This document shows positions 1 to 64,000 of a stretch of DNA of 64,000 nt, piece by piece. Below the pieces are notes generated by a model. That model ran no database searches. It worked only from the letters and a program-made list of their open reading frames with translations, and was not told the origin of the DNA. This DNA comes from Candidatus Poribacteria bacterium (GTDB lineage Bacteria; Poribacteria; WGA-4E; WGA-3G). Where the stretch lies: positions 1 through 64,000 of the forward strand of contig PYJD01000040.1 in NCBI GenBank assembly GCA_003635315.1. Reading direction: 5' to 3'. Every line of letters starts with the position of its first letter. Positions within the stretch are counted from its first letter, which is position 1. The translations under genes and the position numbers were made by a program.

Positions 1-316
1 GAAAATGAAGCATTCTTACGAGTTTAGGAATGATGTTTTTGTGTATTCTGTTTTCTTACCTATGCATGTTGATGAACCAGGAATTAAGATCGTAGGAATT
101 ACACCCGAAAACCAACAGATAAAAATGGCTTGGATTAAGAAATCAGATATAGACTGGTTAGATGAATGGTTAGATATATATCATTATCGGGAACCGGTTT
201 TTCTACCAAAGGGAACTCGGTTGGAATATGTAATTGAAGATTCATTTAATAATAATATTGATAGTGTGAATACGAAGTTCTATTATGTATTAGCATCTGA
301 TTTTGTAGATAAATAG
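1..316 (+). CDS. C-terminal end of a protein, possibly copper type II monooxygenase-like (partial)
   Basis: The reading frame is open to the left window edge, so the Met at position 5 is probably internal and this is the last ~104 residues of a longer protein. The piece has an MH dipeptide near residue 20, an aromatic/acidic stretch (DWLDEWLDIYHY) and then PVFLPKGTRLEYV followed by SFNNN. That order resembles the end of copper type II ascorbate-dependent monooxygenase-like domains of planctomycete and poribacterial redoxin fusions, in which an 'LPKGT...DNS..N' segment is typical. The resemblance is from memory of the family and is weak, because the copper ligands would lie outside the window. 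It ends just before the 66-bp repeat array. Coding status is likely; the function is a guess. Confidence 0.45.
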   Translation, partial: KMKHSYEFRNDVFVYSVFLPMHVDEPGIKIVGITPENQQIKMAWIKKSDIDWLDEWLDIYHYREPVFLPKGTRLEYVIEDSFNNNIDSVNTKFYYVLASDFVDK

Positions 317-343
317 TGTCTATTGAAAGGGTATATAAGTAAA

Positions 344-868
344 GAGGTTGGGAATCGGAGTTCCCTCCTACAGTATGAAATAATGGCATACAATCATTTT
401 GAAATGAAAGAGATCGGAAATCGGAGTTCCCTCCTACAGTATGAAATAATGGCATACAATCATTTTGAAATGAAAGAGATCGGAAATCGGAGTTCCCTCC
501 TACAGTATGAAATAATGGCATACAATCATTTTGAAATGAAAGAGATCGGAAATCGGAGTTCCCTCCTACAGTATGAAATAATGGCATACAATAAATTTAA
601 AATGAAAGAGATCGGGAATCGGAGTTCCCTCCTACAATATGAAATAATGGCATACAATCATTTTGAAATGAAAGAGATCGGGAATCGGAGTTCCCTCCTA
701 CAGTATGAAATAATGGCATACAATCATTTTGAAATGAAAGAGATCGGGAATCGGAGTTCCCTCCTACAGTATGAAATAATGGCATACAATCAATTTAAAA
801 TGAAAGAGATCGGGAATCGGAGTTCCCTCCTACAGTATGAAATAATGGCATACAATCAATTTGAAATG
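344..868. repeat. Eight tandem copies of a 66-bp repeat
   Basis: Eight near-identical 66-bp units follow each other head to tail. Each holds the core TCGGAGTTCCCTCCTACAG followed by an AT-rich stretch. In several units GGGAA and TTCCC flank a 6-nt loop and can form a small hairpin; other units have one arm changed to GGAAA. Because 66 is a multiple of three, one frame on each strand stays open, giving artificial ORFs of 22-residue repeats. I regard these as non-coding: no good ribosome binding site precedes either ORF, and both strands are equally open. The core TTCCCTCCTACAG recurs once more at 26378-26390, so this is an expanded member of a dispersed intergenic repeat. Confidence 0.95.
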
Positions 869-969
869 GTATTACGATGTAAAAATAGTCAACCAGATTA
901 GTCTTACTCTCGTTTTAATATAGAGACAAAGTGAGTTTATTATTTTACGAAAAACAAGGAGATTGCCAC

Positions 970-1821
970 ATGGCGAAAATCGGTGTGAATTTGTTGCTTT
1001 GGGCGGATAAGTTTGATAAAGAAACAGCGGACTTGATACCAAAAGTCGCGGAAATGGGATTCGATGGTGTTGAAATACCTATTTTCGATCCTGATACTGT
1101 TGATATACCGTACACACAATCATTGTTGAAGGATTCTGGCATAGAAACGATTGGATGTAATATCATGGCAGGGGATAGAAATCCAATTGATGAAGATTCG
1201 ACAATCCGTGAGAACGGCAAGAGTTATCTTAAACAGACAATAGAAGTTATCGCGGAGTTAGGCGCGGATACACTCGTTGGACCTATGTATAGTGCTGTTG
1301 GGAAGCTTGTTGGTAGAGGTAGAAACGCTCAGGAATGGGAATGGTGTGTAGAAGGTCTTCAAGAGGTGGCGGAATTTGGTGGTAAACATGGAGTGACACT
1401 TGCGAGCGAACCACTCAATCGGTTTGAAACTTACTTTGTTAACATAGCTGAAGATGCAGTAAAACTCTGTGAAGCAGTAGATAGTCCTTATTTCAAAGTT
1501 CATTTGGATACATTTCATATGAATATTGAAGAGAAAAATCAAGCAGATGCAATTATAAATACTGGCGACTATTTACATCACATGCACTGTTGTGAAAATG
1601 ATCGTGGAACACCCGGTACAGGACTTGTTGACTGGGAAGGTGTTTTTGGTGCACTCGCTGAGATTAATTATAATCGGTGGCTTGTTATAGAGTCATTCAC
1701 ACCAGCGGTTAAAGAGATTGCGGCAGCAACATGTATTTGGCGTGATATTGCCCCAAGTGCAGAGAGTCTTGCAACAGAAGGACTTGCATTTCTAAGAGAA
1801 ATGGCTGACAAACATCTCTAA
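970..1821 (+). CDS. Sugar phosphate isomerase/epimerase, D-tagatose/D-psicose 3-epimerase type
   Basis: TIM-barrel protein of the AP-endonuclease-2 fold, 283 residues from the chosen ATG. The metal ligands expected in the ketohexose 3-epimerase family are present in order: Glu in LASEPLNRFET, Asp in HLDTFHMN, His in HHMHCCENDRGTPG and Glu in VIESFTP. The arginine of the ENDRG loop is also conserved. This supports metal-dependent C3 epimerisation of a free ketose; the sugar cannot be told. The start at 970 is preferred over an upstream in-frame codon at 931 because AAGGAG at 956-961 sits 8 nt before it and the protein then begins with the typical barrel strand (MAKIGVNLLLW). It is followed 84 nt later by the secreted peptidase gene on the same strand. 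Confidence 0.85.
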   Translation: MAKIGVNLLLWADKFDKETADLIPKVAEMGFDGVEIPIFDPDTVDIPYTQSLLKDSGIETIGCNIMAGDRNPIDEDSTIRENGKSYLKQTIEVIAELGADTLVGPMYSAVGKLVGRGRNAQEWEWCVEGLQEVAEFGGKHGVTLASEPLNRFETYFVNIAEDAVKLCEAVDSPYFKVHLDTFHMNIEEKNQADAIINTGDYLHHMHCCENDRGTPGTGLVDWEGVFGALAEINYNRWLVIESFTPAVKEIAAATCIWRDIAPSAESLATEGLAFLREMADKHL

Positions 1822-1904
1822 ACAGATAATAAAGATCCCTTCTATTATTAGTCTTGTAAAATTTTGGAATACAATTAAGGAACAATAATCTTGAGGAATG
1901 TGAA

Positions 1905-4853
1905 ATGCGTTTCATAAAATGCGTCGTGATTTTAGGTTTTTCTATTTCCTGTGTAATGTTATTTTTTCAAAATGCTATTGCGGAAGAATCCCAATTTCTC
2001 GAGAATATACGTCAACTGACTTATGATGGGAAACGAACGGGTGAAGGCTATTTTTCCGAAGATGGTAATTCACTCATATTTCAGAGTGAACGAGAACCGG
2101 AGAACCCGTTTTATCAGATTTATCTCCTGAACCTAATAACAGGTGACACGCATCGGGTTTCAACTGGTGTTGGAAAGACCACTTGTGCATTCTTTCGACC
2201 TGGTACCAATGAAGTACTATATGCTTCTACGCATCACGATGTATTTGCCGAAGGGAAGCAGAAGGAGGAAATAGCCTTTCGTGAAACTGGGAAAGAGCGA
2301 CGTTATAGTTGGGATTATGATGAAACAATGGATATCTTCTCTGCTCATCGTGATGGAAGTAATTTGGTACAATTGACAGATTCGTATGGATACGATGCCG
2401 AGGGATCATATTCACCAGATGGTAAATACATTGTATTCTGTTCATTGCGAGATGCCTATCCAAAAAGCGAACTATCCGCTAAGGATTTAAAACAGTTAGA
2501 GGTGGATCCTGCTTACTTTGGTGAAATTTACATCATGAATGCGGACGGATCTAACCAGAGACGTTTGACGGATATGCCCGGATATGATGGTGGTCCATTC
2601 TTTACTCCGAACGGAGAAAGGATTGTATGGCGTCATTTTACACCTGATGGGAGTGTTGCAGATATTTTTACTATGAAACTCGATGGGACAGGAATTATAC
2701 GTCTAACTGATTTTGATTCTATGTCTTGGGCACCCTATTTTCATCCAAGTGGTGAATATGTAATATTTGCATCTAATAAACTGGGATTTTCAAATTTTGA
2801 ACTATATATTGTTGATAGCATGGGTAGACATGAACCTGTTCAGATTACTTCAACAGATGGGTTTGATGGACTACCCGTTTTTTCACCAGATGGTAATCGT
2901 TTATGTTGGACATCAAATAGAAATAACCAAGAGGTCTCACAATTATATCTTGCATCATGGAACCATAAAGCAGCTATTGATTCGTTATCTTCAGCCCCAA
3001 GGAGTGAACTATCTAATGACTTAGTTTCTTCCGATGAAACGTCTGATGTTGACACAGGAAACAGTGATTTTTTTATTGAAAGGAAAAGTAGCATTCAACA
3101 CCATGTAGAATTCCTTGCAGATGATGCTTTAGAAGGAAGAATGACAGGATCTGATGGAGCAAAAAAGGCTGCTGAATACATCACTGAACAATTTACTAAT
3201 TTCAATCTTCAACCCGCTGGTGAACAGGGTGATTATCTTCAATCATTTGAATTTACTGCTGGTAGGAAAGTGATATCAGAGGAAAATCAATTTATAATTA
3301 CGAAGACCTCTGGAGATACCGGTGAATCATTTGCGTTTAATGTCAATGAAGACTTCTTGCCTTTATCCTTTTCTCGTAATGGTGTAATTGAAGGAGAAGT
3401 CGTCTTTGTTGGATATGGACTGACAGTACCAGGAGAGTTAGGTGTCGGGTACGACTCTTATGCAGGTATAGATGTAAAAGATAAGATTGTAGTGGCATTA
3501 CGATATGTTCCAGAAGATATTACTTCAGAACGTCGACAAGAGTTAAATAGATATGCGGGTCTACGTTATAAAGCGATGCAAGCGCGTGAAAATGGTGCTT
3601 TAGCTTTTATTATCGTAGCTGGTCCAAATTCTCCTAATGCAGGTAAGTTGATTCCACTTGATTTTGATAGTAGTCTTGCAGATTCAGGTATTGTGTCTGC
3701 GTCAATATCAAGCAAGGTTGCTAATACGCTCTTTGCGAACTATGAAATGAAACTGGGTGAAGTTCAATCGGGTCTGGATACGGAAAACCCCCATTTCCTT
3801 GGACGCTTTCCCCTACCACATGTAAAGGCTAAGATTGTTGTCTCAATTGAAAAGGTAAAGAAGACAGATAACAATGTTCTTGCACAGTTCCCACCAAATG
3901 AAACAACAGAATCACCAGAGTATATAGTAGTTGGTGCCCATTATGACCACATTGGACACGGAGAAATTGGATCATTAGCGAGAAAAGGGGAAGAAGGTGA
4001 AATTCATAATGGGGCGGATGATAATGCATCTGGCACTGCAGTTGTTCTGAAATTAGCCGAGATGTTTAGTCATGAGTATAATCAAAATCCCGGTAAATTC
4101 ACGAAAGGATTAATCTTTGCCCTATGGTCAGGAGAAGAACTCGGTCTAATTGGATCAACCCATTTTGTGAATGAACCTGTTGTACCTATACAGAATATTG
4201 CAGCCTATCTCAACTTTGATATGGTAGGACGGCTTCGCGATAATAAACTAATATTACAAGGAACAGGTTCATCTCCTATATGGACGAAACTTATAGAAAA
4301 ACGGAACGTTCCTATAGGGTTTGATCTGACATTACAGGTAGATCCGTATTTACCTACTGATGTTACAGCATTTTATCCTAAAGAAATACCTGTATTGAGT
4401 TTCTTTACAGGAGGTCATGAAGATTACAACCGACCAACAGATGATTCTGAGACCTTAAACTACGCTGGTTTAGAACGGATTTCCAATTTGGCATACGGAT
4501 TAATTTCAGAATTAGTCTATACGGATATACGTCCTGACTATGTTAAAGTGGAGCGGAACCCGTCAGATGGTGGAAACCGAGAGACCTTACGTGCCTATCT
4601 TGGAACAATCCCCGATTATACAACCGAAGGTGAAGGTGTAAAAATATCAGGTGTCCGTGCTGGCGGTCCAGCAGATAAAGCAGGATTAAAAGGTGGAGAT
4701 ATTATCGTTAAGTTTGGCGGAAAGAAGATTACGAATATCTATGATTATACTTATGCACTTGACGCAGTAAAAATCGGTGAACCCGTAGAGATTGTTGTGG
4801 TGCGGGATGGGAAACAGATAAAACTCAATGTGACACCTGAAGCACGAAATTGA
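1905..4853 (+). CDS. Secreted TolB-like propeller / M28 metallopeptidase / PDZ fusion protein
   Basis: A 982-residue protein with an N-terminal signal peptide (cleavage near AIAEES, residues 25-28). Residues ~35-360 hold TolB/WD-like propeller blades with recurring FSPDG and IYIMNADGSN motifs. Residues ~390-900 are an M28 aminopeptidase domain with a PA-like insert; the zinc ligands are visible as GAHYDHIG (about 677), GADDNASG, WSGEELGL, NFDMVG and GGHEDYNRPTDD. Residues ~905-980 form a PDZ domain (VRAGGPADKAGLKGGDIIV). Known M28 members cleave N-terminal residues from peptides outside the cytoplasm; the propeller and PDZ probably bind substrate or partner. ATG at 1905 has GAGGA just upstream. 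No truncation is seen. The function assignment is firm for the peptidase fold, open for the substrate. Confidence 0.92.
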   Translation: MRFIKCVVILGFSISCVMLFFQNAIAEESQFLENIRQLTYDGKRTGEGYFSEDGNSLIFQSEREPENPFYQIYLLNLITGDTHRVSTGVGKTTCAFFRPGTNEVLYASTHHDVFAEGKQKEEIAFRETGKERRYSWDYDETMDIFSAHRDGSNLVQLTDSYGYDAEGSYSPDGKYIVFCSLRDAYPKSELSAKDLKQLEVDPAYFGEIYIMNADGSNQRRLTDMPGYDGGPFFTPNGERIVWRHFTPDGSVADIFTMKLDGTGIIRLTDFDSMSWAPYFHPSGEYVIFASNKLGFSNFELYIVDSMGRHEPVQITSTDGFDGLPVFSPDGNRLCWTSNRNNQEVSQLYLASWNHKAAIDSLSSAPRSELSNDLVSSDETSDVDTGNSDFFIERKSSIQHHVEFLADDALEGRMTGSDGAKKAAEYITEQFTNFNLQPAGEQGDYLQSFEFTAGRKVISEENQFIITKTSGDTGESFAFNVNEDFLPLSFSRNGVIEGEVVFVGYGLTVPGELGVGYDSYAGIDVKDKIVVALRYVPEDITSERRQELNRYAGLRYKAMQARENGALAFIIVAGPNSPNAGKLIPLDFDSSLADSGIVSASISSKVANTLFANYEMKLGEVQSGLDTENPHFLGRFPLPHVKAKIVVSIEKVKKTDNNVLAQFPPNETTESPEYIVVGAHYDHIGHGEIGSLARKGEEGEIHNGADDNASGTAVVLKLAEMFSHEYNQNPGKFTKGLIFALWSGEELGLIGSTHFVNEPVVPIQNIAAYLNFDMVGRLRDNKLILQGTGSSPIWTKLIEKRNVPIGFDLTLQVDPYLPTDVTAFYPKEIPVLSFFTGGHEDYNRPTDDSETLNYAGLERISNLAYGLISELVYTDIRPDYVKVERNPSDGGNRETLRAYLGTIPDYTTEGEGVKISGVRAGGPADKAGLKGGDIIVKFGGKKITNIYDYTYALDAVKIGEPVEIVVVRDGKQIKLNVTPEARN

Positions 4854-4945
4854 TTTTGAATATGTGTTCTATAATATTTGGAGTATATTTTACCAACATA
4901 AGTGTCAATTTAAGAAAACTACACATGTGGACCCAAGTCAGGTAT

Positions 4946-5019
4946 GAGCGGTTTGGACCGCTCCATATGCGCCAATTTAGCACATTTCCCAAACATGGTA
5001 GGTTCGGCTTAGAACCGAA
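4946..5019. repeat. Two GC-rich hairpins downstream of the M28 gene
   Basis: A perfect 7-bp stem GAGCGGT/ACCGCTC with a TTGG loop lies at 4946-4963. A second inverted repeat, TTCGG/CCGAA, lies at 5003-5019. They stand in otherwise AT-rich DNA just after the peptidase gene and before a hairpin repeat array. No T-run follows, so they look like dispersed palindromic repeats rather than a standard terminator, although they could stop or stabilise the upstream transcript. Confidence 0.6.
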
Positions 5020-5029
5020 TAGCACTCCG

Positions 5030-5242
5030 TATGGTGTATACACTTTTGCTATAAACATTCCGTCCCTACGGGACTCCCTATGGTGTATACACTTTTGCTA
5101 TAAACATTCCGTCCCTACGGGACTCCCTATGGGTGTATACATTTTTACTATAAACATTCCGTCCCTACGGGACTTCCTATGGGTGTGTAGATTTTTACTA
5201 TAAACATTCCGTCCCTACGGGACCCCTATGGTGTATACACTA
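5030..5242. repeat. Tandem array of a ~50-bp hairpin repeat (left part)
   Basis: Four full units and the start of a fifth. Each unit carries the palindrome GTGTATACAC (degenerate in later copies), then GCTATAAACATTC, then the perfect hairpin GTCCC-TAC-GGGAC. Units are 49-50 bp long, so the array does not keep a reading frame. The fifth unit is broken after its first bases at 5241-5242 by the IS630-type element and resumes at 6490. The reverse complement (GTAGGGACGGAATG...) has the look of short interspersed palindromic repeats. Confidence 0.93.
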
Positions 5243-5264
5243 TTAGTCTGTCTACTCTAATATT
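5241..5264. repeat. Left terminal inverted repeat of the IS630 element
   Basis: Starts with the TA target and ends with TCTAATATT. Compared with the reverse complement of 6468-6491, 18 of 24 positions match in a gapless alignment. Confidence 0.85.
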
Positions 5265-5943
5265 GCGGGTATAGGCGTTTTAATTGGATGCGCGCATCCT
5301 CTTTTGTAAATTGCCAATCCACTTGTTTCGCTTCACTATTACGTCTTGCTTCCCATGCTTTTGTTTCTCTTCGTAGCGTTTCTATGTCAGGAATACGACG
5401 ACACAAACACTGGCGTGTGAGCACACTCAGTTCTATCTCCGCAATATTCAACCAACTCCCATGCTTAGGGGTATACACTATTTCTAAACGAGAACACAAC
5501 CTTTGTGCTTCTTCCTCACAAAACGCTTTATACATAGATGAAAGTCTATGTGTATTGAGGTTATCACAAACTAAAATCACTCGCTTCGCATTCGGATACA
5601 CCTCGTCTAATAACAACTTTACCTCCTCTGCCCAATCCACAGCAGTCCGACGCTCCCGAACAGACACACGCCGCCAACCAGAAAGTGCCTCTGTGAACAC
5701 GAAAAGTTGTGCCGTGCCATTGCGTTTGTATTCATTATCCACACGCTTGACTTGACCCGGTTTGCCAGGACACGGATCACGAATATCATCTCTCAGATTT
5801 ACAGGTTGTTCATCCATGTTCACAACAGGAACGCTTGTATCCAAAGGTTTCTGATAGAGTTCAAGTACTTCCTCCATTGCCGCAACAAACGCAGCATCTT
5901 CCTCAGGCGGGATCACCCATTGTGCTACAAGATGCGGTTTCAA
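5257..5943 (-). CDS. IS630 transposase, C-terminal DDE catalytic part (ORF B)
   Basis: 228 codons read from the TTG at 5943. The DDE triad of IS630 transposases is visible: Asp in VVNMDEQPV, Asp in LVCDNLNTH and Glu in LNIAEIELSVL. It lies one base forward of ORF A's frame, and the two overlap by 41 nt around a run of seven A (minus strand). Upstream in its own frame there is a TAA within the A-run region, so it is most likely made as an ORF A-ORF B fusion by frameshifting or transcriptional slippage, not from its own start. Joined correctly, the reading around the junction (LK.NALKPHLV) matches the family pattern. The DDE part cuts and joins the element's ends. Confidence 0.9.
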   Translation of the reverse strand: MKPHLVAQWVIPPEEDAAFVAAMEEVLELYQKPLDTSVPVVNMDEQPVNLRDDIRDPCPGKPGQVKRVDNEYKRNGTAQLFVFTEALSGWRRVSVRERRTAVDWAEEVKLLLDEVYPNAKRVILVCDNLNTHRLSSMYKAFCEEEAQRLCSRLEIVYTPKHGSWLNIAEIELSVLTRQCLCRRIPDIETLRRETKAWEARRNSEAKQVDWQFTKEDARIQLKRLYPQY

Positions 5944-6442
5944 TGCGTTTTTTTAGTGTCTGACGCACTGTTTCGGGGCTAATACTTTCAACGATTTCAA
6001 GCCGCACTAACTCCGAAGCAAGAAGACGCAACGACCATCTGCCAAAGCCTTCTGGCGGTTCACTACAACTCAGCGCAATCAAGCGTGCTTCCGCCTCGCC
6101 ATCAAGTTTACGAGGCGTGGGAGGATGCTCGCGTTTGGAACGATCTAAAGCACCAGATAAACCCATTTCTACAAAACGCCTACGCACATTATACACCGTC
6201 TTGTGATGACACGAAAATGCTTCGGCTATCTGTTTATCTGTCCAACCGGCTCCCTTGGTATCTGCTTTCAATAAAATGTGGGCATGTTTGATCTTATACG
6301 CTTTATTTTCTCCTGTACTTATACACATATTCAGTTCTTCACGCTCTGCATCTGTCAATGCAACTGTATATTTCTTGTTCAAAATACTGTGCCTCGAAAA
6401 ACGATTTGGGAACAGTCTAAAAGAAATGATATTGTCTGTCAA
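5903..6442 (-). CDS. IS630 transposase, N-terminal DNA-binding part (ORF A)
   Basis: 179 residues. Residues ~30-135 contain helix-turn-helix segments typical of IS630 (GWTDKQIAEAFSCHHKTVYNVRRRF), followed by the linker with FGRWSLRLLASELV and SPETVRQTLKK that precedes the catalytic domain in full-length relatives. The frame runs past the A7 run and ends at 5903 in residues unlike the family (ETASCSTMGDPA), so the natural product should switch into ORF B. The N-terminal domain recognises the terminal inverted repeats. The true start may be a later codon, as the first ~25 residues are atypical. Confidence 0.88.
   Translation of the reverse strand: MTDNIISFRLFPNRFSRHSILNKKYTVALTDAEREELNMCISTGENKAYKIKHAHILLKADTKGAGWTDKQIAEAFSCHHKTVYNVRRRFVEMGLSGALDRSKREHPPTPRKLDGEAEARLIALSCSEPPEGFGRWSLRLLASELVRLEIVESISPETVRQTLKKRIETASCSTMGDPA
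5948..5954 (-). promoter_or_regulatory. A7 slippery run at the ORF A/ORF B junction
   Basis: On the minus strand the sequence reads CTA AAAAAAC GC across the overlap. A net +1 shift (or −2, or loss of one A in the transcript) moves the ribosome from ORF A to ORF B. Such runs are the usual place for programmed frameshifting or RNA polymerase slippage in IS630 elements; a simple inactivating indel cannot be excluded. Confidence 0.6.
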
Positions 6443-6467
6443 GTATTCAAAAAAAATAGAAAACTAT

Positions 6468-6491
6468 AATATTAGATTGGACTGTCCACTA
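6468..6491. repeat. Right terminal inverted repeat of the IS630 element
   Basis: The reverse complement begins TAGTGGACAG and ends TCTAATATT, matching the left end at 18 of 24 positions including the TA target. Confidence 0.85.
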
Positions 6492-6516
6492 TTGCTATAA
6501 ACATTTCGTCCCTACC
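6490..6516. repeat. Remainder of the fifth hairpin-repeat unit, beyond the IS
   Basis: Reads TATTGCTATAAACATTTCGT and then CCCTAC, the continuation of the unit interrupted at 5242. It has TTTCG where the other copies have TTCCG and lacks the GGGAC arm. Confidence 0.85.
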
Positions 6517-6596
6517 AAATCAACGCCAAATGCGCGCATGGCATTGTCGGGACTGAAGAGCATTTCTCATATTTTGTAAATAGATAGTATAAATAT

Positions 6597-6632
6597 AAAA
6601 AGCCGTAATCAGTAAGTTGATTACGGCTTTTT
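6597..6632. terminator. Intrinsic terminator, 15-bp perfect stem
   Basis: AAAAAGCCGTAATCA (6597-6611) pairs perfectly with 6618-6632 around a GTAAGT loop, with A/T tails on both sides, so it can work in both directions. Its clear client is the minus-strand lipoprotein gene ending at 6656. Confidence 0.93.
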
Positions 6633-6655
6633 GTCAATATAGGCAATGATTGATA

Positions 6656-7888
6656 TTACTGTGTATCTTCTGGTGTACTATCCCCAGCAGCATCCGTATC
6701 TTCAGCAGCATCCGACACTTCGGGGACACTAACTTCAGTTATGTCTGGAACAACGAGAACTCCATCTTTGGCAATAAGTACAACTGGATTATACAAAGCC
6801 TCACCATTAGGGTCAAATGAGAAATTACCTAAGATAGTTTGGAAATCCTTGGTCTGTGCAAGTGCATCACGAATTGCACTGGAACTATTATCTGTTGCAT
6901 TTGAGATAGCATTTGCAAGGATATATAAGGTTGCATACGACTGTGCTGCCCACGGTTCAGCTTCAATACCATATTCAGTCATATAGTTCTGAACAAACAT
7001 TTTGTTTCCAGGTGCATCTGACTCGCTAAACCAATTTGTAAATGCGATAGCACCTTCTGCAGCATCCCCTGCAGCCTGAACTTCAGTATTTGTTAGATCG
7101 GGAACAATTAATTGAGTAGTTTCCGTAATACCTTTTTTTCCTGCTTGGATAATAAGCTCAGTCATCTCATCTGACAAGGCAGAGATAAAAAGTGCATCAG
7201 GTTGCATACTCATAATACTACCTAATTGCATATCGAAATCGGTATCACCAGTTTTAATGGTTTCTTGTGTTAGAATTTCAACACCGCTTGCTGTGAGTGC
7301 TTTGACCACTTCCTCATTACTGCTAATGGAATAGGTGTCCTCACTGTCATAAATCGTGGCAGCTTTTGTATACCCAAGCGCCCCCTTCGTAAGCATCACA
7401 CCACTTGGTATCATGATGTTTGTAGCAAGTCCTGCACGAAAGACATAGTCCCCAATGCTACTCAAACCGGCAGCTGAAGAGACTGAACTAAAGGCAACAA
7501 TTCCATTTTCTTGTGCAATAGGGAAGGCATCCTCCAGGTAATCTGAGATAGCAATACCCACTATAGCTGGAACATTTCTCTCAACCAAATTTTCTACTGC
7601 TTTAATTGCACCCTCTTCACTACTTTTATCGTCTTCAAGTATGAATGTTATATTCAGGTCAGTCATGGCGTTTATCTCATCTCGAGCTAATATAAATCCA
7701 CGTTTCATGGGTAGTCCATAAGGGGCTGCATCTTTCCCAGTCAGAGAAACGATAACACCAATAGTAATATCATTGGGATCTGTGGGTTCAGGCATCAATT
7801 CGCTTAACCTACCACAACTTGAAAGGACTACTATGAGACCAACAATTAATATTAAAGATATTGAATAAGTGATTTTTCTTATATTCAT
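6656..7888 (-). CDS. LivK-like ABC transporter substrate-binding lipoprotein
   Basis: 410 residues. The signal sequence ends in a lipobox (VVLSSC, Cys at about 25), so the protein should be a lipoprotein. The body is a periplasmic binding protein type I fold of the LivK/Peripla_BP_6 class: ITIGVIVSLTGKDAAPYG at the N-lobe, the paired-lobe pattern NVPAIVGIAISD and GALGYTKAATIYDSEDTYS, and EILTQETIKTGDTDFDMQL. Family members bind branched-chain amino acids, amides or similar small molecules. No permease or ATPase gene lies nearby, so it is an orphan receptor. The tail (about 30 residues) is Asp/Glu/Ala-rich and probably disordered. A related lipoprotein lies at 9386-10564 on the other strand. 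Confidence 0.9.
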   Translation of the reverse strand: MNIRKITYSISLILIVGLIVVLSSCGRLSELMPEPTDPNDITIGVIVSLTGKDAAPYGLPMKRGFILARDEINAMTDLNITFILEDDKSSEEGAIKAVENLVERNVPAIVGIAISDYLEDAFPIAQENGIVAFSSVSSAAGLSSIGDYVFRAGLATNIMIPSGVMLTKGALGYTKAATIYDSEDTYSISSNEEVVKALTASGVEILTQETIKTGDTDFDMQLGSIMSMQPDALFISALSDEMTELIIQAGKKGITETTQLIVPDLTNTEVQAAGDAAEGAIAFTNWFSESDAPGNKMFVQNYMTEYGIEAEPWAAQSYATLYILANAISNATDNSSSAIRDALAQTKDFQTILGNFSFDPNGEALYNPVVLIAKDGVLVVPDITEVSVPEVSDAAEDTDAAGDSTPEDTQ

Positions 7889-8509
7889 TTATAATCTCCA
7901 TTAGAAGTATATCAACATGAGTTCAGTATAAGCAAAATGTGTAATCAATGTTGCGAATCAACACCGTATCCCCGATTCAAGTAATCAAGAAACAAGGAAT
8001 CAGGGAATCAACAGTATGAATGGGATTATGGCATTCATTTGGATGTCGTACCAGTCGTGTTTTGGTGTAGAATTCAGGGCAATTTTAGATTCAATTCTCT
8101 TAGATCGTACTCACGTTTTATTAAGTTAGTGGGAACAAAAAAATATATAACTAAATAAGATATTCCACTGAATAGCAAAATTTATTAGTAAAGTATCTTA
8201 CGGAATTTAAGTAATTTTCATTCAATACACAATATGAATAAAGATGTAATTACTTCGGTTATTTATTATTTCAGATTGTTTTGTTGTTGTCAAGATAAAC
8301 GTGTCAAGTTTTTATATAGTTTCCTATTGACTTTTAAATATCAGTTTGCAATAATGACTCTTGATTACTAACATCATTTTATTGTCTATCCATACTTTCT
8401 TTACCGTATGTTGTATTCCGAATCGGGTGAATGCATAAGTTGTTTTTTCTTTCAGACATACATTCAGGTTTTGATATGAACTTTTCAACCCATTTTGAAG
8501 GAGGAAATC
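7889..8509. other. 620-bp AT-rich divergent intergenic region
   Basis: The gap separates two divergent genes and must hold promoters for both. I see no ORF, RNA gene or long repeat in it. Short GATTC/GAATC-rich sequence occurs near 7960-8010. A possible promoter for the rightward gene is listed separately at 8327-8355. Confidence 0.5.
8327..8355 (+). promoter_or_regulatory. Possible sigma-70-type promoter
   Basis: TTGACT at 8327-8332, a 17-nt spacer and AATAAT at 8350-8355. It lies ~155 nt upstream of the small membrane protein gene, so the leader would be long. Based on sequence match only. Confidence 0.4.
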
Positions 8510-8950
8510 ATGGATTCCTTAAAAAAAGTTATTGGTGTGGTTCTCATATTAATTGCTGTAATAATTGCATTACACACCATTCTTGAACCTGTATATCACA
8601 CATCTGATCCAGAAAGTGATAATCCGTATAGTTCATTATGGGGTTATATCAACCCATTATCAGCTATTTCAATAATCTTAGGGATACTATTCTCCTATAG
8701 TCGAAAGAGCCGAATTACTGATGATTCAAGTATACAAGAGTTTATTACTGCCAATACACTATTTTACGGATTTATGTTTTGTGCGATTATTTTCTTCTGG
8801 AATTGGTTTGGAATTCTTAAGGTAGGTGCAGACTTTACAGCAGTTTCAGCAGATACTCGTTCATTGGTATGGATCTTTTTTGATGCTTTGCAACCGTTGT
8901 TGAATGGCGCATTGGGAGCACACCTGCTACGTTCAGCTTCTAATGACTAA
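8510..8950 (+). CDS. Small integral membrane protein of unknown function
   Basis: 146 residues from the ATG at 8510, chosen because AAGGAGG (8498-8504) lies 5 nt upstream; an upstream in-frame TTG at 8495 has no such site. Four hydrophobic segments are visible: near residues 5-22 (VIGVVLILIAVIIALHTIL), 42-60 (INPLSAISIILGILF), 82-100 (LFYGFMFCAIIFFW) and 120-140. A polar loop with YHTSDPESDNPYSS lies between the first two. I do not recognise a family. It stands alone between divergent promoters and a hairpin, and lies between two LivK-like lipoprotein genes, but nothing links it to them. Confidence 0.75.
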   Translation: MDSLKKVIGVVLILIAVIIALHTILEPVYHTSDPESDNPYSSLWGYINPLSAISIILGILFSYSRKSRITDDSSIQEFITANTLFYGFMFCAIIFFWNWFGILKVGADFTAVSADTRSLVWIFFDALQPLLNGALGAHLLRSASND

Positions 8951-8980
8951 TATTTTGTCTATTTATTCTCAAAACAATTG

Positions 8981-9017
8981 GGTTATATTTCTAACTAATA
9001 TAGGTAGAAATATAACC
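8981..9017. terminator. Hairpin after the small membrane protein gene, possible terminator
   Basis: GGTTATATTTCTA (8981-8993) pairs perfectly with 9005-9017 around an 11-nt loop. It is 30 nt after the stop codon, but no T-run follows and the stem is AT-rich, so termination is uncertain. Confidence 0.5.
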
Positions 9018-9216
9018 TAATATATATACCTTGTCATTAAAATAAACTAACTACTGTGAAATTACAATACCTGCGCCATTTTTGAATGCTTCAGTTGAAT
9101 GAGTATATAGTGTTGATCTACCATTTCTCTGTGATATTGTTTGATTCTATGAATAAAAATAACTTCAGGTTTCGTTGAAGTATTTTTAATTACCATATAA
9201 CCTGTTTTGACAATAG

Positions 9217-9291
9217 GCACAATCTAACAGAATGTGCTACAACATGCACAATCTAACAGAATGTGCTACAACACACAATCTAACAGAATGT
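9217..9291. repeat. Three tandem copies of a ~29-bp repeat
   Basis: GCACAATCTAACAGAATGTG followed by CTACAACAT occurs twice in full (9217-9245 and 9246-9274), and a third shortened copy (ACAATCTAACAGAATGT) follows at 9275-9291. The array ends ~95 nt before the start of the LivK-like gene. It could be a binding-site array or simply a local duplication. Confidence 0.9.
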
Positions 9292-9385
9292 CTATTATTG
9301 GCGAAGGTATTGTACTGTGATATTAAGCATTTATTTAAAATCATTCATAAAGTTTTAAAAAATTATATTAGAAAATGAGGTAAGT

Positions 9386-10564
9386 ATGTATTCAAGAATT
9401 TTTAAATTACAAATATGTCTACTTTTTGTATTTTCAATGTTCTGGATCACAGGATGTGAAAAAATAGAAAATGTAGTGACTGATACTATTGATAGTACAG
9501 TTGAACCAGAAACAATGTCAACACTCAAAGTTGGATTAATCCGACCACATCCACTTTACTTTAGCTTTGGTGAAGGAGCAGAACTTGCCCAAACTGAAAT
9601 TAATCAAGCGGGTGGTGTACTTGGAATGCCGGTTGAATTTGTCTATAGAGAAGAACTTTCTGTAGATGTGGTTCAATCCGCTACTGAGTTAATAGAAGAT
9701 GAGAACGTAGTTGCGATTTTAGGTCCGCTTTTTTCAAGTCATGCTGTGAAAGTAGGACCAATTGCCACTATTCCTGTTCTGCTTGGGGCAACTGGTGCGA
9801 ACGTTACCGAAACGGGTGATTTTTTGTTTCTTGTAGCAAGCTCTAATGCCTTGCAGGCAAAACTCATGGCACAATTTGCATTTAAGGAACTCAATGCAAC
9901 ATCTGCAGCGATGATTTGGCAGAATCAAGATGTGTATTCTATCGGTTTTGTAAATGCCTTTGAAGAGAATTTTATGGAACTTGGTGGTAGTATTGTCGCC
10001 AAAGAAATGTATGAATCTGGTGATGTTGACTTTAATGTACAATTAACAAACATTAAAGATAAAGCGCCAGATGTGTTATTTCTTGCAAGTTTTCCCCCTG
10101 AAAATCCACTGATAATTAAACAAGCAAGGGACATGGAGATACAAGCTACATTTATTGGTAGTGACGGTTGGGATGATTCTTTGATGTTTGAAAATATGGA
10201 TGCGATTCCACATCTTGAAAATTCCTATTATTGTACCAATTTTGATCCAGATGCTACTGATTTTATCACTGCTTATGAAGCAATGTTTGAAGGTAGTACT
10301 GCGAATGGTATTGCTGCATCAGGTTACGATGCTATGAGGATTTTAGCGATAGCCATTGAAAATGCTCAATCAACTGATCCTATGGAAATCCGAAGTGCTA
10401 TATCTGAAATTACTAACTATACTGGGGCAACTTCGATCTCTAATTATGATGTAAATCGTCATCCTGTGAAAAGTGTTGGTGTATTCCAAATAACAGATGG
10501 TAAACCACAACCCTACAAGGTGGTGGGAAGTGACACAGTATATGAAATTGAGGGACCAGAGTAG
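9386..10564 (+). CDS. LivK-like ABC transporter substrate-binding lipoprotein, second copy
   Basis: 392 residues with a lipoprotein signal (FWITGC, Cys ~24). The mature part is a type I periplasmic binding fold: LKVGLIRPHPLYFSFGEGAE, then AQTEINQAGGVLGMPVEFVY, VVAILGPLFSSHA and the hinge-region segment AAMIWQNQDVYSIGFVNAFE. The order and spacing follow LivK/AmiC-like receptors. Sequence identity with the 6656-7888 protein looks modest, so they probably differ in ligand. No transporter subunits adjoin. The start has GAGG ~7 nt upstream. A bidirectional terminator follows at 10584. Confidence 0.9.
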   Translation: MYSRIFKLQICLLFVFSMFWITGCEKIENVVTDTIDSTVEPETMSTLKVGLIRPHPLYFSFGEGAELAQTEINQAGGVLGMPVEFVYREELSVDVVQSATELIEDENVVAILGPLFSSHAVKVGPIATIPVLLGATGANVTETGDFLFLVASSNALQAKLMAQFAFKELNATSAAMIWQNQDVYSIGFVNAFEENFMELGGSIVAKEMYESGDVDFNVQLTNIKDKAPDVLFLASFPPENPLIIKQARDMEIQATFIGSDGWDDSLMFENMDAIPHLENSYYCTNFDPDATDFITAYEAMFEGSTANGIAASGYDAMRILAIAIENAQSTDPMEIRSAISEITNYTGATSISNYDVNRHPVKSVGVFQITDGKPQPYKVVGSDTVYEIEGPE

Positions 10565-10583
10565 AATATACTCATAGATGGAA

Positions 10584-10633
10584 AAAACAAAGACCCGGTT
10601 TCTGTAATATAGAAGAAATCGGGTCTTTGTTTT
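10584..10633. terminator. Bidirectional intrinsic terminator between convergent genes
   Basis: AAAACAAAGACCCG (10584-10597) pairs perfectly with 10620-10633; a secondary TTTCT/AGAAA pairing extends the stem inward. Both sides have A/T tracts. Confidence 0.93.
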
Positions 10634-10644
10634 ATATTTTAATG

Positions 10645-11718
10645 TTATTCAAAAGAGATCTGCGCGACAACACCGGCATGGTCGGAGGGCCATAGACCAG
10701 ATAGTAATTTATCTGTCTGTTTATCACCAACTGTATATGTCATGACAGAAGAGGGTAGAGTTAAATTACGGACAAATATTTGATCAATTCTAACTGTAAG
10801 ATCACTGATATCGTTCAGAATATCATCGTCTTGGCAGCATGTGTTACCATTTCCAGATGTATCCATTTGCCATAGATCAATATAATCTGCATCTAATAAA
10901 AGTTGGTAAGCCGTTCCATCGGTTGCGCGTGTATTGAAGTCTCCTAATAAGATAATTGGTAATGATTCATCGCTGAGAATTTCTATAAGTTCTCTTGCTT
11001 GTTGTACACGATTCTCTTCGGTATATGCTTCCAGATGTGTATTGACGACTCTGTAAGTAGTGTCAGCAACCGTGGCATCAACAGCAGCGTAACCTCTCTT
11101 AATTTCTAATCCAAGCAGTTCGATTTTCAGCGTATTCTCAAAGTTTTCATTCGTTTGTCGTGAAATACCAACATCGTTTCGAGTAAGTATAACATCATAA
11201 TCGGTTAATCTAACATCATCTAAACCGGTATCAGAAAACATAGGCATTTCAACATCTATGTTTTCAACTTGCGCAGCAACTTGATAGTTTAGACCTTCTG
11301 CTTTAAGAGCATCCATCAATAGTTTGAGATAATCAAGAACGACCTCCTCAGCCAGTGAAGGGTTGTCAGGGAGAAAATCTCCTGGACTTTGTTTACGGAT
11401 AAGAGAGATTTCTTGTAAACCGATTATGTGGGGATTATATTCCTTTATAGATTTAGCAATTGCTACAGCTCGTTCTGGGAAATTGGATGCCATAACATTA
11501 TTATACATTATAGCAACTTCTGTAGGAGCTTGAAGTAGATTTTCTACACCTAAAAGGGGTTCAGCACTACTGCCAACATATACATTATATGTCATTACAG
11601 TGAGGGGTTGGGTATCTGGAATATCGGTTGGGATCATCACGGTATCCGTTATTTTTTCACATCCAGATACTGCTAAGCAAATTACAAGTAAAATAAGTAA
11701 TTTATTTAATTTATTCAA
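10645..11718 (-). CDS. Endonuclease/exonuclease/phosphatase (EEP) family lipoprotein
   Basis: 357 residues, with a signal ending in a lipobox (LAVSGC, Cys 20). The EEP motifs are all present: TYNVYVG, GLQEIS (catalytic Glu), NTHLEAY, LGDFNTRATDG (Asp-Asn pair) and WPSDHAG (final Asp-His). Members hydrolyse phosphodiester bonds in DNA, RNA, lipids or inositol phosphates with a divalent metal. Being exported, this one is more likely to act on extracellular nucleic acid or phospholipid head groups; the substrate cannot be decided. Two cysteines (NTCCQDD) near residue 290 are unusual. It shares the terminator at 10584 with the convergent lipoprotein gene. Confidence 0.88.
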   Translation of the reverse strand: MNKLNKLLILLVICLAVSGCEKITDTVMIPTDIPDTQPLTVMTYNVYVGSSAEPLLGVENLLQAPTEVAIMYNNVMASNFPERAVAIAKSIKEYNPHIIGLQEISLIRKQSPGDFLPDNPSLAEEVVLDYLKLLMDALKAEGLNYQVAAQVENIDVEMPMFSDTGLDDVRLTDYDVILTRNDVGISRQTNENFENTLKIELLGLEIKRGYAAVDATVADTTYRVVNTHLEAYTEENRVQQARELIEILSDESLPIILLGDFNTRATDGTAYQLLLDADYIDLWQMDTSGNGNTCCQDDDILNDISDLTVRIDQIFVRNLTLPSSVMTYTVGDKQTDKLLSGLWPSDHAGVVAQISFE

Positions 11719-11779
11719 AATTGTCCTCCAATAAGATAGGTTTTAGATGGGGATAAGTTATTATATTATCATTTATTAA

Positions 11780-13108
11780 TTATGCGCACTTTCCAAGTAG
11801 ATATTCTTTCGTAATTGAGGTTAATTTAATCGGTAGAACTTCATTGATTGCAGTATCAGGTGCATCAATTAGTACTCTGATGTAGTTATCCGTAAATCCG
11901 GCAAGACGATGATTCTCTCCCTCTCTACTTTCTTCAATTAGCACTTCTTTGCATTTACCGATCATCCTTTGTCGAAAGCTTCTACTCAGATTCTCTCCTA
12001 ATGCAATCATCTCTTTACTGCGTTCAGCCGAAACAGATGGGGTAACTTGATCGGGATAGGTGGCAGCAGGTGTTCCTTTACGCGGAGAATAGCGGAATAC
12101 ATGTAACTGACTGAAACCAATTTCCTTCACATAACGAAGAGAATCGTCAAAATCCCTATCCGTTTCTCCAGGAAATCCAACCATTATATCTGTGGTAACC
12201 CCTAAGTCATCGGTGAAACGTTGACGTAGTGTATCAATAAGATGTGTGAATTGTCCTGTCGTATATCTTCGTCGCATTCTCCGTAAAACCGTATCCGAAC
12301 CTGATTGTATTGGAATGTGGAAATGAGGCATACATTTCGGAAGTACTGACATCCGTTCAGAAAGAATATCTGGAAAATACATCGGTTCAATTGAACTGAA
12401 TCTGATTCGCTCAATTCCATTTATTTCGTGTATATTTTCTAAAATATCAGCAATATCTTTGTCTCTACCCGTATCTTGTCCGTAAGCACCAAGATGAACT
12501 CCAGTGATAACGATCTCCTTGATACCGCTTTCTGCTATACGGTTTGCTTCTTCAACAATCTCAGATAGGGAGCGACTTGTCATTCTTCCTCTAACATAAG
12601 GAATGATACAGTAAGTACAAAAGGCACTACATCCATCTTGGACTTTTATGAATGCGCGTGTTCTGTTTCCAGCATTACTAACTCCACTACTAAATCGTGC
12701 ATGTTCACGAATCGCATCATGTTGAATTGGTTTTATCTGTAGAGGTGTTTCAGTGTATAATCTATCAAGGTAGGATTGAAAGTCTGCCTTCTCTCGGTTG
12801 CCAAAAACAAATGTAACCCCAGGAATATCCTCAATTGCTTTACGGTCACTTTCTGCGTAACATCCAGTAACCAGTACATCGGCATTTGGATTATGTCGAA
12901 TTGCTCTTCGTATAACTTGTCTTGCTTTCTGATCGGCTACATTTGTTACTGTGCAGGTATTAATCAGATATAGATCAGCATGTTGGTTATCATCAACTAT
13001 GCTATATCCATTACGAACAAGTGTTTCTCGCATAGACTGGGTATCGTATTGATTAACTTTACATCCCATTGTGATTAGTTTTGCTGTTTTCATAGTCGTC
13101 ATATACAC
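11780..13108 (-). CDS. mtaB: tRNA (N6-threonylcarbamoyladenosine37-C2) methylthiotransferase MtaB
   Basis: 442 residues. The N-terminal UPF0004 domain has its three cluster cysteines (TMGCKVNQ, NTCTV, TGCYAE), the radical-SAM domain has CSAFCTYC (~158-165), and the last ~60 residues are a TRAM domain. The pattern fits MtaB (methylthio-t6A37 in tRNAs reading ANN) better than MiaB or RimO, because of the short MGCKVNQYDTQ opening. The enzyme uses two [4Fe-4S] clusters and S-adenosylmethionine. The stop codon of rsmE is followed directly by a GTG at 13108; AGGA sits 5 nt before it, and an ATG two codons later (13102) is an alternative. The two genes are probably translated together. Confidence 0.92.
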   Translation of the reverse strand: MYMTTMKTAKLITMGCKVNQYDTQSMRETLVRNGYSIVDDNQHADLYLINTCTVTNVADQKARQVIRRAIRHNPNADVLVTGCYAESDRKAIEDIPGVTFVFGNREKADFQSYLDRLYTETPLQIKPIQHDAIREHARFSSGVSNAGNRTRAFIKVQDGCSAFCTYCIIPYVRGRMTSRSLSEIVEEANRIAESGIKEIVITGVHLGAYGQDTGRDKDIADILENIHEINGIERIRFSSIEPMYFPDILSERMSVLPKCMPHFHIPIQSGSDTVLRRMRRRYTTGQFTHLIDTLRQRFTDDLGVTTDIMVGFPGETDRDFDDSLRYVKEIGFSQLHVFRYSPRKGTPAATYPDQVTPSVSAERSKEMIALGENLSRSFRQRMIGKCKEVLIEESREGENHRLAGFTDNYIRVLIDAPDTAINEVLPIKLTSITKEYLLGKCA

Positions 13109-13828
13109 TTAATTCCTGTATACATAATTTATGATAGCAGTAATTGCAATTGCGGCAGTTTCAGTTCTTAATATGTTTGTCCCTAACGATACGGGTTTAC
13201 ATCCGTATTCAACTGCGTATTTTACTTCTTCTTCCTCAAACCCACCTTCAGGACCAACTAACACAGCGATTGATCCAAGATTTTCAGTCTGTTGTAATAT
13301 AGTTCTTATATGATTTTGTTCCTCATTTTCCCACAAAATTATCTTAAGATCATAGCGGTTTAACTGCTTAAGACATTCATTGAATTTATGTATTTCACTG
13401 AGATGAGTTAACCATGGAGTCTGACATTGTTTTGTGGCAGATATTATGATCTTTTTCCAGCGTTCAATTCGGTTTTCATTCGCTACTTGTAGGGATCGTT
13501 TTGTCATCACTGGAACGACTTTCGTTATGCCCAGTTCAGTTGTTTTTTGTAGAATCAACTCCATCTTATCGTTTTTCGGAATACCTTGATAAAGACTGAT
13601 CTCAGGTTTCTTATTCGATTGAAACTGATGGTCAATTATGTTGACAACTGTAGAATGCTCTTGAATATTAGAAATTTCTGCAATTCGTATATTTCCGATA
13701 CCATCAATAATACGGACATTATCTCCAATATTAAGTCGCAGAACATTTCGTAAATGATGGTGTTCTGAACCATTAATTTCCGTAAAGTCTCCACCTACTT
13801 GGTTAGGGGGTACATAAAATGTATGCAT
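13109..13828 (-). CDS. rsmE: 16S rRNA (uracil1498-N3)-methyltransferase RsmE
   Basis: 239 residues, the usual length. An N-terminal PUA-like domain (HHHLRNVLRLNIGD) is followed by a SPOUT methyltransferase domain with the family signatures VLVGPEGGFEEEEV and LGTNILRTETAAI, which build the knotted SAM pocket. It methylates U1498 of 16S rRNA in the assembled 30S subunit. It lies between rpe and mtaB in a minus-strand run and directly abuts mtaB. Confidence 0.93.
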   Translation of the reverse strand: MHTFYVPPNQVGGDFTEINGSEHHHLRNVLRLNIGDNVRIIDGIGNIRIAEISNIQEHSTVVNIIDHQFQSNKKPEISLYQGIPKNDKMELILQKTTELGITKVVPVMTKRSLQVANENRIERWKKIIISATKQCQTPWLTHLSEIHKFNECLKQLNRYDLKIILWENEEQNHIRTILQQTENLGSIAVLVGPEGGFEEEEVKYAVEYGCKPVSLGTNILRTETAAIAITAIINYVYRN

Positions 13829-13854
13829 TTACAACTCAGAATTTTTCAATTGAT

Positions 13855-14526
13855 CTACTCTACTGTCCGTAACTGTTCTATAATTTCCTGTGGATTAGAA
13901 CTCTTAAAAATTGCTGTACCTGCAACAAGTATTGTCGCACCATTCTTTATTGCTATAGGACTAATTTCTGTTGTTACACCACCATCTACAGATATATCAG
14001 GAGAATTTTCTAAGTCATTTATGAGACTATGTAAATCTTTAATTTTTTCAAATGTATTCGGTAAAAAGCTCTGTCCACCGAACCCCGGTTCAACACTCAT
14101 TGGTAAAATTAGGTCAATAGAGGATAGGTATGGTGCTACAGCATCAGTTTTGGTATTTGGAGAATATGCTATTCCTACAGAAACATTATGTTTCTTGATT
14201 GCATCGATAACGGCATGAGGATCATCTTGTGATTCAATATGAAAAGTAATTATGTCTGATCCAGCATCAACGAGTGCCTCAATATAAGAAAGTGGATGTG
14301 TAACCATTATATGAACATCAAAAACGAGATTGGACTTACAACGTACCGCAGCAATTAAAGGAGGACTAATACCAAAATTTGGTACAAAGATCCCATCCAT
14401 GACATCGAAATGAAGTAAATCTGCCCCGGCTTGCGTTACGCGTTCAACCTCATCACCAAAACAACTGAAATCAGCTGCTAATAAGGATGGTGCAATTTTA
14501 GGGGTGTCCACATTATTAATATTCAT
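13855..14526 (-). CDS. rpe: Ribulose-phosphate 3-epimerase
   Basis: 223 residues, full length. TIM-barrel epimerase of the pentose phosphate pathway interconverting D-ribulose 5-phosphate and D-xylulose 5-phosphate. Key segments are IAPSLLAADFS at the first strand, LLHFDVMDGIFVPN (metal His and Asp), FDVHIMVTHP, SVEPGFGGQSF (phosphate loop) and SVDGGVT (second catalytic Asp). The neighbouring PASTA gene and fmt upstream form a gene order seen in several bacterial phyla. The start ATG at 14526 follows the PASTA gene by 55 nt. Confidence 0.94.
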   Translation of the reverse strand: MNINNVDTPKIAPSLLAADFSCFGDEVERVTQAGADLLHFDVMDGIFVPNFGISPPLIAAVRCKSNLVFDVHIMVTHPLSYIEALVDAGSDIITFHIESQDDPHAVIDAIKKHNVSVGIAYSPNTKTDAVAPYLSSIDLILPMSVEPGFGGQSFLPNTFEKIKDLHSLINDLENSPDISVDGGVTTEISPIAIKNGATILVAGTAIFKSSNPQEIIEQLRTVE

Positions 14527-14581
14527 TGTTATCTAATAAATGATAAACTATAATCATCTTCTCTAATATAAAAGAGAAATC

Positions 14582-15547
14582 CTATTGATATTGCCGTTCG
14601 GATACTCTCTTGCCATCTTCAAATACGATGACATGGGTTGGTCCAAAAACCCGAATTTTCATTTTCTCCATGTCAATTACTGTTCCTGGTGAAATGTAAA
14701 CAGGTTCTAATTTACGTTCACTATATGCATCAATAATAACAAACTCGATTTTTTTAGCCATATTCCCTATATCAGTAACCGTGTGTTTGTGTTTCAACCA
14801 TCTACGTGTATTTACAGTTAAATCTCGTTGACCACTTACGCTAAGAGTGACTTGACCACCAATTTGCAGTAAACGTTTATGTCCAATGATGTGTCCATCC
14901 GGAATAGTTGGGTGAGGACTATAACTTACATCAACATCCATTCCCAATTCTTGTAGTATGGATAATACTTCATTTAAGGGTTGATTTGTTAAATCTGGCA
15001 ATTCTATGTTCTGTGCTTTTCTTCCCTTACTGACTAATAAATTAATCTCGGTATTCATTGCGTATTTACTATTTTCAGATGGAGACTGAGCTATCACAAT
15101 ATCTGTTGGGTAATTCGATGAGTGAACACGTGCTGAAGTATTCACCCGATATCCGGCAGATTGCAAAGTTTCGTAGGCTGCGTCAATAGTTTTTCCGATT
15201 ACAGAAGGTACAGGGGATAGACCCGTTCCAATGCTGACTGTGAGTTTAACTTTGTGATGAGGCTTAATACTAAAGTTAGCTGGTGGATCCTGAGTAATGA
15301 TCTGCCCTTTTGGTTGTTTACTATTCGCTTCCTCAATAATGTCATCTGGTTTCAGACCTATGTTACCAAGTGAATCTACAGCCTGCCAATAGTCCTTTCC
15401 AATTACATTAGGAACTAATATCTCGGTTGACTTAATCCATTGTGGGATAATGATCAACACAATTAAGAAACCGACAATTGTCATCACAATGAGTAAATAT
15501 ATCGCAACGTTAGTTAACCGCAACAATATCTGGTTAAGTTTATTCAT
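14582..15547 (-). CDS. Membrane-anchored PASTA-domain protein without kinase domain
   Basis: 321 residues from the ATG at 15547, which overlaps the fmt stop codon (ATGAATAA); an in-frame TTG lies two codons upstream. A transmembrane segment (residues ~10-33) is followed by three PASTA domains: LVPNVIGKDYWQAVDSLGNIG, then PSVIGKTIDAAYETLQSAGY, then LPDLTNQPLNEVLSILQELG. The last ~80 residues are a different basic/β-rich tail. PASTA domains bind cell-wall muropeptides or β-lactam-like ligands in PBPs and Ser/Thr kinases. Here no kinase or transpeptidase part is present, so it is a stand-alone periplasmic sensor or scaffold. It is co-transcribed with fmt and rpe by position. Confidence 0.88.
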   Translation of the reverse strand: MNKLNQILLRLTNVAIYLLIVMTIVGFLIVLIIIPQWIKSTEILVPNVIGKDYWQAVDSLGNIGLKPDDIIEEANSKQPKGQIITQDPPANFSIKPHHKVKLTVSIGTGLSPVPSVIGKTIDAAYETLQSAGYRVNTSARVHSSNYPTDIVIAQSPSENSKYAMNTEINLLVSKGRKAQNIELPDLTNQPLNEVLSILQELGMDVDVSYSPHPTIPDGHIIGHKRLLQIGGQVTLSVSGQRDLTVNTRRWLKHKHTVTDIGNMAKKIEFVIIDAYSERKLEPVYISPGTVIDMEKMKIRVFGPTHVIVFEDGKRVSERQYQ

Positions 15548-16535
15548 AATCAATCAATTTTTTTTGAGTATTCTCTAATCTATAGAAACGATCTCCAGTC
15601 ATTAAATGATAGCCATTGATGAAGTCCCCAACTTCCATAACACCTTTTGTAGCAGGTTGAACTTGTAGAATCTGAAGTTCACCTTCACCAGTGACGACAT
15701 ACAATTTACGTTCTGGCGTCACCTTTATTGTACCGGGTTGTTTCTGTAAGTTCGTATCAACAATAGTGTTGTTCTTTGGATGCGGAATTGTCTTTATTAT
15801 TTTTACCTGTAATCCGTCACCATATATCGTAGCTGCCCCTGGCCATCCCACTGTTCCTCGTATTAGATTATGGATAGCAGTGGCATGATGATGCCAATTA
15901 ATATGTCCTATCTCTTTAGTAAGACGTGGGGCATGAGTTGCATCATCATGATTTTGTGGTATTGCTGAAGGAGGTCTTTCTGTAGATAGGTTTGATAATA
16001 AATCTGCGAGTCGTTTTGCCCCTAAATCCGCTAATTTGTCATGAATAGTCTGTGCTGTATCTTCATCAGAAATACCTACTTTTTCAATAGATATTACATC
16101 TCCTGTATCTTCACCTTGGTCTAATAACATGAGAGACACCCCAGTCTCCTTTTCTCCATTTATTACTGCCCATTGTATTGGTGCTGCCCCTCTATATTTT
16201 GGAAGTATAGACGGATGTATATTAATGACGCCACAAGGAGGTATATCTAAGACTGTTTGTGGGAGAAGTTGTCCAAAAGCAGCAACGACTATGACATCAG
16301 GTTTGAGTTCTAATAATACCTCAACAGATTCCTTTATTCTAATTTTCTTTGGTTGGATTATCTGAAGATTGTGTTCTGTAGCAAGTGCTTTTACTGGGGA
16401 GGGACTTAGCTTTCTTCCTCTACCTTTAGGTCTGTCTGGTTGTGTTACAACCCCGACGATGTTGAATTTCTGGACAATTAATTCATTTAATGCAGGTACA
16501 GCAAATTCACTTGTGCCCATAAAGAGTATACGCAT
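15540..16535 (-). CDS. fmt: Methionyl-tRNA formyltransferase
   Basis: 331 residues from the ATG at 16535 (MRILFMGTSEFAVP, the standard N-terminus); a TTG two codons earlier is in frame. It transfers a formyl group from 10-formyl-THF to Met-tRNA(fMet). The catalytic segment NIHPSILPKYRGAAPIQW is intact (Asn, His), followed by GVSLMLLDQGEDTGDV with the catalytic Asp. A C-terminal OB-like tRNA-binding domain is present (GTIKVTPERKLYVVTGEG). The reading frame overlaps the PASTA gene by 8 nt. A 9-bp AT-rich hairpin (16566-16590) lies between the upstream gene's stop and this start. Confidence 0.94.
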   Translation of the reverse strand: MRILFMGTSEFAVPALNELIVQKFNIVGVVTQPDRPKGRGRKLSPSPVKALATEHNLQIIQPKKIRIKESVEVLLELKPDVIVVAAFGQLLPQTVLDIPPCGVINIHPSILPKYRGAAPIQWAVINGEKETGVSLMLLDQGEDTGDVISIEKVGISDEDTAQTIHDKLADLGAKRLADLLSNLSTERPPSAIPQNHDDATHAPRLTKEIGHINWHHHATAIHNLIRGTVGWPGAATIYGDGLQVKIIKTIPHPKNNTIVDTNLQKQPGTIKVTPERKLYVVTGEGELQILQVQPATKGVMEVGDFINGYHLMTGDRFYRLENTQKKLIDYE

Positions 16536-16590
16536 TTTCAAAGTTATCTCATTAGAATCTGGTTAGGATAATATCAGAATAATATTATCC

Positions 16591-17166
16591 TTAAAAGTGC
16601 ATTTCAAGCAATGTAAGAGAAAAGAGTGGAGGTTGTTCGATCATCCAACTGTTCAATCCCATTGATAGTTGTTTCCTTGAGTATATCTCATCAAGTGATT
16701 GAATATCCCAATATATATTTGTCGAATAGGGTCCATACTGGGTTGCACCAGCAATGGTACCATCTTCAGGAATCTCATCTTGTTCTGGCGTTGGTGGTTT
16801 CAGCCCGGGGATACTCGGGGCAGATCTATCAACATTGCGAGTATGTAACCAATCCCATACCCCAATAAACAGTGTTAAAGAAACAGCACTTATTCCCATG
16901 ATTCTATAATTCTTAGGTGTTAGGACAGGGGCAATCTTATTCTGTTGTATCATCTGTATACCTCGAACTCCTAAATAACTATGAACAGCAGTGAAAGGGA
17001 GAGCACTTAAGGTAACAATTTCGAATCTCCGTAAAGCACTTTCATGATAGTCAGTTTCCGGTGTTCCTGGTGTTTGTTGTGAAGGATATTGTGCATGTGA
17101 TTGATTGGTAATCATGAATGGCACAAATAAGAGGAAAAAACTGTATAGTATTCTATATTTATTCAT
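16591..17166 (-). CDS. Exported or membrane protein of unknown function
   Basis: 191 residues from the Met at 17166, chosen because it opens a good signal sequence (MNKYRILYSFFLLFVPFM, cleavage near SHAQYP). Two further hydrophobic segments follow (FEIVTLSALPFTAVHSYLGV and IMGISAVSLTLFIGVWDWL), then a Pro-rich polar stretch and a Tyr/Asp-rich end. No family is recognised. It is placed between lspA and fmt, and its only lead is that position among envelope and translation genes. The two inner hydrophobic segments have the look of a DUF5683-like or outer-membrane associated protein, but that is not established. Confidence 0.7.
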   Translation of the reverse strand: MNKYRILYSFFLLFVPFMITNQSHAQYPSQQTPGTPETDYHESALRRFEIVTLSALPFTAVHSYLGVRGIQMIQQNKIAPVLTPKNYRIMGISAVSLTLFIGVWDWLHTRNVDRSAPSIPGLKPPTPEQDEIPEDGTIAGATQYGPYSTNIYWDIQSLDEIYSRKQLSMGLNSWMIEQPPLFSLTLLEMHF

Positions 17167-17242
17167 TGATTTAATATTTTCCAAATATATGTAGAACAGA
17201 TTAATCAAGGGAATTTATGCTTATTATAATATACTGTAATAC

Positions 17243-17743
17243 TCATTCTGTACTTTGAATACGAAAAAGATATACAATTAACATTCCCGCACCGATACAA
17301 ACAGAAATGTCTGCGACATTAAAAGTTGGCCAGTATAGTCTCTTACTTTCAATTCCAAATTGAAGAAAGTCTACAACTTCACCTAAGACAATACGATCTA
17401 AGAAATTCCCAAGAGCACCCCCTAATAGAAACCCAAGTGATATCCGCATCCATCCACTGTGTTTAAATCGAAAATAGTAGAAGAAGATAAAAATTAGGGC
17501 TAAAATAGTTACTAAAATAAGAAATGTACGTTGATCCGCCAAGATTCCAAATGCAGCCCCACTATTTCTATCATGTCTTAAATTGAAAAAACCGTGTATT
17601 ATCGGGTATCCCGTGCCTTCAGGAATATACATTTGAATCAGTACTTTTGTCACATAATCAAGTATAAAAATTGGTACTGCTACAAATACTAATGGTAATA
17701 TTGTCTTTAGGTTTCTTATATTTTTAAACACGTTATATAACAC
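17243..17743 (-). CDS. lspA: Lipoprotein signal peptidase (signal peptidase II)
   Basis: 166 residues, four transmembrane helices. The aspartic-peptidase residues are visible in GEVVDFLQF and FNVADISVCIG; the upstream motif NLRHDRNSGAAFGIL is also characteristic. It cleaves the signal peptide of prolipoproteins before the lipidated Cys, and at least four lipoproteins with lipoboxes are encoded in this window. It starts with GTG (17743) only 9 nt after the stop of the synthetase-like gene, an arrangement that mirrors the ileS-lspA operon of many bacteria. Confidence 0.94.
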   Translation of the reverse strand: MLYNVFKNIRNLKTILPLVFVAVPIFILDYVTKVLIQMYIPEGTGYPIIHGFFNLRHDRNSGAAFGILADQRTFLILVTILALIFIFFYYFRFKHSGWMRISLGFLLGGALGNFLDRIVLGEVVDFLQFGIESKRLYWPTFNVADISVCIGAGMLIVYLFRIQSTE

Positions 17744-17752
17744 ACCATAGTC

Positions 17753-20335
17753 TTATTTTTTAGATTGGTTTTTTGATATGAGAGTCTTCCACTCCTTAGC
17801 CATATCATCATTCCAATTAGTTTGTGGTAAGATAACCCATTTTTCTTCAAAAATACTTTTTGATGAGGTAAATACTGCAGCGTTTAAATCCTCTGCTAAG
17901 AAAGGTGTGATTGGAGCGAGTCGTTGAATCACAACTTTTAAAATTGCTGTTATGGTATTTTGGGCAGACTGGAAGTCACTCTTTGTAAGACCATTTTGAC
18001 ATAATTGTATATACTTATCAAATTCTTTTAGACATAAATCGGATAGTAAATCAAAGATAATATCATACTCTTTTGTTTGGTATGCTTTGTCTATACTACT
18101 AATTGAATCGTTAATTTTTGATAACGCCAATACATCAGTCTCTTTAAGGTCTTGTATATTGAAAGTATTGGGATTGAATGATTTTCTTCTTCTCCGTTTT
18201 GTGTTTTCACTATCTTCATTCTTCATACAAAAATCAAATGTGTTTATTAGTACTTTCTTCAATTGCATGTACTTTCTATTACACTTTTTAATTTGTGATT
18301 CAAAATACGTGGTAATTTCCTCGTCTGAGTCAGCATTCAGAAGATGAGTTCCTATTGAAAAAATCCTAATAACATCTGCATGATATTTCTCAATAAAACT
18401 ATCCAGAAACTCTGTATCACTTGATAACTCTGATAGTGGAATTAATCGTAGATTCTTATATGGTTGACTATCCTTTGTCGGTCTACTTTGTTGAAGCGAG
18501 GCAGCAATTATGCTCAATTGTCCTAACCACTCGATAAATTCAGCTTCAGGTACAAAGGCAATACTATTAGATGATTCATGTGCAGTTTTCTTAAAATCGG
18601 ATGTATCAAGTGCCTGCAACAAATTTGCAAAGTAGCTTTCGATGAATGTGGATTCTTTCCTAAAGTCTCTGGAATTACAACTCACACATACAGTTTCAGC
18701 TGGTATGAGTTCCTCAACACTCAAACGAAACCATTGTTCAGCACCTCGACGAATGGAACTCCTCACGGATCTTAGTATTTTCTTATCTGTTAATAACTCA
18801 TTACAGTTATCACATCTTAGGATAGGTAGTGGAATTCCCCACTGTCTTTCTGAAGATACAGCCAATTCATTAACATTTGTCACTTCACCATGAATTAGAT
18901 TACGTAGGTTTTCATCATATTGTTCCCAATATTCAAGTGAATTGGTTAATTCCTCCTTTATCTCACTTGACCCGAATGAAAATACCCAATGTCGATATGG
19001 TCGAGATACAGAGATCCCTTCACAGATTACACATTGATGCTGTTTTGTTTTCTGTTTACGTGTTTTTATAAGTAAACCCTTTGCTTCAAATTCATCGCTT
19101 ATAAATGGTGTAGCTTCAGATAAATATAGTCCACATAGTGTATCTGCATCTTCCGTGAACCTTCCATTTTCGTCAAATACTGGTGCAGTGGATGTAGAGT
19201 GTATAAGAGTTTTTAGGTCTGTCTCTTCGAAATCATCTAAAGAGTTTAAGATAGAATAACTCAGTGTATGATGTGACGGATTTATAGGTACGATCCCAGA
19301 GATTAATTCCTTACGATTATCATACTCAGCTATATTAGAGATTACTCCATCTGGAATAATAATAAAAGGCAGTTCATTTAATGAATACAGCGGATGGGTA
19401 ACAGTACATTCTTTTAGTTTAGCAACATCTATTTTAGCAATCGGCTTAGGACCTTCTTTCGGTTTTGTACTTCTACCGACGAATTTCTTTAAATGAGATT
19501 CAGCTAATATTAAATACTCATCCTGATAGAGGGTTAGCCAATATGTCACATTATTTCTAATCCCTAATGCTATAGTTCCGGCTACCTCCCATAGTTGATT
19601 CTCTGTAAATTGGATGGTAAAGTAGACATTCTTTCCAAAATCTTCAAAACCTATATTCAATGGAAACTTAACATAAGTATATAATTCTGACGTAGATACG
19701 GTATTGACAGTTATTTCAGATTCCAAGGGTAAAATACAGTTAGGACACCAATGACTTAATCGTAATTCATCTCGCAAAAAACTATGTTCCCGCAACCTGT
19801 CAAAATGACTAAACAGCTTAGCTTCAGACCTTGTATCGAATGATTTTTCAGCATTTACCCAATCTGCAAATATTCCAAGATTAATAAAGTTCTCTTGTTG
19901 AGATTTTAGATTTTGTGTATAAACTTGACGACACTGCTTTCTAAAATTGGACATATTTGCAGTGGAATTATTTTCCCTTATAACAATAGATTCTATATTA
20001 AATGGGAATGTCTCCCATAATGGGGTATAATTGACAGTGTTCCCGTGCATCAATTCATACTTAAGGTATGCATCTTGATATAATTTCCTACGTAATGTAT
20101 CAAAACTCAGGTGTGAAACAGGTGTAGGCATCTCTCGAATCACACAAGTTGGTGGGTTAGCGTTTTTCTCTATACCAGAATAGACATTTTGTGCTGTCCA
20201 AAATTTGACAATATCTGATTCAAGTCTATATTCAATTGGTGAATCTTGTGTATTTGTGGATGCTTGTTTTGTAGGTGGTTGACTCTTAGAAGGATTTGAT
20301 TTAGAGTTCTGTGTAGGTGTGTTCGCCTTTTTCAT
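17753..20335 (-). CDS. Isoleucyl-tRNA synthetase-like protein lacking catalytic motifs
   Basis: 860 residues, intact. A low-complexity Ser/Thr/Asn/Gln/Pro/Lys tail (1-32) precedes a class Ia synthetase layout. Residues ~70-115 align with the IleRS active-site start: KLYQDAYLKYELMHGNTV matches 'KD..RYK.M.G..V', and TPLWETFPFNIE matches 'PGWD.HGLPIE'. The HIGH signature falls on SFDT (77-80) without gaps. An editing-like region follows (GIVPINPSHHTLSYS; FDENGRFTEDADTLCG), but its catalytic Asp is not visible. RQWGIPLPILRCDNC (about 497-511) matches the RQRYWG.PIP segment. KMSKS is replaced by PLSELSSD before IEKYHADVIRIF. A helical anticodon-binding-like region closes (IQRLAPITPFLAEDL). Hence it is a probable non-catalytic paralog in the ileS slot beside lspA. 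A true ileS is expected elsewhere. Confidence 0.82.
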   Translation of the reverse strand: MKKANTPTQNSKSNPSKSQPPTKQASTNTQDSPIEYRLESDIVKFWTAQNVYSGIEKNANPPTCVIREMPTPVSHLSFDTLRRKLYQDAYLKYELMHGNTVNYTPLWETFPFNIESIVIRENNSTANMSNFRKQCRQVYTQNLKSQQENFINLGIFADWVNAEKSFDTRSEAKLFSHFDRLREHSFLRDELRLSHWCPNCILPLESEITVNTVSTSELYTYVKFPLNIGFEDFGKNVYFTIQFTENQLWEVAGTIALGIRNNVTYWLTLYQDEYLILAESHLKKFVGRSTKPKEGPKPIAKIDVAKLKECTVTHPLYSLNELPFIIIPDGVISNIAEYDNRKELISGIVPINPSHHTLSYSILNSLDDFEETDLKTLIHSTSTAPVFDENGRFTEDADTLCGLYLSEATPFISDEFEAKGLLIKTRKQKTKQHQCVICEGISVSRPYRHWVFSFGSSEIKEELTNSLEYWEQYDENLRNLIHGEVTNVNELAVSSERQWGIPLPILRCDNCNELLTDKKILRSVRSSIRRGAEQWFRLSVEELIPAETVCVSCNSRDFRKESTFIESYFANLLQALDTSDFKKTAHESSNSIAFVPEAEFIEWLGQLSIIAASLQQSRPTKDSQPYKNLRLIPLSELSSDTEFLDSFIEKYHADVIRIFSIGTHLLNADSDEEITTYFESQIKKCNRKYMQLKKVLINTFDFCMKNEDSENTKRRRRKSFNPNTFNIQDLKETDVLALSKINDSISSIDKAYQTKEYDIIFDLLSDLCLKEFDKYIQLCQNGLTKSDFQSAQNTITAILKVVIQRLAPITPFLAEDLNAAVFTSSKSIFEEKWVILPQTNWNDDMAKEWKTLISKNQSKK

Positions 20336-20410
20336 AAGACTGGTTCTGGTTTCTTATAGAGTTTAAGTTGAATGATATCTATATGTTAGCGTAGAACAGA
20401 GGTTCTACAA

Positions 20411-20671
20411 TTATAGCCAAGATTCGAGTATACCTAAGAGTACAATTAAAACAATTGGAGAAAAATCAATTCCAATGTTTCGAGTCATTGGATTCAGAAT
20501 GGATCGTATCGGTTGTAATAAGGGGTCAACGAATTGTCCGGTAACCAGATAAATCCTACGAATAACTAAATTCTGTGTACCGAATACAACCCAAGATAGA
20601 ATCACATTCAAGATTATCACAAGCATGTAAATGTTCAAGAGATTTTTGAGTAATCCTGCCAAAATATCCAC
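20411..20671 (-). CDS. YggT family membrane protein (YlmG)
   Basis: 86 residues, one YggT repeat with two hydrophobic helices (LLNIYMLVIILNVILSWVVF and SPIVLIVLLGILESWL) and the family motif PLLQPIRSILNPM between them. YggT/YlmG proteins are linked to cell division or osmotic homeostasis and usually sit next to proC and yggS. Here it follows proC by 14 nt and precedes the synthetase-like gene. Confidence 0.88.
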   Translation of the reverse strand: MDILAGLLKNLLNIYMLVIILNVILSWVVFGTQNLVIRRIYLVTGQFVDPLLQPIRSILNPMTRNIGIDFSPIVLIVLLGILESWL

Positions 20672-20685
20672 TGTATTGTCCCTTC

Positions 20686-21501
20686 CTAATTACTCGTATC
20701 AAGTTCTTTAGCCCGTTCTGTTGCTGATAGAATTGCTTCAGCAATTGTCGCCCTTAATCCACCTTTTTCAAGTGCATGAAGTCCCGCGGCAGTTGTTCCA
20801 CCCGGAGTCGTTACACGGTTTTTTAATATTGCTGGATGTTCATTAGATTCCGTCATAATAGTCGCTGCACCTAATACAGTGTGGATTGCAAGCGTCTGAG
20901 CATCTTTACGAAGAAGACCCACCTGTACTGCTGCATCAGCTAATGCCTCAATAAAAAGTGCGACATAAGCAGGTCCACTACCACTAACTCCTGTTACTGC
21001 ATTAATATGACGTTCCTCCATAATTAAGGTAATACCACAAGTATCGAACACCTTTTGTGCTTGCGTTAGATGTTCCTCGTTCGCAGCAACACCAGCAGAT
21101 AACACAGAAACCGCTGCACCAACTGAAGCGGCAATATTTGGCATTACCCGAACTATAGGCGGAGGAGAATCAAAATACGATTCCAAAGTCGATGTTGAAA
21201 CGCCTGCTGCTATACTAATCAACCACTGTTTGTCTGAAATACTCTCGGAAATCTGAGGAAGGATATGGGGTATAGCAACAGGTGGTACAGCACATAAAAT
21301 ATAATCTGTCGTAGCTAACAATTCTGATATGTCGGATACCGCTATCACCCCGGTTTCATTACACAATTCAGATACCAGATTTTGGTCAAGATCAACAATT
21401 GAGATCTGGTGTGGAGAAAGAAGATCATTGACAATACTTCTAACTATAATGCCTCCCATTTTCCCTATACCAATTACACCTAATTTAAGGTTTTCTTCCA
21501 C
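20686..21501 (-). CDS. proC: Pyrroline-5-carboxylate reductase
   Basis: 271 residues, full length. The N-terminal Rossmann fold reads LGVIGIGKMGGII, and the C-terminal dimerisation/substrate region carries the signature VTGVSGSGPAYVALFIEAL and TPGGTTAAGLHALEKG. It reduces Δ1-pyrroline-5-carboxylate to proline with NAD(P)H. It stands between yggS and yggT, a common arrangement. Confidence 0.94.
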   Translation of the reverse strand: MEENLKLGVIGIGKMGGIIVRSIVNDLLSPHQISIVDLDQNLVSELCNETGVIAVSDISELLATTDYILCAVPPVAIPHILPQISESISDKQWLISIAAGVSTSTLESYFDSPPPIVRVMPNIAASVGAAVSVLSAGVAANEEHLTQAQKVFDTCGITLIMEERHINAVTGVSGSGPAYVALFIEALADAAVQVGLLRKDAQTLAIHTVLGAATIMTESNEHPAILKNRVTTPGGTTAAGLHALEKGGLRATIAEAILSATERAKELDTSN

Positions 21502-21599
21502 TTGTTTTCTCCACTAACGGTGATTATTCTCTCTTACTCAGAGTATTGGAATCCCATACCAATATCAACTTCAATAATTGATGATTCGTAAAATAATAA

Positions 21600-22328
21600 T
21601 TAATTTGCCGTACCAAAAATTGCTGTTCCAATTCTTACTAAGTTTGCTCCCTCTTCAATTGCAATTTCAAAATCATTCGTCATTCCCATTGATAGGTATT
21701 GCATGTTAACACCAGAAAATTGTTGCTGTTCTATAGTTTCAGATAATTTCATGAGTAATTCAAAAGCTGAACGATTATCCTCAGGTGAAGCACTTAAAAT
21801 TCCAATTGTCATTAATCCACATATCTCAACATTTGGATAGGTATGAACATTCTCTACAAAACCGAATAATTCATCTACCGCTATGCCAAACTTACTGACC
21901 TCCCCAGTTGTATTGACTTGTAACAATACTCTTGTCGGTTTTTCTTTATCTATTGACCGATTAGAAATCTCTTTATATAACCGAATGCTATCTACTGAAT
22001 GAATAAGTGAGAACATCTCTAATGCTGACTTTACCTTATTTCTCTGGAGATGTCCTATTAGATGCCACTCGCAATTGTAGTTTATTTTTTTCTCTTGTGT
22101 TGCGTTCTCTTTGCATTGATTGATGATGTTATACTTTTCTTGCGCTTCTTGAATCCGGTTTTCTCCAATATCAGTAACTCCTTCAGCAATAATTCTCTGA
22201 ATCTGTGAAACGTTAACCCCCTTCGTTACAGCAATAAGTCTTATCGATTCCGGTTGTCTACCACTCCGTTGGGCAGCATCTGCAATACGTTGTTTCACTC
22301 TATCAAGATTCTGTGTAATTTGATTCAA
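21600..22328 (-). CDS. yggS: YggS family pyridoxal phosphate homeostasis protein
   Basis: 242 residues, a single PLP-binding TIM barrel without the second domain of alanine racemase. The PLP lysine is Lys36 (RLIAVTKGV), and GENRIQEAQEKY and WHLIGHLQRNK are family signatures; LSMGMTNDFEIAIEEGAN closes the phosphate site. Members bind PLP and buffer its level; no enzymatic reaction is firmly known. The ATG overlaps the stop of the upstream membrane protein by 4 nt (ATGA). Confidence 0.93.
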   Translation of the reverse strand: MNQITQNLDRVKQRIADAAQRSGRQPESIRLIAVTKGVNVSQIQRIIAEGVTDIGENRIQEAQEKYNIINQCKENATQEKKINYNCEWHLIGHLQRNKVKSALEMFSLIHSVDSIRLYKEISNRSIDKEKPTRVLLQVNTTGEVSKFGIAVDELFGFVENVHTYPNVEICGLMTIGILSASPEDNRSAFELLMKLSETIEQQQFSGVNMQYLSMGMTNDFEIAIEEGANLVRIGTAIFGTAN

Positions 22329-22660
22329 GATTCATCCTTCTCGTCTTGTGATTCATCTATTTCTGATGAAACTGATGTATTCTTTGTAATCTTATCTATT
22401 AGGAAAGCAATTTCCTTTCTTACCTTATCAGATGAAATCAAAAATCCAGTTATGGCTGTGAAGATACCAAATGAAGTAAAACCGATCCCCAGAACAACTC
22501 GATAAGTAGCCTCGGTATATACTTGGGTGACCCTAACTGCGGTTGTATTCTCTTTGGATAATTCCTTATTGTATAACGTTGGATGTATCCATCCTCGAAA
22601 AATAAAAAAGAGACCGATCAGGCTGGATAAAATAGATAGTGTGAGAAAAAATGAACGCAT
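22325..22660 (-). CDS. Small membrane protein of unknown function upstream of yggS
   Basis: 111 residues with two hydrophobic segments (~2-24 and 56-78: VVLGIGFTSFGIFTAITGFLI) and an acidic, Ser-rich C-terminal tail (SSEIDESQDEKDES). It starts at ATG 22660 and overlaps yggS by 4 nt, so the two are translationally coupled. No family is recognised. Its place between pgeF and yggS would be that of a division-cluster gene in Firmicutes, but it shows no SepF features. Confidence 0.7.
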   Translation of the reverse strand: MRSFFLTLSILSSLIGLFFIFRGWIHPTLYNKELSKENTTAVRVTQVYTEATYRVVLGIGFTSFGIFTAITGFLISSDKVRKEIAFLIDKITKNTSVSSEIDESQDEKDES

Positions 22661-22892
22661 TCAAATCCTCACTTAGGATCAACCGAATATCAATAATCGG
22701 TATGTTAATGATACCATTTAATTTACGATAAAGCAAATTAGATTAGATGGGGTATGGATTCGTAAACCGATTATTCTCTCTTGTTATTGTAGGTGAATTA
22801 TCTAAGGATAATTATGTTTTCTTAGACAATTTATATAAGAAGGATGTATAACCAAACCTTACTGTGGAAGTGTATTCTCTATAGAATCTACA

Positions 22893-23663
22893 TCATATTA
22901 ACTGAATATATGATAACATCCTCCCAGTTTTTTCACCTTCTACGCGATATGAGTAGAAACGATTGAGATTACATGCAGTACAAACAGGTGAAATTGAAAT
23001 GGAGGTATCAGGAACTGAGTAATCAATCAACTGGTTAACATTTGCTGTTTGCAAACATAGATGATTACCATTGACAACAGAATCACCGAATTTATTGCTA
23101 AACTGAGTTAGTAAGTCTGAACCTACTTCATAGCAACACTTCTGGATGGATGGTCCAAAATTGATAAGACAGTTAACGGGATTCGTTCCATAATCGTCCT
23201 TCATTTTATCAAGGGTCTTAATAACAATTTGTGAAAATGTTCCGCGCCAACCTGCATGAACAATTCCAATTGATGGTGTGTTGACATCTAAAATGGATAT
23301 TGGGACACAATCTGCGGTAAAGACACCTAAAGTGGTGTTATGGATTTTGGATATTAAGGCATCACCAGTAGGAGAGGAATCTTCACTTCCAATACCATTC
23401 CAGAATGAGTGAGTAATTTGATCGGCATCAATAACTTTATCACTATGGATTTGACGGCAATACTTTAATGTCTTAATTCCAATCTGTTCAGATAATTTCT
23501 GTTGATTACTGGTAACATTCTCCCGCCTATCACTAACATGGGTTGCGAGGTTTAATGATTCGTATGGTGGTGGACTCACTCCTCCAATTCGTTGACTTAT
23601 GCCTGCCTTGACTAATCCAGTAGATTCAAATGATTCAATTGGAATATATAACTGTTCTGTCAA
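22893..23663 (-). CDS. pgeF: Laccase-domain protein YfiH/PgeF (multicopper oxidase-like purine nucleoside phosphorylase family)
   Basis: 256 residues. The conserved zinc site is visible as QIHSDKV (His), FTADCVPI (Cys) and VHAGWRGT (His), followed by NFGPSIQKCCYEVG. Older names call this family polyphenol oxidase; more recent work reports purine nucleoside phosphorylase/adenosine deaminase activity, and E. coli YfiH/PgeF is linked to peptidoglycan editing. The gene overlaps the upstream cupin gene by 4 nt (ATGA). Confidence 0.9.
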   Translation of the reverse strand: MTEQLYIPIESFESTGLVKAGISQRIGGVSPPPYESLNLATHVSDRRENVTSNQQKLSEQIGIKTLKYCRQIHSDKVIDADQITHSFWNGIGSEDSSPTGDALISKIHNTTLGVFTADCVPISILDVNTPSIGIVHAGWRGTFSQIVIKTLDKMKDDYGTNPVNCLINFGPSIQKCCYEVGSDLLTQFSNKFGDSVVNGNHLCLQTANVNQLIDYSVPDTSISISPVCTACNLNRFYSYRVEGEKTGRMLSYIQLI

Positions 23664-23986
23664 TTGATATAGTCTTCCCTTGGTGGACTAAATATATCAA
23701 GTGCAATAGCAGGATCATCAAATGCTTTGGCACTATGTATGCAATTAGATGGTATGAGGTATGTATCACCCTTATTAAGTGTTCTGGATTCTCCTTCAAT
23801 AGTCAATTCGAATGTACCTTCTATTACCATACCCATTTGTTCATGGGGATGGCTATGTTCTGCTACTATACTATGTGGTTGTAAGTGTACATAGGAGAGC
23901 ATTAATTTCTCACCATGTACAGTTCGAATTGTCACTCCTTCAAAAACACTTATTTCTGGTTGTGATTTTATATCAAGGAATGGCAT
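23660..23986 (-). CDS. Cupin-domain protein
   Basis: 108 residues forming one cupin barrel. Cupin motif 1 is EHSHPHEQMGMVIEG (three His-type ligands plus Glu-like position), motif 2 is GDTYLIPSNCIHSA. It would bind one metal and a small ligand; members are sensors or simple isomerases/dioxygenases. The 3' end overlaps pgeF by 4 nt, so both belong to one transcript. Substrate unknown. Confidence 0.85.
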   Translation of the reverse strand: MPFLDIKSQPEISVFEGVTIRTVHGEKLMLSYVHLQPHSIVAEHSHPHEQMGMVIEGTFELTIEGESRTLNKGDTYLIPSNCIHSAKAFDDPAIALDIFSPPREDYIN

Positions 23987-24185
23987 GAATGTCCTATTCG
24001 ATAAAGATGAGATTGCTGTAATATAAGAGAAGTCTTAATTTCTTTAAACCTATTTTACTCCCATACGTGGAAACAAATCCTTATATGTGGAAATATGGGA
24101 TCAGAATCTTGTCCTACCAAAAACTGAATGCATAATTCACAACCCAATGTATCTATTACTGAACGTACACTTACTTAATTGTATA

Positions 24186-24929
24186 CTATGGGTATGGTTC
24201 ATCAGTAGTGAGTGGTTCTACATATAAAACCCGTTTACAGTTAGAACAATAGACCAATTTTTCATACTTCTGTGCTTCCTTGAGACTTTGGGGTTGGATA
24301 GTAAGGCGACAGCTACCGCAAGTTCCATTTTTGCCTAAAGCGACAAAATCTCCTTTATTTTTTTCAATCCATCTTTGATATTGAGTGCCGAGTGTTTTAT
24401 CAATCTTAGGTAGAAATTGGGATCGTTGTTTAATTCTCTTATCAATATCTGCTTTTAGCACTTTCTGTTCTTCACGAAATTCTGCAGTCTTCTTGGATTT
24501 AATTTTATCTTCGCTTGCTACTTCATCATTGAGTTTATCCAATTCTTCTTTCATCAGATCAACTTTTTCCATCAGTTCCAATATTTGTACTTCAGTTTCA
24601 GCATCTTTCTGATCAAGGAATTCAATTTGATTTTCGAGAGCGGCATAAGCTTCATTTGATGTTACTTCTCGTTGCTCATTTCTAAATTTCTCTCTTTGTT
24701 CTCCGTTTGTTTCTAACTCAACATTCATTGTCTGTAGACTTTTTTCAATTTCAGCAAGTTCATCAGTTTTTGTAGAGATATCAGTCTTGAATTTTGTTAC
24801 ACTTAGTTCTAACTTCTCTATGTGTCTTGGAATTTCTATAAGACGTTGGTGGAATGACAACAACTCTCTATCATGCTCTTGTAGCCTATATAGGTTAGCG
24901 AGTTGCTGTCTCAAATGTTCGTTTGCCAT
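24186..24929 (-). CDS. Coiled-coil C4-type zinc-ribbon protein (CdsZ/zf-RING_7 family)
   Basis: 247 residues. Residues ~15-185 are a long charged coiled coil rich in Glu/Lys (ELAEIEKSLQTMNVELE; RKTAEFREEQK-like). The C-terminus has a four-cysteine zinc ribbon, CGSCRLTIQPQSL...YCSNCKRVLYVEP, with spacing CxxC...CxxC. The family is widespread and poorly understood; proposed roles involve translation or nucleic-acid binding. Its ATG shares one base with the tatC stop (TAATG). Confidence 0.88.
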   Translation of the reverse strand: MANEHLRQQLANLYRLQEHDRELLSFHQRLIEIPRHIEKLELSVTKFKTDISTKTDELAEIEKSLQTMNVELETNGEQREKFRNEQREVTSNEAYAALENQIEFLDQKDAETEVQILELMEKVDLMKEELDKLNDEVASEDKIKSKKTAEFREEQKVLKADIDKRIKQRSQFLPKIDKTLGTQYQRWIEKNKGDFVALGKNGTCGSCRLTIQPQSLKEAQKYEKLVYCSNCKRVLYVEPLTTDEPYP

Positions 24930-25750
24930 TATATTTCAGCCTCCTTTTCCATGAGGAACGCGAAGAAAATACCGAGTTGATAAAGAAGGAATAAAGGTAT
25001 TGCCATGAGTAACATTGACCAGGGATCTGCGGGGGTTAATACTGCGGATAATACAGCAATTCCTAATAATGCATGCCGTTGTTTACTGCTAAAACCCCGC
25101 CAATCAATGACACCAATACGAGCAAGAAATGCCATAACTATTGGAAGTTCAAATGCAATACCGAATCCTAAGATTATTTTTGTAATAAAACTGATGTATT
25201 TGTCAAGATCCCATCTATTGGCGAGATCTGGAAATAGTTTTGCTGAGAATTCTAATACGACAGGGGTGACAATGAAATATGCAAAGGTTGCACCAATAAT
25301 AAAGAATATTACAATAATTATAAAGAGAGGTAGAGCATATTTCTTTTCTTTAATTGTAAGTGCAGGAAAGATGAATGCCCATAATTGATAAATTACAAAA
25401 GGGGATGCCAGTAGAAAACCAGCTGTAATACCTAATTTTAAATAAGCCATGATCCCTTCAATAGGACCTACCTTAAAGAGTTCAGCTTGGATTTTTGATG
25501 CACCTGCTCTGAGGGATAGGGCAAAATACCCTATTAAGGTTCCTTCAGGTTCAAAGAATGAATCCAATGTATCAGCTAATAGTATCTTAAAGGATGTTTC
25601 TAAAGGAAACTTAATGACCCTTTCAATCGGTCGACTAAAAGATAGACAAACAATTGTAAAAAAGCCAAGAGCAATAGCAATTAATATTATACGTCGTCTG
25701 AGTTCTTCAAGATGTTCCCAAAAGGTCATACCAACATCATTGGATTCCAT
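24929..25750 (-). CDS. tatC: Twin-arginine translocase subunit TatC
   Basis: 273 residues with six transmembrane helices. The N-terminal signature TFWEHLEELRRRI and the later helix-loop IYQLWAFIFPALTIKEKKY are typical and include the conserved Glu that contacts twin-arginine signals. It forms the receptor for folded Tat substrates. An extended periplasmic loop after helix 1 (FKILLADTLDSFFEPEG) is longer than in E. coli, a feature common in several non-proteobacterial lineages. It follows tatA by 12 nt. Confidence 0.93.
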   Translation of the reverse strand: MESNDVGMTFWEHLEELRRRIILIAIALGFFTIVCLSFSRPIERVIKFPLETSFKILLADTLDSFFEPEGTLIGYFALSLRAGASKIQAELFKVGPIEGIMAYLKLGITAGFLLASPFVIYQLWAFIFPALTIKEKKYALPLFIIIVIFFIIGATFAYFIVTPVVLEFSAKLFPDLANRWDLDKYISFITKIILGFGIAFELPIVMAFLARIGVIDWRGFSSKQRHALLGIAVLSAVLTPADPWSMLLMAIPLFLLYQLGIFFAFLMEKEAEI

Positions 25751-25762
25751 ATATTACCTGAT

Positions 25763-25987
25763 TTAAGGGTTGGGTTGTTCTGGCGGTTTTTTGGGTTTCT
25801 CAGGTTCAATATTTATATCGTCAGTAACTTTATTTATTTCTTCTTTGATCTCATCACCGGCACTTTTGAATTCTCTAATAGCTTTTCCTAAAGTCTTACC
25901 CATTTCTGGTAACTTTTGAGGACCGAAGATAACGAGAGCAAGAACCAGAAGTATAAATACTTCCATTGAACCTATTCCGCCAATCAT
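25763..25987 (-). CDS. tatA: Twin-arginine translocase subunit TatA/TatB
   Basis: 74 residues from the ATG at 25987, preferred because AAGGAGG lies just upstream; an in-frame start at 26020 would add 11 polar residues before the membrane helix. The helix MEVFILLVLALVIFGPQKLPE is followed by the amphipathic helix GKTLGKAIREFKSAGDEIK and a Pro/Lys/Glu-rich tail. The FGPQKLPEMGK motif is the family hallmark. A single TatA-type gene with tatC suggests a minimal TatAC system at this locus; a separate TatB could lie elsewhere. Confidence 0.93.
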   Translation of the reverse strand: MIGGIGSMEVFILLVLALVIFGPQKLPEMGKTLGKAIREFKSAGDEIKEEINKVTDDINIEPEKPKKPPEQPNP

Positions 25988-26020
25988 TATCTTAATTCCT
26001 CCTTTATACGAATAATACAC

Positions 26021-26510
26021 AATAACCGATTAAAGTATATCATATAGTAATCGTATTTACAACTATTTTAGCATGTGTTTGAAGTAAGGGAAATCCGCGT
26101 TTTAATTCCTTGACTTGCCCTTCTTCTACTTCGTTTGGTACCTCCAAAGACGTATTCCATCCACAGATTCGAGGATGATTCACAACGGAAATTACCATAA
26201 TCAGACTATAATGTTTGCACGAATTATGTGTCAGAATTACAAACACACGCCTTACCTCCTCTTAAGGCCTGACCGATATCAAAGTTTTCTATGACGAATA
26301 TAGATAGATAATGATATCGGTTTTTATAGGTGCAATCTCCAGTCTCGACTAAGAACCCTAAGGGATAGGATTCGATATTCCCTCCTACAGAAGAGAATCT
26401 GATATGTCTTAGGAATTATATCAGTTAAATCGTTTGATAAACTGGACAGTCGAATGCTTCTGTAAGAGATAGAGATTCACTTGACCATGTGTACCTCACG
26501 TGGTAATATA
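26021..26510. other. 490-bp intergenic region with one dispersed-repeat core
   Basis: The stretch lies between two minus-strand genes. It has a degenerate 68-codon minus-strand frame (26040-26246) that I do not count as a gene. The 13-mer TTCCCTCCTACAG at 26378-26390 is identical to the core of the 66-bp repeat at 344-868, so a single relative of that element sits here. Nothing else is recognised. Confidence 0.6.
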
Positions 26511-27701
26511 TCACCTACGAGGAAAGAATGTGTCAATACCGGCTTCAATATCTTCTATTGGATGTCCATACTGTTTCTCATAATTTTCATGTGTACCTTT
26601 TTCAGTTTCGGTTAGATCAGTAATTGGAAACACGATTGTCTCCTTACTTCTTTTCCCTGACTCATTCATAGCAATATTCATTTCTTGGTCTTGTCTTGCA
26701 AGTGTACTTCCATATTCTGGTTCAGTATCCTCAAGGATAGCCTTAGCAATACTAAGAAGTTCATCTGCGACTGCAATTTGCCCTTCAGAGAGTGGATAGT
26801 TCTTCAGAGGATTCTCCCAGGTTACAGTTTGGTCAGGGAGTTCAAGCTGAATATTGTCTATTACATCAACACCGTCCACATCAATCGTTGTTCGTTTAGC
26901 GCGATGTGGGATTCCTTTAGCACCTGATTGGAGATCATCCACTGGTGTGACATAAATTTCATCCCCGACGATTGTACCTTTACTACCATCAATTTGTGAT
27001 ATTCCCGTTTGTCCTCGACCTAAAGAACGTGCGTGTATGACATTTGAGTAAACCATAAGTGCTGAAGCATTGTTGCTAAATTCAATAAAACCTAAACTCC
27101 AATTTTCACTTGTATGATTACGATTCATCCTGTCAATGATTGGAATTACTGGGGAAGATTGTGTAATACCAAGTGCAGATTTTGGTTCACCACCAGCTCG
27201 TAAACGAAGCATACTCATACCATGATATCCACCTTCATAGAAGATCCGATATATACGTGCGACATCTCCAATGATATCGGCGGCAATTACCTTTGATAAG
27301 AATCTCTCCCTTGGTGCCCTATAGTAATTTTCTGCCACTTCAAGTTTAATATTATTTTTCTTGGCTCTTTCAATCATCATATCAGATGTTGGTAAGGTTA
27401 CTGCAATAGGTGTTTCACAGAGTATATGTATCCCAGCATCAGCAACAAAACAGGCAATAGAATGATGTGCAACTCCAGGAACTGTTATATCCACAACATC
27501 AATTTCCTCCTGTTCAACGAGATCTCGGACATGAGTATATGGATTAGCATTATACTGTTTCGCATACTGTGTTGCGGTTTCTTCATCAATATCACAGATT
27601 GCCACAAGATTGTATATATCCTTTAATTTCGCTATTACAGGTAGGTGGGAACCTCCACCTCTACGTCCAGCACCGATTAAAGCAATATTGAGTTTTGACA
27701 T
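26511..27701 (-). CDS. Gfo/Idh/MocA family oxidoreductase
   Basis: 396 residues. An N-terminal NAD(P)-binding fold (LNIALIGAGRRGGGSHLP) with CDIDEETATQYAKQY is followed by the conserved catalytic-lobe start ILCETPIAV, in which EKP is replaced by ETP. Thr instead of the usual catalytic-region Lys is notable, although the family tolerates it in non-catalytic or variant members. The C-terminal αβ domain has GYHGMSMLRLRAGGEPKSA. The start has AGGAG upstream. The substrate, probably a sugar or inositol, is unknown. It is divergent from the ABC-2-like permease gene. Confidence 0.85.
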   Translation of the reverse strand: MSKLNIALIGAGRRGGGSHLPVIAKLKDIYNLVAICDIDEETATQYAKQYNANPYTHVRDLVEQEEIDVVDITVPGVAHHSIACFVADAGIHILCETPIAVTLPTSDMMIERAKKNNIKLEVAENYYRAPRERFLSKVIAADIIGDVARIYRIFYEGGYHGMSMLRLRAGGEPKSALGITQSSPVIPIIDRMNRNHTSENWSLGFIEFSNNASALMVYSNVIHARSLGRGQTGISQIDGSKGTIVGDEIYVTPVDDLQSGAKGIPHRAKRTTIDVDGVDVIDNIQLELPDQTVTWENPLKNYPLSEGQIAVADELLSIAKAILEDTEPEYGSTLARQDQEMNIAMNESGKRSKETIVFPITDLTETEKGTHENYEKQYGHPIEDIEAGIDTFFPRR

Positions 27702-27829
27702 AGATTACTCCTAAAAATGTTTATGGGTTCGAGATTGATTATTATGTTAGAATAACATCATTATTTAATTCAGTCAATCAACTGTCATGTCTAAGGTATG
27801 TAAAGGACTACTCTTCTTGGTATAGAAAA

Positions 27830-28609
27830 ATGCTGTCTATATTATATAAAGACTTATCTATATTTTCGAATTCCCGTAGATATAGAATAATTCAGTTTAT
27901 GATATTAGTGTTACTAATAACTGTCTTTTTTATTAGTCTGACAGAGTTTTATTCGTCAGGAATTGAAAACCAGAACACATACACTGTTAACCCCGGTAGT
28001 CAGACCTATTCATTGTTTATTAATAGCATGCTACTTATAACATTTCTTGTTCCAAGACATGCTGTTGAAACAATAAGAATGGAACAATCTGAGAATAATA
28101 TTCAAAATGTTGGTATAGGGAATTTCGCATACCTAAAACTGTCCAAACTGACGGATTTTGAGATCTTAATTGGAAAAATTGCAGCTGTAGTTATTTGGAC
28201 ACTATGGAGTGTATTGCTTCTAATTCCGATTTTCTCACTATCAAGTTATATGGGTGGATATAACATATTGCAATTGGCTAAATGTGGGATAATCCTTACA
28301 ATCAATGGTATCCTATTTAGTATTATTGGTTGTATGTGCGGATTATGTTTTCCTACAATAACTGCAAAAGGCGTTAGTTATGGTATTATTCTTTTCATCA
28401 CTCTCATACCAATATTACCGTTTTTCCCGTTTAATATAGATACGCTTGATATTCTAAGTTCATTATCGAGTATATCATCGATCCTTTATTCTGGTGAATC
28501 TCATTTGTGGTTATACAATTCCTGTTTGTATCTAATTCTATCCATACTACTCTTTCCAATTCTAATAATTCTTTTCAGAAAAACTATTCCTATAGAGTTG
28601 CAAAAGTAA
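27830..28609 (+). CDS. ABC-2-type permease-like membrane protein (orphan)
   Basis: 259 residues with six predicted transmembrane segments: an early one (~21-40), one near 65-80, a pair at 115-145 separated by SSYMGGYN, one at 155-185 and two near the end. The N-terminal amphipathic start (MLSILYKDLSIFSNSRRYR) and the overall topology resemble ABC-2 or CcmB-like export permeases. No ATPase gene is next to it in this window, so partner and cargo are unknown. The start lacks a strong ribosome binding site. It is a reasonable but unverified family call. Confidence 0.6.
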   Translation: MLSILYKDLSIFSNSRRYRIIQFMILVLLITVFFISLTEFYSSGIENQNTYTVNPGSQTYSLFINSMLLITFLVPRHAVETIRMEQSENNIQNVGIGNFAYLKLSKLTDFEILIGKIAAVVIWTLWSVLLLIPIFSLSSYMGGYNILQLAKCGIILTINGILFSIIGCMCGLCFPTITAKGVSYGIILFITLIPILPFFPFNIDTLDILSSLSSISSILYSGESHLWLYNSCLYLILSILLFPILIILFRKTIPIELQK

Positions 28610-28613
28610 TGTA

Positions 28614-28764
28614 ACCCAAGTTGCTACCTATTAGTTTTATACATGGGAATGTGTATATAAAGAATTATGCTAATGTTAGCCAATATTGTGTAGGGTAAAC
28701 TCCCAGTTTTGTGGGTCACAGATGCCCAAACTGCAAGTTTGTACTACAAGATAGCAACTTGGGT
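28614..28764. repeat. 151-bp segment bounded by 13-bp perfect inverted repeats
   Basis: ACCCAAGTTGCTA at 28614-28626 is the exact reverse complement of 28752-28764. Inside lies a second, tight palindrome CAAACT-GCA-AGTTTG at 28727-28741. This looks like a small palindromic or MITE-like element lodged between two genes; no clear target duplication is seen. It extends into the apparent 5' end of the downstream ORF if the GTG at 28711 is used. Confidence 0.75.
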
Positions 28765-28788
28765 ATATCCCATGGGTATATAAAGTCT

Positions 28789-30756
28789 ATGTCAAGTTTA
28801 TCTGATAAACATATAAATCAAACAGACACAGAATACCCTAAGAAGCTATACGGTGTAACTTTTCGATCCGTCCTTATAGCTATCATTCTCATCCCACCAA
28901 ATACCTACTTCATTATGGCAAACCATCTTCGATTTTGGAGTACTTTGCCGACAACAATGTCTTTGATCTACAATGTAGTGATAACACTTACATTATTGAC
29001 AGGTCTTAATCTCCTACTTCGAACATTAACCCCTCGGTATGCTTTACGTCAAGGTGAATTGCTAACCATTTATGTGATTCTTTCACTCTCATCAGCAATT
29101 GCGGGTCATGACATGATGCAGACTGTTGTACCGGTAATTCCGAATGCTTTTTGGTTTGCTACACCCGAAAATGAATGGCAACAACTATTTTGGAGACATT
29201 TACCCAGTTGGATGACGCTTAACGACCTGTCTGTATTACAGGATTTTTATGACGGGGATACAACATTCTATAGAAATAAATATCTATTAACATGGTGGAA
29301 ACCTATTTTCTGGTGGACAATATTATTATCTGTATTAATTTGGATAATGATTTGTATTGACCTGATATTAAGAAAACAGTGGATAGAACGTGAACGGTTA
29401 ACTTATCCTATTGTTCGTCTACCAATAGAAATGACCTATCAAGATGGTAGACTCTTTAAAAATAAAATGTTATGGATTGGATTTGCTATTGCAGGAGGTA
29501 TCGATCTGATTAATGGTATACATGCGTTCTTTCCAGTGTTCCCAGAAATACCTGTACGCAAGGCAGATCTGGGTAGATATTTCACTGAAAAGCCGTGGGA
29601 TGCTATCGGATGGACACCGATTTACATTTTATCATTTGGAGTCGGATTGGCATTTTTGATGCCATTAGAGATGTCTTTTTCGCTATGGTTTTTTTATCTA
29701 TTTTGGAAAGGAGAACGAATTCTTGGAAGGGCAATGGGACTTCAAGTGTTGCCTGGATTTCCTTATGATGGACCGCAGGGAGTAGGAGCATATCTTGCAA
29801 TTGCCTGTTTTGGACTATATGGTGGAAGAAAACACTTCTATAATATTGGTAGTAAATTAGTAGGTACATTTAGATCAAATAGTGATATTACAGCAAAAGT
29901 ATCGTCTGACATGCATGATACGAATAACTACTGGTTCCCATTAATTGGATTAATTGCGGGTATCTTATTCATTTTTATCTTTTCTGGTTATGGAGGTATG
30001 GCATTTTGGATGATTGCAATATATTTTCTAATCTATTATCTACTTGCCCTTGGCATTACAAGGGTTAGGGCAGAGGTAGGGCCACCTACACATGAGATGT
30101 TTGTTGCGAATCCGCGCCAGTTTATTATGGATTCATTTGGATCCAGAATCATTCCTCCACGAAGTTTAACAATGATGTCCCTATACTATGCTTTCAATCG
30201 AGGTTATCGTGCCCATCCTATGCCACATACATTGGAAGGATTCAAACTTGCGGAAGTAGGAAACATGAAGACCAATAGAATCGTTATAGCAATGATGTGT
30301 GGTGTGTTTTTTGGGATTCTCGCCTCCTTTTGGTCTTATTTGGTAGTTTCTTATGAAATTGGTGCAAACCCAGGATTAGGTAATGGTGGTTACAACAGGC
30401 TTAGAACTTGGTTGTATTATCCAAGTGAAACGAACTTACCTGCGGTTGGGTTTATGGGTGTAGGCTTCTTATTTACCGGTTTACTGTGGTGGCTGAGAAC
30501 ACGTTTCCCGATGTTTCCTTTCCATCCAACAGGATATGCTGTAGCGAGTAGTATATGGACATTTGGATGGCTATGGTTTTCAGTATTTGTTAGTTGGGCT
30601 GTGAAGAATCTAATCCTTAGGTTCGGAGGTATACGACTCTATCAGAAAGTATTGCCGTTGTTTCTGGGGTTAATATTAGGGGAGTTTATCGTTGGTGGAG
30701 CTTGGGTAATCATAAGGTTAATCTGGGGTGTAGCAGTATACTCATTTTATAGATAG
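28789..30756 (+). CDS. Large polytopic membrane protein, DUF6785/DUF6784 type
   Basis: 655 residues from the ATG at 28789; an open frame begins at a GTG 78 nt upstream, but those codons overlap the inverted-repeat element and are doubtful. A dozen or more hydrophobic helices alternate with long loops. Segments RQGELLTIYVILSLSSAIAG, a Trp/Phe-rich loop (WQQLFWRHLPSWMTLNDLSV) and GPQGVGAYLAIACFGLY match my memory of large planctomycete/poribacterial membrane proteins of unknown function annotated as DUF6785. No transport or catalytic motif is visible. The adjoining orphan permease upstream may or may not be related. Confidence 0.7.
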   Translation: MSSLSDKHINQTDTEYPKKLYGVTFRSVLIAIILIPPNTYFIMANHLRFWSTLPTTMSLIYNVVITLTLLTGLNLLLRTLTPRYALRQGELLTIYVILSLSSAIAGHDMMQTVVPVIPNAFWFATPENEWQQLFWRHLPSWMTLNDLSVLQDFYDGDTTFYRNKYLLTWWKPIFWWTILLSVLIWIMICIDLILRKQWIERERLTYPIVRLPIEMTYQDGRLFKNKMLWIGFAIAGGIDLINGIHAFFPVFPEIPVRKADLGRYFTEKPWDAIGWTPIYILSFGVGLAFLMPLEMSFSLWFFYLFWKGERILGRAMGLQVLPGFPYDGPQGVGAYLAIACFGLYGGRKHFYNIGSKLVGTFRSNSDITAKVSSDMHDTNNYWFPLIGLIAGILFIFIFSGYGGMAFWMIAIYFLIYYLLALGITRVRAEVGPPTHEMFVANPRQFIMDSFGSRIIPPRSLTMMSLYYAFNRGYRAHPMPHTLEGFKLAEVGNMKTNRIVIAMMCGVFFGILASFWSYLVVSYEIGANPGLGNGGYNRLRTWLYYPSETNLPAVGFMGVGFLFTGLLWWLRTRFPMFPFHPTGYAVASSIWTFGWLWFSVFVSWAVKNLILRFGGIRLYQKVLPLFLGLILGEFIVGGAWVIIRLIWGVAVYSFYR

Positions 30757-30862
30757 TTTAGGTTGAAAAGGAAGTTTCATAATTGATGGTGGAACAAATA
30801 TTGAGAATCTTCCCAGACTGAATTCAAGTCTAAATAGAAGGAAATACCACATTATTAAATGA

Positions 30863-30891
30863 TTGACAAAGGCTAATATTAGATGTAATAA
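30863..30891 (+). promoter_or_regulatory. Probable sigma-70-type promoter for the ThuA-PhyH pair
   Basis: TTGACA (30863-30868), 17-nt spacer, TAATAA (30886-30891). The hexamers are close to the consensus and sit ~70 nt before the ThuA-like gene. Confidence 0.6.
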
Positions 30892-30961
30892 TTACCACAT
30901 ATTGTGGATAGGAAGTTCATAGTAGATAGTAATAATCCACGTGAAACCTTAAGGAGTTTTT

Positions 30962-31765
30962 ATGTCAACAGAAACAAGAATAGATTTTGTTGCAGGTGGT
31001 GCAAGTCATGGAAGTGGATCACATGAACATCCAGCTGGTTGTTCTTTCTTAGCTGATCAATTTAATGATCATGTAGATGGTGTTGAAGCTGTTGTTCATC
31101 AAGGATGGCCTACTGATTCAGATGTATTGAACAATACAGATGCAATCATTGTATATTCAGATGGGGGTGGAGGACACCTAAGTATTCCTCATATTAATCA
31201 AATCTCTACTCTGACTGGTAAAGGTATAGGTTTAGCAATGCTACACTATGCCGTAGAAGTGCCAAAGGGTGAAGTTGGAAATTGTTTTTTGGAATGGATT
31301 GGTGGATATTTTGAAACACATTTATCAGTCAACCCACATTGGACTGCGGAATTTACATCTTTTCCAGTTCATCCAGTCACAAACGGTTTAGACCCGTTCT
31401 CGCTTGAGGATGAATGGTATTACCATATGCGTTTTCGGGAGAATATGGAAGGTGTAACACCGGTATTGAGCGCAATAGCCCCTGAGTCAACCCTTACAAG
31501 ACCAGATGGTCCACATAGTGGTAATCCACATGTCAGAAAGTCTGTTGCAAACGGTGAACCACAACACTTAGGTTGGTGTAGAGAACGGCCTGATGGGGGT
31601 CGTGGATTTGGATTTACAGGTGGACATTACCACAAAAACTGGGGAGAAGATCATCTCAGAAAATTCATTCTGAATGCAATTGCATGGACGGCAAAAGTAG
31701 AGATACCTGAAGATGGTATAACTACGCCTTCACCATCAGAGGAAGATTTGAATTCATACTTATAG
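30962..31765 (+). CDS. ThuA-like domain protein
   Basis: 267 residues. The fold is the class I glutamine-amidotransferase-like ThuA family (trehalose utilisation): DFVAGGASHGSGSHEHPAGC at the start, then GWPTDSDVLNNTDAIIVYSDGGGGH and ...GIGLAMLHYAVEVPKGEVG (Cys-less 'nucleophile elbow'), followed by DEWYYHMRFRENM and FGFTGGHYHKNWG near the end. It has no signal peptide. In related genomes such proteins accompany oxidoreductases in sugar catabolism. The promoter at 30863 and the PhyH gene 59 nt downstream suggest an operon. Precise activity is unknown. Confidence 0.85.
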   Translation: MSTETRIDFVAGGASHGSGSHEHPAGCSFLADQFNDHVDGVEAVVHQGWPTDSDVLNNTDAIIVYSDGGGGHLSIPHINQISTLTGKGIGLAMLHYAVEVPKGEVGNCFLEWIGGYFETHLSVNPHWTAEFTSFPVHPVTNGLDPFSLEDEWYYHMRFRENMEGVTPVLSAIAPESTLTRPDGPHSGNPHVRKSVANGEPQHLGWCRERPDGGRGFGFTGGHYHKNWGEDHLRKFILNAIAWTAKVEIPEDGITTPSPSEEDLNSYL

Positions 31766-31824
31766 ATAAAGAAGTCGGTATTGAACATCCTATAAAGTAT
31801 TTAGGTATATTGATATAGGAGCAC

Positions 31825-32709
31825 ATGTCAGTTGGATGTCTTAGGAGAAGTAGAATGGAACAAGAACAACTTGATTATCTATTCGATTTACAAGGGTATT
31901 TAATCTTAGAAAATGCAATCTCTGATGAAGACCTTACGAAAATAAATGGGTGGATTGATAGACATTGGGAATATGTTGAAACCCCTTGGGAGTCTGATTC
32001 TGGTGATAAACGTATCCCACGTTGGATCGGTAATATTGAAACACATACATATAATATTGAAAATGGCGTAAATTTCCAGAATATCATTGAAGGTGGACAG
32101 GTATTTGAGAAGCTTATTGACCACCCTTCATGGATAAATCTCGTTAGGAAGTACATTCATGAAGTTAACGGTGTTTCGATCCATGAGAATTTTCTAAATG
32201 TCCGAGGTGAAGGTGGTTTCATACATATACATTGTGGAGGACATGTCCCTCTAAGTTATCTAACTTTTCGTCAGATAAATACGGGTGAATGGTTGGTAGG
32301 ACAGATAAATGTATTGATGGCTCTTAATGATATAGGTCCTGGAGATGGTGCACCTGTATTAATTCCCGGTAGTCATAAGAGTGCTGAGATTCATCCACGC
32401 CTTAAGCACGATGGAAAAGGAATTGTCTATGACGGAATAACCGGTAAACCGGCTGGGACAGCATTTGCTACCGAAGAAGTTCATCTGAAGGCAGGAGATG
32501 TTGTGATGTTCACAGATGCAATTACACATGGTTCAGCAGAACGCACAAATCCAGGTTATCGTAGATCAATTGTCTATAGATATTCTCCCAGATATGTTCG
32601 TGAACGTTTTGATTATCCACATTCAGATGAGTTGTTATCACGTTTGACACCTGATCAACGAAAGATAATCCAACCGATGTCTCCAAGACGACCACCCCAA
32701 GTTGCATAG
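31825..32709 (+). CDS. PhyH-family dioxygenase-like protein with H-x-G metal site
   Basis: 294 residues from the ATG at 31825 (AGGAG upstream); an ATG at 31855 also has AGGAG before it. The PhyH cupin core is clear: NVLMALNDIGPGDGAPVLIPGSHK, the distal iron His in TDAITHGS and the 2-oxoglutarate Arg in RRSIVYRYS. Where the family normally has HxD, the sequence is FIHIHCGGH (His134, His136, Gly138), so the carboxylate ligand is missing. HxG or HxA is found in iron-dependent halogenases of this superfamily, but related uncharacterised proteins in these lineages have similar HGG sites. Activity is therefore undecided. Confidence 0.85.
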   Translation: MSVGCLRRSRMEQEQLDYLFDLQGYLILENAISDEDLTKINGWIDRHWEYVETPWESDSGDKRIPRWIGNIETHTYNIENGVNFQNIIEGGQVFEKLIDHPSWINLVRKYIHEVNGVSIHENFLNVRGEGGFIHIHCGGHVPLSYLTFRQINTGEWLVGQINVLMALNDIGPGDGAPVLIPGSHKSAEIHPRLKHDGKGIVYDGITGKPAGTAFATEEVHLKAGDVVMFTDAITHGSAERTNPGYRRSIVYRYSPRYVRERFDYPHSDELLSRLTPDQRKIIQPMSPRRPPQVA

Positions 32710-32893
32710 GGTAGTGTCAATAACCAATCTTTATTGAAATAGTTTTTGCTCTTATGAAGTTGACAGCAGTTTCATCCACCGTTTTTCATCGAATATTAGA
32801 AATCCTAATTTAATAAAGATTAATATTATTGACAATGTGTAAAAAAGGCTTAGTTTGGGTTGAAGTGAGAATAAGAAAGATTCAATTTAAAGT

Positions 32894-34384
32894 ATGAAGA
32901 CTCCTGATAAAAAACTATGGAGTGGGCGATTTAGTTCTAATCCTACCACACAAACCATATCATTTTCGCATTCAATCGAAGCCGATACACGACTCATTAA
33001 ATACGATATTTGGGGTAGCCAAGTTCATGCCATTATGCTTGAACGGCAAGGTATCATCTCTGAACATGATTTAAGAGAGATATTACATTGGTTAGGAAAA
33101 GTAGAGGATGATTATCAATCTGGCAACTTTATCCTTGATATAAATAAAGAAGACGTCCACATGAATGTGGAGTCGTATCTAATTGAGAATGCCGGACGCG
33201 AATTTGGTGGAAAACTCCACACTGCACGGTCACGAAACGATCAAGTCCTTGTGGATGCACACCTATATATCCGTGAAGAGATACTAAATGTTCAACGTGG
33301 TATTTCCTCATTATGTGATGCATTCTTAAATATAGCCAAATTACATGTTAGTACGGTAATGCCTGGGTACACCCATACGCAACATGCTCAACCGATTAGT
33401 CTCGCTTTCTGGGCAACTGCCTATGTTAGTATGTTCCTTAGAGACCAGAAACGATTATTGGCAGCATACAAACTTACCAATACAAATCCACTTGGAGCAT
33501 GTGCTTTAGCTGGAACATCCTTCCCTATTGATCGACAATTAACAACAGAACTCCTCGGATTTGACAGTCCCCACGAACATGCTCTTGATGTGATTAGTAG
33601 TCGAGATTTTATTGCCGAAACACTTTTTGCATTGTCAATGGTAATGGCAAATCTATCCCGTCTCAGTGAAGAGATTGTCTATTGGACAACTTTCGAATTT
33701 AGCATGGCAGTACTTGATGATGCCTATAGTTCCGGGAGTTCGATCATGCCACAGAAGAAGAATCCTGACATTGCCGAACTCACACGCGGTCGTACTGGTC
33801 GTGTATATGGGGCTTTAATGGATCTGTTAACGAATCTTAAAGGATTACCTTTGGGATATAACCGTGATTTTCAAGAAGACAAACCCCCTTTATGGGAAGC
33901 ATTTGATATTGTAAATGATTGTCTTGAGATATTACCACATCTAATAGAATCTACCGAATTCAAAACAGAACGGATGGCTGAATTGGTTAATGCGAATTTT
34001 GCAACCGCAACAGAATTAGCCAACTATCTGGTAAAGGAACATCAGATTAGTTTCCGAGAGAGTCATGAAATCGTCGGTTGGCTTGTGGGTGAACTCGTAA
34101 AACAGAATTTGACATTCTCTGATTGGGATCATACCCACACATTACTAAAACAAAAGGAAGTAGATATATCAATCTCAAAATTACAGAATATTTTGGATCC
34201 TGCATTTGCACTTGAAAACAACCAAAGTCTTGGGGGAACATCACCTAAAGAGGTATGTCGGATGATAGATCGTTTTCAGATACAATTGGATGATTTTAAC
34301 AAAATTATCTATACAAATCAGATAAAAATAGAAGATGCACATAAAATGACTGTACATGAAATTGATAAGATATTTAATAAGTAG
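32894..34384 (+). CDS. argH: Argininosuccinate lyase
   Basis: 496 residues, slightly longer than the usual ~460 because of a C-terminal extension. The family signature is GSSIMPQKKNPD (~281-292), which contains the catalytic loop Ser; upstream are RNDQVLVDAHLYIREEI and YTHTQHAQPISLAF with the active-site His. It splits argininosuccinate into arginine and fumarate. It opens a three-gene rightward run with pyrF and a sulfatase-fold gene. The start has little SD sequence. Confidence 0.95.
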   Translation: MKTPDKKLWSGRFSSNPTTQTISFSHSIEADTRLIKYDIWGSQVHAIMLERQGIISEHDLREILHWLGKVEDDYQSGNFILDINKEDVHMNVESYLIENAGREFGGKLHTARSRNDQVLVDAHLYIREEILNVQRGISSLCDAFLNIAKLHVSTVMPGYTHTQHAQPISLAFWATAYVSMFLRDQKRLLAAYKLTNTNPLGACALAGTSFPIDRQLTTELLGFDSPHEHALDVISSRDFIAETLFALSMVMANLSRLSEEIVYWTTFEFSMAVLDDAYSSGSSIMPQKKNPDIAELTRGRTGRVYGALMDLLTNLKGLPLGYNRDFQEDKPPLWEAFDIVNDCLEILPHLIESTEFKTERMAELVNANFATATELANYLVKEHQISFRESHEIVGWLVGELVKQNLTFSDWDHTHTLLKQKEVDISISKLQNILDPAFALENNQSLGGTSPKEVCRMIDRFQIQLDDFNKIIYTNQIKIEDAHKMTVHEIDKIFNK

Positions 34385-34410
34385 ATTGAGAATAAAATAA
34401 GGAAGATAAA

Positions 34411-35124
34411 TTGGATAAGAAATTAATTGTTGCTTTAGACACTGATGACGGTGAGGAAATTGATTGGATAACGGATATTCTTAGCAAGACGGTATCCTGG
34501 GTAAAGATAGGTTTTCAAGCTTTTTCTACCGTGGGAACAGATGTTTTTTCATGGCAAAATGGGAGAGGATTCAATACTTTCTTGGATCTGAAATTCCATG
34601 ATATACCCAATACAGTTGCACGGGATGTTGGAAGTATGACTATCCATGGTGCTAATATGATTAATATGCATGCATCCGGTGGAATGGAGATGATGCAGAC
34701 GGCGCGACTTAAATCAGAAAGTGTTGCAAAAGAAAGGAATATACCAAAACCAATTCTACTCGGTGTGACTATCCTGACAAGTATTGATGAAGAGGGATTT
34801 CAATCCCAATTCGGTTCAAAAAGACAAATATCGGAACAGGTGCTATATCTTGCCAACCAGGCTAAAGAAGCAGGTTTAGATGGGGTTGTCGCATCGCCAT
34901 TGGAGATTGAACTTATCCGTAAATCTTGTGGGGATGACTTTGTAATTCTAACTCCTGGAATACGTCCAAATTGGGCAGAATCTGGAGATCAAAAACGAAT
35001 TACCACACCTGCTGAAGCAATTAAGCGTGGCGCGGATTATATTGTCGTGGGTAGACCCATTATTGAGCATGATGATCCACTTGAAGCAGTAGAAGAAATA
35101 TTAGACGAGATGAAAGGAATGTAA
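34411..35124 (+). CDS. pyrF: Orotidine 5'-phosphate decarboxylase
   Basis: 237 residues, TTG start at 34411 preceded by AAGGAAG. It catalyses the last step of UMP synthesis. The active-site motif reads FLDLKFHDIPNTV, the glycine-rich phosphate loop is VVGRPIIEHDDP, and LTPGIRPNW also matches. The gene follows argH by 26 nt and is followed 3 nt later by the sulfatase-fold gene. Confidence 0.93.
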   Translation: MDKKLIVALDTDDGEEIDWITDILSKTVSWVKIGFQAFSTVGTDVFSWQNGRGFNTFLDLKFHDIPNTVARDVGSMTIHGANMINMHASGGMEMMQTARLKSESVAKERNIPKPILLGVTILTSIDEEGFQSQFGSKRQISEQVLYLANQAKEAGLDGVVASPLEIELIRKSCGDDFVILTPGIRPNWAESGDQKRITTPAEAIKRGADYIVVGRPIIEHDDPLEAVEEILDEMKGM

Positions 35125-35127
35125 ATT

Positions 35128-36561
35128 ATGAATATAATCTGTATCTGTTTAGACACTTTTCGGGCAGATATAATTGGTGAAGGAAAGAAGTTTAGCCACG
35201 TTCAGACGCCTAACCTTGATGCATTTGCTTCTGAGAGTGTGCGGTTTACAAACGCCTTTGGGGAGGGACAACCGACACTACAGATCCGCAGGGGTAATTT
35301 CACAGGAATGAGGAGTTTTCCATGGAAATATAATTTTGATCGGCGCGGACATTGGCATCATGCACCGGGTTGGCATAAAATACCACCTGAACAGGATACT
35401 ATCTCTGAAGTGTTGTTAGATCGTGGTTATTTAACTGCTCTCATAGCGGATACATATCACATGTTTAAACCTACGATGAATTTTTCGAGGGGTTTTGCAC
35501 ATTTTGATTTCATTCGTGGACAAGAATCTGACAATTGGCATAGTGGTGATCCAAGATTAATTGAGGATGTTCTTCGGAACCATGTCCGTGAGCCTATTGA
35601 TTGGAAACGGCATTTAGGATTGGTGAACTACTTACTATCCCAACGTCATAGAAAAACAGAAGATGATTATAGTTGTGCCCGCGTATTTCGCGCGGCGGCA
35701 GATTGGCTACAGGATAATCATACCGTTGGTCCATTTTTCCTTTGGGTGGATAGTTTCGATCCACATGAACCGTGGGATCCTCCAAAATCTTATGCTGACA
35801 TCTATATACCAGACTATACAGGTAAAGATTTTATCATGGGTGGTGCAAATGAGGGTGGTGGTCCATCTGAGGAGGAACGGGATAGAATTGAGGCACTCTA
35901 TCTGGGTGAAGTGACTTTTGTTGATAAGTGGGTGGGTGTACTATTAGATAAGATTGAGTCTCTTAACATCCGAGATGAAACACTTGTTCTTGTGATGTCT
36001 GACCACGGGACACAACTTAGGGATCACGGCAGTTTTGGCAAAGGTGCAAATAAACTACATCCCTTCAATACACAACTGAACTTAATGATACGACATCCTG
36101 AAGGACCTCATGACAAAGATATATCTGCTTTTGTACAGAACCATGATCTTATGCCTACTTTACTAAATATGGTTGATATCCCGTGTGGTTGGACCGATGG
36201 TGAAGATATGTGGCAACTTGTTAGAGCAGAAAAGGAATATCTACGTGAACGTATTATTACGGGGTGGGCAGGTTTTACAACAGGAAACGCAGTTGGCAGA
36301 GTGAGTGTTCGTGATCACCGCTGGAATTTCTGTACTTCCGTGGGATATACAGATGAAAAGGGTGATCAACTTTTTGATGTCCGAAACGACCCGGAAGAGA
36401 AGGAGAATATTGCCGATGATCACCCAGATATTGTATCGGAACGACGTAGGGATGTTGAAGCATTAATTGGGCAGCCATTACCAGGACATTTCATAGAGGT
36501 GTGTGATCCAGGACACGCACCAATGCGAAAATGGCTACAGAAGAAATTGTCAGAGATGTAA
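35128..36561 (+). CDS. Alkaline-phosphatase/sulfatase superfamily hydrolase with Thr at the nucleophile site
   Basis: 477 residues, cytosolic by sequence. The N-terminal metal site is ICLDTFRAD (Asp9, with Thr10 in the second position), the distal metal pair is LVMSDHGTQLRDHG, and VDSFDPHEPWDPPKSY is a family block. The CxPxR motif, where Cys or Ser is matured to formylglycine in sulfatases, is replaced by Thr50-L-Q-I-Arg54. Without Cys or Ser it cannot form the aldehyde hydrate, so it may be a phosphatase/phosphodiesterase using Thr, as nucleotide pyrophosphatases do. Only 3 nt separate it from pyrF, which suggests co-translation. Substrate unknown. Confidence 0.85.
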   Translation: MNIICICLDTFRADIIGEGKKFSHVQTPNLDAFASESVRFTNAFGEGQPTLQIRRGNFTGMRSFPWKYNFDRRGHWHHAPGWHKIPPEQDTISEVLLDRGYLTALIADTYHMFKPTMNFSRGFAHFDFIRGQESDNWHSGDPRLIEDVLRNHVREPIDWKRHLGLVNYLLSQRHRKTEDDYSCARVFRAAADWLQDNHTVGPFFLWVDSFDPHEPWDPPKSYADIYIPDYTGKDFIMGGANEGGGPSEEERDRIEALYLGEVTFVDKWVGVLLDKIESLNIRDETLVLVMSDHGTQLRDHGSFGKGANKLHPFNTQLNLMIRHPEGPHDKDISAFVQNHDLMPTLLNMVDIPCGWTDGEDMWQLVRAEKEYLRERIITGWAGFTTGNAVGRVSVRDHRWNFCTSVGYTDEKGDQLFDVRNDPEEKENIADDHPDIVSERRRDVEALIGQPLPGHFIEVCDPGHAPMRKWLQKKLSEM

Positions 36562-36595
36562 GTATTAATAGAAGATTTAGATGCCAGATTCACTA

Positions 36596-38572
36596 CTATC
36601 TATTACTAATTCCCAGATTTTCTAAATCCCAGAAAAGAAGTGTACCGTTATTACTACCACTTACAAGTATGGAGCCATCAGAGGAAAAGGTGAATTGAGT
36701 CGGAGCCGTACTTTCTCCTGTATTGAATTGATGAAATAATGATCTTGTCTCCATATCATATAATCGGATTAACCCACCGTGCAAACCAGTGACCATTATC
36801 TTTCCATCAGGAGAGATTTCTAATCCATCAAGAGTTCCCCTTGCATCAAAAAAGTCAGCAATGTGTTCTTTAGTATCCGTATCCCACAATTTTATTTCAC
36901 CATTCCAAAGTGCTGTAATAAGGTCACTATCATGTGTGAAGGCAACTCTTTCTATACCATTCTCTGCATTTAGTGGAAGAGTTGTTTTTGTCATATTATC
37001 AAGATCCCACAGATTTACTAAACCATCTTTACTTCCACTTGCAAACCACTTCCCATCAGGAGAGAATGCAACAGATCTCACATCTTCAGTATGACCATCA
37101 AGGGTTTCATATAACTTACGATTCGGCACATCCCACAAGAATACTCTCCCACGCCAATGACCGCTACCAAGGAGTTTCTCGTCTGGGGAGAATGCTAATG
37201 ATAAAACAAACTCACTATATTTTCCAAGTGGAGCATAGAATTTTTGTGTCTCAGCATTCCATAACCGCACCTCACCCCAACAACCAGAAGCGACTGTCTT
37301 TCCGTCTTTTGAAAAGGTCATGTCAAAAGCATACCATGGCGGTTTAGTCTGGATAACTTCTTCCGTAATCCCTAATTCATCCATATTTGTTTGCATTATA
37401 ATACCATCTGAACCACCACTGAGAAGCGTGGTACCGTTATTAATAAACCGTATATCTTTGACTGATCCTGTATGTCCATGAATCGTTAACAGTTCTTTCC
37501 CAGTATCCACCTCCCACACCTTCGCTGTTCCATCATCACTTCCACTCACCAGTTTTTCTCCATCAGAAGAAAAGTGTAAAGCCTTGATTGGAAGCGTATG
37601 TCCCAAAAGAGTACGTTTAATTAATTGTTTTGTGTTGTTCTCTTTCTTATTACCTGTAACGGAACGTAACACCTTGGCTAATGAAGGTGTATTATCTTCC
37701 TCTATAGGTAATGGAGGCGGAGGTTCGATATACCATAGATTAATTTTTCCTCCCGTGTCGCCACTGGCAAATGTATTTCCATCTGGTGAAAATATAATTT
37801 TCTCTACATTCCGTGTATGGTTATCGTAGGTGAGTAATTCCTTTGCAGATTGAGTATCCCAGCTCTTAAGTGTTGTCGAACCACCAACAAGTATTCTGCT
37901 ATCTGGGGAAATTGCTAAAGACCAACCATTGTAGGGAATAGTATGAAGCTTTTCCTTATTAAATGGATCCCATAAATAGAGTTCATTTCTATCTGCACTT
38001 GCAATGTAAGTTGAATCCGGTGATAATGCTATACCGTTAAACAGTCCAGCTTGTTCACCAATAAACGATAACACTTCTCTACCTGATTCTATCTCCCACA
38101 TATGGTATTCAACATTACGATTCCAACTTAAGCAAGCAAGTAATCTGCCATCCGGAGAAAATACTAAAGAATTTACACTCCCTACTCTTTCTTTCATAAC
38201 CGTAAGGAGTTCACCTTTATCCACATCCCATAGTTGTACTGCCCCTCCAATAACCCAGTTTCCAATTGCCAGTGTTTTACCATCTGGTGCAAAGGCAATA
38301 CAATTTACGTTCCGGACACCTCGCGATTCTACCTTAAGGAGAGAGATTTCAGTTCCTGTATGTGCGTCATAGATCCAAACACCTATATCCGAAGCCACTG
38401 CTAAGAGCGACCCATCAGGAGACAACTTCATATCGTTGATGCCTCCTTTTCCAATACGTAATATCGCTCCTTCAGGTAGTTGCCACTGATTGTATTCCTG
38501 CGGAAAACTGGTAGTGTGAAAAACAATAGAGAAGATGAATGATGCGGTGAGAATAAGCATTGCTTTTTTCAT
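36596..38572 (-). CDS. Secreted WD40-repeat protein
   Basis: 658 residues from the ATG at 38572, which opens a signal peptide (MKKAMLILTASFIFSIVFH); earlier in-frame codons would only add a polar stretch. The mature part starts with EYNQWQLPEGAILRIGKGG, then about a dozen WD40 blades with repeated 'FSPDG..LA.GS.DG.V.LWD'. Two blades near the middle are separated by a Pro-rich insert (PPPPLPIEEDN). Propellers of this kind bind partners; no catalytic domain is fused. It shares its N-terminal block and length of first blade with the WD40 protein at 39918. Confidence 0.93.
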   Translation of the reverse strand: MKKAMLILTASFIFSIVFHTTSFPQEYNQWQLPEGAILRIGKGGINDMKLSPDGSLLAVASDIGVWIYDAHTGTEISLLKVESRGVRNVNCIAFAPDGKTLAIGNWVIGGAVQLWDVDKGELLTVMKERVGSVNSLVFSPDGRLLACLSWNRNVEYHMWEIESGREVLSFIGEQAGLFNGIALSPDSTYIASADRNELYLWDPFNKEKLHTIPYNGWSLAISPDSRILVGGSTTLKSWDTQSAKELLTYDNHTRNVEKIIFSPDGNTFASGDTGGKINLWYIEPPPPLPIEEDNTPSLAKVLRSVTGNKKENNTKQLIKRTLLGHTLPIKALHFSSDGEKLVSGSDDGTAKVWEVDTGKELLTIHGHTGSVKDIRFINNGTTLLSGGSDGIIMQTNMDELGITEEVIQTKPPWYAFDMTFSKDGKTVASGCWGEVRLWNAETQKFYAPLGKYSEFVLSLAFSPDEKLLGSGHWRGRVFLWDVPNRKLYETLDGHTEDVRSVAFSPDGKWFASGSKDGLVNLWDLDNMTKTTLPLNAENGIERVAFTHDSDLITALWNGEIKLWDTDTKEHIADFFDARGTLDGLEISPDGKIMVTGLHGGLIRLYDMETRSLFHQFNTGESTAPTQFTFSSDGSILVSGSNNGTLLFWDLENLGISNR

Positions 38573-39050
38573 GATATGTTCCTTATATTTATTAAAATCT
38601 GTTTTGTTAGGAAACCTACCAAACATAAATTTTTGATACAATTCTTGATGTGATATTTTTATGTAATTTTTGAGAAGTACAATTCATAGTATAACATTAT
38701 TAATGGAAATTGACACTATTTCGATCAGACAATATACAGAGGATTAATTCCTGTTCCTATCGTTTCCTAAGTAATTCTGAGTGATTGTATCAAAATTTCA
38801 TTCCATTGAAAACGGTATATTAAGAGATGTGAGTAATAGATAGGTCTATAAACTAAGACACTATTTAAAATTAAAACACAAATTTCGATAAGATGGGTGC
38901 ATTCAAGCCAAAACTTACATGAACCAATCAGTTTCTCGGTATTTATTACGAATCTTCTTACGAAAAATTATTGATTATGGTATTTGTTTTTAGTATAATA
39001 TCACGCAGGAAGATAAACTCCAATATTCTCATAATTTTAAGGAAAAGAAT
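38573..39050. other. 480-bp divergent intergenic region
   Basis: Separates the leftward WD40 gene and the rightward reductase gene. A strong promoter candidate is listed at 38971-38999. The region otherwise shows no ORF, repeat or RNA gene. Confidence 0.5.
38971..38999 (+). promoter_or_regulatory. Promoter for the ferredoxin-NADP reductase gene
   Basis: TTGATT (38971-38976), a 17-nt spacer and a perfect TATAAT (38994-38999), 52 nt before the start codon. Confidence 0.65.
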
Positions 39051-39821
39051 ATGCAACGTAAAAGCTCCCGATCAAAATACTGTATGGGTGAACTGATTGA
39101 ACGAGAAGATTTTTCTGAAGATTTAGCAGCTTTTAAATTCAAGACAGACCAAAAACTCCCGTTTATTCCTGGACAATATGCCACCATCGGTTTTGAAGTA
39201 AACGAAAAGATTGTTCAACGTCCCTATTCTATTGTCTCATCACCTCACGAAGATTTTATGGAGGTGTTTGTGGAATTAGTTCCTGAGGGTGCAACGACTC
39301 CCCTGTTTTGGGAATTGAAACTCGGTGATAGTGTTTTTATCAGGGATCGTCTTGTTGGAAAGTTTGTGATGGATGTTGAAAGTGGTATGACTCGTCATGT
39401 TATGGCGGGAACTGTTACAGGTGCTGCACCTTATATCAGTATTGCTCGGACGCTAAAAATAGAACAGGAACAGGGTAAATCTAATCAACATGAGATTCTT
39501 ACTATTGTGGGTGCAAGTCGTTCTTGGGAACTTGGGTATTATATGGATGAACTGAATGAACTTGCTGCTCAGGAAGAATGGTTTAGTTTTGTGCCGACTG
39601 TGAGTCGTCCCTGGGAAGATGAAAAGTGGGAAGGTGAGAGTGGACGTGCTGAAGACGTCATCCGTAAATATGGGGATGAAATGGGATATGACCATACGAA
39701 TTCAGTTGTATATGCGTGTGGACATCCGCAGATGATTGAGAATTCGAAGGCAATTTGGGCGCGTGCGCGTTTTCCTGAGGAACGGATTAAAGAGGAGAAG
39801 TTTTTTGTAATTAAGGAGTAA
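39051..39821 (+). CDS. Ferredoxin-NADP reductase family protein
   Basis: 256 residues of the FPR type. The FAD-binding motif is RPYSIVSSP, the flavin loop FIPGQYATIGF precedes it, and the NAD(P) lobe has GTVTGAAPYISIAR, VYACGHPQMI and the C-terminal EEKFFVIKE. It transfers electrons between NADPH and ferredoxin or flavodoxin. The ATG is preceded by AAGGAA. It has its own promoter and a perfect stem terminator shared with the convergent WD40 gene. Confidence 0.92.
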   Translation: MQRKSSRSKYCMGELIEREDFSEDLAAFKFKTDQKLPFIPGQYATIGFEVNEKIVQRPYSIVSSPHEDFMEVFVELVPEGATTPLFWELKLGDSVFIRDRLVGKFVMDVESGMTRHVMAGTVTGAAPYISIARTLKIEQEQGKSNQHEILTIVGASRSWELGYYMDELNELAAQEEWFSFVPTVSRPWEDEKWEGESGRAEDVIRKYGDEMGYDHTNSVVYACGHPQMIENSKAIWARARFPEERIKEEKFFVIKE

Positions 39822-39861
39822 ATTGTAGAGAAAAATACATACAAACAGTTCAAATAAAACT

Positions 39862-39902
39862 AATAGCAGTAACTGAAAAATTCTTCTTCAGTTACTGCTA
39901 TT
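39862..39902. terminator. Bidirectional intrinsic terminator, 16-bp stem
   Basis: AATAGCAGTAACTGAA (39862-39877) pairs perfectly with 39887-39902 across a 9-nt loop, flanked by A- and T-rich tracts. Confidence 0.92.
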
Positions 39903-39917
39903 TTATTTTCTATGAAT

Positions 39918-41687
39918 TTATCTTGTCAGAATCTCTTCAAGATCAAACTTCAAAATCGTACCGTCATCACTTCCACTTGTAAGAGTCTTGTTGTCATCTG
40001 AGAAAACTAAGGCTGTGATTTTACGTGTATGTTGTGTGAGGATTGGGATTCTACGTCTATTCTTGTAATCATATAATTGTATAGTTCCGTTCTCATCACC
40101 TATACCAATATATGCAATGTCCCTTGATAATGCCAACGCAGTAATAGCACTAAATGCACCTTGAAACTTGGTAATTTCTTCTCCTGTCTCAGTATTAAGA
40201 TGACGAACAAATCCGTTTTTTTCCCCACTGAATAGGTGGACACCATCAGAAACGAAAGTTAAAGCAGTAATGGTACTTTTTGCTCCTGGGATATCTCCTA
40301 ATTCTCCTCCGGTCTCTATATCTGACAGGTATATCATACCGTCATTCCCTCCACTTGCGATGATTGTAGCTTTTGGTGACATCGCAAGTGCTGTGATGCC
40401 GTGAGGGTTTCCTTCTAATTCAGAAATTTGATCTGGATTAGAAATGGATACAACTATCCTCCCAATTTTGTTTCCTGCACTGGCAAGTAATTTACCGTCT
40501 AACGAAAATGCAGCAACGTTAGTTAAATCACTATGTTTATTAAGTATTGATAATTGACGACCAGTAGCAGCATCCCATAAACGTAGTTTACCATCATAAG
40601 CTGTGCCACAAGCACGTATTCGATTGTCTGCTGTGTATATTAATGCTCTTACTCCACCTGTATGTGCATCAAGTTTATCTCGTTCACGAAACAAAATAGC
40701 ATCCCATATTCTTACTGTTCCATCTAAACTACCACTTGCAATATAACTTCCATCTGGAGAGACATCCACACTACGGACAACATCTTTGTGCCCCGTAAGA
40801 GTTTTCTCTTGTTTTAAAATACCATTATTAGTACTCCATTTCTGTACCTCAGTAGTAGCTCCACCAGTAATAAATGATTTCCCATCCTGGGAAAAAGCCA
40901 ATGAATAAACAGCCTTTTCTTGCATCAAAGGTTCAGATATCCTTCCGGCGGGGGACACTAATGAAAATAAAATTACAGCACCATCTGAACTTGCACTAAT
41001 GAATCTTGTACCATCAGGAGAGAAATCAATTTGTTCAATTTTTGCCAAATGATCATAAAAAGTGTCTACCTCTCGACCCGTACCGGTATCCCAAACACGG
41101 ATGGATCCATCAACACACCCACCGGCAATTACTCGACTATCAGGGGAAAAACAAATTGTAGTTATCTCATTTCTATATGGTAAAATATGTACTAATTGAT
41201 TATCTATTTGTACTGCATGAGGATTCCATATCCTAATAGTTCCATCCGAGCTGCCGCTTGCTATCATAGTACCATCTGGAGAATATACTACGGAATTAAT
41301 GGTCCCCTCATGTCCTCTGAAAGTCGCGATAGGACGTCTATTATTTCCTTCAACATCCCAAAGTCTAACAGATTGATCTTGATGGGCAGCAGCTATAATT
41401 AATCCGCCAGGAGAATATGAAATTGATTTAGCATCTTTCATTAAACCAAAAAACAGTTGAAGTTCTTTACCTGTCCGAACATCGTAGATCCAAACTCCAA
41501 TAGTTGTGGCAACAGCGAGTTTATCTCCTAAAGGAGAAAACTCTATATCTTGTACCCAACCCTTACCAAATCTGGCAGTTGCTCCAGTTGGTAATTGCCA
41601 TTGTGTATATTCTTGACCGTATACATAGGATTGAAACATTATTATAAATATAATTATTAGTTTCAAAAATACATTTCTTCTCTTCAT
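39918..41687 (-). CDS. Secreted WD40-repeat protein, paralog of the 36596 gene
   Basis: 589 residues with a signal peptide (MKRRNVFLKLIIIFIIMFQS) ending near SYVYGQEY. The mature start reads EYTQWQLPTGATARFGKGWV, nearly the same as in the other WD40 protein, followed by IGVWIYDVRTGKELQ. At least ten blades of the 'FSPDG....SG..DG.IRIWD' type follow. Two such proteins on either side of a reductase gene probably arose by duplication; their partners are not known. Confidence 0.93.
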   Translation of the reverse strand: MKRRNVFLKLIIIFIIMFQSYVYGQEYTQWQLPTGATARFGKGWVQDIEFSPLGDKLAVATTIGVWIYDVRTGKELQLFFGLMKDAKSISYSPGGLIIAAAHQDQSVRLWDVEGNNRRPIATFRGHEGTINSVVYSPDGTMIASGSSDGTIRIWNPHAVQIDNQLVHILPYRNEITTICFSPDSRVIAGGCVDGSIRVWDTGTGREVDTFYDHLAKIEQIDFSPDGTRFISASSDGAVILFSLVSPAGRISEPLMQEKAVYSLAFSQDGKSFITGGATTEVQKWSTNNGILKQEKTLTGHKDVVRSVDVSPDGSYIASGSLDGTVRIWDAILFRERDKLDAHTGGVRALIYTADNRIRACGTAYDGKLRLWDAATGRQLSILNKHSDLTNVAAFSLDGKLLASAGNKIGRIVVSISNPDQISELEGNPHGITALAMSPKATIIASGGNDGMIYLSDIETGGELGDIPGAKSTITALTFVSDGVHLFSGEKNGFVRHLNTETGEEITKFQGAFSAITALALSRDIAYIGIGDENGTIQLYDYKNRRRIPILTQHTRKITALVFSDDNKTLTSGSDDGTILKFDLEEILTR

Positions 41688-41817
41688 AAACTCCCCTTCT
41701 ATCTTGCAATATTACTTACTATATTTGTTTTCTTATTCAGGTTATCTTCTAATGAGTGGTATTTCAATAAATCAAGATTATATACTACGATTTTTATGAT
41801 TCAGATATATTGATTCT

Positions 41818-43791
41818 TTACTGAGATTGACTTGGACGTATCTCTATCGTCTGCTTAAGCATTTTTGCCTTTTCATAATTAGGATCTATACTTAACGCAT
41901 GGTCAAGTTCATCAAGTGCCTTTGAATATTTATCTAACTTATAATATGCAAATCCTAAATAAAGGTATGCTTGTTTAAATTCTTGATAATGGTAAGTCGC
42001 TTTTTTTAAACTGTCTATAGCATCCTCAAATTTATCCAAACGAATATATGTAATACCTAAATTACAATGAGCCTTTGCGAATGCTTGATTATAATTTAGG
42101 ATTTTTTGGAATTGATCAATTGCTTTCTGATACTCCTGATTATCGAAGTATTTTATTCCATCCATAAGATACTTATTTAGTATTGAGTTCTTTAAATCTA
42201 TTGCAGGTTTATAGTCATTTTTTTGTTCTAAAGATTCTTCTGCCTTTTTATATGCTTCTACAAGTCTATTATTTGTAAAAAGCTTCTGTCCTTCTTCATA
42301 TAAGCGGACCTCTATTGGGTCTATCTGTGGAGGGAAAATTCCATTATTTTCTTCTTTACCACCATCATCATCATCATTATTCTCAGCATATTTCTTCCAA
42401 GAGTCCAAGACACCTTCTATAGTTTCATTCTTTATCTGAGAATAATGCGAAAATACACTTTTTATAGTTTGCATCACAGAATCGGAGTTGGATTCTCTTT
42501 GATAAATTTTTATGATATGTTGAAATGCATATATAGAAAATGGTCTATCTTTATACTCATCACCTAATTTCCACAACCTATCGATTGATTCCTGAAAATG
42601 CAATATATCTTCTAAATACGCTCTATAATAACAATCACAGGTTATACGTAAATAAAGACTAATATAATATGAATCCTCAGTAACTTTTAATATCTCTTCA
42701 AGTATTTCGGCTGCCTTTAAGTATTCTTCATTCTCCTTATGCGCTATGGCATTTTGATACTTTTCTATTACTGGATCAACGGGATCTGGTTGGATAGGTT
42801 TGGGAGCGGGAAAGACTGATTGGTATTTATTAAATAATATAGCTCTTCGTTCATGATCCTCAGTAGAATAAATAGCTTCTTCATAATTTGCAAGTGATTG
42901 TATATCATTACCCTCATCGTTATATATTTCACCCTTTCCCTCATAAGCAAAAGTTATGAATCTACTTTCTGGGTATAACTCTATGAGTTTGTCATAATGC
43001 TTCATTGCAGTAATGAAATTCCTGTTTTTTCTACAACTATCGGCTTGCTCAAGAATCTTCTTAGCATGTTCCTCCTCTATAGGGAGAGGAGGATCTGGTT
43101 CATCTTTTTTAGACCATATCTCATTAATCTTATTGATACCATTTTCAGCCTGTTTAAAATAATCAGATTTAGGGTAATTATGCACGACTTTTTGAAAATA
43201 ATTTTTCGCTTCTTCACATTTTTTTCTTTTTACTTCGTCAGGTAAATTCTCTGCCTGTTGAAGATGTATATCCCCAATTACAAAGATTACCTCAGATAAC
43301 CATTGAGTATCTGGAACATATATGGTAGAATAATTCTCTAATTCTTCTAATTTAACTAATGCTATATCGTATTTACCTGTCCTATACAGTATCATAGCCT
43401 GCAGATATTTTAAGTTCCAACGGAGTTTGTTGTTCGATGTAGTGTTTATAATTTTATCAATATAAGTTCTTGCTTCTGAATATTGGGCAATATTATCATT
43501 TAGTGCTTTGCCATTTTCATAATAACATAAAGCGATTCTATAGTTAATAAGTGTAGAAATAGGAAGAATAGAGAATTCAGAATCAATATCTGGCGTTTTA
43601 CCAAGTTTCTTTGATTCTTTTGATGCAGCATTATAATTTTCCACTGCCTTCATATATTCGTTATCTTGACGAAATTTTTCTCCCGCGTTATATAATTCCA
43701 TAACCTTATCCGTATTCTCTATAAAGAAAGGGGATATCAACGCAAGAAATAGTGCAACTCCCCCAATAATTCCTAATGTCCTATTATCCAT
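41818..43791 (-). CDS. Membrane-anchored TPR-repeat protein
   Basis: 657 residues. An N-terminal hydrophobic segment (residues ~8-25, GIIGGVALFLALISPFFI) anchors it, after which TPR motifs run to the end, in two groups separated by Pro-rich linkers (EPDPPLPIEEEH; PAPKPIQPDPVDP). The last three TPRs (YNQAFAKAHCNLGITYIRLD and following) are the most canonical. With the anchor at the front, the repeats probably face the periplasm, though the topology is not proved. It follows the next TPR gene by 15 nt, so both are likely one transcript. No enzyme domain is fused. Confidence 0.88.
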   Translation of the reverse strand: MDNRTLGIIGGVALFLALISPFFIENTDKVMELYNAGEKFRQDNEYMKAVENYNAASKESKKLGKTPDIDSEFSILPISTLINYRIALCYYENGKALNDNIAQYSEARTYIDKIINTTSNNKLRWNLKYLQAMILYRTGKYDIALVKLEELENYSTIYVPDTQWLSEVIFVIGDIHLQQAENLPDEVKRKKCEEAKNYFQKVVHNYPKSDYFKQAENGINKINEIWSKKDEPDPPLPIEEEHAKKILEQADSCRKNRNFITAMKHYDKLIELYPESRFITFAYEGKGEIYNDEGNDIQSLANYEEAIYSTEDHERRAILFNKYQSVFPAPKPIQPDPVDPVIEKYQNAIAHKENEEYLKAAEILEEILKVTEDSYYISLYLRITCDCYYRAYLEDILHFQESIDRLWKLGDEYKDRPFSIYAFQHIIKIYQRESNSDSVMQTIKSVFSHYSQIKNETIEGVLDSWKKYAENNDDDDGGKEENNGIFPPQIDPIEVRLYEEGQKLFTNNRLVEAYKKAEESLEQKNDYKPAIDLKNSILNKYLMDGIKYFDNQEYQKAIDQFQKILNYNQAFAKAHCNLGITYIRLDKFEDAIDSLKKATYHYQEFKQAYLYLGFAYYKLDKYSKALDELDHALSIDPNYEKAKMLKQTIEIRPSQSQ

Positions 43792-43806
43792 TTTATATTC
43801 CTTACT

Positions 43807-45945
43807 TTAGTCTTCTGGTCTAATATCAAAAATACGTAATGTACAAAATGTTGTTGCAAGATTTACTTTATCTTCATCAACTAATTGAATTGTTAGATCT
43901 GTTGTTTGTGATTTTAAATCATTTGTAGCATGAATCTTAATTTCAACTGTCTCTGGATAATTCTTTCTTATATCTATTGGTAGAGTAGGATCAGAAAATT
44001 TCAACCCTCTAATATACTTAGGATCTATATTAACTTTTGTATTTTTCGCAGTACCACCTTTATTCTCTATCTCTAATATAATATGAACCGTTTCTTCAGG
44101 TGTTATCAACCCATCACTATTTTTCGGTTCCTCTACTATTGATGCTGAAATTGTTATATCCGGTTCTTGAAAAATCCACTTCCACACTTCATACTCATAT
44201 CCTACAAACCCAAGAACTAAGAATAAGAGTATTACACTTGCATAAATTAGACCCTTACTTTTCTTCTTATTTACAATTTTAACTGAGTATTTTATTAGTT
44301 TCAACAATTTTTTAGATTGTTCATGTTTGGGATTGATTCTTAATGCTTGTTGCACTGAGGATTGTGCTTGTGTAAATTCCCCCATTTCTAAGTAGGTTTT
44401 ACCTAAACCACAGTATGCCTCTACTGAATTTGGATCTGCTGTTAGTACTATTTTAAATGCAGAAGCAGCTTTCTGATATTGTCGATTACTAAGATATACA
44501 AGTCCACGTTCAAATTCCTTATCTATATCAATATCTTCTTGAGGATCACTTTCACCATCAGAATCCCCATTCTGTAGACGCTCTATCTCATCCAACAGTT
44601 GTTTTCCGTCTTGTAAATTTGGATCAATCCGTAAGACCTGATGAACAGAACTTTCTGCCTCATCCAATTGCTGGTTCTGATAGTATGCGTTTGCCAAACC
44701 AAGATGAGCATCCACATAGTCAGGTTCCATATCTAATGCATTCTGAAATTCACCAATTGCTTCATCTATCTTACCAGCATCAAGGTATGCTTTTCCAGTT
44801 GCATAATGTGCTTCATGTCTTGGTTGACCAGTAGGTTTAGATTCAGTTTTTCCATTTGTGTCTTTTGGCGTCGTTTCTTGAGAGTCTATTATTGTATCGT
44901 CAGGATCGGCTTTGAATGTAGGATCTATTGCCTCTAAAAGGGTTTTAGCAGGTTGATAAGTAGTATCAATTGATAATGCTTCTTTTGCAGCATTTCTTGC
45001 ATTATCGAGTTGAGCCAATCCGAGGAATGTGAGTGCCAGACTATGTTGTGCTTCCTTGTTCCTCGGGTCAAGTGAAATAGTCTTTTGTAAATTATCTAAA
45101 GCTCGGGGATAATTCTCCATCTTTAAATATGCAATCCCAAGATTATATTGTGCTGCAGTATAGTCTGGATCAAGGGTAATAACATTCTGTAAAGATGCTA
45201 TTGCATCACTAAAACGTTCATCTTTAAGGAAAGAGATTCCTCTGTTGTAGTGTGTTTGTTTTATCGATTCTACAAGATTATTAACGGGTTGGTAATTAGG
45301 ATCAAGCCGTTGAGTTTCTATCGCAGCATTCGTTGCTGCTTCTAAATTTCCAAACTCTCTATGGGCACGAGCAAGGTAATAGTGTGCTTCAATCTGATTA
45401 GGATTTCTTAAGATTGCCTCATCAAGGTATTGAATCGCATCTTGAAATTGTTTTAACTCAACAAAAGCGTTTCCTATGAGATAATGGATATCGTCATAGA
45501 TGATATTAGATGAGATGGAACTTTGTAATGAGTCTACTGCTTTGGCATAATCCCGTAGACCCAGAAAAGAACGACCAAGGTAATAATTCGTATCTTTAAA
45601 ATTGGAATCAAGTTTTATGACTTTTTGAAATGTCGTGGCTGCTTCCTGATAGTTCTTACCTTCCAATAATGTAATACCATTTTCGTAGTGTGTGGTTGTG
45701 ATGGAATCACTTAGGTCTTTAACTGAAGGATAATCGGGGTTTAGTTTTAGGGCAGTAAGGGTGGAGAGTTCAGCTTTATCCAGATCATTTAATTCCAAAT
45801 AAGCGCGACTAAGTCCACAGTGAGCATCAATATAATCAGGATCTAATTGAATCACTGCTTCGAATTCGGGTATAGCCTCTTGATACTGTTCATCATTCAG
45901 ATATGCGATGCCGAGATTATAGCGCGCTTCTTTTATGGCATTCAT
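43807..45945 (-). CDS. TPR-repeat protein with C-terminal membrane helix and exterior domain
   Basis: 712 residues without a signal peptide. About 14 canonical TPRs (NLGIAYLNDEQYQEAIPEFE-like) span residues 1-530, with an acidic low-complexity linker near 350-370 and 465-480. A single hydrophobic helix (SVILLFLVLGFVGYEYEV, ~560-578) is followed by a ~120-residue β-rich domain (EEPKNSDGLITPEETVHI...NKGGTAKNTKVN) like CARDB or other Ig-type adhesion modules. TPRs are then cytoplasmic and the terminal domain is periplasmic. This inside-to-outside layout suggests a bridge between a cytosolic partner and the envelope. Confidence 0.88.
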   Translation of the reverse strand: MNAIKEARYNLGIAYLNDEQYQEAIPEFEAVIQLDPDYIDAHCGLSRAYLELNDLDKAELSTLTALKLNPDYPSVKDLSDSITTTHYENGITLLEGKNYQEAATTFQKVIKLDSNFKDTNYYLGRSFLGLRDYAKAVDSLQSSISSNIIYDDIHYLIGNAFVELKQFQDAIQYLDEAILRNPNQIEAHYYLARAHREFGNLEAATNAAIETQRLDPNYQPVNNLVESIKQTHYNRGISFLKDERFSDAIASLQNVITLDPDYTAAQYNLGIAYLKMENYPRALDNLQKTISLDPRNKEAQHSLALTFLGLAQLDNARNAAKEALSIDTTYQPAKTLLEAIDPTFKADPDDTIIDSQETTPKDTNGKTESKPTGQPRHEAHYATGKAYLDAGKIDEAIGEFQNALDMEPDYVDAHLGLANAYYQNQQLDEAESSVHQVLRIDPNLQDGKQLLDEIERLQNGDSDGESDPQEDIDIDKEFERGLVYLSNRQYQKAASAFKIVLTADPNSVEAYCGLGKTYLEMGEFTQAQSSVQQALRINPKHEQSKKLLKLIKYSVKIVNKKKSKGLIYASVILLFLVLGFVGYEYEVWKWIFQEPDITISASIVEEPKNSDGLITPEETVHIILEIENKGGTAKNTKVNIDPKYIRGLKFSDPTLPIDIRKNYPETVEIKIHATNDLKSQTTDLTIQLVDEDKVNLATTFCTLRIFDIRPED

Positions 45946-46172
45946 TTTATTGGTGAATAAAGAATGATCAGACGTAGTTATATCTTGACATTATATTACA
46001 ATGTATATCTATAATCAACTAAAATCACTAAAATCACCAATATGACAGCGTGAATATGTTTAGACTGAATGTCAATTATACGTCCTATGCTGACGAAATT
46101 AATTATGTAATAAGTTTTTTAATTTTATGCAACTGATTATCAATAATAAAAATACATTAAATGGCAATTATC

Positions 46173-46201
46173 TTGAAATGAATGGGTGTTTTTGATAAAC
46201 T
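46173..46201 (+). promoter_or_regulatory. Possible promoter of the 46244 oxidoreductase gene
   Basis: TTGAAA (46173-46178), a 17-nt spacer and TAAACT (46196-46201), 42 nt before the start codon. Confidence 0.4.
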
Positions 46202-46243
46202 TCCAATTTAGTAGAAAAAATTTCTCATATACGAGGTAGGAAA

Positions 46244-47296
46244 ATGGCAGAAAAAACGTATCGTGTTGGAATTATCGGTTGTGGTGGTATGGGTAGATCA
46301 CATACCGGAAATTGGAGAGGAACAGGTCGCGCTGAAGTTGTAACTGCATCCGACATCAATGAAGAATCCGCAAAGAAATTCGCTGAAGATCAATCTCTAT
46401 CCTCCTACTACACAGATTTCGAGGAAATGTGTGAAAAAGAGGATCTTGATATCGTAAGTATAACTACTTGGCAAAGTGTCCGCGCAGAACCAACTATCGC
46501 TGCAGCAGAGAACGGTGTCCTCGGTGTTATTACTGAGAAGCCGATGGCTGCATCTGTTGGTGATGCACAAGATATGATGGATGCTTGTGAAAAGAATGGA
46601 ACAAAACTCGTGGTTGGTCACCAACGGCGTTTCAGTTCACAGAATTGTGAAGCTCGAAGATTAATCCAAGAAGGTGCTATTGGTCAACCGCAAGCAATGT
46701 TACGCCGGGATGGTCACGGTTTGCTAAACCGGGGTACACATGAAATCGACGAGATGCGTTATATTCTGGGTGATCCTGAACCACAATGGCTGATCGCTCA
46801 AGTTGCACGCAAAACAGACCGATGGGAACGTCGCGTGAGAACTGAAGACCTATGTATGGCTGAAATCTGTTTTGAAGGTGGCATACGCGGTGTTTATGAA
46901 AGTGATTTACCCGGTCCAGGACTCCGTGGGGACGCTGTTTATGGAGACGATGGACAGCTCCGTCGTGGAGAGGATGGAACGATAGAACTCCTGAATAGTA
47001 AAGCTGCAGGTTGGCAGACAATCAAACCCCGTCAAAGTGAACCGAATCAATTTACCGAGATGTTAGCATGGATTGAAGGGGATGTTGATGAACATAGGAA
47101 TGCTGGAAGACATGGATTTTGTACAATCGAAATCCTGATGGCGTTTTATGAATCTTTACGACTCCAGGATGTTGTTACATTTCCAATGGAAACACGTCCA
47201 AATCCACTTGATCTGTTAGTTGAAGGCGGAAAATTACCTGTCCATGTTGAAGGACGTTACGATATTCGGGCACCGTTTCCAGAAGAGAACAAGTAA
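46244..47296 (+). CDS. Gfo/Idh/MocA family oxidoreductase
   Basis: 350 residues. The nucleotide fold is YRVGIIGCGGMGRSH and the catalytic-lobe start has the canonical VITEKPMA (Glu-Lys-Pro). MQ-type linkers follow, and HQRRFSSQNCEARRLIQ and LLNRGTHEIDEMRYILGDPE carry the His/Asp typical of inositol or sugar dehydrogenases. It reduces or oxidises a sugar or cyclitol with NAD(P). The start has GAGG in the leader. It ends 37 nt before a bidirectional terminator. Confidence 0.9.
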   Translation: MAEKTYRVGIIGCGGMGRSHTGNWRGTGRAEVVTASDINEESAKKFAEDQSLSSYYTDFEEMCEKEDLDIVSITTWQSVRAEPTIAAAENGVLGVITEKPMAASVGDAQDMMDACEKNGTKLVVGHQRRFSSQNCEARRLIQEGAIGQPQAMLRRDGHGLLNRGTHEIDEMRYILGDPEPQWLIAQVARKTDRWERRVRTEDLCMAEICFEGGIRGVYESDLPGPGLRGDAVYGDDGQLRRGEDGTIELLNSKAAGWQTIKPRQSEPNQFTEMLAWIEGDVDEHRNAGRHGFCTIEILMAFYESLRLQDVVTFPMETRPNPLDLLVEGGKLPVHVEGRYDIRAPFPEENK

Positions 47297-47333
47297 TAGA
47301 TCGGAACGTGATTTACAAACACCACAATATAGC

Positions 47334-47365
47334 AAAGAAAGGACGGTTAACGCCGTCCTTTCTTT
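47334..47365. terminator. Bidirectional intrinsic terminator
   Basis: AAAGAAAGGACGG (47334-47346) pairs perfectly with 47353-47365 around a short loop, with a T-run on one side and A-run on the other. It serves both convergent genes. Confidence 0.93.
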
Positions 47366-47367
47366 TA

Positions 47368-48243
47368 TTAACAGTCTACATCTTTTCCATCACTACCGTA
47401 GACATCCATCCTATCCTGTGTTGAAATCTCTTCAGATCCGGCAGGTTTATAGTGTAATTGAAGGGCTCTCCGACGTTTTGTTGTTTGATTTGCTGGACTA
47501 CCATGATGTAATAATCCATGCCAAAAAAGACATCCCCCTGGTTGTAACGGGACAACTGTATCGCGGGCTACGGGAACATCTGTATCACAAATTTGCCAAT
47601 CCCTTCTGTTGAAATGGATCATTGGACCTTCAATATGAGAACCGGGTATGATGTGCATACAACCGTTTTCTGCAGTAGCTTCATCCAAGGCAATCCAAAC
47701 CCCAACAACTGTTGTGCCTTTCTGAAGATTGAAGTACGCCAAATCTTGATGCCACGGTTTTTCTGATCCAAAACGAGGTGGTTTAACTAATGCCATATCT
47801 TGAAAGAGTATTGGTGTATCTTCCATGATTCTTTGGAGAACACTCAGTAATCCAGCATGTTCAGCAATAGCATTCAACCGAGGTTCATGGTCGACATATT
47901 TGAATATCTTTCTGATAGCATCACGGCGTTCCTGAGGATCCATCTCATTCTTTGCCTTCGCAAGTTTAGGTTCAAATTGGATTGCCTTAAAGTCAGGATT
48001 GTTCCCGTCCATCAGATATACCATTCCCTCTAAAGCGGAACTTATTTCATCCTGTGAAAAGCCATCTTCAATTACGAGATATCCGTGTTGATGAAAATAG
48101 TTAATATCATCATCTGTTACAGAGGAAAATCCTCCCTTAATACTATTCGCAACATGATCAAATCGGTATAAGTCCTTAGGATACGGAATCGGTGATAATG
48201 AAGGATCAGGGTTATGTAAATTAGTTGATGAAGGTTGATTCAT
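47368..48243 (-). CDS. Phytanoyl-CoA dioxygenase (PhyH) family protein
   Basis: 291 residues. The non-haem iron site is complete: HxD in PWHQDLAYF, distal His in FWHGLLHHGS and the 2-oxoglutarate Arg in KRRRALQLHY. The core motif VVGVWIALDEATAENGCMHI and PGSH confirm the double-stranded β-helix. Such proteins hydroxylate small substrates with 2-oxoglutarate and O2. It starts 11 nt after the stop of the HD gene, so the two are probably co-transcribed. Substrate unknown. Confidence 0.92.
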   Translation of the reverse strand: MNQPSSTNLHNPDPSLSPIPYPKDLYRFDHVANSIKGGFSSVTDDDINYFHQHGYLVIEDGFSQDEISSALEGMVYLMDGNNPDFKAIQFEPKLAKAKNEMDPQERRDAIRKIFKYVDHEPRLNAIAEHAGLLSVLQRIMEDTPILFQDMALVKPPRFGSEKPWHQDLAYFNLQKGTTVVGVWIALDEATAENGCMHIIPGSHIEGPMIHFNRRDWQICDTDVPVARDTVVPLQPGGCLFWHGLLHHGSPANQTTKRRRALQLHYKPAGSEEISTQDRMDVYGSDGKDVDC

Positions 48244-48254
48244 TGGAATACTCC

Positions 48255-49268
48255 TTAGATTTCACCACGACTTTCTTGATCAAGTAAAGTCAAGAAGTGT
48301 TTTACTCGATTAACAGAATCTTGTGCACGTTCACGGGATGAAGAATCTCTCTCCTCGTCTTCTACCGATTTTTGACGTTCTGGCAACCACTCCTCCTGTA
48401 GATATTGGAGTTGATTTTGAAAATGTGGATCTTCTGTCACACTAACAAAATATTCAATTATCCCCAATAAGCCGTATTTACGATTTATTTCTATATCATC
48501 TAATTCATCCACCATCTGTGTGAATAAATGCTGATTACGATCTTGCCTTGCTTGAGCAACTTCCCGTGCTGATTCGGTCAGTAGATTATCAACAAATTCC
48601 TGTTTGGAATTAATCCATCTGGGTAAATTTCTGACATATTCTTCTAAATTCCAGCTTCCACGTTGGAGTGCAAAGTACGCATGAATATGTATGTTTCTGA
48701 AGAAACCAGTATAACCAACATTTGGATCCATTGTATCTGCATCATAAAGAATTTGGTTTTCAATATTACCGTAGAGGAGTTTGAAGTTCTCCGCTGTCAG
48801 ATTCATCGGTTTCAGATGTGCCAATACAACAGCTGTTGCGGCTTCGACAAATTCCTTGTCAAAGTCATACATTTGTAGAATGTGTTCTGTGATGACAGCA
48901 CCCGATTCGTGATGTACTTTACCATGAAGATTGTGCTTTTTGTAAAGATCCGTAACGACATTCTGTCCTGTGGGTGTAAGCGTTTCATTAAGCCAGAATC
49001 CGTTATGGTCGAGAATCCTTTTACCGTTGTCATCTGTTAATATGACACCATCATAACGTTTTGTAATATCGTGTAATGTTCCTGCGATTTCCAACAGTTT
49101 AACATTACCATTTTCACGTCTTCCAAGTTCCATACTCATGGCTCGGACACGCATAGTGTGGTTCCAAGTATAATGTCGCCATTGAAACCCTACTCGGTTG
49201 TGTTCCCATAGATTAAAGGTATCATTGACCAGTGTTTCCAATTCACTCAAGACTTGGTCGTAATTCAT
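48255..49268 (-). CDS. HD-domain metal-dependent phosphohydrolase-like protein
   Basis: 337 residues. HD-superfamily ligands are visible in WNHTMRVRAMSMELG (His) and the hallmark His-Asp pair in AGTLHDITKRYDG; later His residues (HESGAVITEHIL; VVLAHLKPMN) and Asp (LYDADTMDP) complete a two-metal-type site. The second half is helical. Family members hydrolyse phosphomonoesters or nucleotides. A C-terminal charged stretch (EERDSSSRERAQD) may be disordered. Its substrate is unknown; the PhyH gene follows closely. Confidence 0.82.
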   Translation of the reverse strand: MNYDQVLSELETLVNDTFNLWEHNRVGFQWRHYTWNHTMRVRAMSMELGRRENGNVKLLEIAGTLHDITKRYDGVILTDDNGKRILDHNGFWLNETLTPTGQNVVTDLYKKHNLHGKVHHESGAVITEHILQMYDFDKEFVEAATAVVLAHLKPMNLTAENFKLLYGNIENQILYDADTMDPNVGYTGFFRNIHIHAYFALQRGSWNLEEYVRNLPRWINSKQEFVDNLLTESAREVAQARQDRNQHLFTQMVDELDDIEINRKYGLLGIIEYFVSVTEDPHFQNQLQYLQEEWLPERQKSVEDEERDSSSRERAQDSVNRVKHFLTLLDQESRGEI

Positions 49269-49284
49269 AAAAACCTCGTTTTAT

Positions 49285-50040
49285 TTATTCACTATACTTA
49301 ACTTTGACAAGTGATAAACCATTTGCTGGAACTGATGGTCCTGCTAATGATCTATCTCTGGCATCTACAATACTTAGGAATTGTGTGGTTGCATCTGAGA
49401 TATTACAGTTTGAATCTTTTATACACTTTAAGATTGTACCAACTATGGCTCGTACCATACCTCTTAAGAACGATTCCGCTTCAAATTCAAAAAGGATAAA
49501 ATCATCCCTTGTATGGCAAAAGGCTTTGTAAAAAACACATACTGGATTGGTTCTATCACTTCCTGTTTTTTGAAAAGAGGAGAAATCGTGTTTACCTATT
49601 AGACATTTACAAATTTGATTGGCAATTTCAACGTTTATTTTCGACGAAACATGATGGCACGTTCTGTGTAAGAGAGCAGAAGGATATGATCTATTCAGTA
49701 TTGTATACCTATAATATCTACTAATTGCACTGAACCTTGCATGAAAATCTGTATCCACTTCAGATGCTTCAAGCACAACAACGTCAGAAGGAAGAAAGGT
49801 GTTCGTACCTGATTGAAAAGCTGCAATAGGTATTAACGAATTAGTCTGAAAATTAGCAACTTGTCCCTCAGCATGTACACCCGAATCTGTTCTTCCTGCA
49901 CCAATTAGCTGGATTGACGAATGTGTTAATTGTCCAATCGCATCTTCAACCACACCTTGTATTGTTGGCAGATTGGGTTGGATCTGCCATCCGTGATAGT
50001 GTGTTCCATCATATTCAAGGACAAGCTTAATATTTCGCAT
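49285..50040 (-). CDS. truA: tRNA pseudouridine synthase A
   Basis: 251 residues from the Met at 50040 (MRNIKLVLEYDGTHYHGWQ, the standard opening); an earlier in-frame Met adds 15 unrelated residues. The catalytic Asp is Asp52 in GAGRTDSGVHA, and SRYYRYTIL, FSSFQKTG and FLRGMVRAIVGT match the family. It makes pseudouridine at positions 38-40 of tRNA anticodon stems. It is divergent from the next oxidoreductase gene. Confidence 0.94.
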   Translation of the reverse strand: MRNIKLVLEYDGTHYHGWQIQPNLPTIQGVVEDAIGQLTHSSIQLIGAGRTDSGVHAEGQVANFQTNSLIPIAAFQSGTNTFLPSDVVVLEASEVDTDFHARFSAISRYYRYTILNRSYPSALLHRTCHHVSSKINVEIANQICKCLIGKHDFSSFQKTGSDRTNPVCVFYKAFCHTRDDFILFEFEAESFLRGMVRAIVGTILKCIKDSNCNISDATTQFLSIVDARDRSLAGPSVPANGLSLVKVKYSE

Positions 50041-50187
50041 CTTCTTACATAAAGGACTAAACCTACAATATATACAAAATATCATACCGTTTTATAGGTG
50101 TCAATTGAATTATAGTTTTGAAATATGGTGCATGGATTCATGGTATATGATACGATACTATTAGATTTTAATTGAGAGGTAATATTA

Positions 50188-51279
50188 ATGAGCCGTGTTC
50201 GAATAGGTGTCATCGGTAGTGGTGCAATAGCACAGGTACACCATTTACCAAATCTTGCACTGCTACATAGAGAATTTGTCGTACCCATAATTTGTGATTT
50301 ATCTAAAAAGACTGCTGAAGCTGCTGCGAAGAGATTTAAGATTCCTGAATATGTTACAGATTATCGTGAACTCTTAGATACAAACGTTGATGCTGTTTTA
50401 CTCTGTCATGGAGATCCAAAAACAAACATAGCACTTGCTGCATTTGAAGCAGGGAAGCATGTCTTCATTGAAAAACCTGTCTGTTTTTCATTACAAGAAA
50501 TAGATGCCATGATAGCTGCTCAGAAAAAGGCTAACAAAGTAGGACAAGCGGGTTATATGAAGGTACACGATCCCGCTTTTCAATATGCAAAAAATGAAGT
50601 TGATTCAATGGATAGTTACCGGTTTGTCCAGATTAACCATCTGCATCCTAACAACAGATTACATCTGAGTCAATTTGACGTGGAACGATATGATGACATT
50701 CCAGATGGTGCATTGGAACCATCCATTTCTGCCCGAAGACAGGCTGTAGCAGATGCTATCGGGGATGTATCACCTGAAGCAGAACGCGCTTTCTTTTTGC
50801 TTTCAGGAAGTATGATTCACGACCTATATAGTCTGCGAGTCATGCTGGGTCCGCCAAGTGAGGTGGTCAGCGCGGAGGTATGGTCAAATGGACAAGGGGT
50901 TAGCATTGTTTTCGGTTTTCCAAACGGTGCGCGTTGTATTGCTACCTGGGTTGATTTACCTGATCTCTGGGATTTCAAAGAAACATTAGAAATCTATGGT
51001 GATAATAAAAGGGTGGTTGTTTCCTACCCTACAGGATTTTCAAGAGGAATACTTTCTGAAGTCACTATTCAAGGAATTGATGCTGCAGGTACAACATATA
51101 GTAAAACTCCAGCTATAGAATGGGAAAGTGCTTTTGTACGCGAACTACGCCATTTTCACGATTGTATTACCAATGGGGTAGATTGCTATACTTCTATTGA
51201 ATCTGCACGAATGGATATTGAATTGATTATCAGTATTGTTAGGTGTTATGTTGAGAAATCTCCTGTAACATGTAATTAA
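50188..51279 (+). CDS. Gfo/Idh/MocA family oxidoreductase
   Basis: 363 residues. RIGVIGSGAIAQVHHLPNL is the NAD(P)-binding start and FIEKPVCFSLQEID the canonical EKP catalytic motif. The C-terminal domain includes GSMIHDLYSLRVMLGPPSE, with a His-Asp pair in the usual place. GAGAGG lies about 9 nt before the ATG. It has a terminator after it. Substrate unknown; members use sugars and cyclitols. Confidence 0.9.
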   Translation: MSRVRIGVIGSGAIAQVHHLPNLALLHREFVVPIICDLSKKTAEAAAKRFKIPEYVTDYRELLDTNVDAVLLCHGDPKTNIALAAFEAGKHVFIEKPVCFSLQEIDAMIAAQKKANKVGQAGYMKVHDPAFQYAKNEVDSMDSYRFVQINHLHPNNRLHLSQFDVERYDDIPDGALEPSISARRQAVADAIGDVSPEAERAFFLLSGSMIHDLYSLRVMLGPPSEVVSAEVWSNGQGVSIVFGFPNGARCIATWVDLPDLWDFKETLEIYGDNKRVVVSYPTGFSRGILSEVTIQGIDAAGTTYSKTPAIEWESAFVRELRHFHDCITNGVDCYTSIESARMDIELIISIVRCYVEKSPVTCN

Positions 51280-51284
51280 AGAAG

Positions 51285-51320
51285 GAAAGGTGGACAATTC
51301 TATTGAATTGTCCACCTTTC
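51285..51320. terminator. Bidirectional intrinsic terminator, 16-bp stem
   Basis: GAAAGGTGGACAATTC (51285-51300) pairs perfectly with 51305-51320 around a TATT loop, with a T-run following on the plus strand. Confidence 0.94.
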
Positions 51321-51335
51321 TTTTTAGACGAAAAA

Positions 51336-53390
51336 TTACTCAACAACACCATCTTCTATTATTGGTTCAATGGGTTGAACTTCGACTTTAATTTCTGTAT
51401 TACCAGTAACAATAAACCTATTAACAATGAAAGGAAGACCAGTAATTGGTACAGGTGGTGGTCCCTTAGGTTCTACCTGTGGTTCACTATCTTCTGGCAT
51501 TTCACCATCTTCTGGTAGTTCACCGTCTTCTGGTAATTCGCCATCTTCTGGCATTTCACCATCTTCTGGTAGTTCACCGTCTTCTGGTAATTCACCATTC
51601 TCAGGTTGTTCACCATCTTCACCTATCTCTGGATCTGGAAGGTTCTCGAATAATGTGGCAAAGAATTGTTCAAAGAAACTTGCAAAGAGATCTTCAATTT
51701 CTGGATCGAGTACTTCTGGTTCCTCCTCTAATGCAGCAAGCGTTACAAGGACTAAGCCTTTATCATACTGACCATCTTTGAGTTGATATATCAATTCGTC
51801 TAAACTCTCTGGAGATGGAGCAAACGGTATACCAAAAGGATTGAAACCGAAGGTAGTCGCAGATGTAACTGCTAAACGAGCAGGACCAGGTATGAAGTTT
51901 TCAGGTATACGGAGTTTTACTTCTCTATACATCTTCCGACTTCTGCCAGCAGCACTCCAGTGTGGCAACATCTCTACTACAAAAGTCGCTTCTTCACCCT
52001 GTTTAATCTCACTGACAACATGAATATCAGTTATCTCTGTATGTAGAATATTAGGTATATCTATGAGAGATACCTTAATTTCATCAATTGTTGCTCTTCC
52101 GGCACCATTATACAGAATATGGGAAAATGACTTAACTATGATATCCACATTTGCCAATACTGATTCAAACGGATCAGGGGTAATTGTTCTGAATGATTCT
52201 GTATAGACTGTATCTGTTTCTTTAAAACTCACAGCAACATTGGCTTCAATTGTACTTGGATTAACTTCCATTCGGATTGAATCTAATGTTGCAGCCACTA
52301 CAATCGGAATCGCCCATTCTTGACCGTATGCAACCTCATGGTTTTTCTGAATAGGTCCTGGACTGTTGACAGGTTGATAATACACTGTAACTGGAATCAT
52401 ATCAGGCAATTTACCAAGTTCACCAACAATACCAGGTCTAAGGTCTTTGGTCATTGTTCCAATTGGATTCCCGTAAGCTGAGGCAGATTTATAGGCAATT
52501 CGAGTATTTGGAACGATACCATCAACTACAGCTCTGTATACTGGTAATGATGCCTTCCCATCAAGAAACATGTCATGACCAAAGGCAACAAATGTACCAT
52601 CATATACCTGTGTGACAGTTCCAAAACCCATACTGTTTACAACATCCCCGGTTGCGATTGCAACACCTATCATATCCCCTGCAGAAAGTTGTAATGTCGC
52701 ATTGGCTGGTGGGGCAGCAGGAGCACCACCTATTCTTGAGAAGAATTCAACAGCATCAAATTGCGTACCACTAAGATGGGACGAAAGTTGGTTCAATCTG
52801 TTATTGTCAACACCAGAAATTGTAACGGGCGTCTTAACTTTGGTAAAGGTCGCATTTACTCCAGCACCAGGGGCTGCGGGTGGATTCAAAAATTCACCAA
52901 AGGTTGTATGGTTTATAGTTGCTTCCATTGCTTCAATGGGTGTAACCCAAAATCTATAGGGTGCTTTTGCCCATGCATCCCCATAAGCAAGTGCACCAAA
53001 GACTCTTCCAGGAGGACCAACTGGACTCCCCGACATACCTTGGGCAAGACCACCCATTGCTGTCACTGATTCATCGGTAATTATACATTCATAGAGTGGA
53101 AATCCAAACCCAATAGGTTGAATCCTACGAAATTCAGCTTCAAAAGCTACTTTACTTGTTCCTTCTATGACAGTAATTACTTCTACTCGTGTCTTGGTTG
53201 CAAGTCTGCTAACTTCAGCTTCATACATCGGTTCAAGCACGACTTCTCCAACCAAAGGTGCTTTGTTAAATACATTTGATACATCAGCGATTGTTGGATT
53301 TTCAACTTCATGTTGTTCTGTATCCTGAGAACAACCGAATTGTAATAAAATTGCCAATGCAATAAAAACTATAACAAAATGTCTTTTCAT
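51336..53390 (-). CDS. Lipoprotein of the SpoIVB/S55 peptidase family with acidic repeat tail
   Basis: 684 residues. The signal ends in a lipobox (LLQFGC, Cys ~20). The S55-type serine-peptidase hallmark is AQGMSGSPVGPPGRVFGALAY, and the later FVAFGHDMFLDGKASLPVYR and GTMTKDLRPGIVGELGKLPD blocks complete the family pattern. A linker at ~585-640 has six-residue repeats (ELPEDG/EMPEDG), which at DNA level form tandem 18- and 36-bp repeats around 51483-51612. The protein then ends in a Pro/Glu-rich stretch and a short β-rich tail. In sporulators S55 cuts sigma-factor regulators, but similar exported proteins occur in non-sporulators with unknown roles. The catalytic His is not pinned here. Confidence 0.85.
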   Translation of the reverse strand: MKRHFVIVFIALAILLQFGCSQDTEQHEVENPTIADVSNVFNKAPLVGEVVLEPMYEAEVSRLATKTRVEVITVIEGTSKVAFEAEFRRIQPIGFGFPLYECIITDESVTAMGGLAQGMSGSPVGPPGRVFGALAYGDAWAKAPYRFWVTPIEAMEATINHTTFGEFLNPPAAPGAGVNATFTKVKTPVTISGVDNNRLNQLSSHLSGTQFDAVEFFSRIGGAPAAPPANATLQLSAGDMIGVAIATGDVVNSMGFGTVTQVYDGTFVAFGHDMFLDGKASLPVYRAVVDGIVPNTRIAYKSASAYGNPIGTMTKDLRPGIVGELGKLPDMIPVTVYYQPVNSPGPIQKNHEVAYGQEWAIPIVVAATLDSIRMEVNPSTIEANVAVSFKETDTVYTESFRTITPDPFESVLANVDIIVKSFSHILYNGAGRATIDEIKVSLIDIPNILHTEITDIHVVSEIKQGEEATFVVEMLPHWSAAGRSRKMYREVKLRIPENFIPGPARLAVTSATTFGFNPFGIPFAPSPESLDELIYQLKDGQYDKGLVLVTLAALEEEPEVLDPEIEDLFASFFEQFFATLFENLPDPEIGEDGEQPENGELPEDGELPEDGEMPEDGELPEDGELPEDGEMPEDSEPQVEPKGPPPVPITGLPFIVNRFIVTGNTEIKVEVQPIEPIIEDGVVE
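51483..51612. repeat. Tandem 18-bp coding repeat in the S55-type gene
   Basis: Encodes the ELPEDG/EMPEDG run. Units are 18 bp, and a 54-bp super-unit (two ELPEDG and one EMPEDG) repeats twice. It is likely to change length by slippage between strains. Confidence 0.85.
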
Positions 53391-53738
53391 TACTTTCTCC
53401 TACTTCAAATATATGAATATCTGAAATGAGTTAATCAATTCCAATATTTTCTAAATTAAGTATTGTATTCAATTGTTGTAATTAAATTTGACAGATATAA
53501 TTCATCTACAAAATATACAATCTAATTAATGAACCATAAACCCATTTATAAACTAAGGACAGATTTTAAAACTACATTATATTTTTGAGATATCTTATTT
53601 TGACAAATTATTGTATTGTTAAAAAATCAACTTGTAGATTATTGAAGATATAATCTACAATAACTCATCCAAAATGATGGATTTGAAACATCCATCTGTA
53701 ATAAAACTTGATAAAATCAATGCTTGAATCTCAATATA
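53391..53738. other. 348-bp AT-rich intergenic region
   Basis: Separates two minus-strand genes. It contains a TTGACA on the plus strand with no gene downstream, and short A/T tracts. No repeat or RNA gene is seen; it presumably carries the promoter of the S55-type gene. Confidence 0.4.
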
Positions 53739-54503
53739 CTACCAAGCAACCCAACCACCATCAACTGCTATTGTCTGTCCTGTGACCCAATTGGCGGCAT
53801 CTGATGCTAAGAACAAAACTGCACCGACAACCTCGTCTACTTCTCCAACCCTCCCCATTGGAATACGACGGACAACATCTTCGTAAAACTCTTTTCTTTG
53901 TAATAAGACATTTGCAAGGGGAGTACGTGTAAATGCAGGAGCTACTGCATTGACTGTTACATTATGGGGTGCCCATTCCACAGCAAGACCTTTAGTTAAT
54001 AATACAACACCACCTTTACTACCAGAATAAGCTGTCCGTAAAGGTCCTCCAACTAAACCCATTGTGGATGAGATATTTATTATTTTTCCACTCTCACGTT
54101 CAATCATTGGCTTAACAAGAGTTTGTGTCAGGAAAAATAGACCTTTCATATTCAGATCATATATCGCATCCCAATCTTCTTCTGTTAATTCTAATGCTGG
54201 TTTTGGACGGTTGGTTCCAGCATTATTCACAAGTACATCAACTCTACCCCAGATATCAATCGAAGCTTGCGCACCATCAGATATAGATTTTAAATCACTT
54301 ACATCAAACACTACGGATTCTGCTTCTCCACCATTCTCTTTTATCTCTGCTGCAACTTCATCAAGATCTGACTGTGTCCTACTGTTTAAGATCACTTTCG
54401 CACCCATTTGGGAGGCTGCTAATGCTATTCCTTTACCTATTCCTTTACCAGATCCGGTAATCAAGATGACTTTATCTGTTAATTCAAATCCTGGAAATGC
54501 CAT
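53739..54503 (-). CDS. Short-chain dehydrogenase/reductase (SDR)
   Basis: 254 residues of the classical SDR class. The cofactor motif is LITGSGKGIGKGIA (TGxxxGxG), the structural NNAG motif is VLVNNAGTNRP, and the catalytic triad is Ser in NISSTMG and Tyr-x3-Lys in YSGSKGGVV. It ends with the family's C-terminal INFL-like tail (VTGQTIAVDGGWVAW). It oxidises or reduces an alcohol/ketone with NAD(P). Likely a 3-oxoacyl reductase-like or sugar dehydrogenase; the substrate cannot be told. It follows folD by 35 nt. Confidence 0.92.
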   Translation of the reverse strand: MAFPGFELTDKVILITGSGKGIGKGIALAASQMGAKVILNSRTQSDLDEVAAEIKENGGEAESVVFDVSDLKSISDGAQASIDIWGRVDVLVNNAGTNRPKPALELTEEDWDAIYDLNMKGLFFLTQTLVKPMIERESGKIINISSTMGLVGGPLRTAYSGSKGGVVLLTKGLAVEWAPHNVTVNAVAPAFTRTPLANVLLQRKEFYEDVVRRIPMGRVGEVDEVVGAVLFLASDAANWVTGQTIAVDGGWVAW

Positions 54504-54538
54504 ACATTAAATCTCCTATAAAATGTATATCCAATTTA

Positions 54539-55375
54539 TTAAACCATTGCCAATTTTAAAGTGTTTTCTAATAACATTGCCCTGGTTAAAGGTCCTACTC
54601 CACCAGGTACAGGCGTTATAAACCCTGCAACCTGTTTTACTTCATCAAATTTTACATCACCTATAAGACGATCATTAATACTGTTAATACCTACATCAAT
54701 GACAATTGCCTTAGGTTTTACCATATCTGCAGTGATGAATTCTGGATTACCCACAGCGGCTATAAGTATATCGGCTTGTTTGGTTATCTCTGCTAAGTCC
54801 ATTGTACGTGAATGGCAATATGTCACCGTCGCATTCCTGTTGAGTAGCATAATGCCTATCGGTTTACCAACGAGATGACTTCTTCCTACACAAACTGCCT
54901 GTTGACCTTCAATCGGAAGACCTGTTGAATCAATTAATCTGATTATACCGGTTGGTGTACAAGGGGTCACTCCTTCACGATTAATAAAAAGATTACCTAA
55001 ATTTAGCGGGTTTAAGCCATCTGCATCTTTTTCAGGTGGGATAGAATCTATTACTGTTTGCTCATCAATTTGTGCAGGTAGTGGCATTTGCACTAATATA
55101 CCGTGTATATTCTTACGAGTACTTAAATCGGCTATTATATTGATGAGTTCTTGCTGGGTAGTATTGGCTGGGAGTTTGTGGACTTCAGAATGGAAATTGA
55201 CCTTAAAACAATCACGTTGTTTGTGTTTTATATAGATCGTTGAAGCTGGATCATCTCCAACTTGAATAACTGCAAGACCGGGTGTGAGGTTCAGTTTTTT
55301 TAGTTTCTTACGTATTTGGCTACGGATACTTTGAGCAAGACGAGTGCCATTTAATATTTCGGCTGACAATACCAT
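54539..55375 (-). CDS. folD: Bifunctional methylenetetrahydrofolate dehydrogenase/cyclohydrolase
   Basis: 278 residues, full length. The Tyr-x3-Lys motif is STIYIKHKQRDC, and ILVQMPLPAQIDEQ, DADGLNPLNLG, VVCVGRSHLVGKPIG-like (AVCVGRSHLVGKP) and FITPVPGGVGPLTRAMLLENT are characteristic. It interconverts 5,10-methylene-, 5,10-methenyl- and 10-formyl-THF, feeding the formyl donor used by the fmt product. Start preceded by a GAGG-containing leader (GGAGGGATGG region). Confidence 0.94.
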   Translation of the reverse strand: MVLSAEILNGTRLAQSIRSQIRKKLKKLNLTPGLAVIQVGDDPASTIYIKHKQRDCFKVNFHSEVHKLPANTTQQELINIIADLSTRKNIHGILVQMPLPAQIDEQTVIDSIPPEKDADGLNPLNLGNLFINREGVTPCTPTGIIRLIDSTGLPIEGQQAVCVGRSHLVGKPIGIMLLNRNATVTYCHSRTMDLAEITKQADILIAAVGNPEFITADMVKPKAIVIDVGINSINDRLIGDVKFDEVKQVAGFITPVPGGVGPLTRAMLLENTLKLAMV

Positions 55376-55568
55376 CCCTCCGATGCACCTGTGGATAAGA
55401 AAATCCCATTAAAATGTGACTTATATATAAAACACATTTTAGTATAGTATATTATATCAAATCAGTTCTGATTTGTCTATAAATTACTATGGATTTAACT
55501 ATCGTCTACTTTGAAGTCTTTCAATAGATCTTATAGTGTGTATTAATCAGATTTAGACATTCTTAAGA

Positions 55569-57545
55569 CTAATCAGAAGTGAGTCGTTGGATTCGGTCTT
55601 GTAAAAACTGAGTGATTTGTTGAGAACTATGTAAACCAAATGTACCTGCTTCGTCTAAGACCATCTGTATTTGAACCTGATTATCTACCAACACTTTCTC
55701 AGCTTCTCGGTAATACGTTATAGCTTTCTCTATATCATTGCTCTCCTGACACATAACACCTAAGTATATGTGTGCAGCAGCGAATCGGGGTGAGTTGGGA
55801 CGATTCTTTATGAACCCTTCAAAGGCATATCGCGCATCCGCATAACGTTGGTCCTCATAATGTACTCTACCTATACGAAATTGGGCTCTATCAGCAAAAC
55901 TATCATTATATCCACCAGGAAGATACAGTTCTCGTTCCGGATAACCAATTGTTGTTTGATAGGCACGTAATGCTTCTTCATAACGTTGTAATCTTCTATA
56001 TATCTCTCCTACTTGATAGGTTGACATCATTGCCTGAAGGGTATTCTTATGTTGCTCTATCACTGTATTAAAAGTCTGAAGGGCAGTATTTGGTTTTTCA
56101 AGTATATCCGAGTAGATAATTCCAATCCTGTAATGTGCCTCTGCTGCATAAGTTGATTTTGGATCGTATTCAATCACCTTACTATACCAATCTAAAGCCT
56201 TTGAATAATCTAAGAGTTCACGTTCAAAAATGGTCGCAATTTGAAGCTGAGTTCGATTTTTTTCAGATATATTCAAATTACTACCTGTAATATGTTCTTT
56301 AAGCTTTTGAATAGTTGCTAAATGTTCATATGAGCGGAGCAACGAAGCAGCCTGTCTCGCATATTGACTACCCGGTTCATTCACTATTAAATCTCGAATA
56401 AGCGGTAATGCTTGATCATACCTTCCTTCATCCACATATTTCACGAGTCTATCGTATTTTTGGGAAGGGATGAGTTCTGTCAATGTATTTATTTTCTGTC
56501 GTAATAATTCATCCACTTCTGAAACTGTTTTATCGTACATGGCTACCTGTCCCAGATACATAGGATCAAGTGTGGGCAAGTAAACGTGCTGAAATATCTT
56601 ATATGATGATAATGCTTTAGAATACTCTTGTATTTCCTCAAAACAAATTCCTAATGAGTAAAAGACTGCATGCATATTCCAAAAATTTGGGTATTCATCT
56701 ACGATTGAACTGTAGACAGTTAATGCTTGTTCAAATCGTTTAGCTTCCTTATGTAGATTCCCAATATGAAAAAGACCTTCAGCAGCAAAATTACTTGTAG
56801 GATATTTCTTTGCAACTTTTTCATATTCAGAAATTGCCTGAGAGAATTGATGTAATGTTGTATGTCTGATATGTGCAATACGCCATTGTGCCTCAGCAGC
56901 TAATTTATCGTTTGGATGTTTTTCAAGTAATTCTTGATAGGTTTCAATAGCTTTCTCTGGTTGATTGAGTTGGGATTGAGTCCGATAAAGTTCAGCAATT
57001 TGAAAGAGTGCTACAACATGTATGGGTGTACCCTTATATGTACGTAGTATCTCTCGTTGTAACATAAGATCTTTTAATGCCATACGTATATCTCGGATTC
57101 GTTGTTGACCGAGTTGATGAACAAACTGTGTACTCGGAGCCATATCTATCAGTGTACGAAAACTTGAAATTGCAAAATCATACTTACCCATTCGACTATA
57201 CACATCACCTAACTTTATATAAGCAAGCAGAATCTCAGCTGTCGGTAATCCATCTGATTCCATTTCAAGAATTGCTTTATATACATTTAATGCCTTAGGA
57301 TATTGTTGTGTATAGTTATAGTACAACTCTCCAAGTTGATTGTAGTATTGACTCCGTAATTCAAGATCATTTGTTTTCCCAACCAGGGTTTCTAACACTT
57401 CGATAGCATCTGGATACCTTTGTTGCTGAATTAGATCCTTAACTTCCTCATTTTGACCATATGTGGAAGTTAACATTGAAATTTGCAGCACGAGAATACT
57501 GATTACACAGAAAAAATAGTTAAATATACTATTTATCTTAATCAC
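55569..57545 (-). CDS. Exported TPR-repeat protein
   Basis: 658 residues with an N-terminal signal (about residues 1-30, ending near STYGQNEE). More than a dozen TPRs follow; many blocks have the YAAEAHYRIGIIY or AEAQWRIAHIRHTT pattern of BamD/YbgF-like repeats, which suits an outer-membrane or periplasmic scaffold. It ends with a short helical tail (QITQFLQDRIQRLTSD). It follows the anti-sigma-like gene by ~40 nt, and may be part of the sigma-factor operon. Confidence 0.88.
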   Translation of the reverse strand: MIKINSIFNYFFCVISILVLQISMLTSTYGQNEEVKDLIQQQRYPDAIEVLETLVGKTNDLELRSQYYNQLGELYYNYTQQYPKALNVYKAILEMESDGLPTAEILLAYIKLGDVYSRMGKYDFAISSFRTLIDMAPSTQFVHQLGQQRIRDIRMALKDLMLQREILRTYKGTPIHVVALFQIAELYRTQSQLNQPEKAIETYQELLEKHPNDKLAAEAQWRIAHIRHTTLHQFSQAISEYEKVAKKYPTSNFAAEGLFHIGNLHKEAKRFEQALTVYSSIVDEYPNFWNMHAVFYSLGICFEEIQEYSKALSSYKIFQHVYLPTLDPMYLGQVAMYDKTVSEVDELLRQKINTLTELIPSQKYDRLVKYVDEGRYDQALPLIRDLIVNEPGSQYARQAASLLRSYEHLATIQKLKEHITGSNLNISEKNRTQLQIATIFERELLDYSKALDWYSKVIEYDPKSTYAAEAHYRIGIIYSDILEKPNTALQTFNTVIEQHKNTLQAMMSTYQVGEIYRRLQRYEEALRAYQTTIGYPERELYLPGGYNDSFADRAQFRIGRVHYEDQRYADARYAFEGFIKNRPNSPRFAAAHIYLGVMCQESNDIEKAITYYREAEKVLVDNQVQIQMVLDEAGTFGLHSSQQITQFLQDRIQRLTSD

Positions 57546-57586
57546 AATAATACCTTGATTCAGATGATTATGCAGGATGGTATCAA

Positions 57587-58204
57587 TTAAAGTTCTGAAT
57601 GAACACTCTTAAGATGTTGATGGGCAACATTCGCCCAATCAGTACCATGTGCTTGATCTTTGACCCGATTAAGTTGACTAACCCTATCCCATTTATCAGA
57701 ATTACGTAGGTGTTGATTGCGGAGGGCATCCTCCATATTGCGTTGTATCTCCTGATGTCGGTATTCTTGTATCTTCACATGTGCAGAATCGGTCCCATTC
57801 TCTTTATAGGTTGGTACATATTGAAAGGGATCCGTCAGGAGAAATGTGACGCCAATTACAGCCACAATAAACAGAGAGAATACTGCTGCTTTTTGTTTAT
57901 TAACAAGAGATAGTAGATGTGAGAATTGCGAAAAAAAGTTTGAATGTATAGCAGGTTCAACTGCTCTTTCCGCTGCCACACGTCTATAGAGTCTGGTCTT
58001 AAGATTTCTTGGCATACTAAGATTATGAGCGTAAACCCCTTCTGCGTCATCAACAAGGTGAAGCACACGTTTATATGAATTGACCATTCGGATGCATTTA
58101 TTACAAGACATTAAATGTACTTTATAATCATCCATTTTAGATGGTTCAAGTTCACCAAATACATAGTCAATAGCATGTGCCTCAGAAATATTACATTTGG
58201 GCAT
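57587..58204 (-). CDS. Zinc-finger anti-sigma factor-like membrane protein
   Basis: 205 residues. The N-terminus carries the anti-sigma zinc motif H-x3-C-x2-C (VHLMSCNKC, about residues 30-38). A single transmembrane helix lies at ~108-128 (AAVFSLFIVAVIGVTFLL), followed by a charged periplasmic region rich in Gln/His/Asn. Such proteins hold an ECF sigma factor at the membrane until an envelope signal triggers release. It sits 11 nt after the stop of the ECF sigma gene, the typical pairing. The sequence does not match RseA closely. Confidence 0.85.
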   Translation of the reverse strand: MPKCNISEAHAIDYVFGELEPSKMDDYKVHLMSCNKCIRMVNSYKRVLHLVDDAEGVYAHNLSMPRNLKTRLYRRVAAERAVEPAIHSNFFSQFSHLLSLVNKQKAAVFSLFIVAVIGVTFLLTDPFQYVPTYKENGTDSAHVKIQEYRHQEIQRNMEDALRNQHLRNSDKWDRVSQLNRVKDQAHGTDWANVAHQHLKSVHSEL

Positions 58205-58215
58205 ATAATTACCTC

Positions 58216-58797
58216 CTATATTTCATTGTTTTCCATTAATGGTCTTAACAAAGTTTGTAATTTCTTCATTGCACGGTGTAAATGAATCTTTACCGTTCCT
58301 TCCGCCATACCTAAAGTTTCCGCTACTTCTCTAATCGGTAAACCTTCATACCGTGTTAACATAAAAACTTCCTTCTGCTTTGATGAGAGTTCGTCCACTG
58401 CTTCTCGAATAATTCGCCCGCGTTCCATATCTTCAACTTGCTTTTCTGGATTACTTGATAAGTCTTTTGCTACAAGTTTAGTTTCTAATACCTCTTCATC
58501 TTCCAATACATAAACCGGTTGTCTATTTTTTGACCTATGAAAATCTATGGATAGATTTGAAGCAATGGTATATAACCATGTTGAGAACTTTGCTTTCGGT
58601 TCCCATGAAGATAGAGCACGATAAGCTTTGAAAAAAACTTCAAGGGTTAGTTCTTCTGCATCTTCATAATTTCTTACTGACCGTAGGAGATAACCAAAGA
58701 TCTTACGTTCATAACGTTTCATCAATTCATCAAATGCTCTTTGGCTTCCTGATTGGAATTGTTTAACGAGTATTTCATCATCTATTAATTTGTCCAT
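58216..58797 (-). CDS. ECF-type RNA polymerase sigma factor
   Basis: 193 residues from the ATG at 58797; an upstream TTG at 58809 is also possible. Region 2 is FDELMKRYERKIFGYLLRSV with NYEDAEELTLEVFFKAYRAL, region 4 is ELSSKQKEVFMLTRYEGLP with the helix-turn-helix IREVAETLGMAEGTVKIHLH. It recruits core polymerase to envelope-stress-type promoters. It forms an operon with the anti-sigma and TPR genes. On the minus strand a TGAAAC motif lies at 58854-58859 upstream, which could be an autoregulatory −35, but no clear −10 was found. Confidence 0.93.
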   Translation of the reverse strand: MDKLIDDEILVKQFQSGSQRAFDELMKRYERKIFGYLLRSVRNYEDAEELTLEVFFKAYRALSSWEPKAKFSTWLYTIASNLSIDFHRSKNRQPVYVLEDEEVLETKLVAKDLSSNPEKQVEDMERGRIIREAVDELSSKQKEVFMLTRYEGLPIREVAETLGMAEGTVKIHLHRAMKKLQTLLRPLMENNEI

Positions 58798-59190
58798 AAT
58801 ATTTGCCAAACTTTCGTTTTGATTCCATCATCATATTTGTTTAACGGATAACAGTTTCATTAAGTTTACAGAATTAACTTATCAAATAAAAATAATAAAT
58901 AACCAATATGTAATTCGATTTCAATTATTAGTAATACCATTTCTGATATATCACGACTCTCTTTTGTAGCATAAACTTTTAGTTTGTGCCACACAACACT
59001 TCATTTATAGCAATTGCTAATGGAACAAAAATTAATAGAAATAGAATAACCATACATTAATATCTGATTAGATAATGTATCAGGATAATTTAGTTGTATA
59101 TTTCTGAAGAACCGTGTTAATGAATTCTGTGGAATTATATTAGCACTTTGGATACAATAAAATTAGATGATTTTATTCGGAGGTATAAAG
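58798..59190. other. Divergent intergenic region with a palindromic repeat
   Basis: Between the leftward sigma factor and rightward DUF3500 gene. GTAGCATAAACT-TTT-AGTTTGTGCCAC (split as two 12-nt arms, 58966-58977 and 58981-58992, with two mismatches) is a hairpin of the same AAACT/AGTTT type as the one at 28727. The rest shows no gene. Confidence 0.6.
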
Positions 59191-60222
59191 GTGACAACTA
59201 CACATTCTAATACTCAAGGAACTCCGTTAGTTATTCCGGCATCAGAAACCGCAGAAAATATGGTGAAAGTTGCAGTGGATTTTCTCGATGGATTATCTGC
59301 TGAATTACGAGAGAAAGCTACTGAACCATTTGACGGTAATGAAAGGTTTCGTTGGCATTACATTCCTATAGAAATGTGGGAACGCCAAGGTGTATCATTA
59401 CAGGAGTTGAATAGTAAACAAAGAGAGTTAGCTTTTGCACTGATGGAAAGCGGCTTGAGTGCAAAAGGATACGAAAAAGCTAAGGCAATAATTAATTTAG
59501 AAACAACTCTTGGGGAAATAGAAAAAGCATCCGGTGATGGTAGACTCGAACGAAATCCTGAATACTATTTTTTCACTGTCTTTGGTGATCCAACTGGTAA
59601 TGGAGCATGGGGTTGGCGTACAGAAGGACACCATATCTCATTAAACTTTACGATTGTCAATCGAGAACTTATTTCACCCAATCCTTTTTTCTTTGGGTCC
59701 AATCCTGCAGAAGTTCTACAAGGTGATAAGAAAGGACTAAGAGTTCTCTTAGCTGAAGAAGATCTTGCACGTCAACTGCTTACAAGTTTTACACCGTACC
59801 AAAAGACAAATGCTGTGATAGATTCCGAGGCACCATCAGATATTCTCACAAGAAATGCTCCAAAAGTAGAATTTGATGCTGTCGAAGGATTAGCTGTGGA
59901 AACAATGCAAACACATCAACGGGAACTATTGATGCAGCTTGTTAATGAGTATATTAATAGACTGCCTGATGAAATGGCAAAGATTGAACAACAAAAACTT
60001 CGCGAAGGAAGTTTTAACGATATACACTTTGCGTGGGCAGGTGGTGAGGAAAGAAGAATGCCACACTATTATCGAATACATAGTCCATACTTCTTCGTTG
60101 AATATGATAACACTCAGAATGATGCCAACCACATCCATTCAGTATGGCGACATATTGAAGATGATTTTGGGGGTGATCTACTGAGATTACACTACAATAA
60201 ATCTAACCACCATGACCATTGA
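59191..60222 (+). CDS. DUF3500-domain protein
   Basis: 343 residues from the GTG at 59191, chosen because GGAGGT (59179-59184) lies 6 nt upstream; an in-frame ATG at 59167 would place that ribosome site inside the coding region. Signatures of the family include RFRWHYIPIEMW, GLSAKGYEKA, FGDPTGNGAWGWRTEGHHIS and HFAWAGG. DUF3500 proteins are cytosolic or exported with unknown function. The many His/Asp/Glu near GHH and HYYRIHSPYFFVEYDN may bind metal. It has a terminator after it. Confidence 0.88.
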   Translation: MTTTHSNTQGTPLVIPASETAENMVKVAVDFLDGLSAELREKATEPFDGNERFRWHYIPIEMWERQGVSLQELNSKQRELAFALMESGLSAKGYEKAKAIINLETTLGEIEKASGDGRLERNPEYYFFTVFGDPTGNGAWGWRTEGHHISLNFTIVNRELISPNPFFFGSNPAEVLQGDKKGLRVLLAEEDLARQLLTSFTPYQKTNAVIDSEAPSDILTRNAPKVEFDAVEGLAVETMQTHQRELLMQLVNEYINRLPDEMAKIEQQKLREGSFNDIHFAWAGGEERRMPHYYRIHSPYFFVEYDNTQNDANHIHSVWRHIEDDFGGDLLRLHYNKSNHHDH

Positions 60223-60243
60223 CTCAACTATTAGCACAAACAG

Positions 60244-60268
60244 AAAAGCCACCAATAAGGTGGCTTTT
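60244..60268. terminator. Intrinsic terminator
   Basis: AAAAGCCACC (60244-60253) pairs with GGTGGCTTTT (60259-60268), followed by a T-run. It serves the DUF3500 gene and possibly the convergent CBM9-like gene. Confidence 0.92.
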
Positions 60269-60296
60269 TTGTTGAACATTTATATTGCTACAATGA

Positions 60297-61142
60297 CTAT
60301 TTCACAGATTTGAGTGTTCCCCAGGTAGTGGCTAACTTATCTGCTGGTTCAACGGGTGTCGGTGTGTTTGAGCTTAGTACAACGAGTCCAGTCTTTTCAG
60401 GATTCTTACCATAGACAACAGCATGAGGATACCAACCATCCCATCCCTTTTGTCCAGTTTGGCCTCCACCTTGATCGCCATCATTTACACAGATACCAAG
60501 ACCAATTTCATCACCCGCACTAAATGAGCTATCTAAACCTAAATTCGCTGCACCTACTCGAAATTCATAGTAGGTCTTCTTTGCACCTTCATCTCGAGTC
60601 ACCGCAAAATCATCAGGGGCTTCAAGTCCAGGGGCACCATTCGTTCTTTCATTCTGTAGAAGCACATCTCCATTGTCATGTAAACCTGCATTATACAGAA
60701 AGAAAGTTTGACCACCAGCACGATTACCACTCGGGACAAACGAAAGTTGTGCACCATCACCGTTCCAAGGAGCACCCGCAGCATGTTCATGCTCATCATC
60801 AGTGACACTTAAAGCTAAATAGATTGAATCGGCATCCCAAGCAATCATGAAGCAGGTTGTGTGATCATCAGCGTTATTCCATACACCTGTTTGGTAGGTC
60901 TCGAAGACCTTAATCACACCACCATTGGCTTCAAATTCAAGTCCACAAAAAGGTGTACCATCGGTACCGGTGACAGCATCCATGATACCATCCCATTCGT
61001 CAAGTTTTCCATCTATAGTAACATCTAATCCTGTTACCGCATTGTAGACATCGTGAGTATCACTACGCCATTGTGCATCCGCTATGTTAAGTGTAAAAAG
61101 AACTACAAAAATTGTAGTCATAATTAAAAAATATTTTTTCAT
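60297..61142 (-). CDS. Secreted CBM9-like carbohydrate-binding protein
   Basis: 281 residues from the ATG at 61142, where GAGGAATTC precedes it and a signal peptide begins (MKKYFLIMTTIFVVLFTLNI, cleavage near ADAQWR). An Asp/Glu-rich β-domain follows the CBM9 layout: DVTIDGKLDEWDG, then CFMIAWDADSIYLALSVTDD, then NGDGAQLSF and GLGICVNDGD. These motifs occur in exported proteins that bind sugars near the cell surface; here no catalytic domain is fused. It has a close paralog in the next gene. Confidence 0.88.
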   Translation of the reverse strand: MKKYFLIMTTIFVVLFTLNIADAQWRSDTHDVYNAVTGLDVTIDGKLDEWDGIMDAVTGTDGTPFCGLEFEANGGVIKVFETYQTGVWNNADDHTTCFMIAWDADSIYLALSVTDDEHEHAAGAPWNGDGAQLSFVPSGNRAGGQTFFLYNAGLHDNGDVLLQNERTNGAPGLEAPDDFAVTRDEGAKKTYYEFRVGAANLGLDSSFSAGDEIGLGICVNDGDQGGGQTGQKGWDGWYPHAVVYGKNPEKTGLVVLSSNTPTPVEPADKLATTWGTLKSVK

Positions 61143-61289
61143 TAAAGAATTCCTCAATACATAATTGACCTAAGGTCGTTAGAATAGTTAGTTGCTATGA
61201 AATTACAGTATTAATATTCATCTATGATATTTCTTCTTTGGAAGGAATATCGTGGTTTATTAAAATATAAGTATTAGTTAGTCTGATAC

Positions 61290-62129
61290 TTATTTCAGGG
61301 ATTTTATATTACCCCATGTGGTTGTTATTTTATTTAAAGGATCAATGGAAAGAGTTTCGTCAGTTAACACTACCAATCCAGTTTTTTCTGAATTCTTTCC
61401 AAATACAATCGAGTGCGTATACCAACCACTCCATCCTTTTTGTCCACCTTGTCCTGCTGCCTTATCACCATCATTTACACAGATACCGAGGCCAAATTTA
61501 AAACCTTCTGTGAAAGGTTGATTTTGATTTATCTCTTTGGCAGTGAATCGTAGTTCGTAATAGGTCTGCTTTTCATTTTCATTACGTACAACGGCGATAT
61601 CTTCACCAGCAACAATACCGCCACCAAGTGGTCTTTCGTTTAATGCTCCAGGAAGTATGTTTTTACCATCATCATCTAAACCGATATTATATAAACCCAT
61701 CGGTATTCCAGCAGAACGTTTTCCTGTCATTTCAAAAGCAAGCTGAGCACCATCACCGTTCCAAGCTGCGGCTGCTGCATGTTCATGTTCATCATCCGTC
61801 ACACTCAAGGCAATATAAATTGCATCCGGTTCCCAGACGATGGCAAAACAGGTCTCGTGGTCGTCTGGTCCCTTCCAATTGCCTCCTCCATGGGGTTGAA
61901 AAACGTTTCCTTCATATTCAACACCACAGAATATTTTTCCATCTGTTCCTTTAACTGTTTCAAACACCCCTTCCCAACCTTCTTTATCCTCAAGATCGCC
62001 ATCAATCTTTATATCTGCTGGTTTCTGTAACGCATTATACATATCGTGAGTCTTACTTCGCCATTGTGCCTGTGCCGCCACTGTCATGAGAAATAGCAAA
62101 ATCAAGCAAGAAATCATTGTCCTTCTCAT
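61290..62129 (-). CDS. Secreted CBM9-like protein, paralog of the 60297 gene
   Basis: 279 residues with a signal peptide (ILLFLMTVAAQAQWR). The same blocks recur: DIKIDGDLEDKEGW, AIVWEPDAIYIALSVTDDEH, NGDGAQLAFEM and GLGICVNDGDKA, ending KTGLVVLTDET. Both paralogs also keep KGW.GWY.H and QWRS.THD.YNA. Tandem duplication with divergence is the simplest origin. The alternative start MISCL is four codons inside. Confidence 0.88.
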   Translation of the reverse strand: MRRTMISCLILLFLMTVAAQAQWRSKTHDMYNALQKPADIKIDGDLEDKEGWEGVFETVKGTDGKIFCGVEYEGNVFQPHGGGNWKGPDDHETCFAIVWEPDAIYIALSVTDDEHEHAAAAAWNGDGAQLAFEMTGKRSAGIPMGLYNIGLDDDGKNILPGALNERPLGGGIVAGEDIAVVRNENEKQTYYELRFTAKEINQNQPFTEGFKFGLGICVNDGDKAAGQGGQKGWSGWYTHSIVFGKNSEKTGLVVLTDETLSIDPLNKITTTWGNIKSLK

Positions 62130-62244
62130 TTCTAATCTCCTTATAATACTTCAATATTTCAATTTATATATAGTATAACCACATCAATAGAAAATATAAA
62201 ATTAAACGTATACTCGTTGAAATTGTTTACTGTATGTAGTACTG

Positions 62245-63774
62245 TTAACGGTCCTCAAATCTTCCAGCAGCCTTGTTTCCACCTAAACAAAAGACATACC
62301 GTCCACTTGAACCAATGTAAAGATTACCATTTACAATTGCAGGTGAAGATATAAACTTCAACCCATTTGTAACGGAATTCGAATCATATACCCACTCCAA
62401 GTCCCCATCAGATCTATCAAGTGAGAATATTCTCCCTTCATAGGTTGCAGCATAAACAGATTCTTCTGTTACCGCAGGGGATGAAGCTACAACGGCGTTT
62501 AAATTAGTTCTCCAATTTAATTCTCCATCTGAAGCATTGAGATTGTAGACATGTTCATCTCGTGAACCAAATATCACCTGTTCGTCTCTAACGCAAATTG
62601 CTGACATCACGGCATCCCCAACTTCATATTCCCATACGGTATCCCCTGTTTCCATATTTAAGGCAATTACACTACCTTTTGGTATCGGTGCACTTTCAGA
62701 GAAATTACCTCTACCCAGTCCAAAATAGATAATGTCATTATAAGAACTTGGACTACCCCAAACGGGGTATGGTGCCGGTTTAGACCAGATTTCCTTTCCT
62801 GTCATAGCATCTACCGCATAGGTACGGTATTCACCATAACCGGTACCAAAATAGACCTTGCCATCTTTTACTAACGGTGCCATGTCTGCATGAACAGCAG
62901 GATAATGCCAAATCTCTTCACCTGCCAAAGCATCCAAACAATAAACACCATCTCCTCCAGCAGTAAAATAGAGTCTACCTTGAACTATAGTTGGCGTAGA
63001 TTCTACGTGACTCGCTGTCTTAAAACTCCAAATCGGATCACCTGTATTAGCATCAAGACAACGGAGCCTACAACCTGTATCATAGTGATAGCCTTCACCA
63101 ATATACACACGTCCTGCAACTACTGCTGGTGATGATATAATAGGGATTTCAGAATCATGACGCCAAATCAACTTATTCGTTTCTATATCAATACAGTAAG
63201 TTGCACCACTAACAGAAAATATAGATCCATGGGTAGCACCTATATATAGACGATTCCCGATTATTGCTGGGGATGAGGACAGCTCTACTGCCTGTGCTTC
63301 TTTGGATTTAAATATCCAATTGATGTCATTTGTTAACGGTCCAGGTTGATCGTCTAAGTGTCCTGTACGATTATCATTAAATCGAAATGTGGACCAGGAT
63401 TGTGTGTTTGTTACTAATTCTGTCCTTGATTTCTCTGGTTCAACAGTTATTGGTGGGGTTGGCTTGACGTTCCTACCTACAAGTTGAAATGTTAGCACTG
63501 CTAAGATGATTAGAACTAAAATACTAACTATTGAACCTATTCTGTTAGCAAGAACAAAATTACGTATTCTATAGAAGTACATTTTTGTCGTATCACGGGC
63601 AAATACTAAACTCGTTACTACTGCAATTCCTACAAACGCAAGAATTTGCGGGATAATACTAAGAAGAGCAGAGAGAGGTCCAAGTAACTGAGGGATGACC
63701 GCATAAGCAGAACTCGTAAAACAGAATAAAACTGAAACTAATATCAAAGGTACAAGTATTCTGATTCTGTTCAT
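62245..63774 (-). CDS. Membrane-anchored PQQ-type β-propeller protein
   Basis: 509 residues. The first ~105 carry three hydrophobic segments (a signal-like one, then ILAFVGIAVVTSLVF and IGSIVSILVLIILAVLTF). The rest is an eight-bladed PQQ-like propeller with repeated 'G.LYIG...G.LYCLD..TG..IW' units and tryptophan docking motifs. It may fold like BamB or quinoprotein dehydrogenases, but the metal- and PQQ-binding residues of true dehydrogenases were not identified. It lies 15 nt after a partial gene's stop codon, suggesting an operon that extends beyond the window. Confidence 0.87.
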   Translation of the reverse strand: MNRIRILVPLILVSVLFCFTSSAYAVIPQLLGPLSALLSIIPQILAFVGIAVVTSLVFARDTTKMYFYRIRNFVLANRIGSIVSILVLIILAVLTFQLVGRNVKPTPPITVEPEKSRTELVTNTQSWSTFRFNDNRTGHLDDQPGPLTNDINWIFKSKEAQAVELSSSPAIIGNRLYIGATHGSIFSVSGATYCIDIETNKLIWRHDSEIPIISSPAVVAGRVYIGEGYHYDTGCRLRCLDANTGDPIWSFKTASHVESTPTIVQGRLYFTAGGDGVYCLDALAGEEIWHYPAVHADMAPLVKDGKVYFGTGYGEYRTYAVDAMTGKEIWSKPAPYPVWGSPSSYNDIIYFGLGRGNFSESAPIPKGSVIALNMETGDTVWEYEVGDAVMSAICVRDEQVIFGSRDEHVYNLNASDGELNWRTNLNAVVASSPAVTEESVYAATYEGRIFSLDRSDGDLEWVYDSNSVTNGLKFISSPAIVNGNLYIGSSGRYVFCLGGNKAAGRFEDR

Positions 63775-63795
63775 AATTGATTCTCTGGTTTAATG

Positions 63796-64000
63796 TTATT
63801 TTAATGTTGCCACAGCATAATGTATAAGGTTTTCAAGCATCGGACGATTCTTGGCAGCTTGTTGATTATTATTGTTATGTAGGTTCGTAATTAGATACAT
63901 TCCTTTCCCGTGCCGCAATTTAGCAACAACGATCTCCTTACCGTTGTTTGTTGTTGCAAGAATCTCAAATTTATCATTCCATCCACTCCATGAATCATCA
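63796..64000 (-). CDS. C-terminal end of a protein running off the window (partial)
   Basis: The last 68 codons of a minus-strand gene are open to the right window edge and end in TAA at 63796-63798. The peptide includes EILATTNNGKEIVVAKLRHG, then GMYLITNLHNNN and NLIHYAVATLK. 'GKG.YLIT..H......NR.ML.NLI.YA' is the usual ending of class I amidotransferase-like or ThuA-type proteins, where a β-strand and final helix close the domain. It is probably co-transcribed with the PQQ-type gene downstream. The family call is tentative. Confidence 0.6.
   Translation of the reverse strand, partial: DDSWSGWNDKFEILATTNNGKEIVVAKLRHGKGMYLITNLHNNNNQQAAKNRPMLENLIHYAVATLK

Follow-up and report, generated by a model that had tools for sequence, protein, structure and literature searches.

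The window analysed here, a stretch of 64,000 nt from a Candidatus Poribacteria genome, carries beside lspA a gene for a protein of the isoleucyl-tRNA synthetase (IleRS) family that has lost both its synthetic and its editing sites. This pseudo-IleRS is of IleRS1 descent, retains its zinc sites and evolves under purifying selection, and most genomes of the phylum encode a separate IleRS2; all of these points are shown by sequence comparison.

An intact IleRS-like frame beside lspA

The frame opens with ATG and runs through 860 codons without interruption (Table 1). A gap of 9 nt separates it from lspA on its downstream side, and yggS, proC and yggT lie on its upstream side. The genome to which the window belongs is a 4.33 Mb assembly in 50 contigs, 90% complete. 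Pfam families tRNA-synt_1 (E 9e-21) and Anticodon_1 (7e-14) match the protein, whose best PDB matches are IleRS1 structures. IleRS is also its closest curated family, though the 174 bits scored against TIGR00392 (ileS) remain far under the curated equivalog cut-off of 621.4. The closest named homologue, from a Candidatus Poribacteria MAG, shows 77% identity over the window protein. The C-terminal domain of IleRS1 is missing, and the N-terminal tail is variable in sequence within family f1 and mostly absent from f3 and f4 members. An Rfam scan of the window returned neither a T-box nor any other RNA element.

Table 1. Coordinates of the pseudo-IleRS gene, its parts and its neighbours in the window
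Feature	Coordinates	Strand	Remarks
IleRS1-derived pseudo-synthetase	17753..20335	-	860 aa, intact frame; ORF, family and PDB matches, homologues, tree
lspA	17243..17743	-	immediate downstream neighbour across the phylum; LspA by Pfam
hyp205	16591..17208	-	conserved, next after lspA; no Pfam family; 205 aa, hydrophobic segment near N-terminus; almost phylum-wide
yggT	20411..20671	-	conserved upstream neighbour; YggT by Pfam
proC	20686..21501	-	conserved upstream neighbour; name taken from the earlier note
yggS	21600..22328	-	conserved upstream neighbour; name taken from the earlier note
111-aa protein	22325..22660	-	beside yggS; conserved in family f1; no Pfam family
N-terminal low-complexity tail	20228..20335	-	residues 1-36, S/K/T/P/N/Q-rich, net +3
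HIGH-equivalent	20096..20107	-	residues 77-80, reads SFDT
PGWDxHGLPIE-equivalent	19991..20023	-	residues 105-115, reads PLWETFPFNIE
Zinc site 1, first pair C197/C200	19736..19747	-	conserved CxxC
TTTPWT editing-motif equivalent, lost	19580..19609	-	residues 243-252
Second editing segment (GTGAVHTAPGHG equivalent), lost	19268..19303	-	residues 345-356
Zinc site 1, second pair C435/C438	19022..19033	-	conserved CxxC
Zinc module 2	18620..18865	-	residues 491-572: C508/C511, C550/C553, RRGxxxWF, FANL
KMSKS-equivalent region, loop deleted	18416..18439	-	PLSELSSD, residues 633-640
Anticodon-binding-domain remnant	17768..18127	-	residues 737-856, Pfam Anticodon_1

Synthetic and editing sites are lost across the family

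The motifs of the window protein were read from its alignment with E. coli IleRS, in which GWDCHGLPIE corresponds to LWETFPFNIE, WFDSG reads YFANL, GTGAVHTAPGHG aligns to ISGIVPINPSHH and the KMSKS loop is removed by a deletion of about 7 alignment columns. The column of the editing residue Asp342 holds Ser (Asp is found there in 43% of the pseudo family), and the Thr241-243 columns of CP1 editing are lost across the whole family. The His68 column is never His in the pseudo family, and the HIGH signature (HxG[H/T/Q] in IleRS1, GxHH in many IleRS2), present in 35/35 functional IleRS1, occurs in 0/75 homologues. HIGH, KMSKS and TTTPWT are missing from all 75 near-complete homologues and an active-site signature survives in none, so that neither chance nor sequencing error can account for the losses.

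The same holds at the level of single columns. Seventeen functional IleRS share 76 invariant columns (E. coli numbering), from which the pseudo family has lost 54 and kept 22. Those lost include G56, N61, H68, D96, W534, D536, Q565 and R567 of the synthetic site, T241-T243 and H333 of the editing site and K605 and N609 of the KMSKS region; W421, S465, R468, W569, D623 and R626 are among those kept. With the nucleotide-site signatures and the KMSKS loop lost and no family-wide replacement in their place, catalysis is very unlikely, and the lost ATP-site columns argue against adenylate formation. Both statements are inferred from sequence alone, without biochemical data.

The earlier note on this stretch had described an IleRS-like protein without HIGH, KMSKS or editing motifs in the ileS position by lspA, with an intact 860-residue frame 9 nt from lspA and yggS-proC-yggT upstream, and all of this held. 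Its readings of HIGH as SFDT and of PGWD.HGLPIE as PLWETFPFNIE held in the alignment with E. coli IleRS, and the reported loss of TTTPWT and of the editing Asp held for the window protein. Its statement that PLSELSSD replaces KMSKS held in part: the loss is real, and the loop is better called deleted. The Ser/Thr/Asn/Gln-rich N-terminal tail was confirmed (36 residues) but is confined to part of the family.

Distribution in Poribacteria and linkage to lspA

Homologues are present in 78 of the 85 Poribacteria genomes surveyed, mostly MAGs; 75 have a substantially complete frame, and in three (G002, G003 and G005) the gene is partial, cut short by the end of a contig. The 75 frames span 746-1011 codons from stop to stop, the G038 frame being cut by a contig end. 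Three genomes (G013, G014 and G016) keep the yggT and lspA flanks with no gene between them; this is a clean loss and the gene is therefore dispensable. In G032 the contig edge falls at lspA and no pseudo-IleRS is seen, and in G001, G009 and G010 neither an LspA (by protein or Pfam search) nor a pseudo-IleRS was found. Wherever the flanking stretch reaches far enough lspA adjoins the pseudo-IleRS gene, with the exception of L018, for which no LspA match was found within its short flank. In seven genomes (G018 and G021-G026) the match to the family profile continues slightly beyond the frame at one end, past a stop codon, so the proteins of f3 and f4 differ in the length of their ends.

Outside the phylum, the family profile found no comparable match in 302 non-Poribacteria genomes: the best reached 570 bits, and 755 bits is the score of the weakest near-complete family member listed. 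The 30 outside matches inspected are functional IleRS1; weaker matches were not covered, and rare members outside Poribacteria remain possible given this sampling (302 genomes by profile, 30 matches inspected). One long-branch IleRS1-like protein from a Variovorax plasmid (NZ_LR594660.1, 392-2935) was considered as a second pseudo-synthetase and rejected, its motifs being intact. It is fast-evolving, keeps HLGH intact with KYSKS and adjoins a helix-turn-helix regulator, and may be a specialised IleRS paralogue.

A separate IleRS2 in most Poribacteria

The earlier note had called for a search for a canonical ileS elsewhere in the genome, and contig C43 carries a separate motif-complete IleRS of 1047 aa with KMSKS, TTTPWT and WFDSG present and HIGH in the form GVHH. 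The swapped G/AxHH signature marks an active IleRS2 variant linked to mupirocin hyper-resistance (PMC10485003). An IleRS above the ileS cut-off was found in 75/85 Poribacteria genomes, the window genome included, and a partial IleRS2 gene is present in each of three more (G010, G012 and G015). No motif-complete IleRS was found in the remaining seven assemblies (G001, G006, G017, G019, G027, G030 and G060; completeness 64-95%); assembly gaps could explain this, and displacement is not demonstrated in these genomes. For one of them, G019, the five other g9 genomes (G018 and G020-G023) do carry an IleRS.

The Poribacteria IleRS proteins examined are all IleRS2, forming two clades, with no functional IleRS1 among them. 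Members of the second clade (L134-L142, from G013, G014, G016, G018, G020-G023 and G012) read NNPMGVHHAWG, have A/EMHKS for KMSKS in most cases and are about 1120-1190 aa long. This clade supplies the IleRS of families f2, f3 and f8, so that not all Poribacteria have the same type of IleRS2; f3 and f8 have kept the pseudo-IleRS. A single genome, G042, has two full-length IleRS2 genes (C74 and C84) besides its pseudo-IleRS.

Descent from IleRS1 and purifying selection

In a tree of 43 proteins that included 5 IleRS1 sequences, the pseudo-IleRS form one clade (support 100/100) that is sister to IleRS1 (joint branch 100/99), and IleRS2 and ValRS stand apart from both. An enlarged tree with 35 IleRS1 sequences, 30 of them from outside the phylum, gave the same grouping (SH-aLRT 100 for the pseudo clade and 86 for the IleRS1 clade). 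Sequence comparison thus places the descent of the pseudo-IleRS on the IleRS1 side of the tree. Nesting inside IleRS1 remains possible, since the branches are long. The ileS of E. coli also adjoins lspA, and given this shared linkage the simplest history is that the gene is the original ileS1, inherited vertically. The placement in an ileS slot by the earlier note is strengthened by the phylum-wide lspA linkage and the grouping with IleRS1.

Pairwise dN/dS for the pseudo-IleRS lies between 0.105 and 0.392 (Nei-Gojobori, 18 pairs, dS 0.10-0.96), similar to the values of neighbouring genes in the same pairs (mostly 0.05-0.36). The method is a simple one, without a site model. The values show purifying selection on the sequence and argue strongly against neutral decay. 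The earlier note had proposed selection for a non-synthetase role, which these 18 pairs (0.11-0.39) support; the specific roles it named (tRNA binding, regulation, scaffold) are inferred only. It would have been refuted by the absence of any other ileS together with structural evidence of an intact ATP site, or by frameshifts and decay in related strains. Both refutations failed, no frameshift or internal stop being found among the homologues in 78/85 genomes.

Constraint has moved to the second zinc module

Profile alignment and Pfam place the Rossmann, CP1, zinc and anticodon-binding regions in the order of a class Ia IleRS, and homology extends over the whole length: the family profile matches P. 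megaterium IleRS1 at 429 bits over positions 32-812 of 817. Both tRNA-synt_1 and Anticodon_1 were detected in 22/22 members scanned. Four CxxC pairs are all conserved, C197/C200 with C435/C438 and C508/C511 with C550/C553. Many functional IleRS1, and every Poribacteria IleRS2 examined, have the same eight cysteines, which are thus inherited; they correspond to the two T. thermophilus IleRS zinc sites, with the assignment of pairs to sites inferred.

Conservation in the pseudo family peaks in the second zinc module, with 74% identity within f1 and 46% to f3, above the catalytic halves (54-61% within f1). In functional IleRS1 the order is the opposite, the catalytic halves (57-60%) exceeding this module (48%). 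Of 72 near-invariant sites in the pseudo family, 17 fall within the module, against an expectation of 7.2 (p = 3e-4). Comparison of the sequences thus shows a shift of constraint away from the catalytic core and towards the second zinc module (residues 491-572), whose high conservation may be due to folding and not to binding. Within the family, conservation is lowest in the stem region 666-735 (23% identity within f1). An AlphaFold2 model of the window protein built with only 2 sequences reached a pLDDT of 28.5; the folding of the pseudo-IleRS and the position of its zinc module are inferred from the alignment.

Discussion

The reading we favour, if only by a modest margin, is that the pseudo-IleRS is a vertically inherited, catalytically dead descendant of IleRS1, kept as a non-catalytic binding protein after an IleRS2 took over. 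Early in Poribacteria, a mupirocin-resistant-type IleRS2 would have taken over tRNA-Ile charging and so freed the IleRS1 gene beside lspA, whose product would have been kept, by analogy with HisZ or SLIMP, as an adaptor or regulatory subunit. Most likely it would act via the second zinc module, carried on what is left of the synthetase scaffold, and its target would be either a protein of the translation machinery or a tRNA or tRNA-like RNA, touched at the acceptor end; the partner is not identified. That replacement by IleRS2 was the cause, that the protein serves in binding and that the zinc module forms the interface are inferences, for which there are no biochemical or structural data.

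A bolder version, which we hold as the weaker bet, is that a full-length pseudoenzyme has been kept phylum-wide since before the Poribacteria radiation, with the second zinc module as the working surface of a new adaptor or regulator that acts on translation or (given the lspA linkage) on envelope lipoprotein processing, recruited only after displacement by IleRS2.

Among the alternatives, a tRNA-Ile-specific binding regulator that holds tRNA-Ile uncharged, as a reporter or buffer of isoleucine or tRNA status, survives best, though we consider it unlikely. In its favour are the anticodon-binding domain in all 22 members scanned and the basic N-terminal tails in f1. Against it, the IleRS1 C-terminal domain is absent and the stem 666-735 is only 23% identical within f1, which together make tRNA-Ile recognition in the style of IleRS1 doubtful; moreover, the KMSKS loop is deleted, no T-box or other Rfam element lies in the window and the anticodon domain shows no general rise in net positive charge, so that the net-charge analysis gives no sign of gained RNA binding.

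That the old Rossmann fold houses a rebuilt active site, making the protein a new ligase or transferase, is very unlikely. Family-specific residues do replace the old motifs (WExYP, LNPAHH, FANL), but the replacements differ between families (WET, WNY, WNL, WDY), nothing common to the whole family has taken the place of the lost ATP-site columns G56, N61, H68 and K605, and a deletion has removed the KMSKS loop. Similarly improbable is passive retention, in which the frame is kept solely via translational coupling to downstream lspA. The 9-nt spacing and the invariant lspA linkage speak for it, but three genomes without the pseudo-IleRS gene keep lspA, and coupling would explain neither a dN/dS of 0.11-0.39 nor cysteines that stay invariant along the full length.

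The possibility that the protein is a working IleRS with an unrecognised active site rests on the 7 assemblies in which no other IleRS was found and is all but excluded: 75/85 genomes have an IleRS above cut-off and G010, G012 and G015 a partial IleRS2, the other five g9 genomes have an IleRS despite none in the G019 assembly, and three genomes with IleRS2 lack the pseudo-IleRS gene. A slowly decaying pseudogene, suggested by the loss of 54/76 invariant columns and by the variable protein ends of some families, can likewise be practically ruled out by 75 homologues without a frameshift or internal stop, by dN/dS near the values of neighbouring genes and by strong clade-wide conserved sites.

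Among known systems, the pseudo-IleRS is closest to bacterial IleRS1 (E. coli IleS, P. megaterium IleRS1 8c9e, S. aureus 1ffy), which it resembles over nearly its whole length, with recognisable CP1 and zinc sites, an lspA neighbourhood as in E. coli and the nearest position in the trees. Unlike them, it has no HIGH, KMSKS, WFDSG, editing residues or C-terminal domain and scores far under the ileS cut-off. Nor is it an IleRS2 with G/AxHH (PMC10485003), the motif-complete class Ia enzyme of the same Poribacteria genomes, which forms a separate clade, has complete functional motifs and measures about 1050-1190 aa.

Other comparisons come from a review of synthetase paralogues (PMC9437257), many of which keep their active site and whose IleRS entries are IleRS2 and SbzA only. 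LeuRS-I of Sulfolobaceae is likewise an extra class Ia paralogue without aminoacylation, but it still makes leucyl-adenylate and binds tRNA-Leu, whereas the pseudo-IleRS has lost its ATP-site signatures. HisZ is a synthetase paralogue too and works as a regulatory subunit without adenylation activity; it differs in being class II and HisRS-derived, with a known partner, HisG, and no partner has been identified for the pseudo-IleRS. The insect SerRS paralogue SLIMP has a role outside aminoacylation and acts by protein association, but is class II, mitochondrial and eukaryotic. SbzA, like the pseudo-IleRS, is an IleRS-family paralogue, and it works outside translation; it differs as an active transferase of antibiotic biosynthesis, and no sequence comparison with the pseudo-IleRS was made. 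Our search of the open-licence literature returned no match for a Poribacteria isoleucyl-tRNA synthetase and no description of the pseudo-IleRS family.

What sets this case apart is that an entire class Ia synthetase has lost its synthetic and editing sites and yet stays in its ancestral neighbourhood, under purifying selection and phylum-wide. The pseudo-IleRS points to a function not yet tested in this candidate phylum. Living Poribacteria genomes display together the displacing enzyme, the lost catalysis, the shifted constraint and a few clean losses of the gene, and so offer a natural experiment in how an essential enzyme gets replaced and its gene reused.
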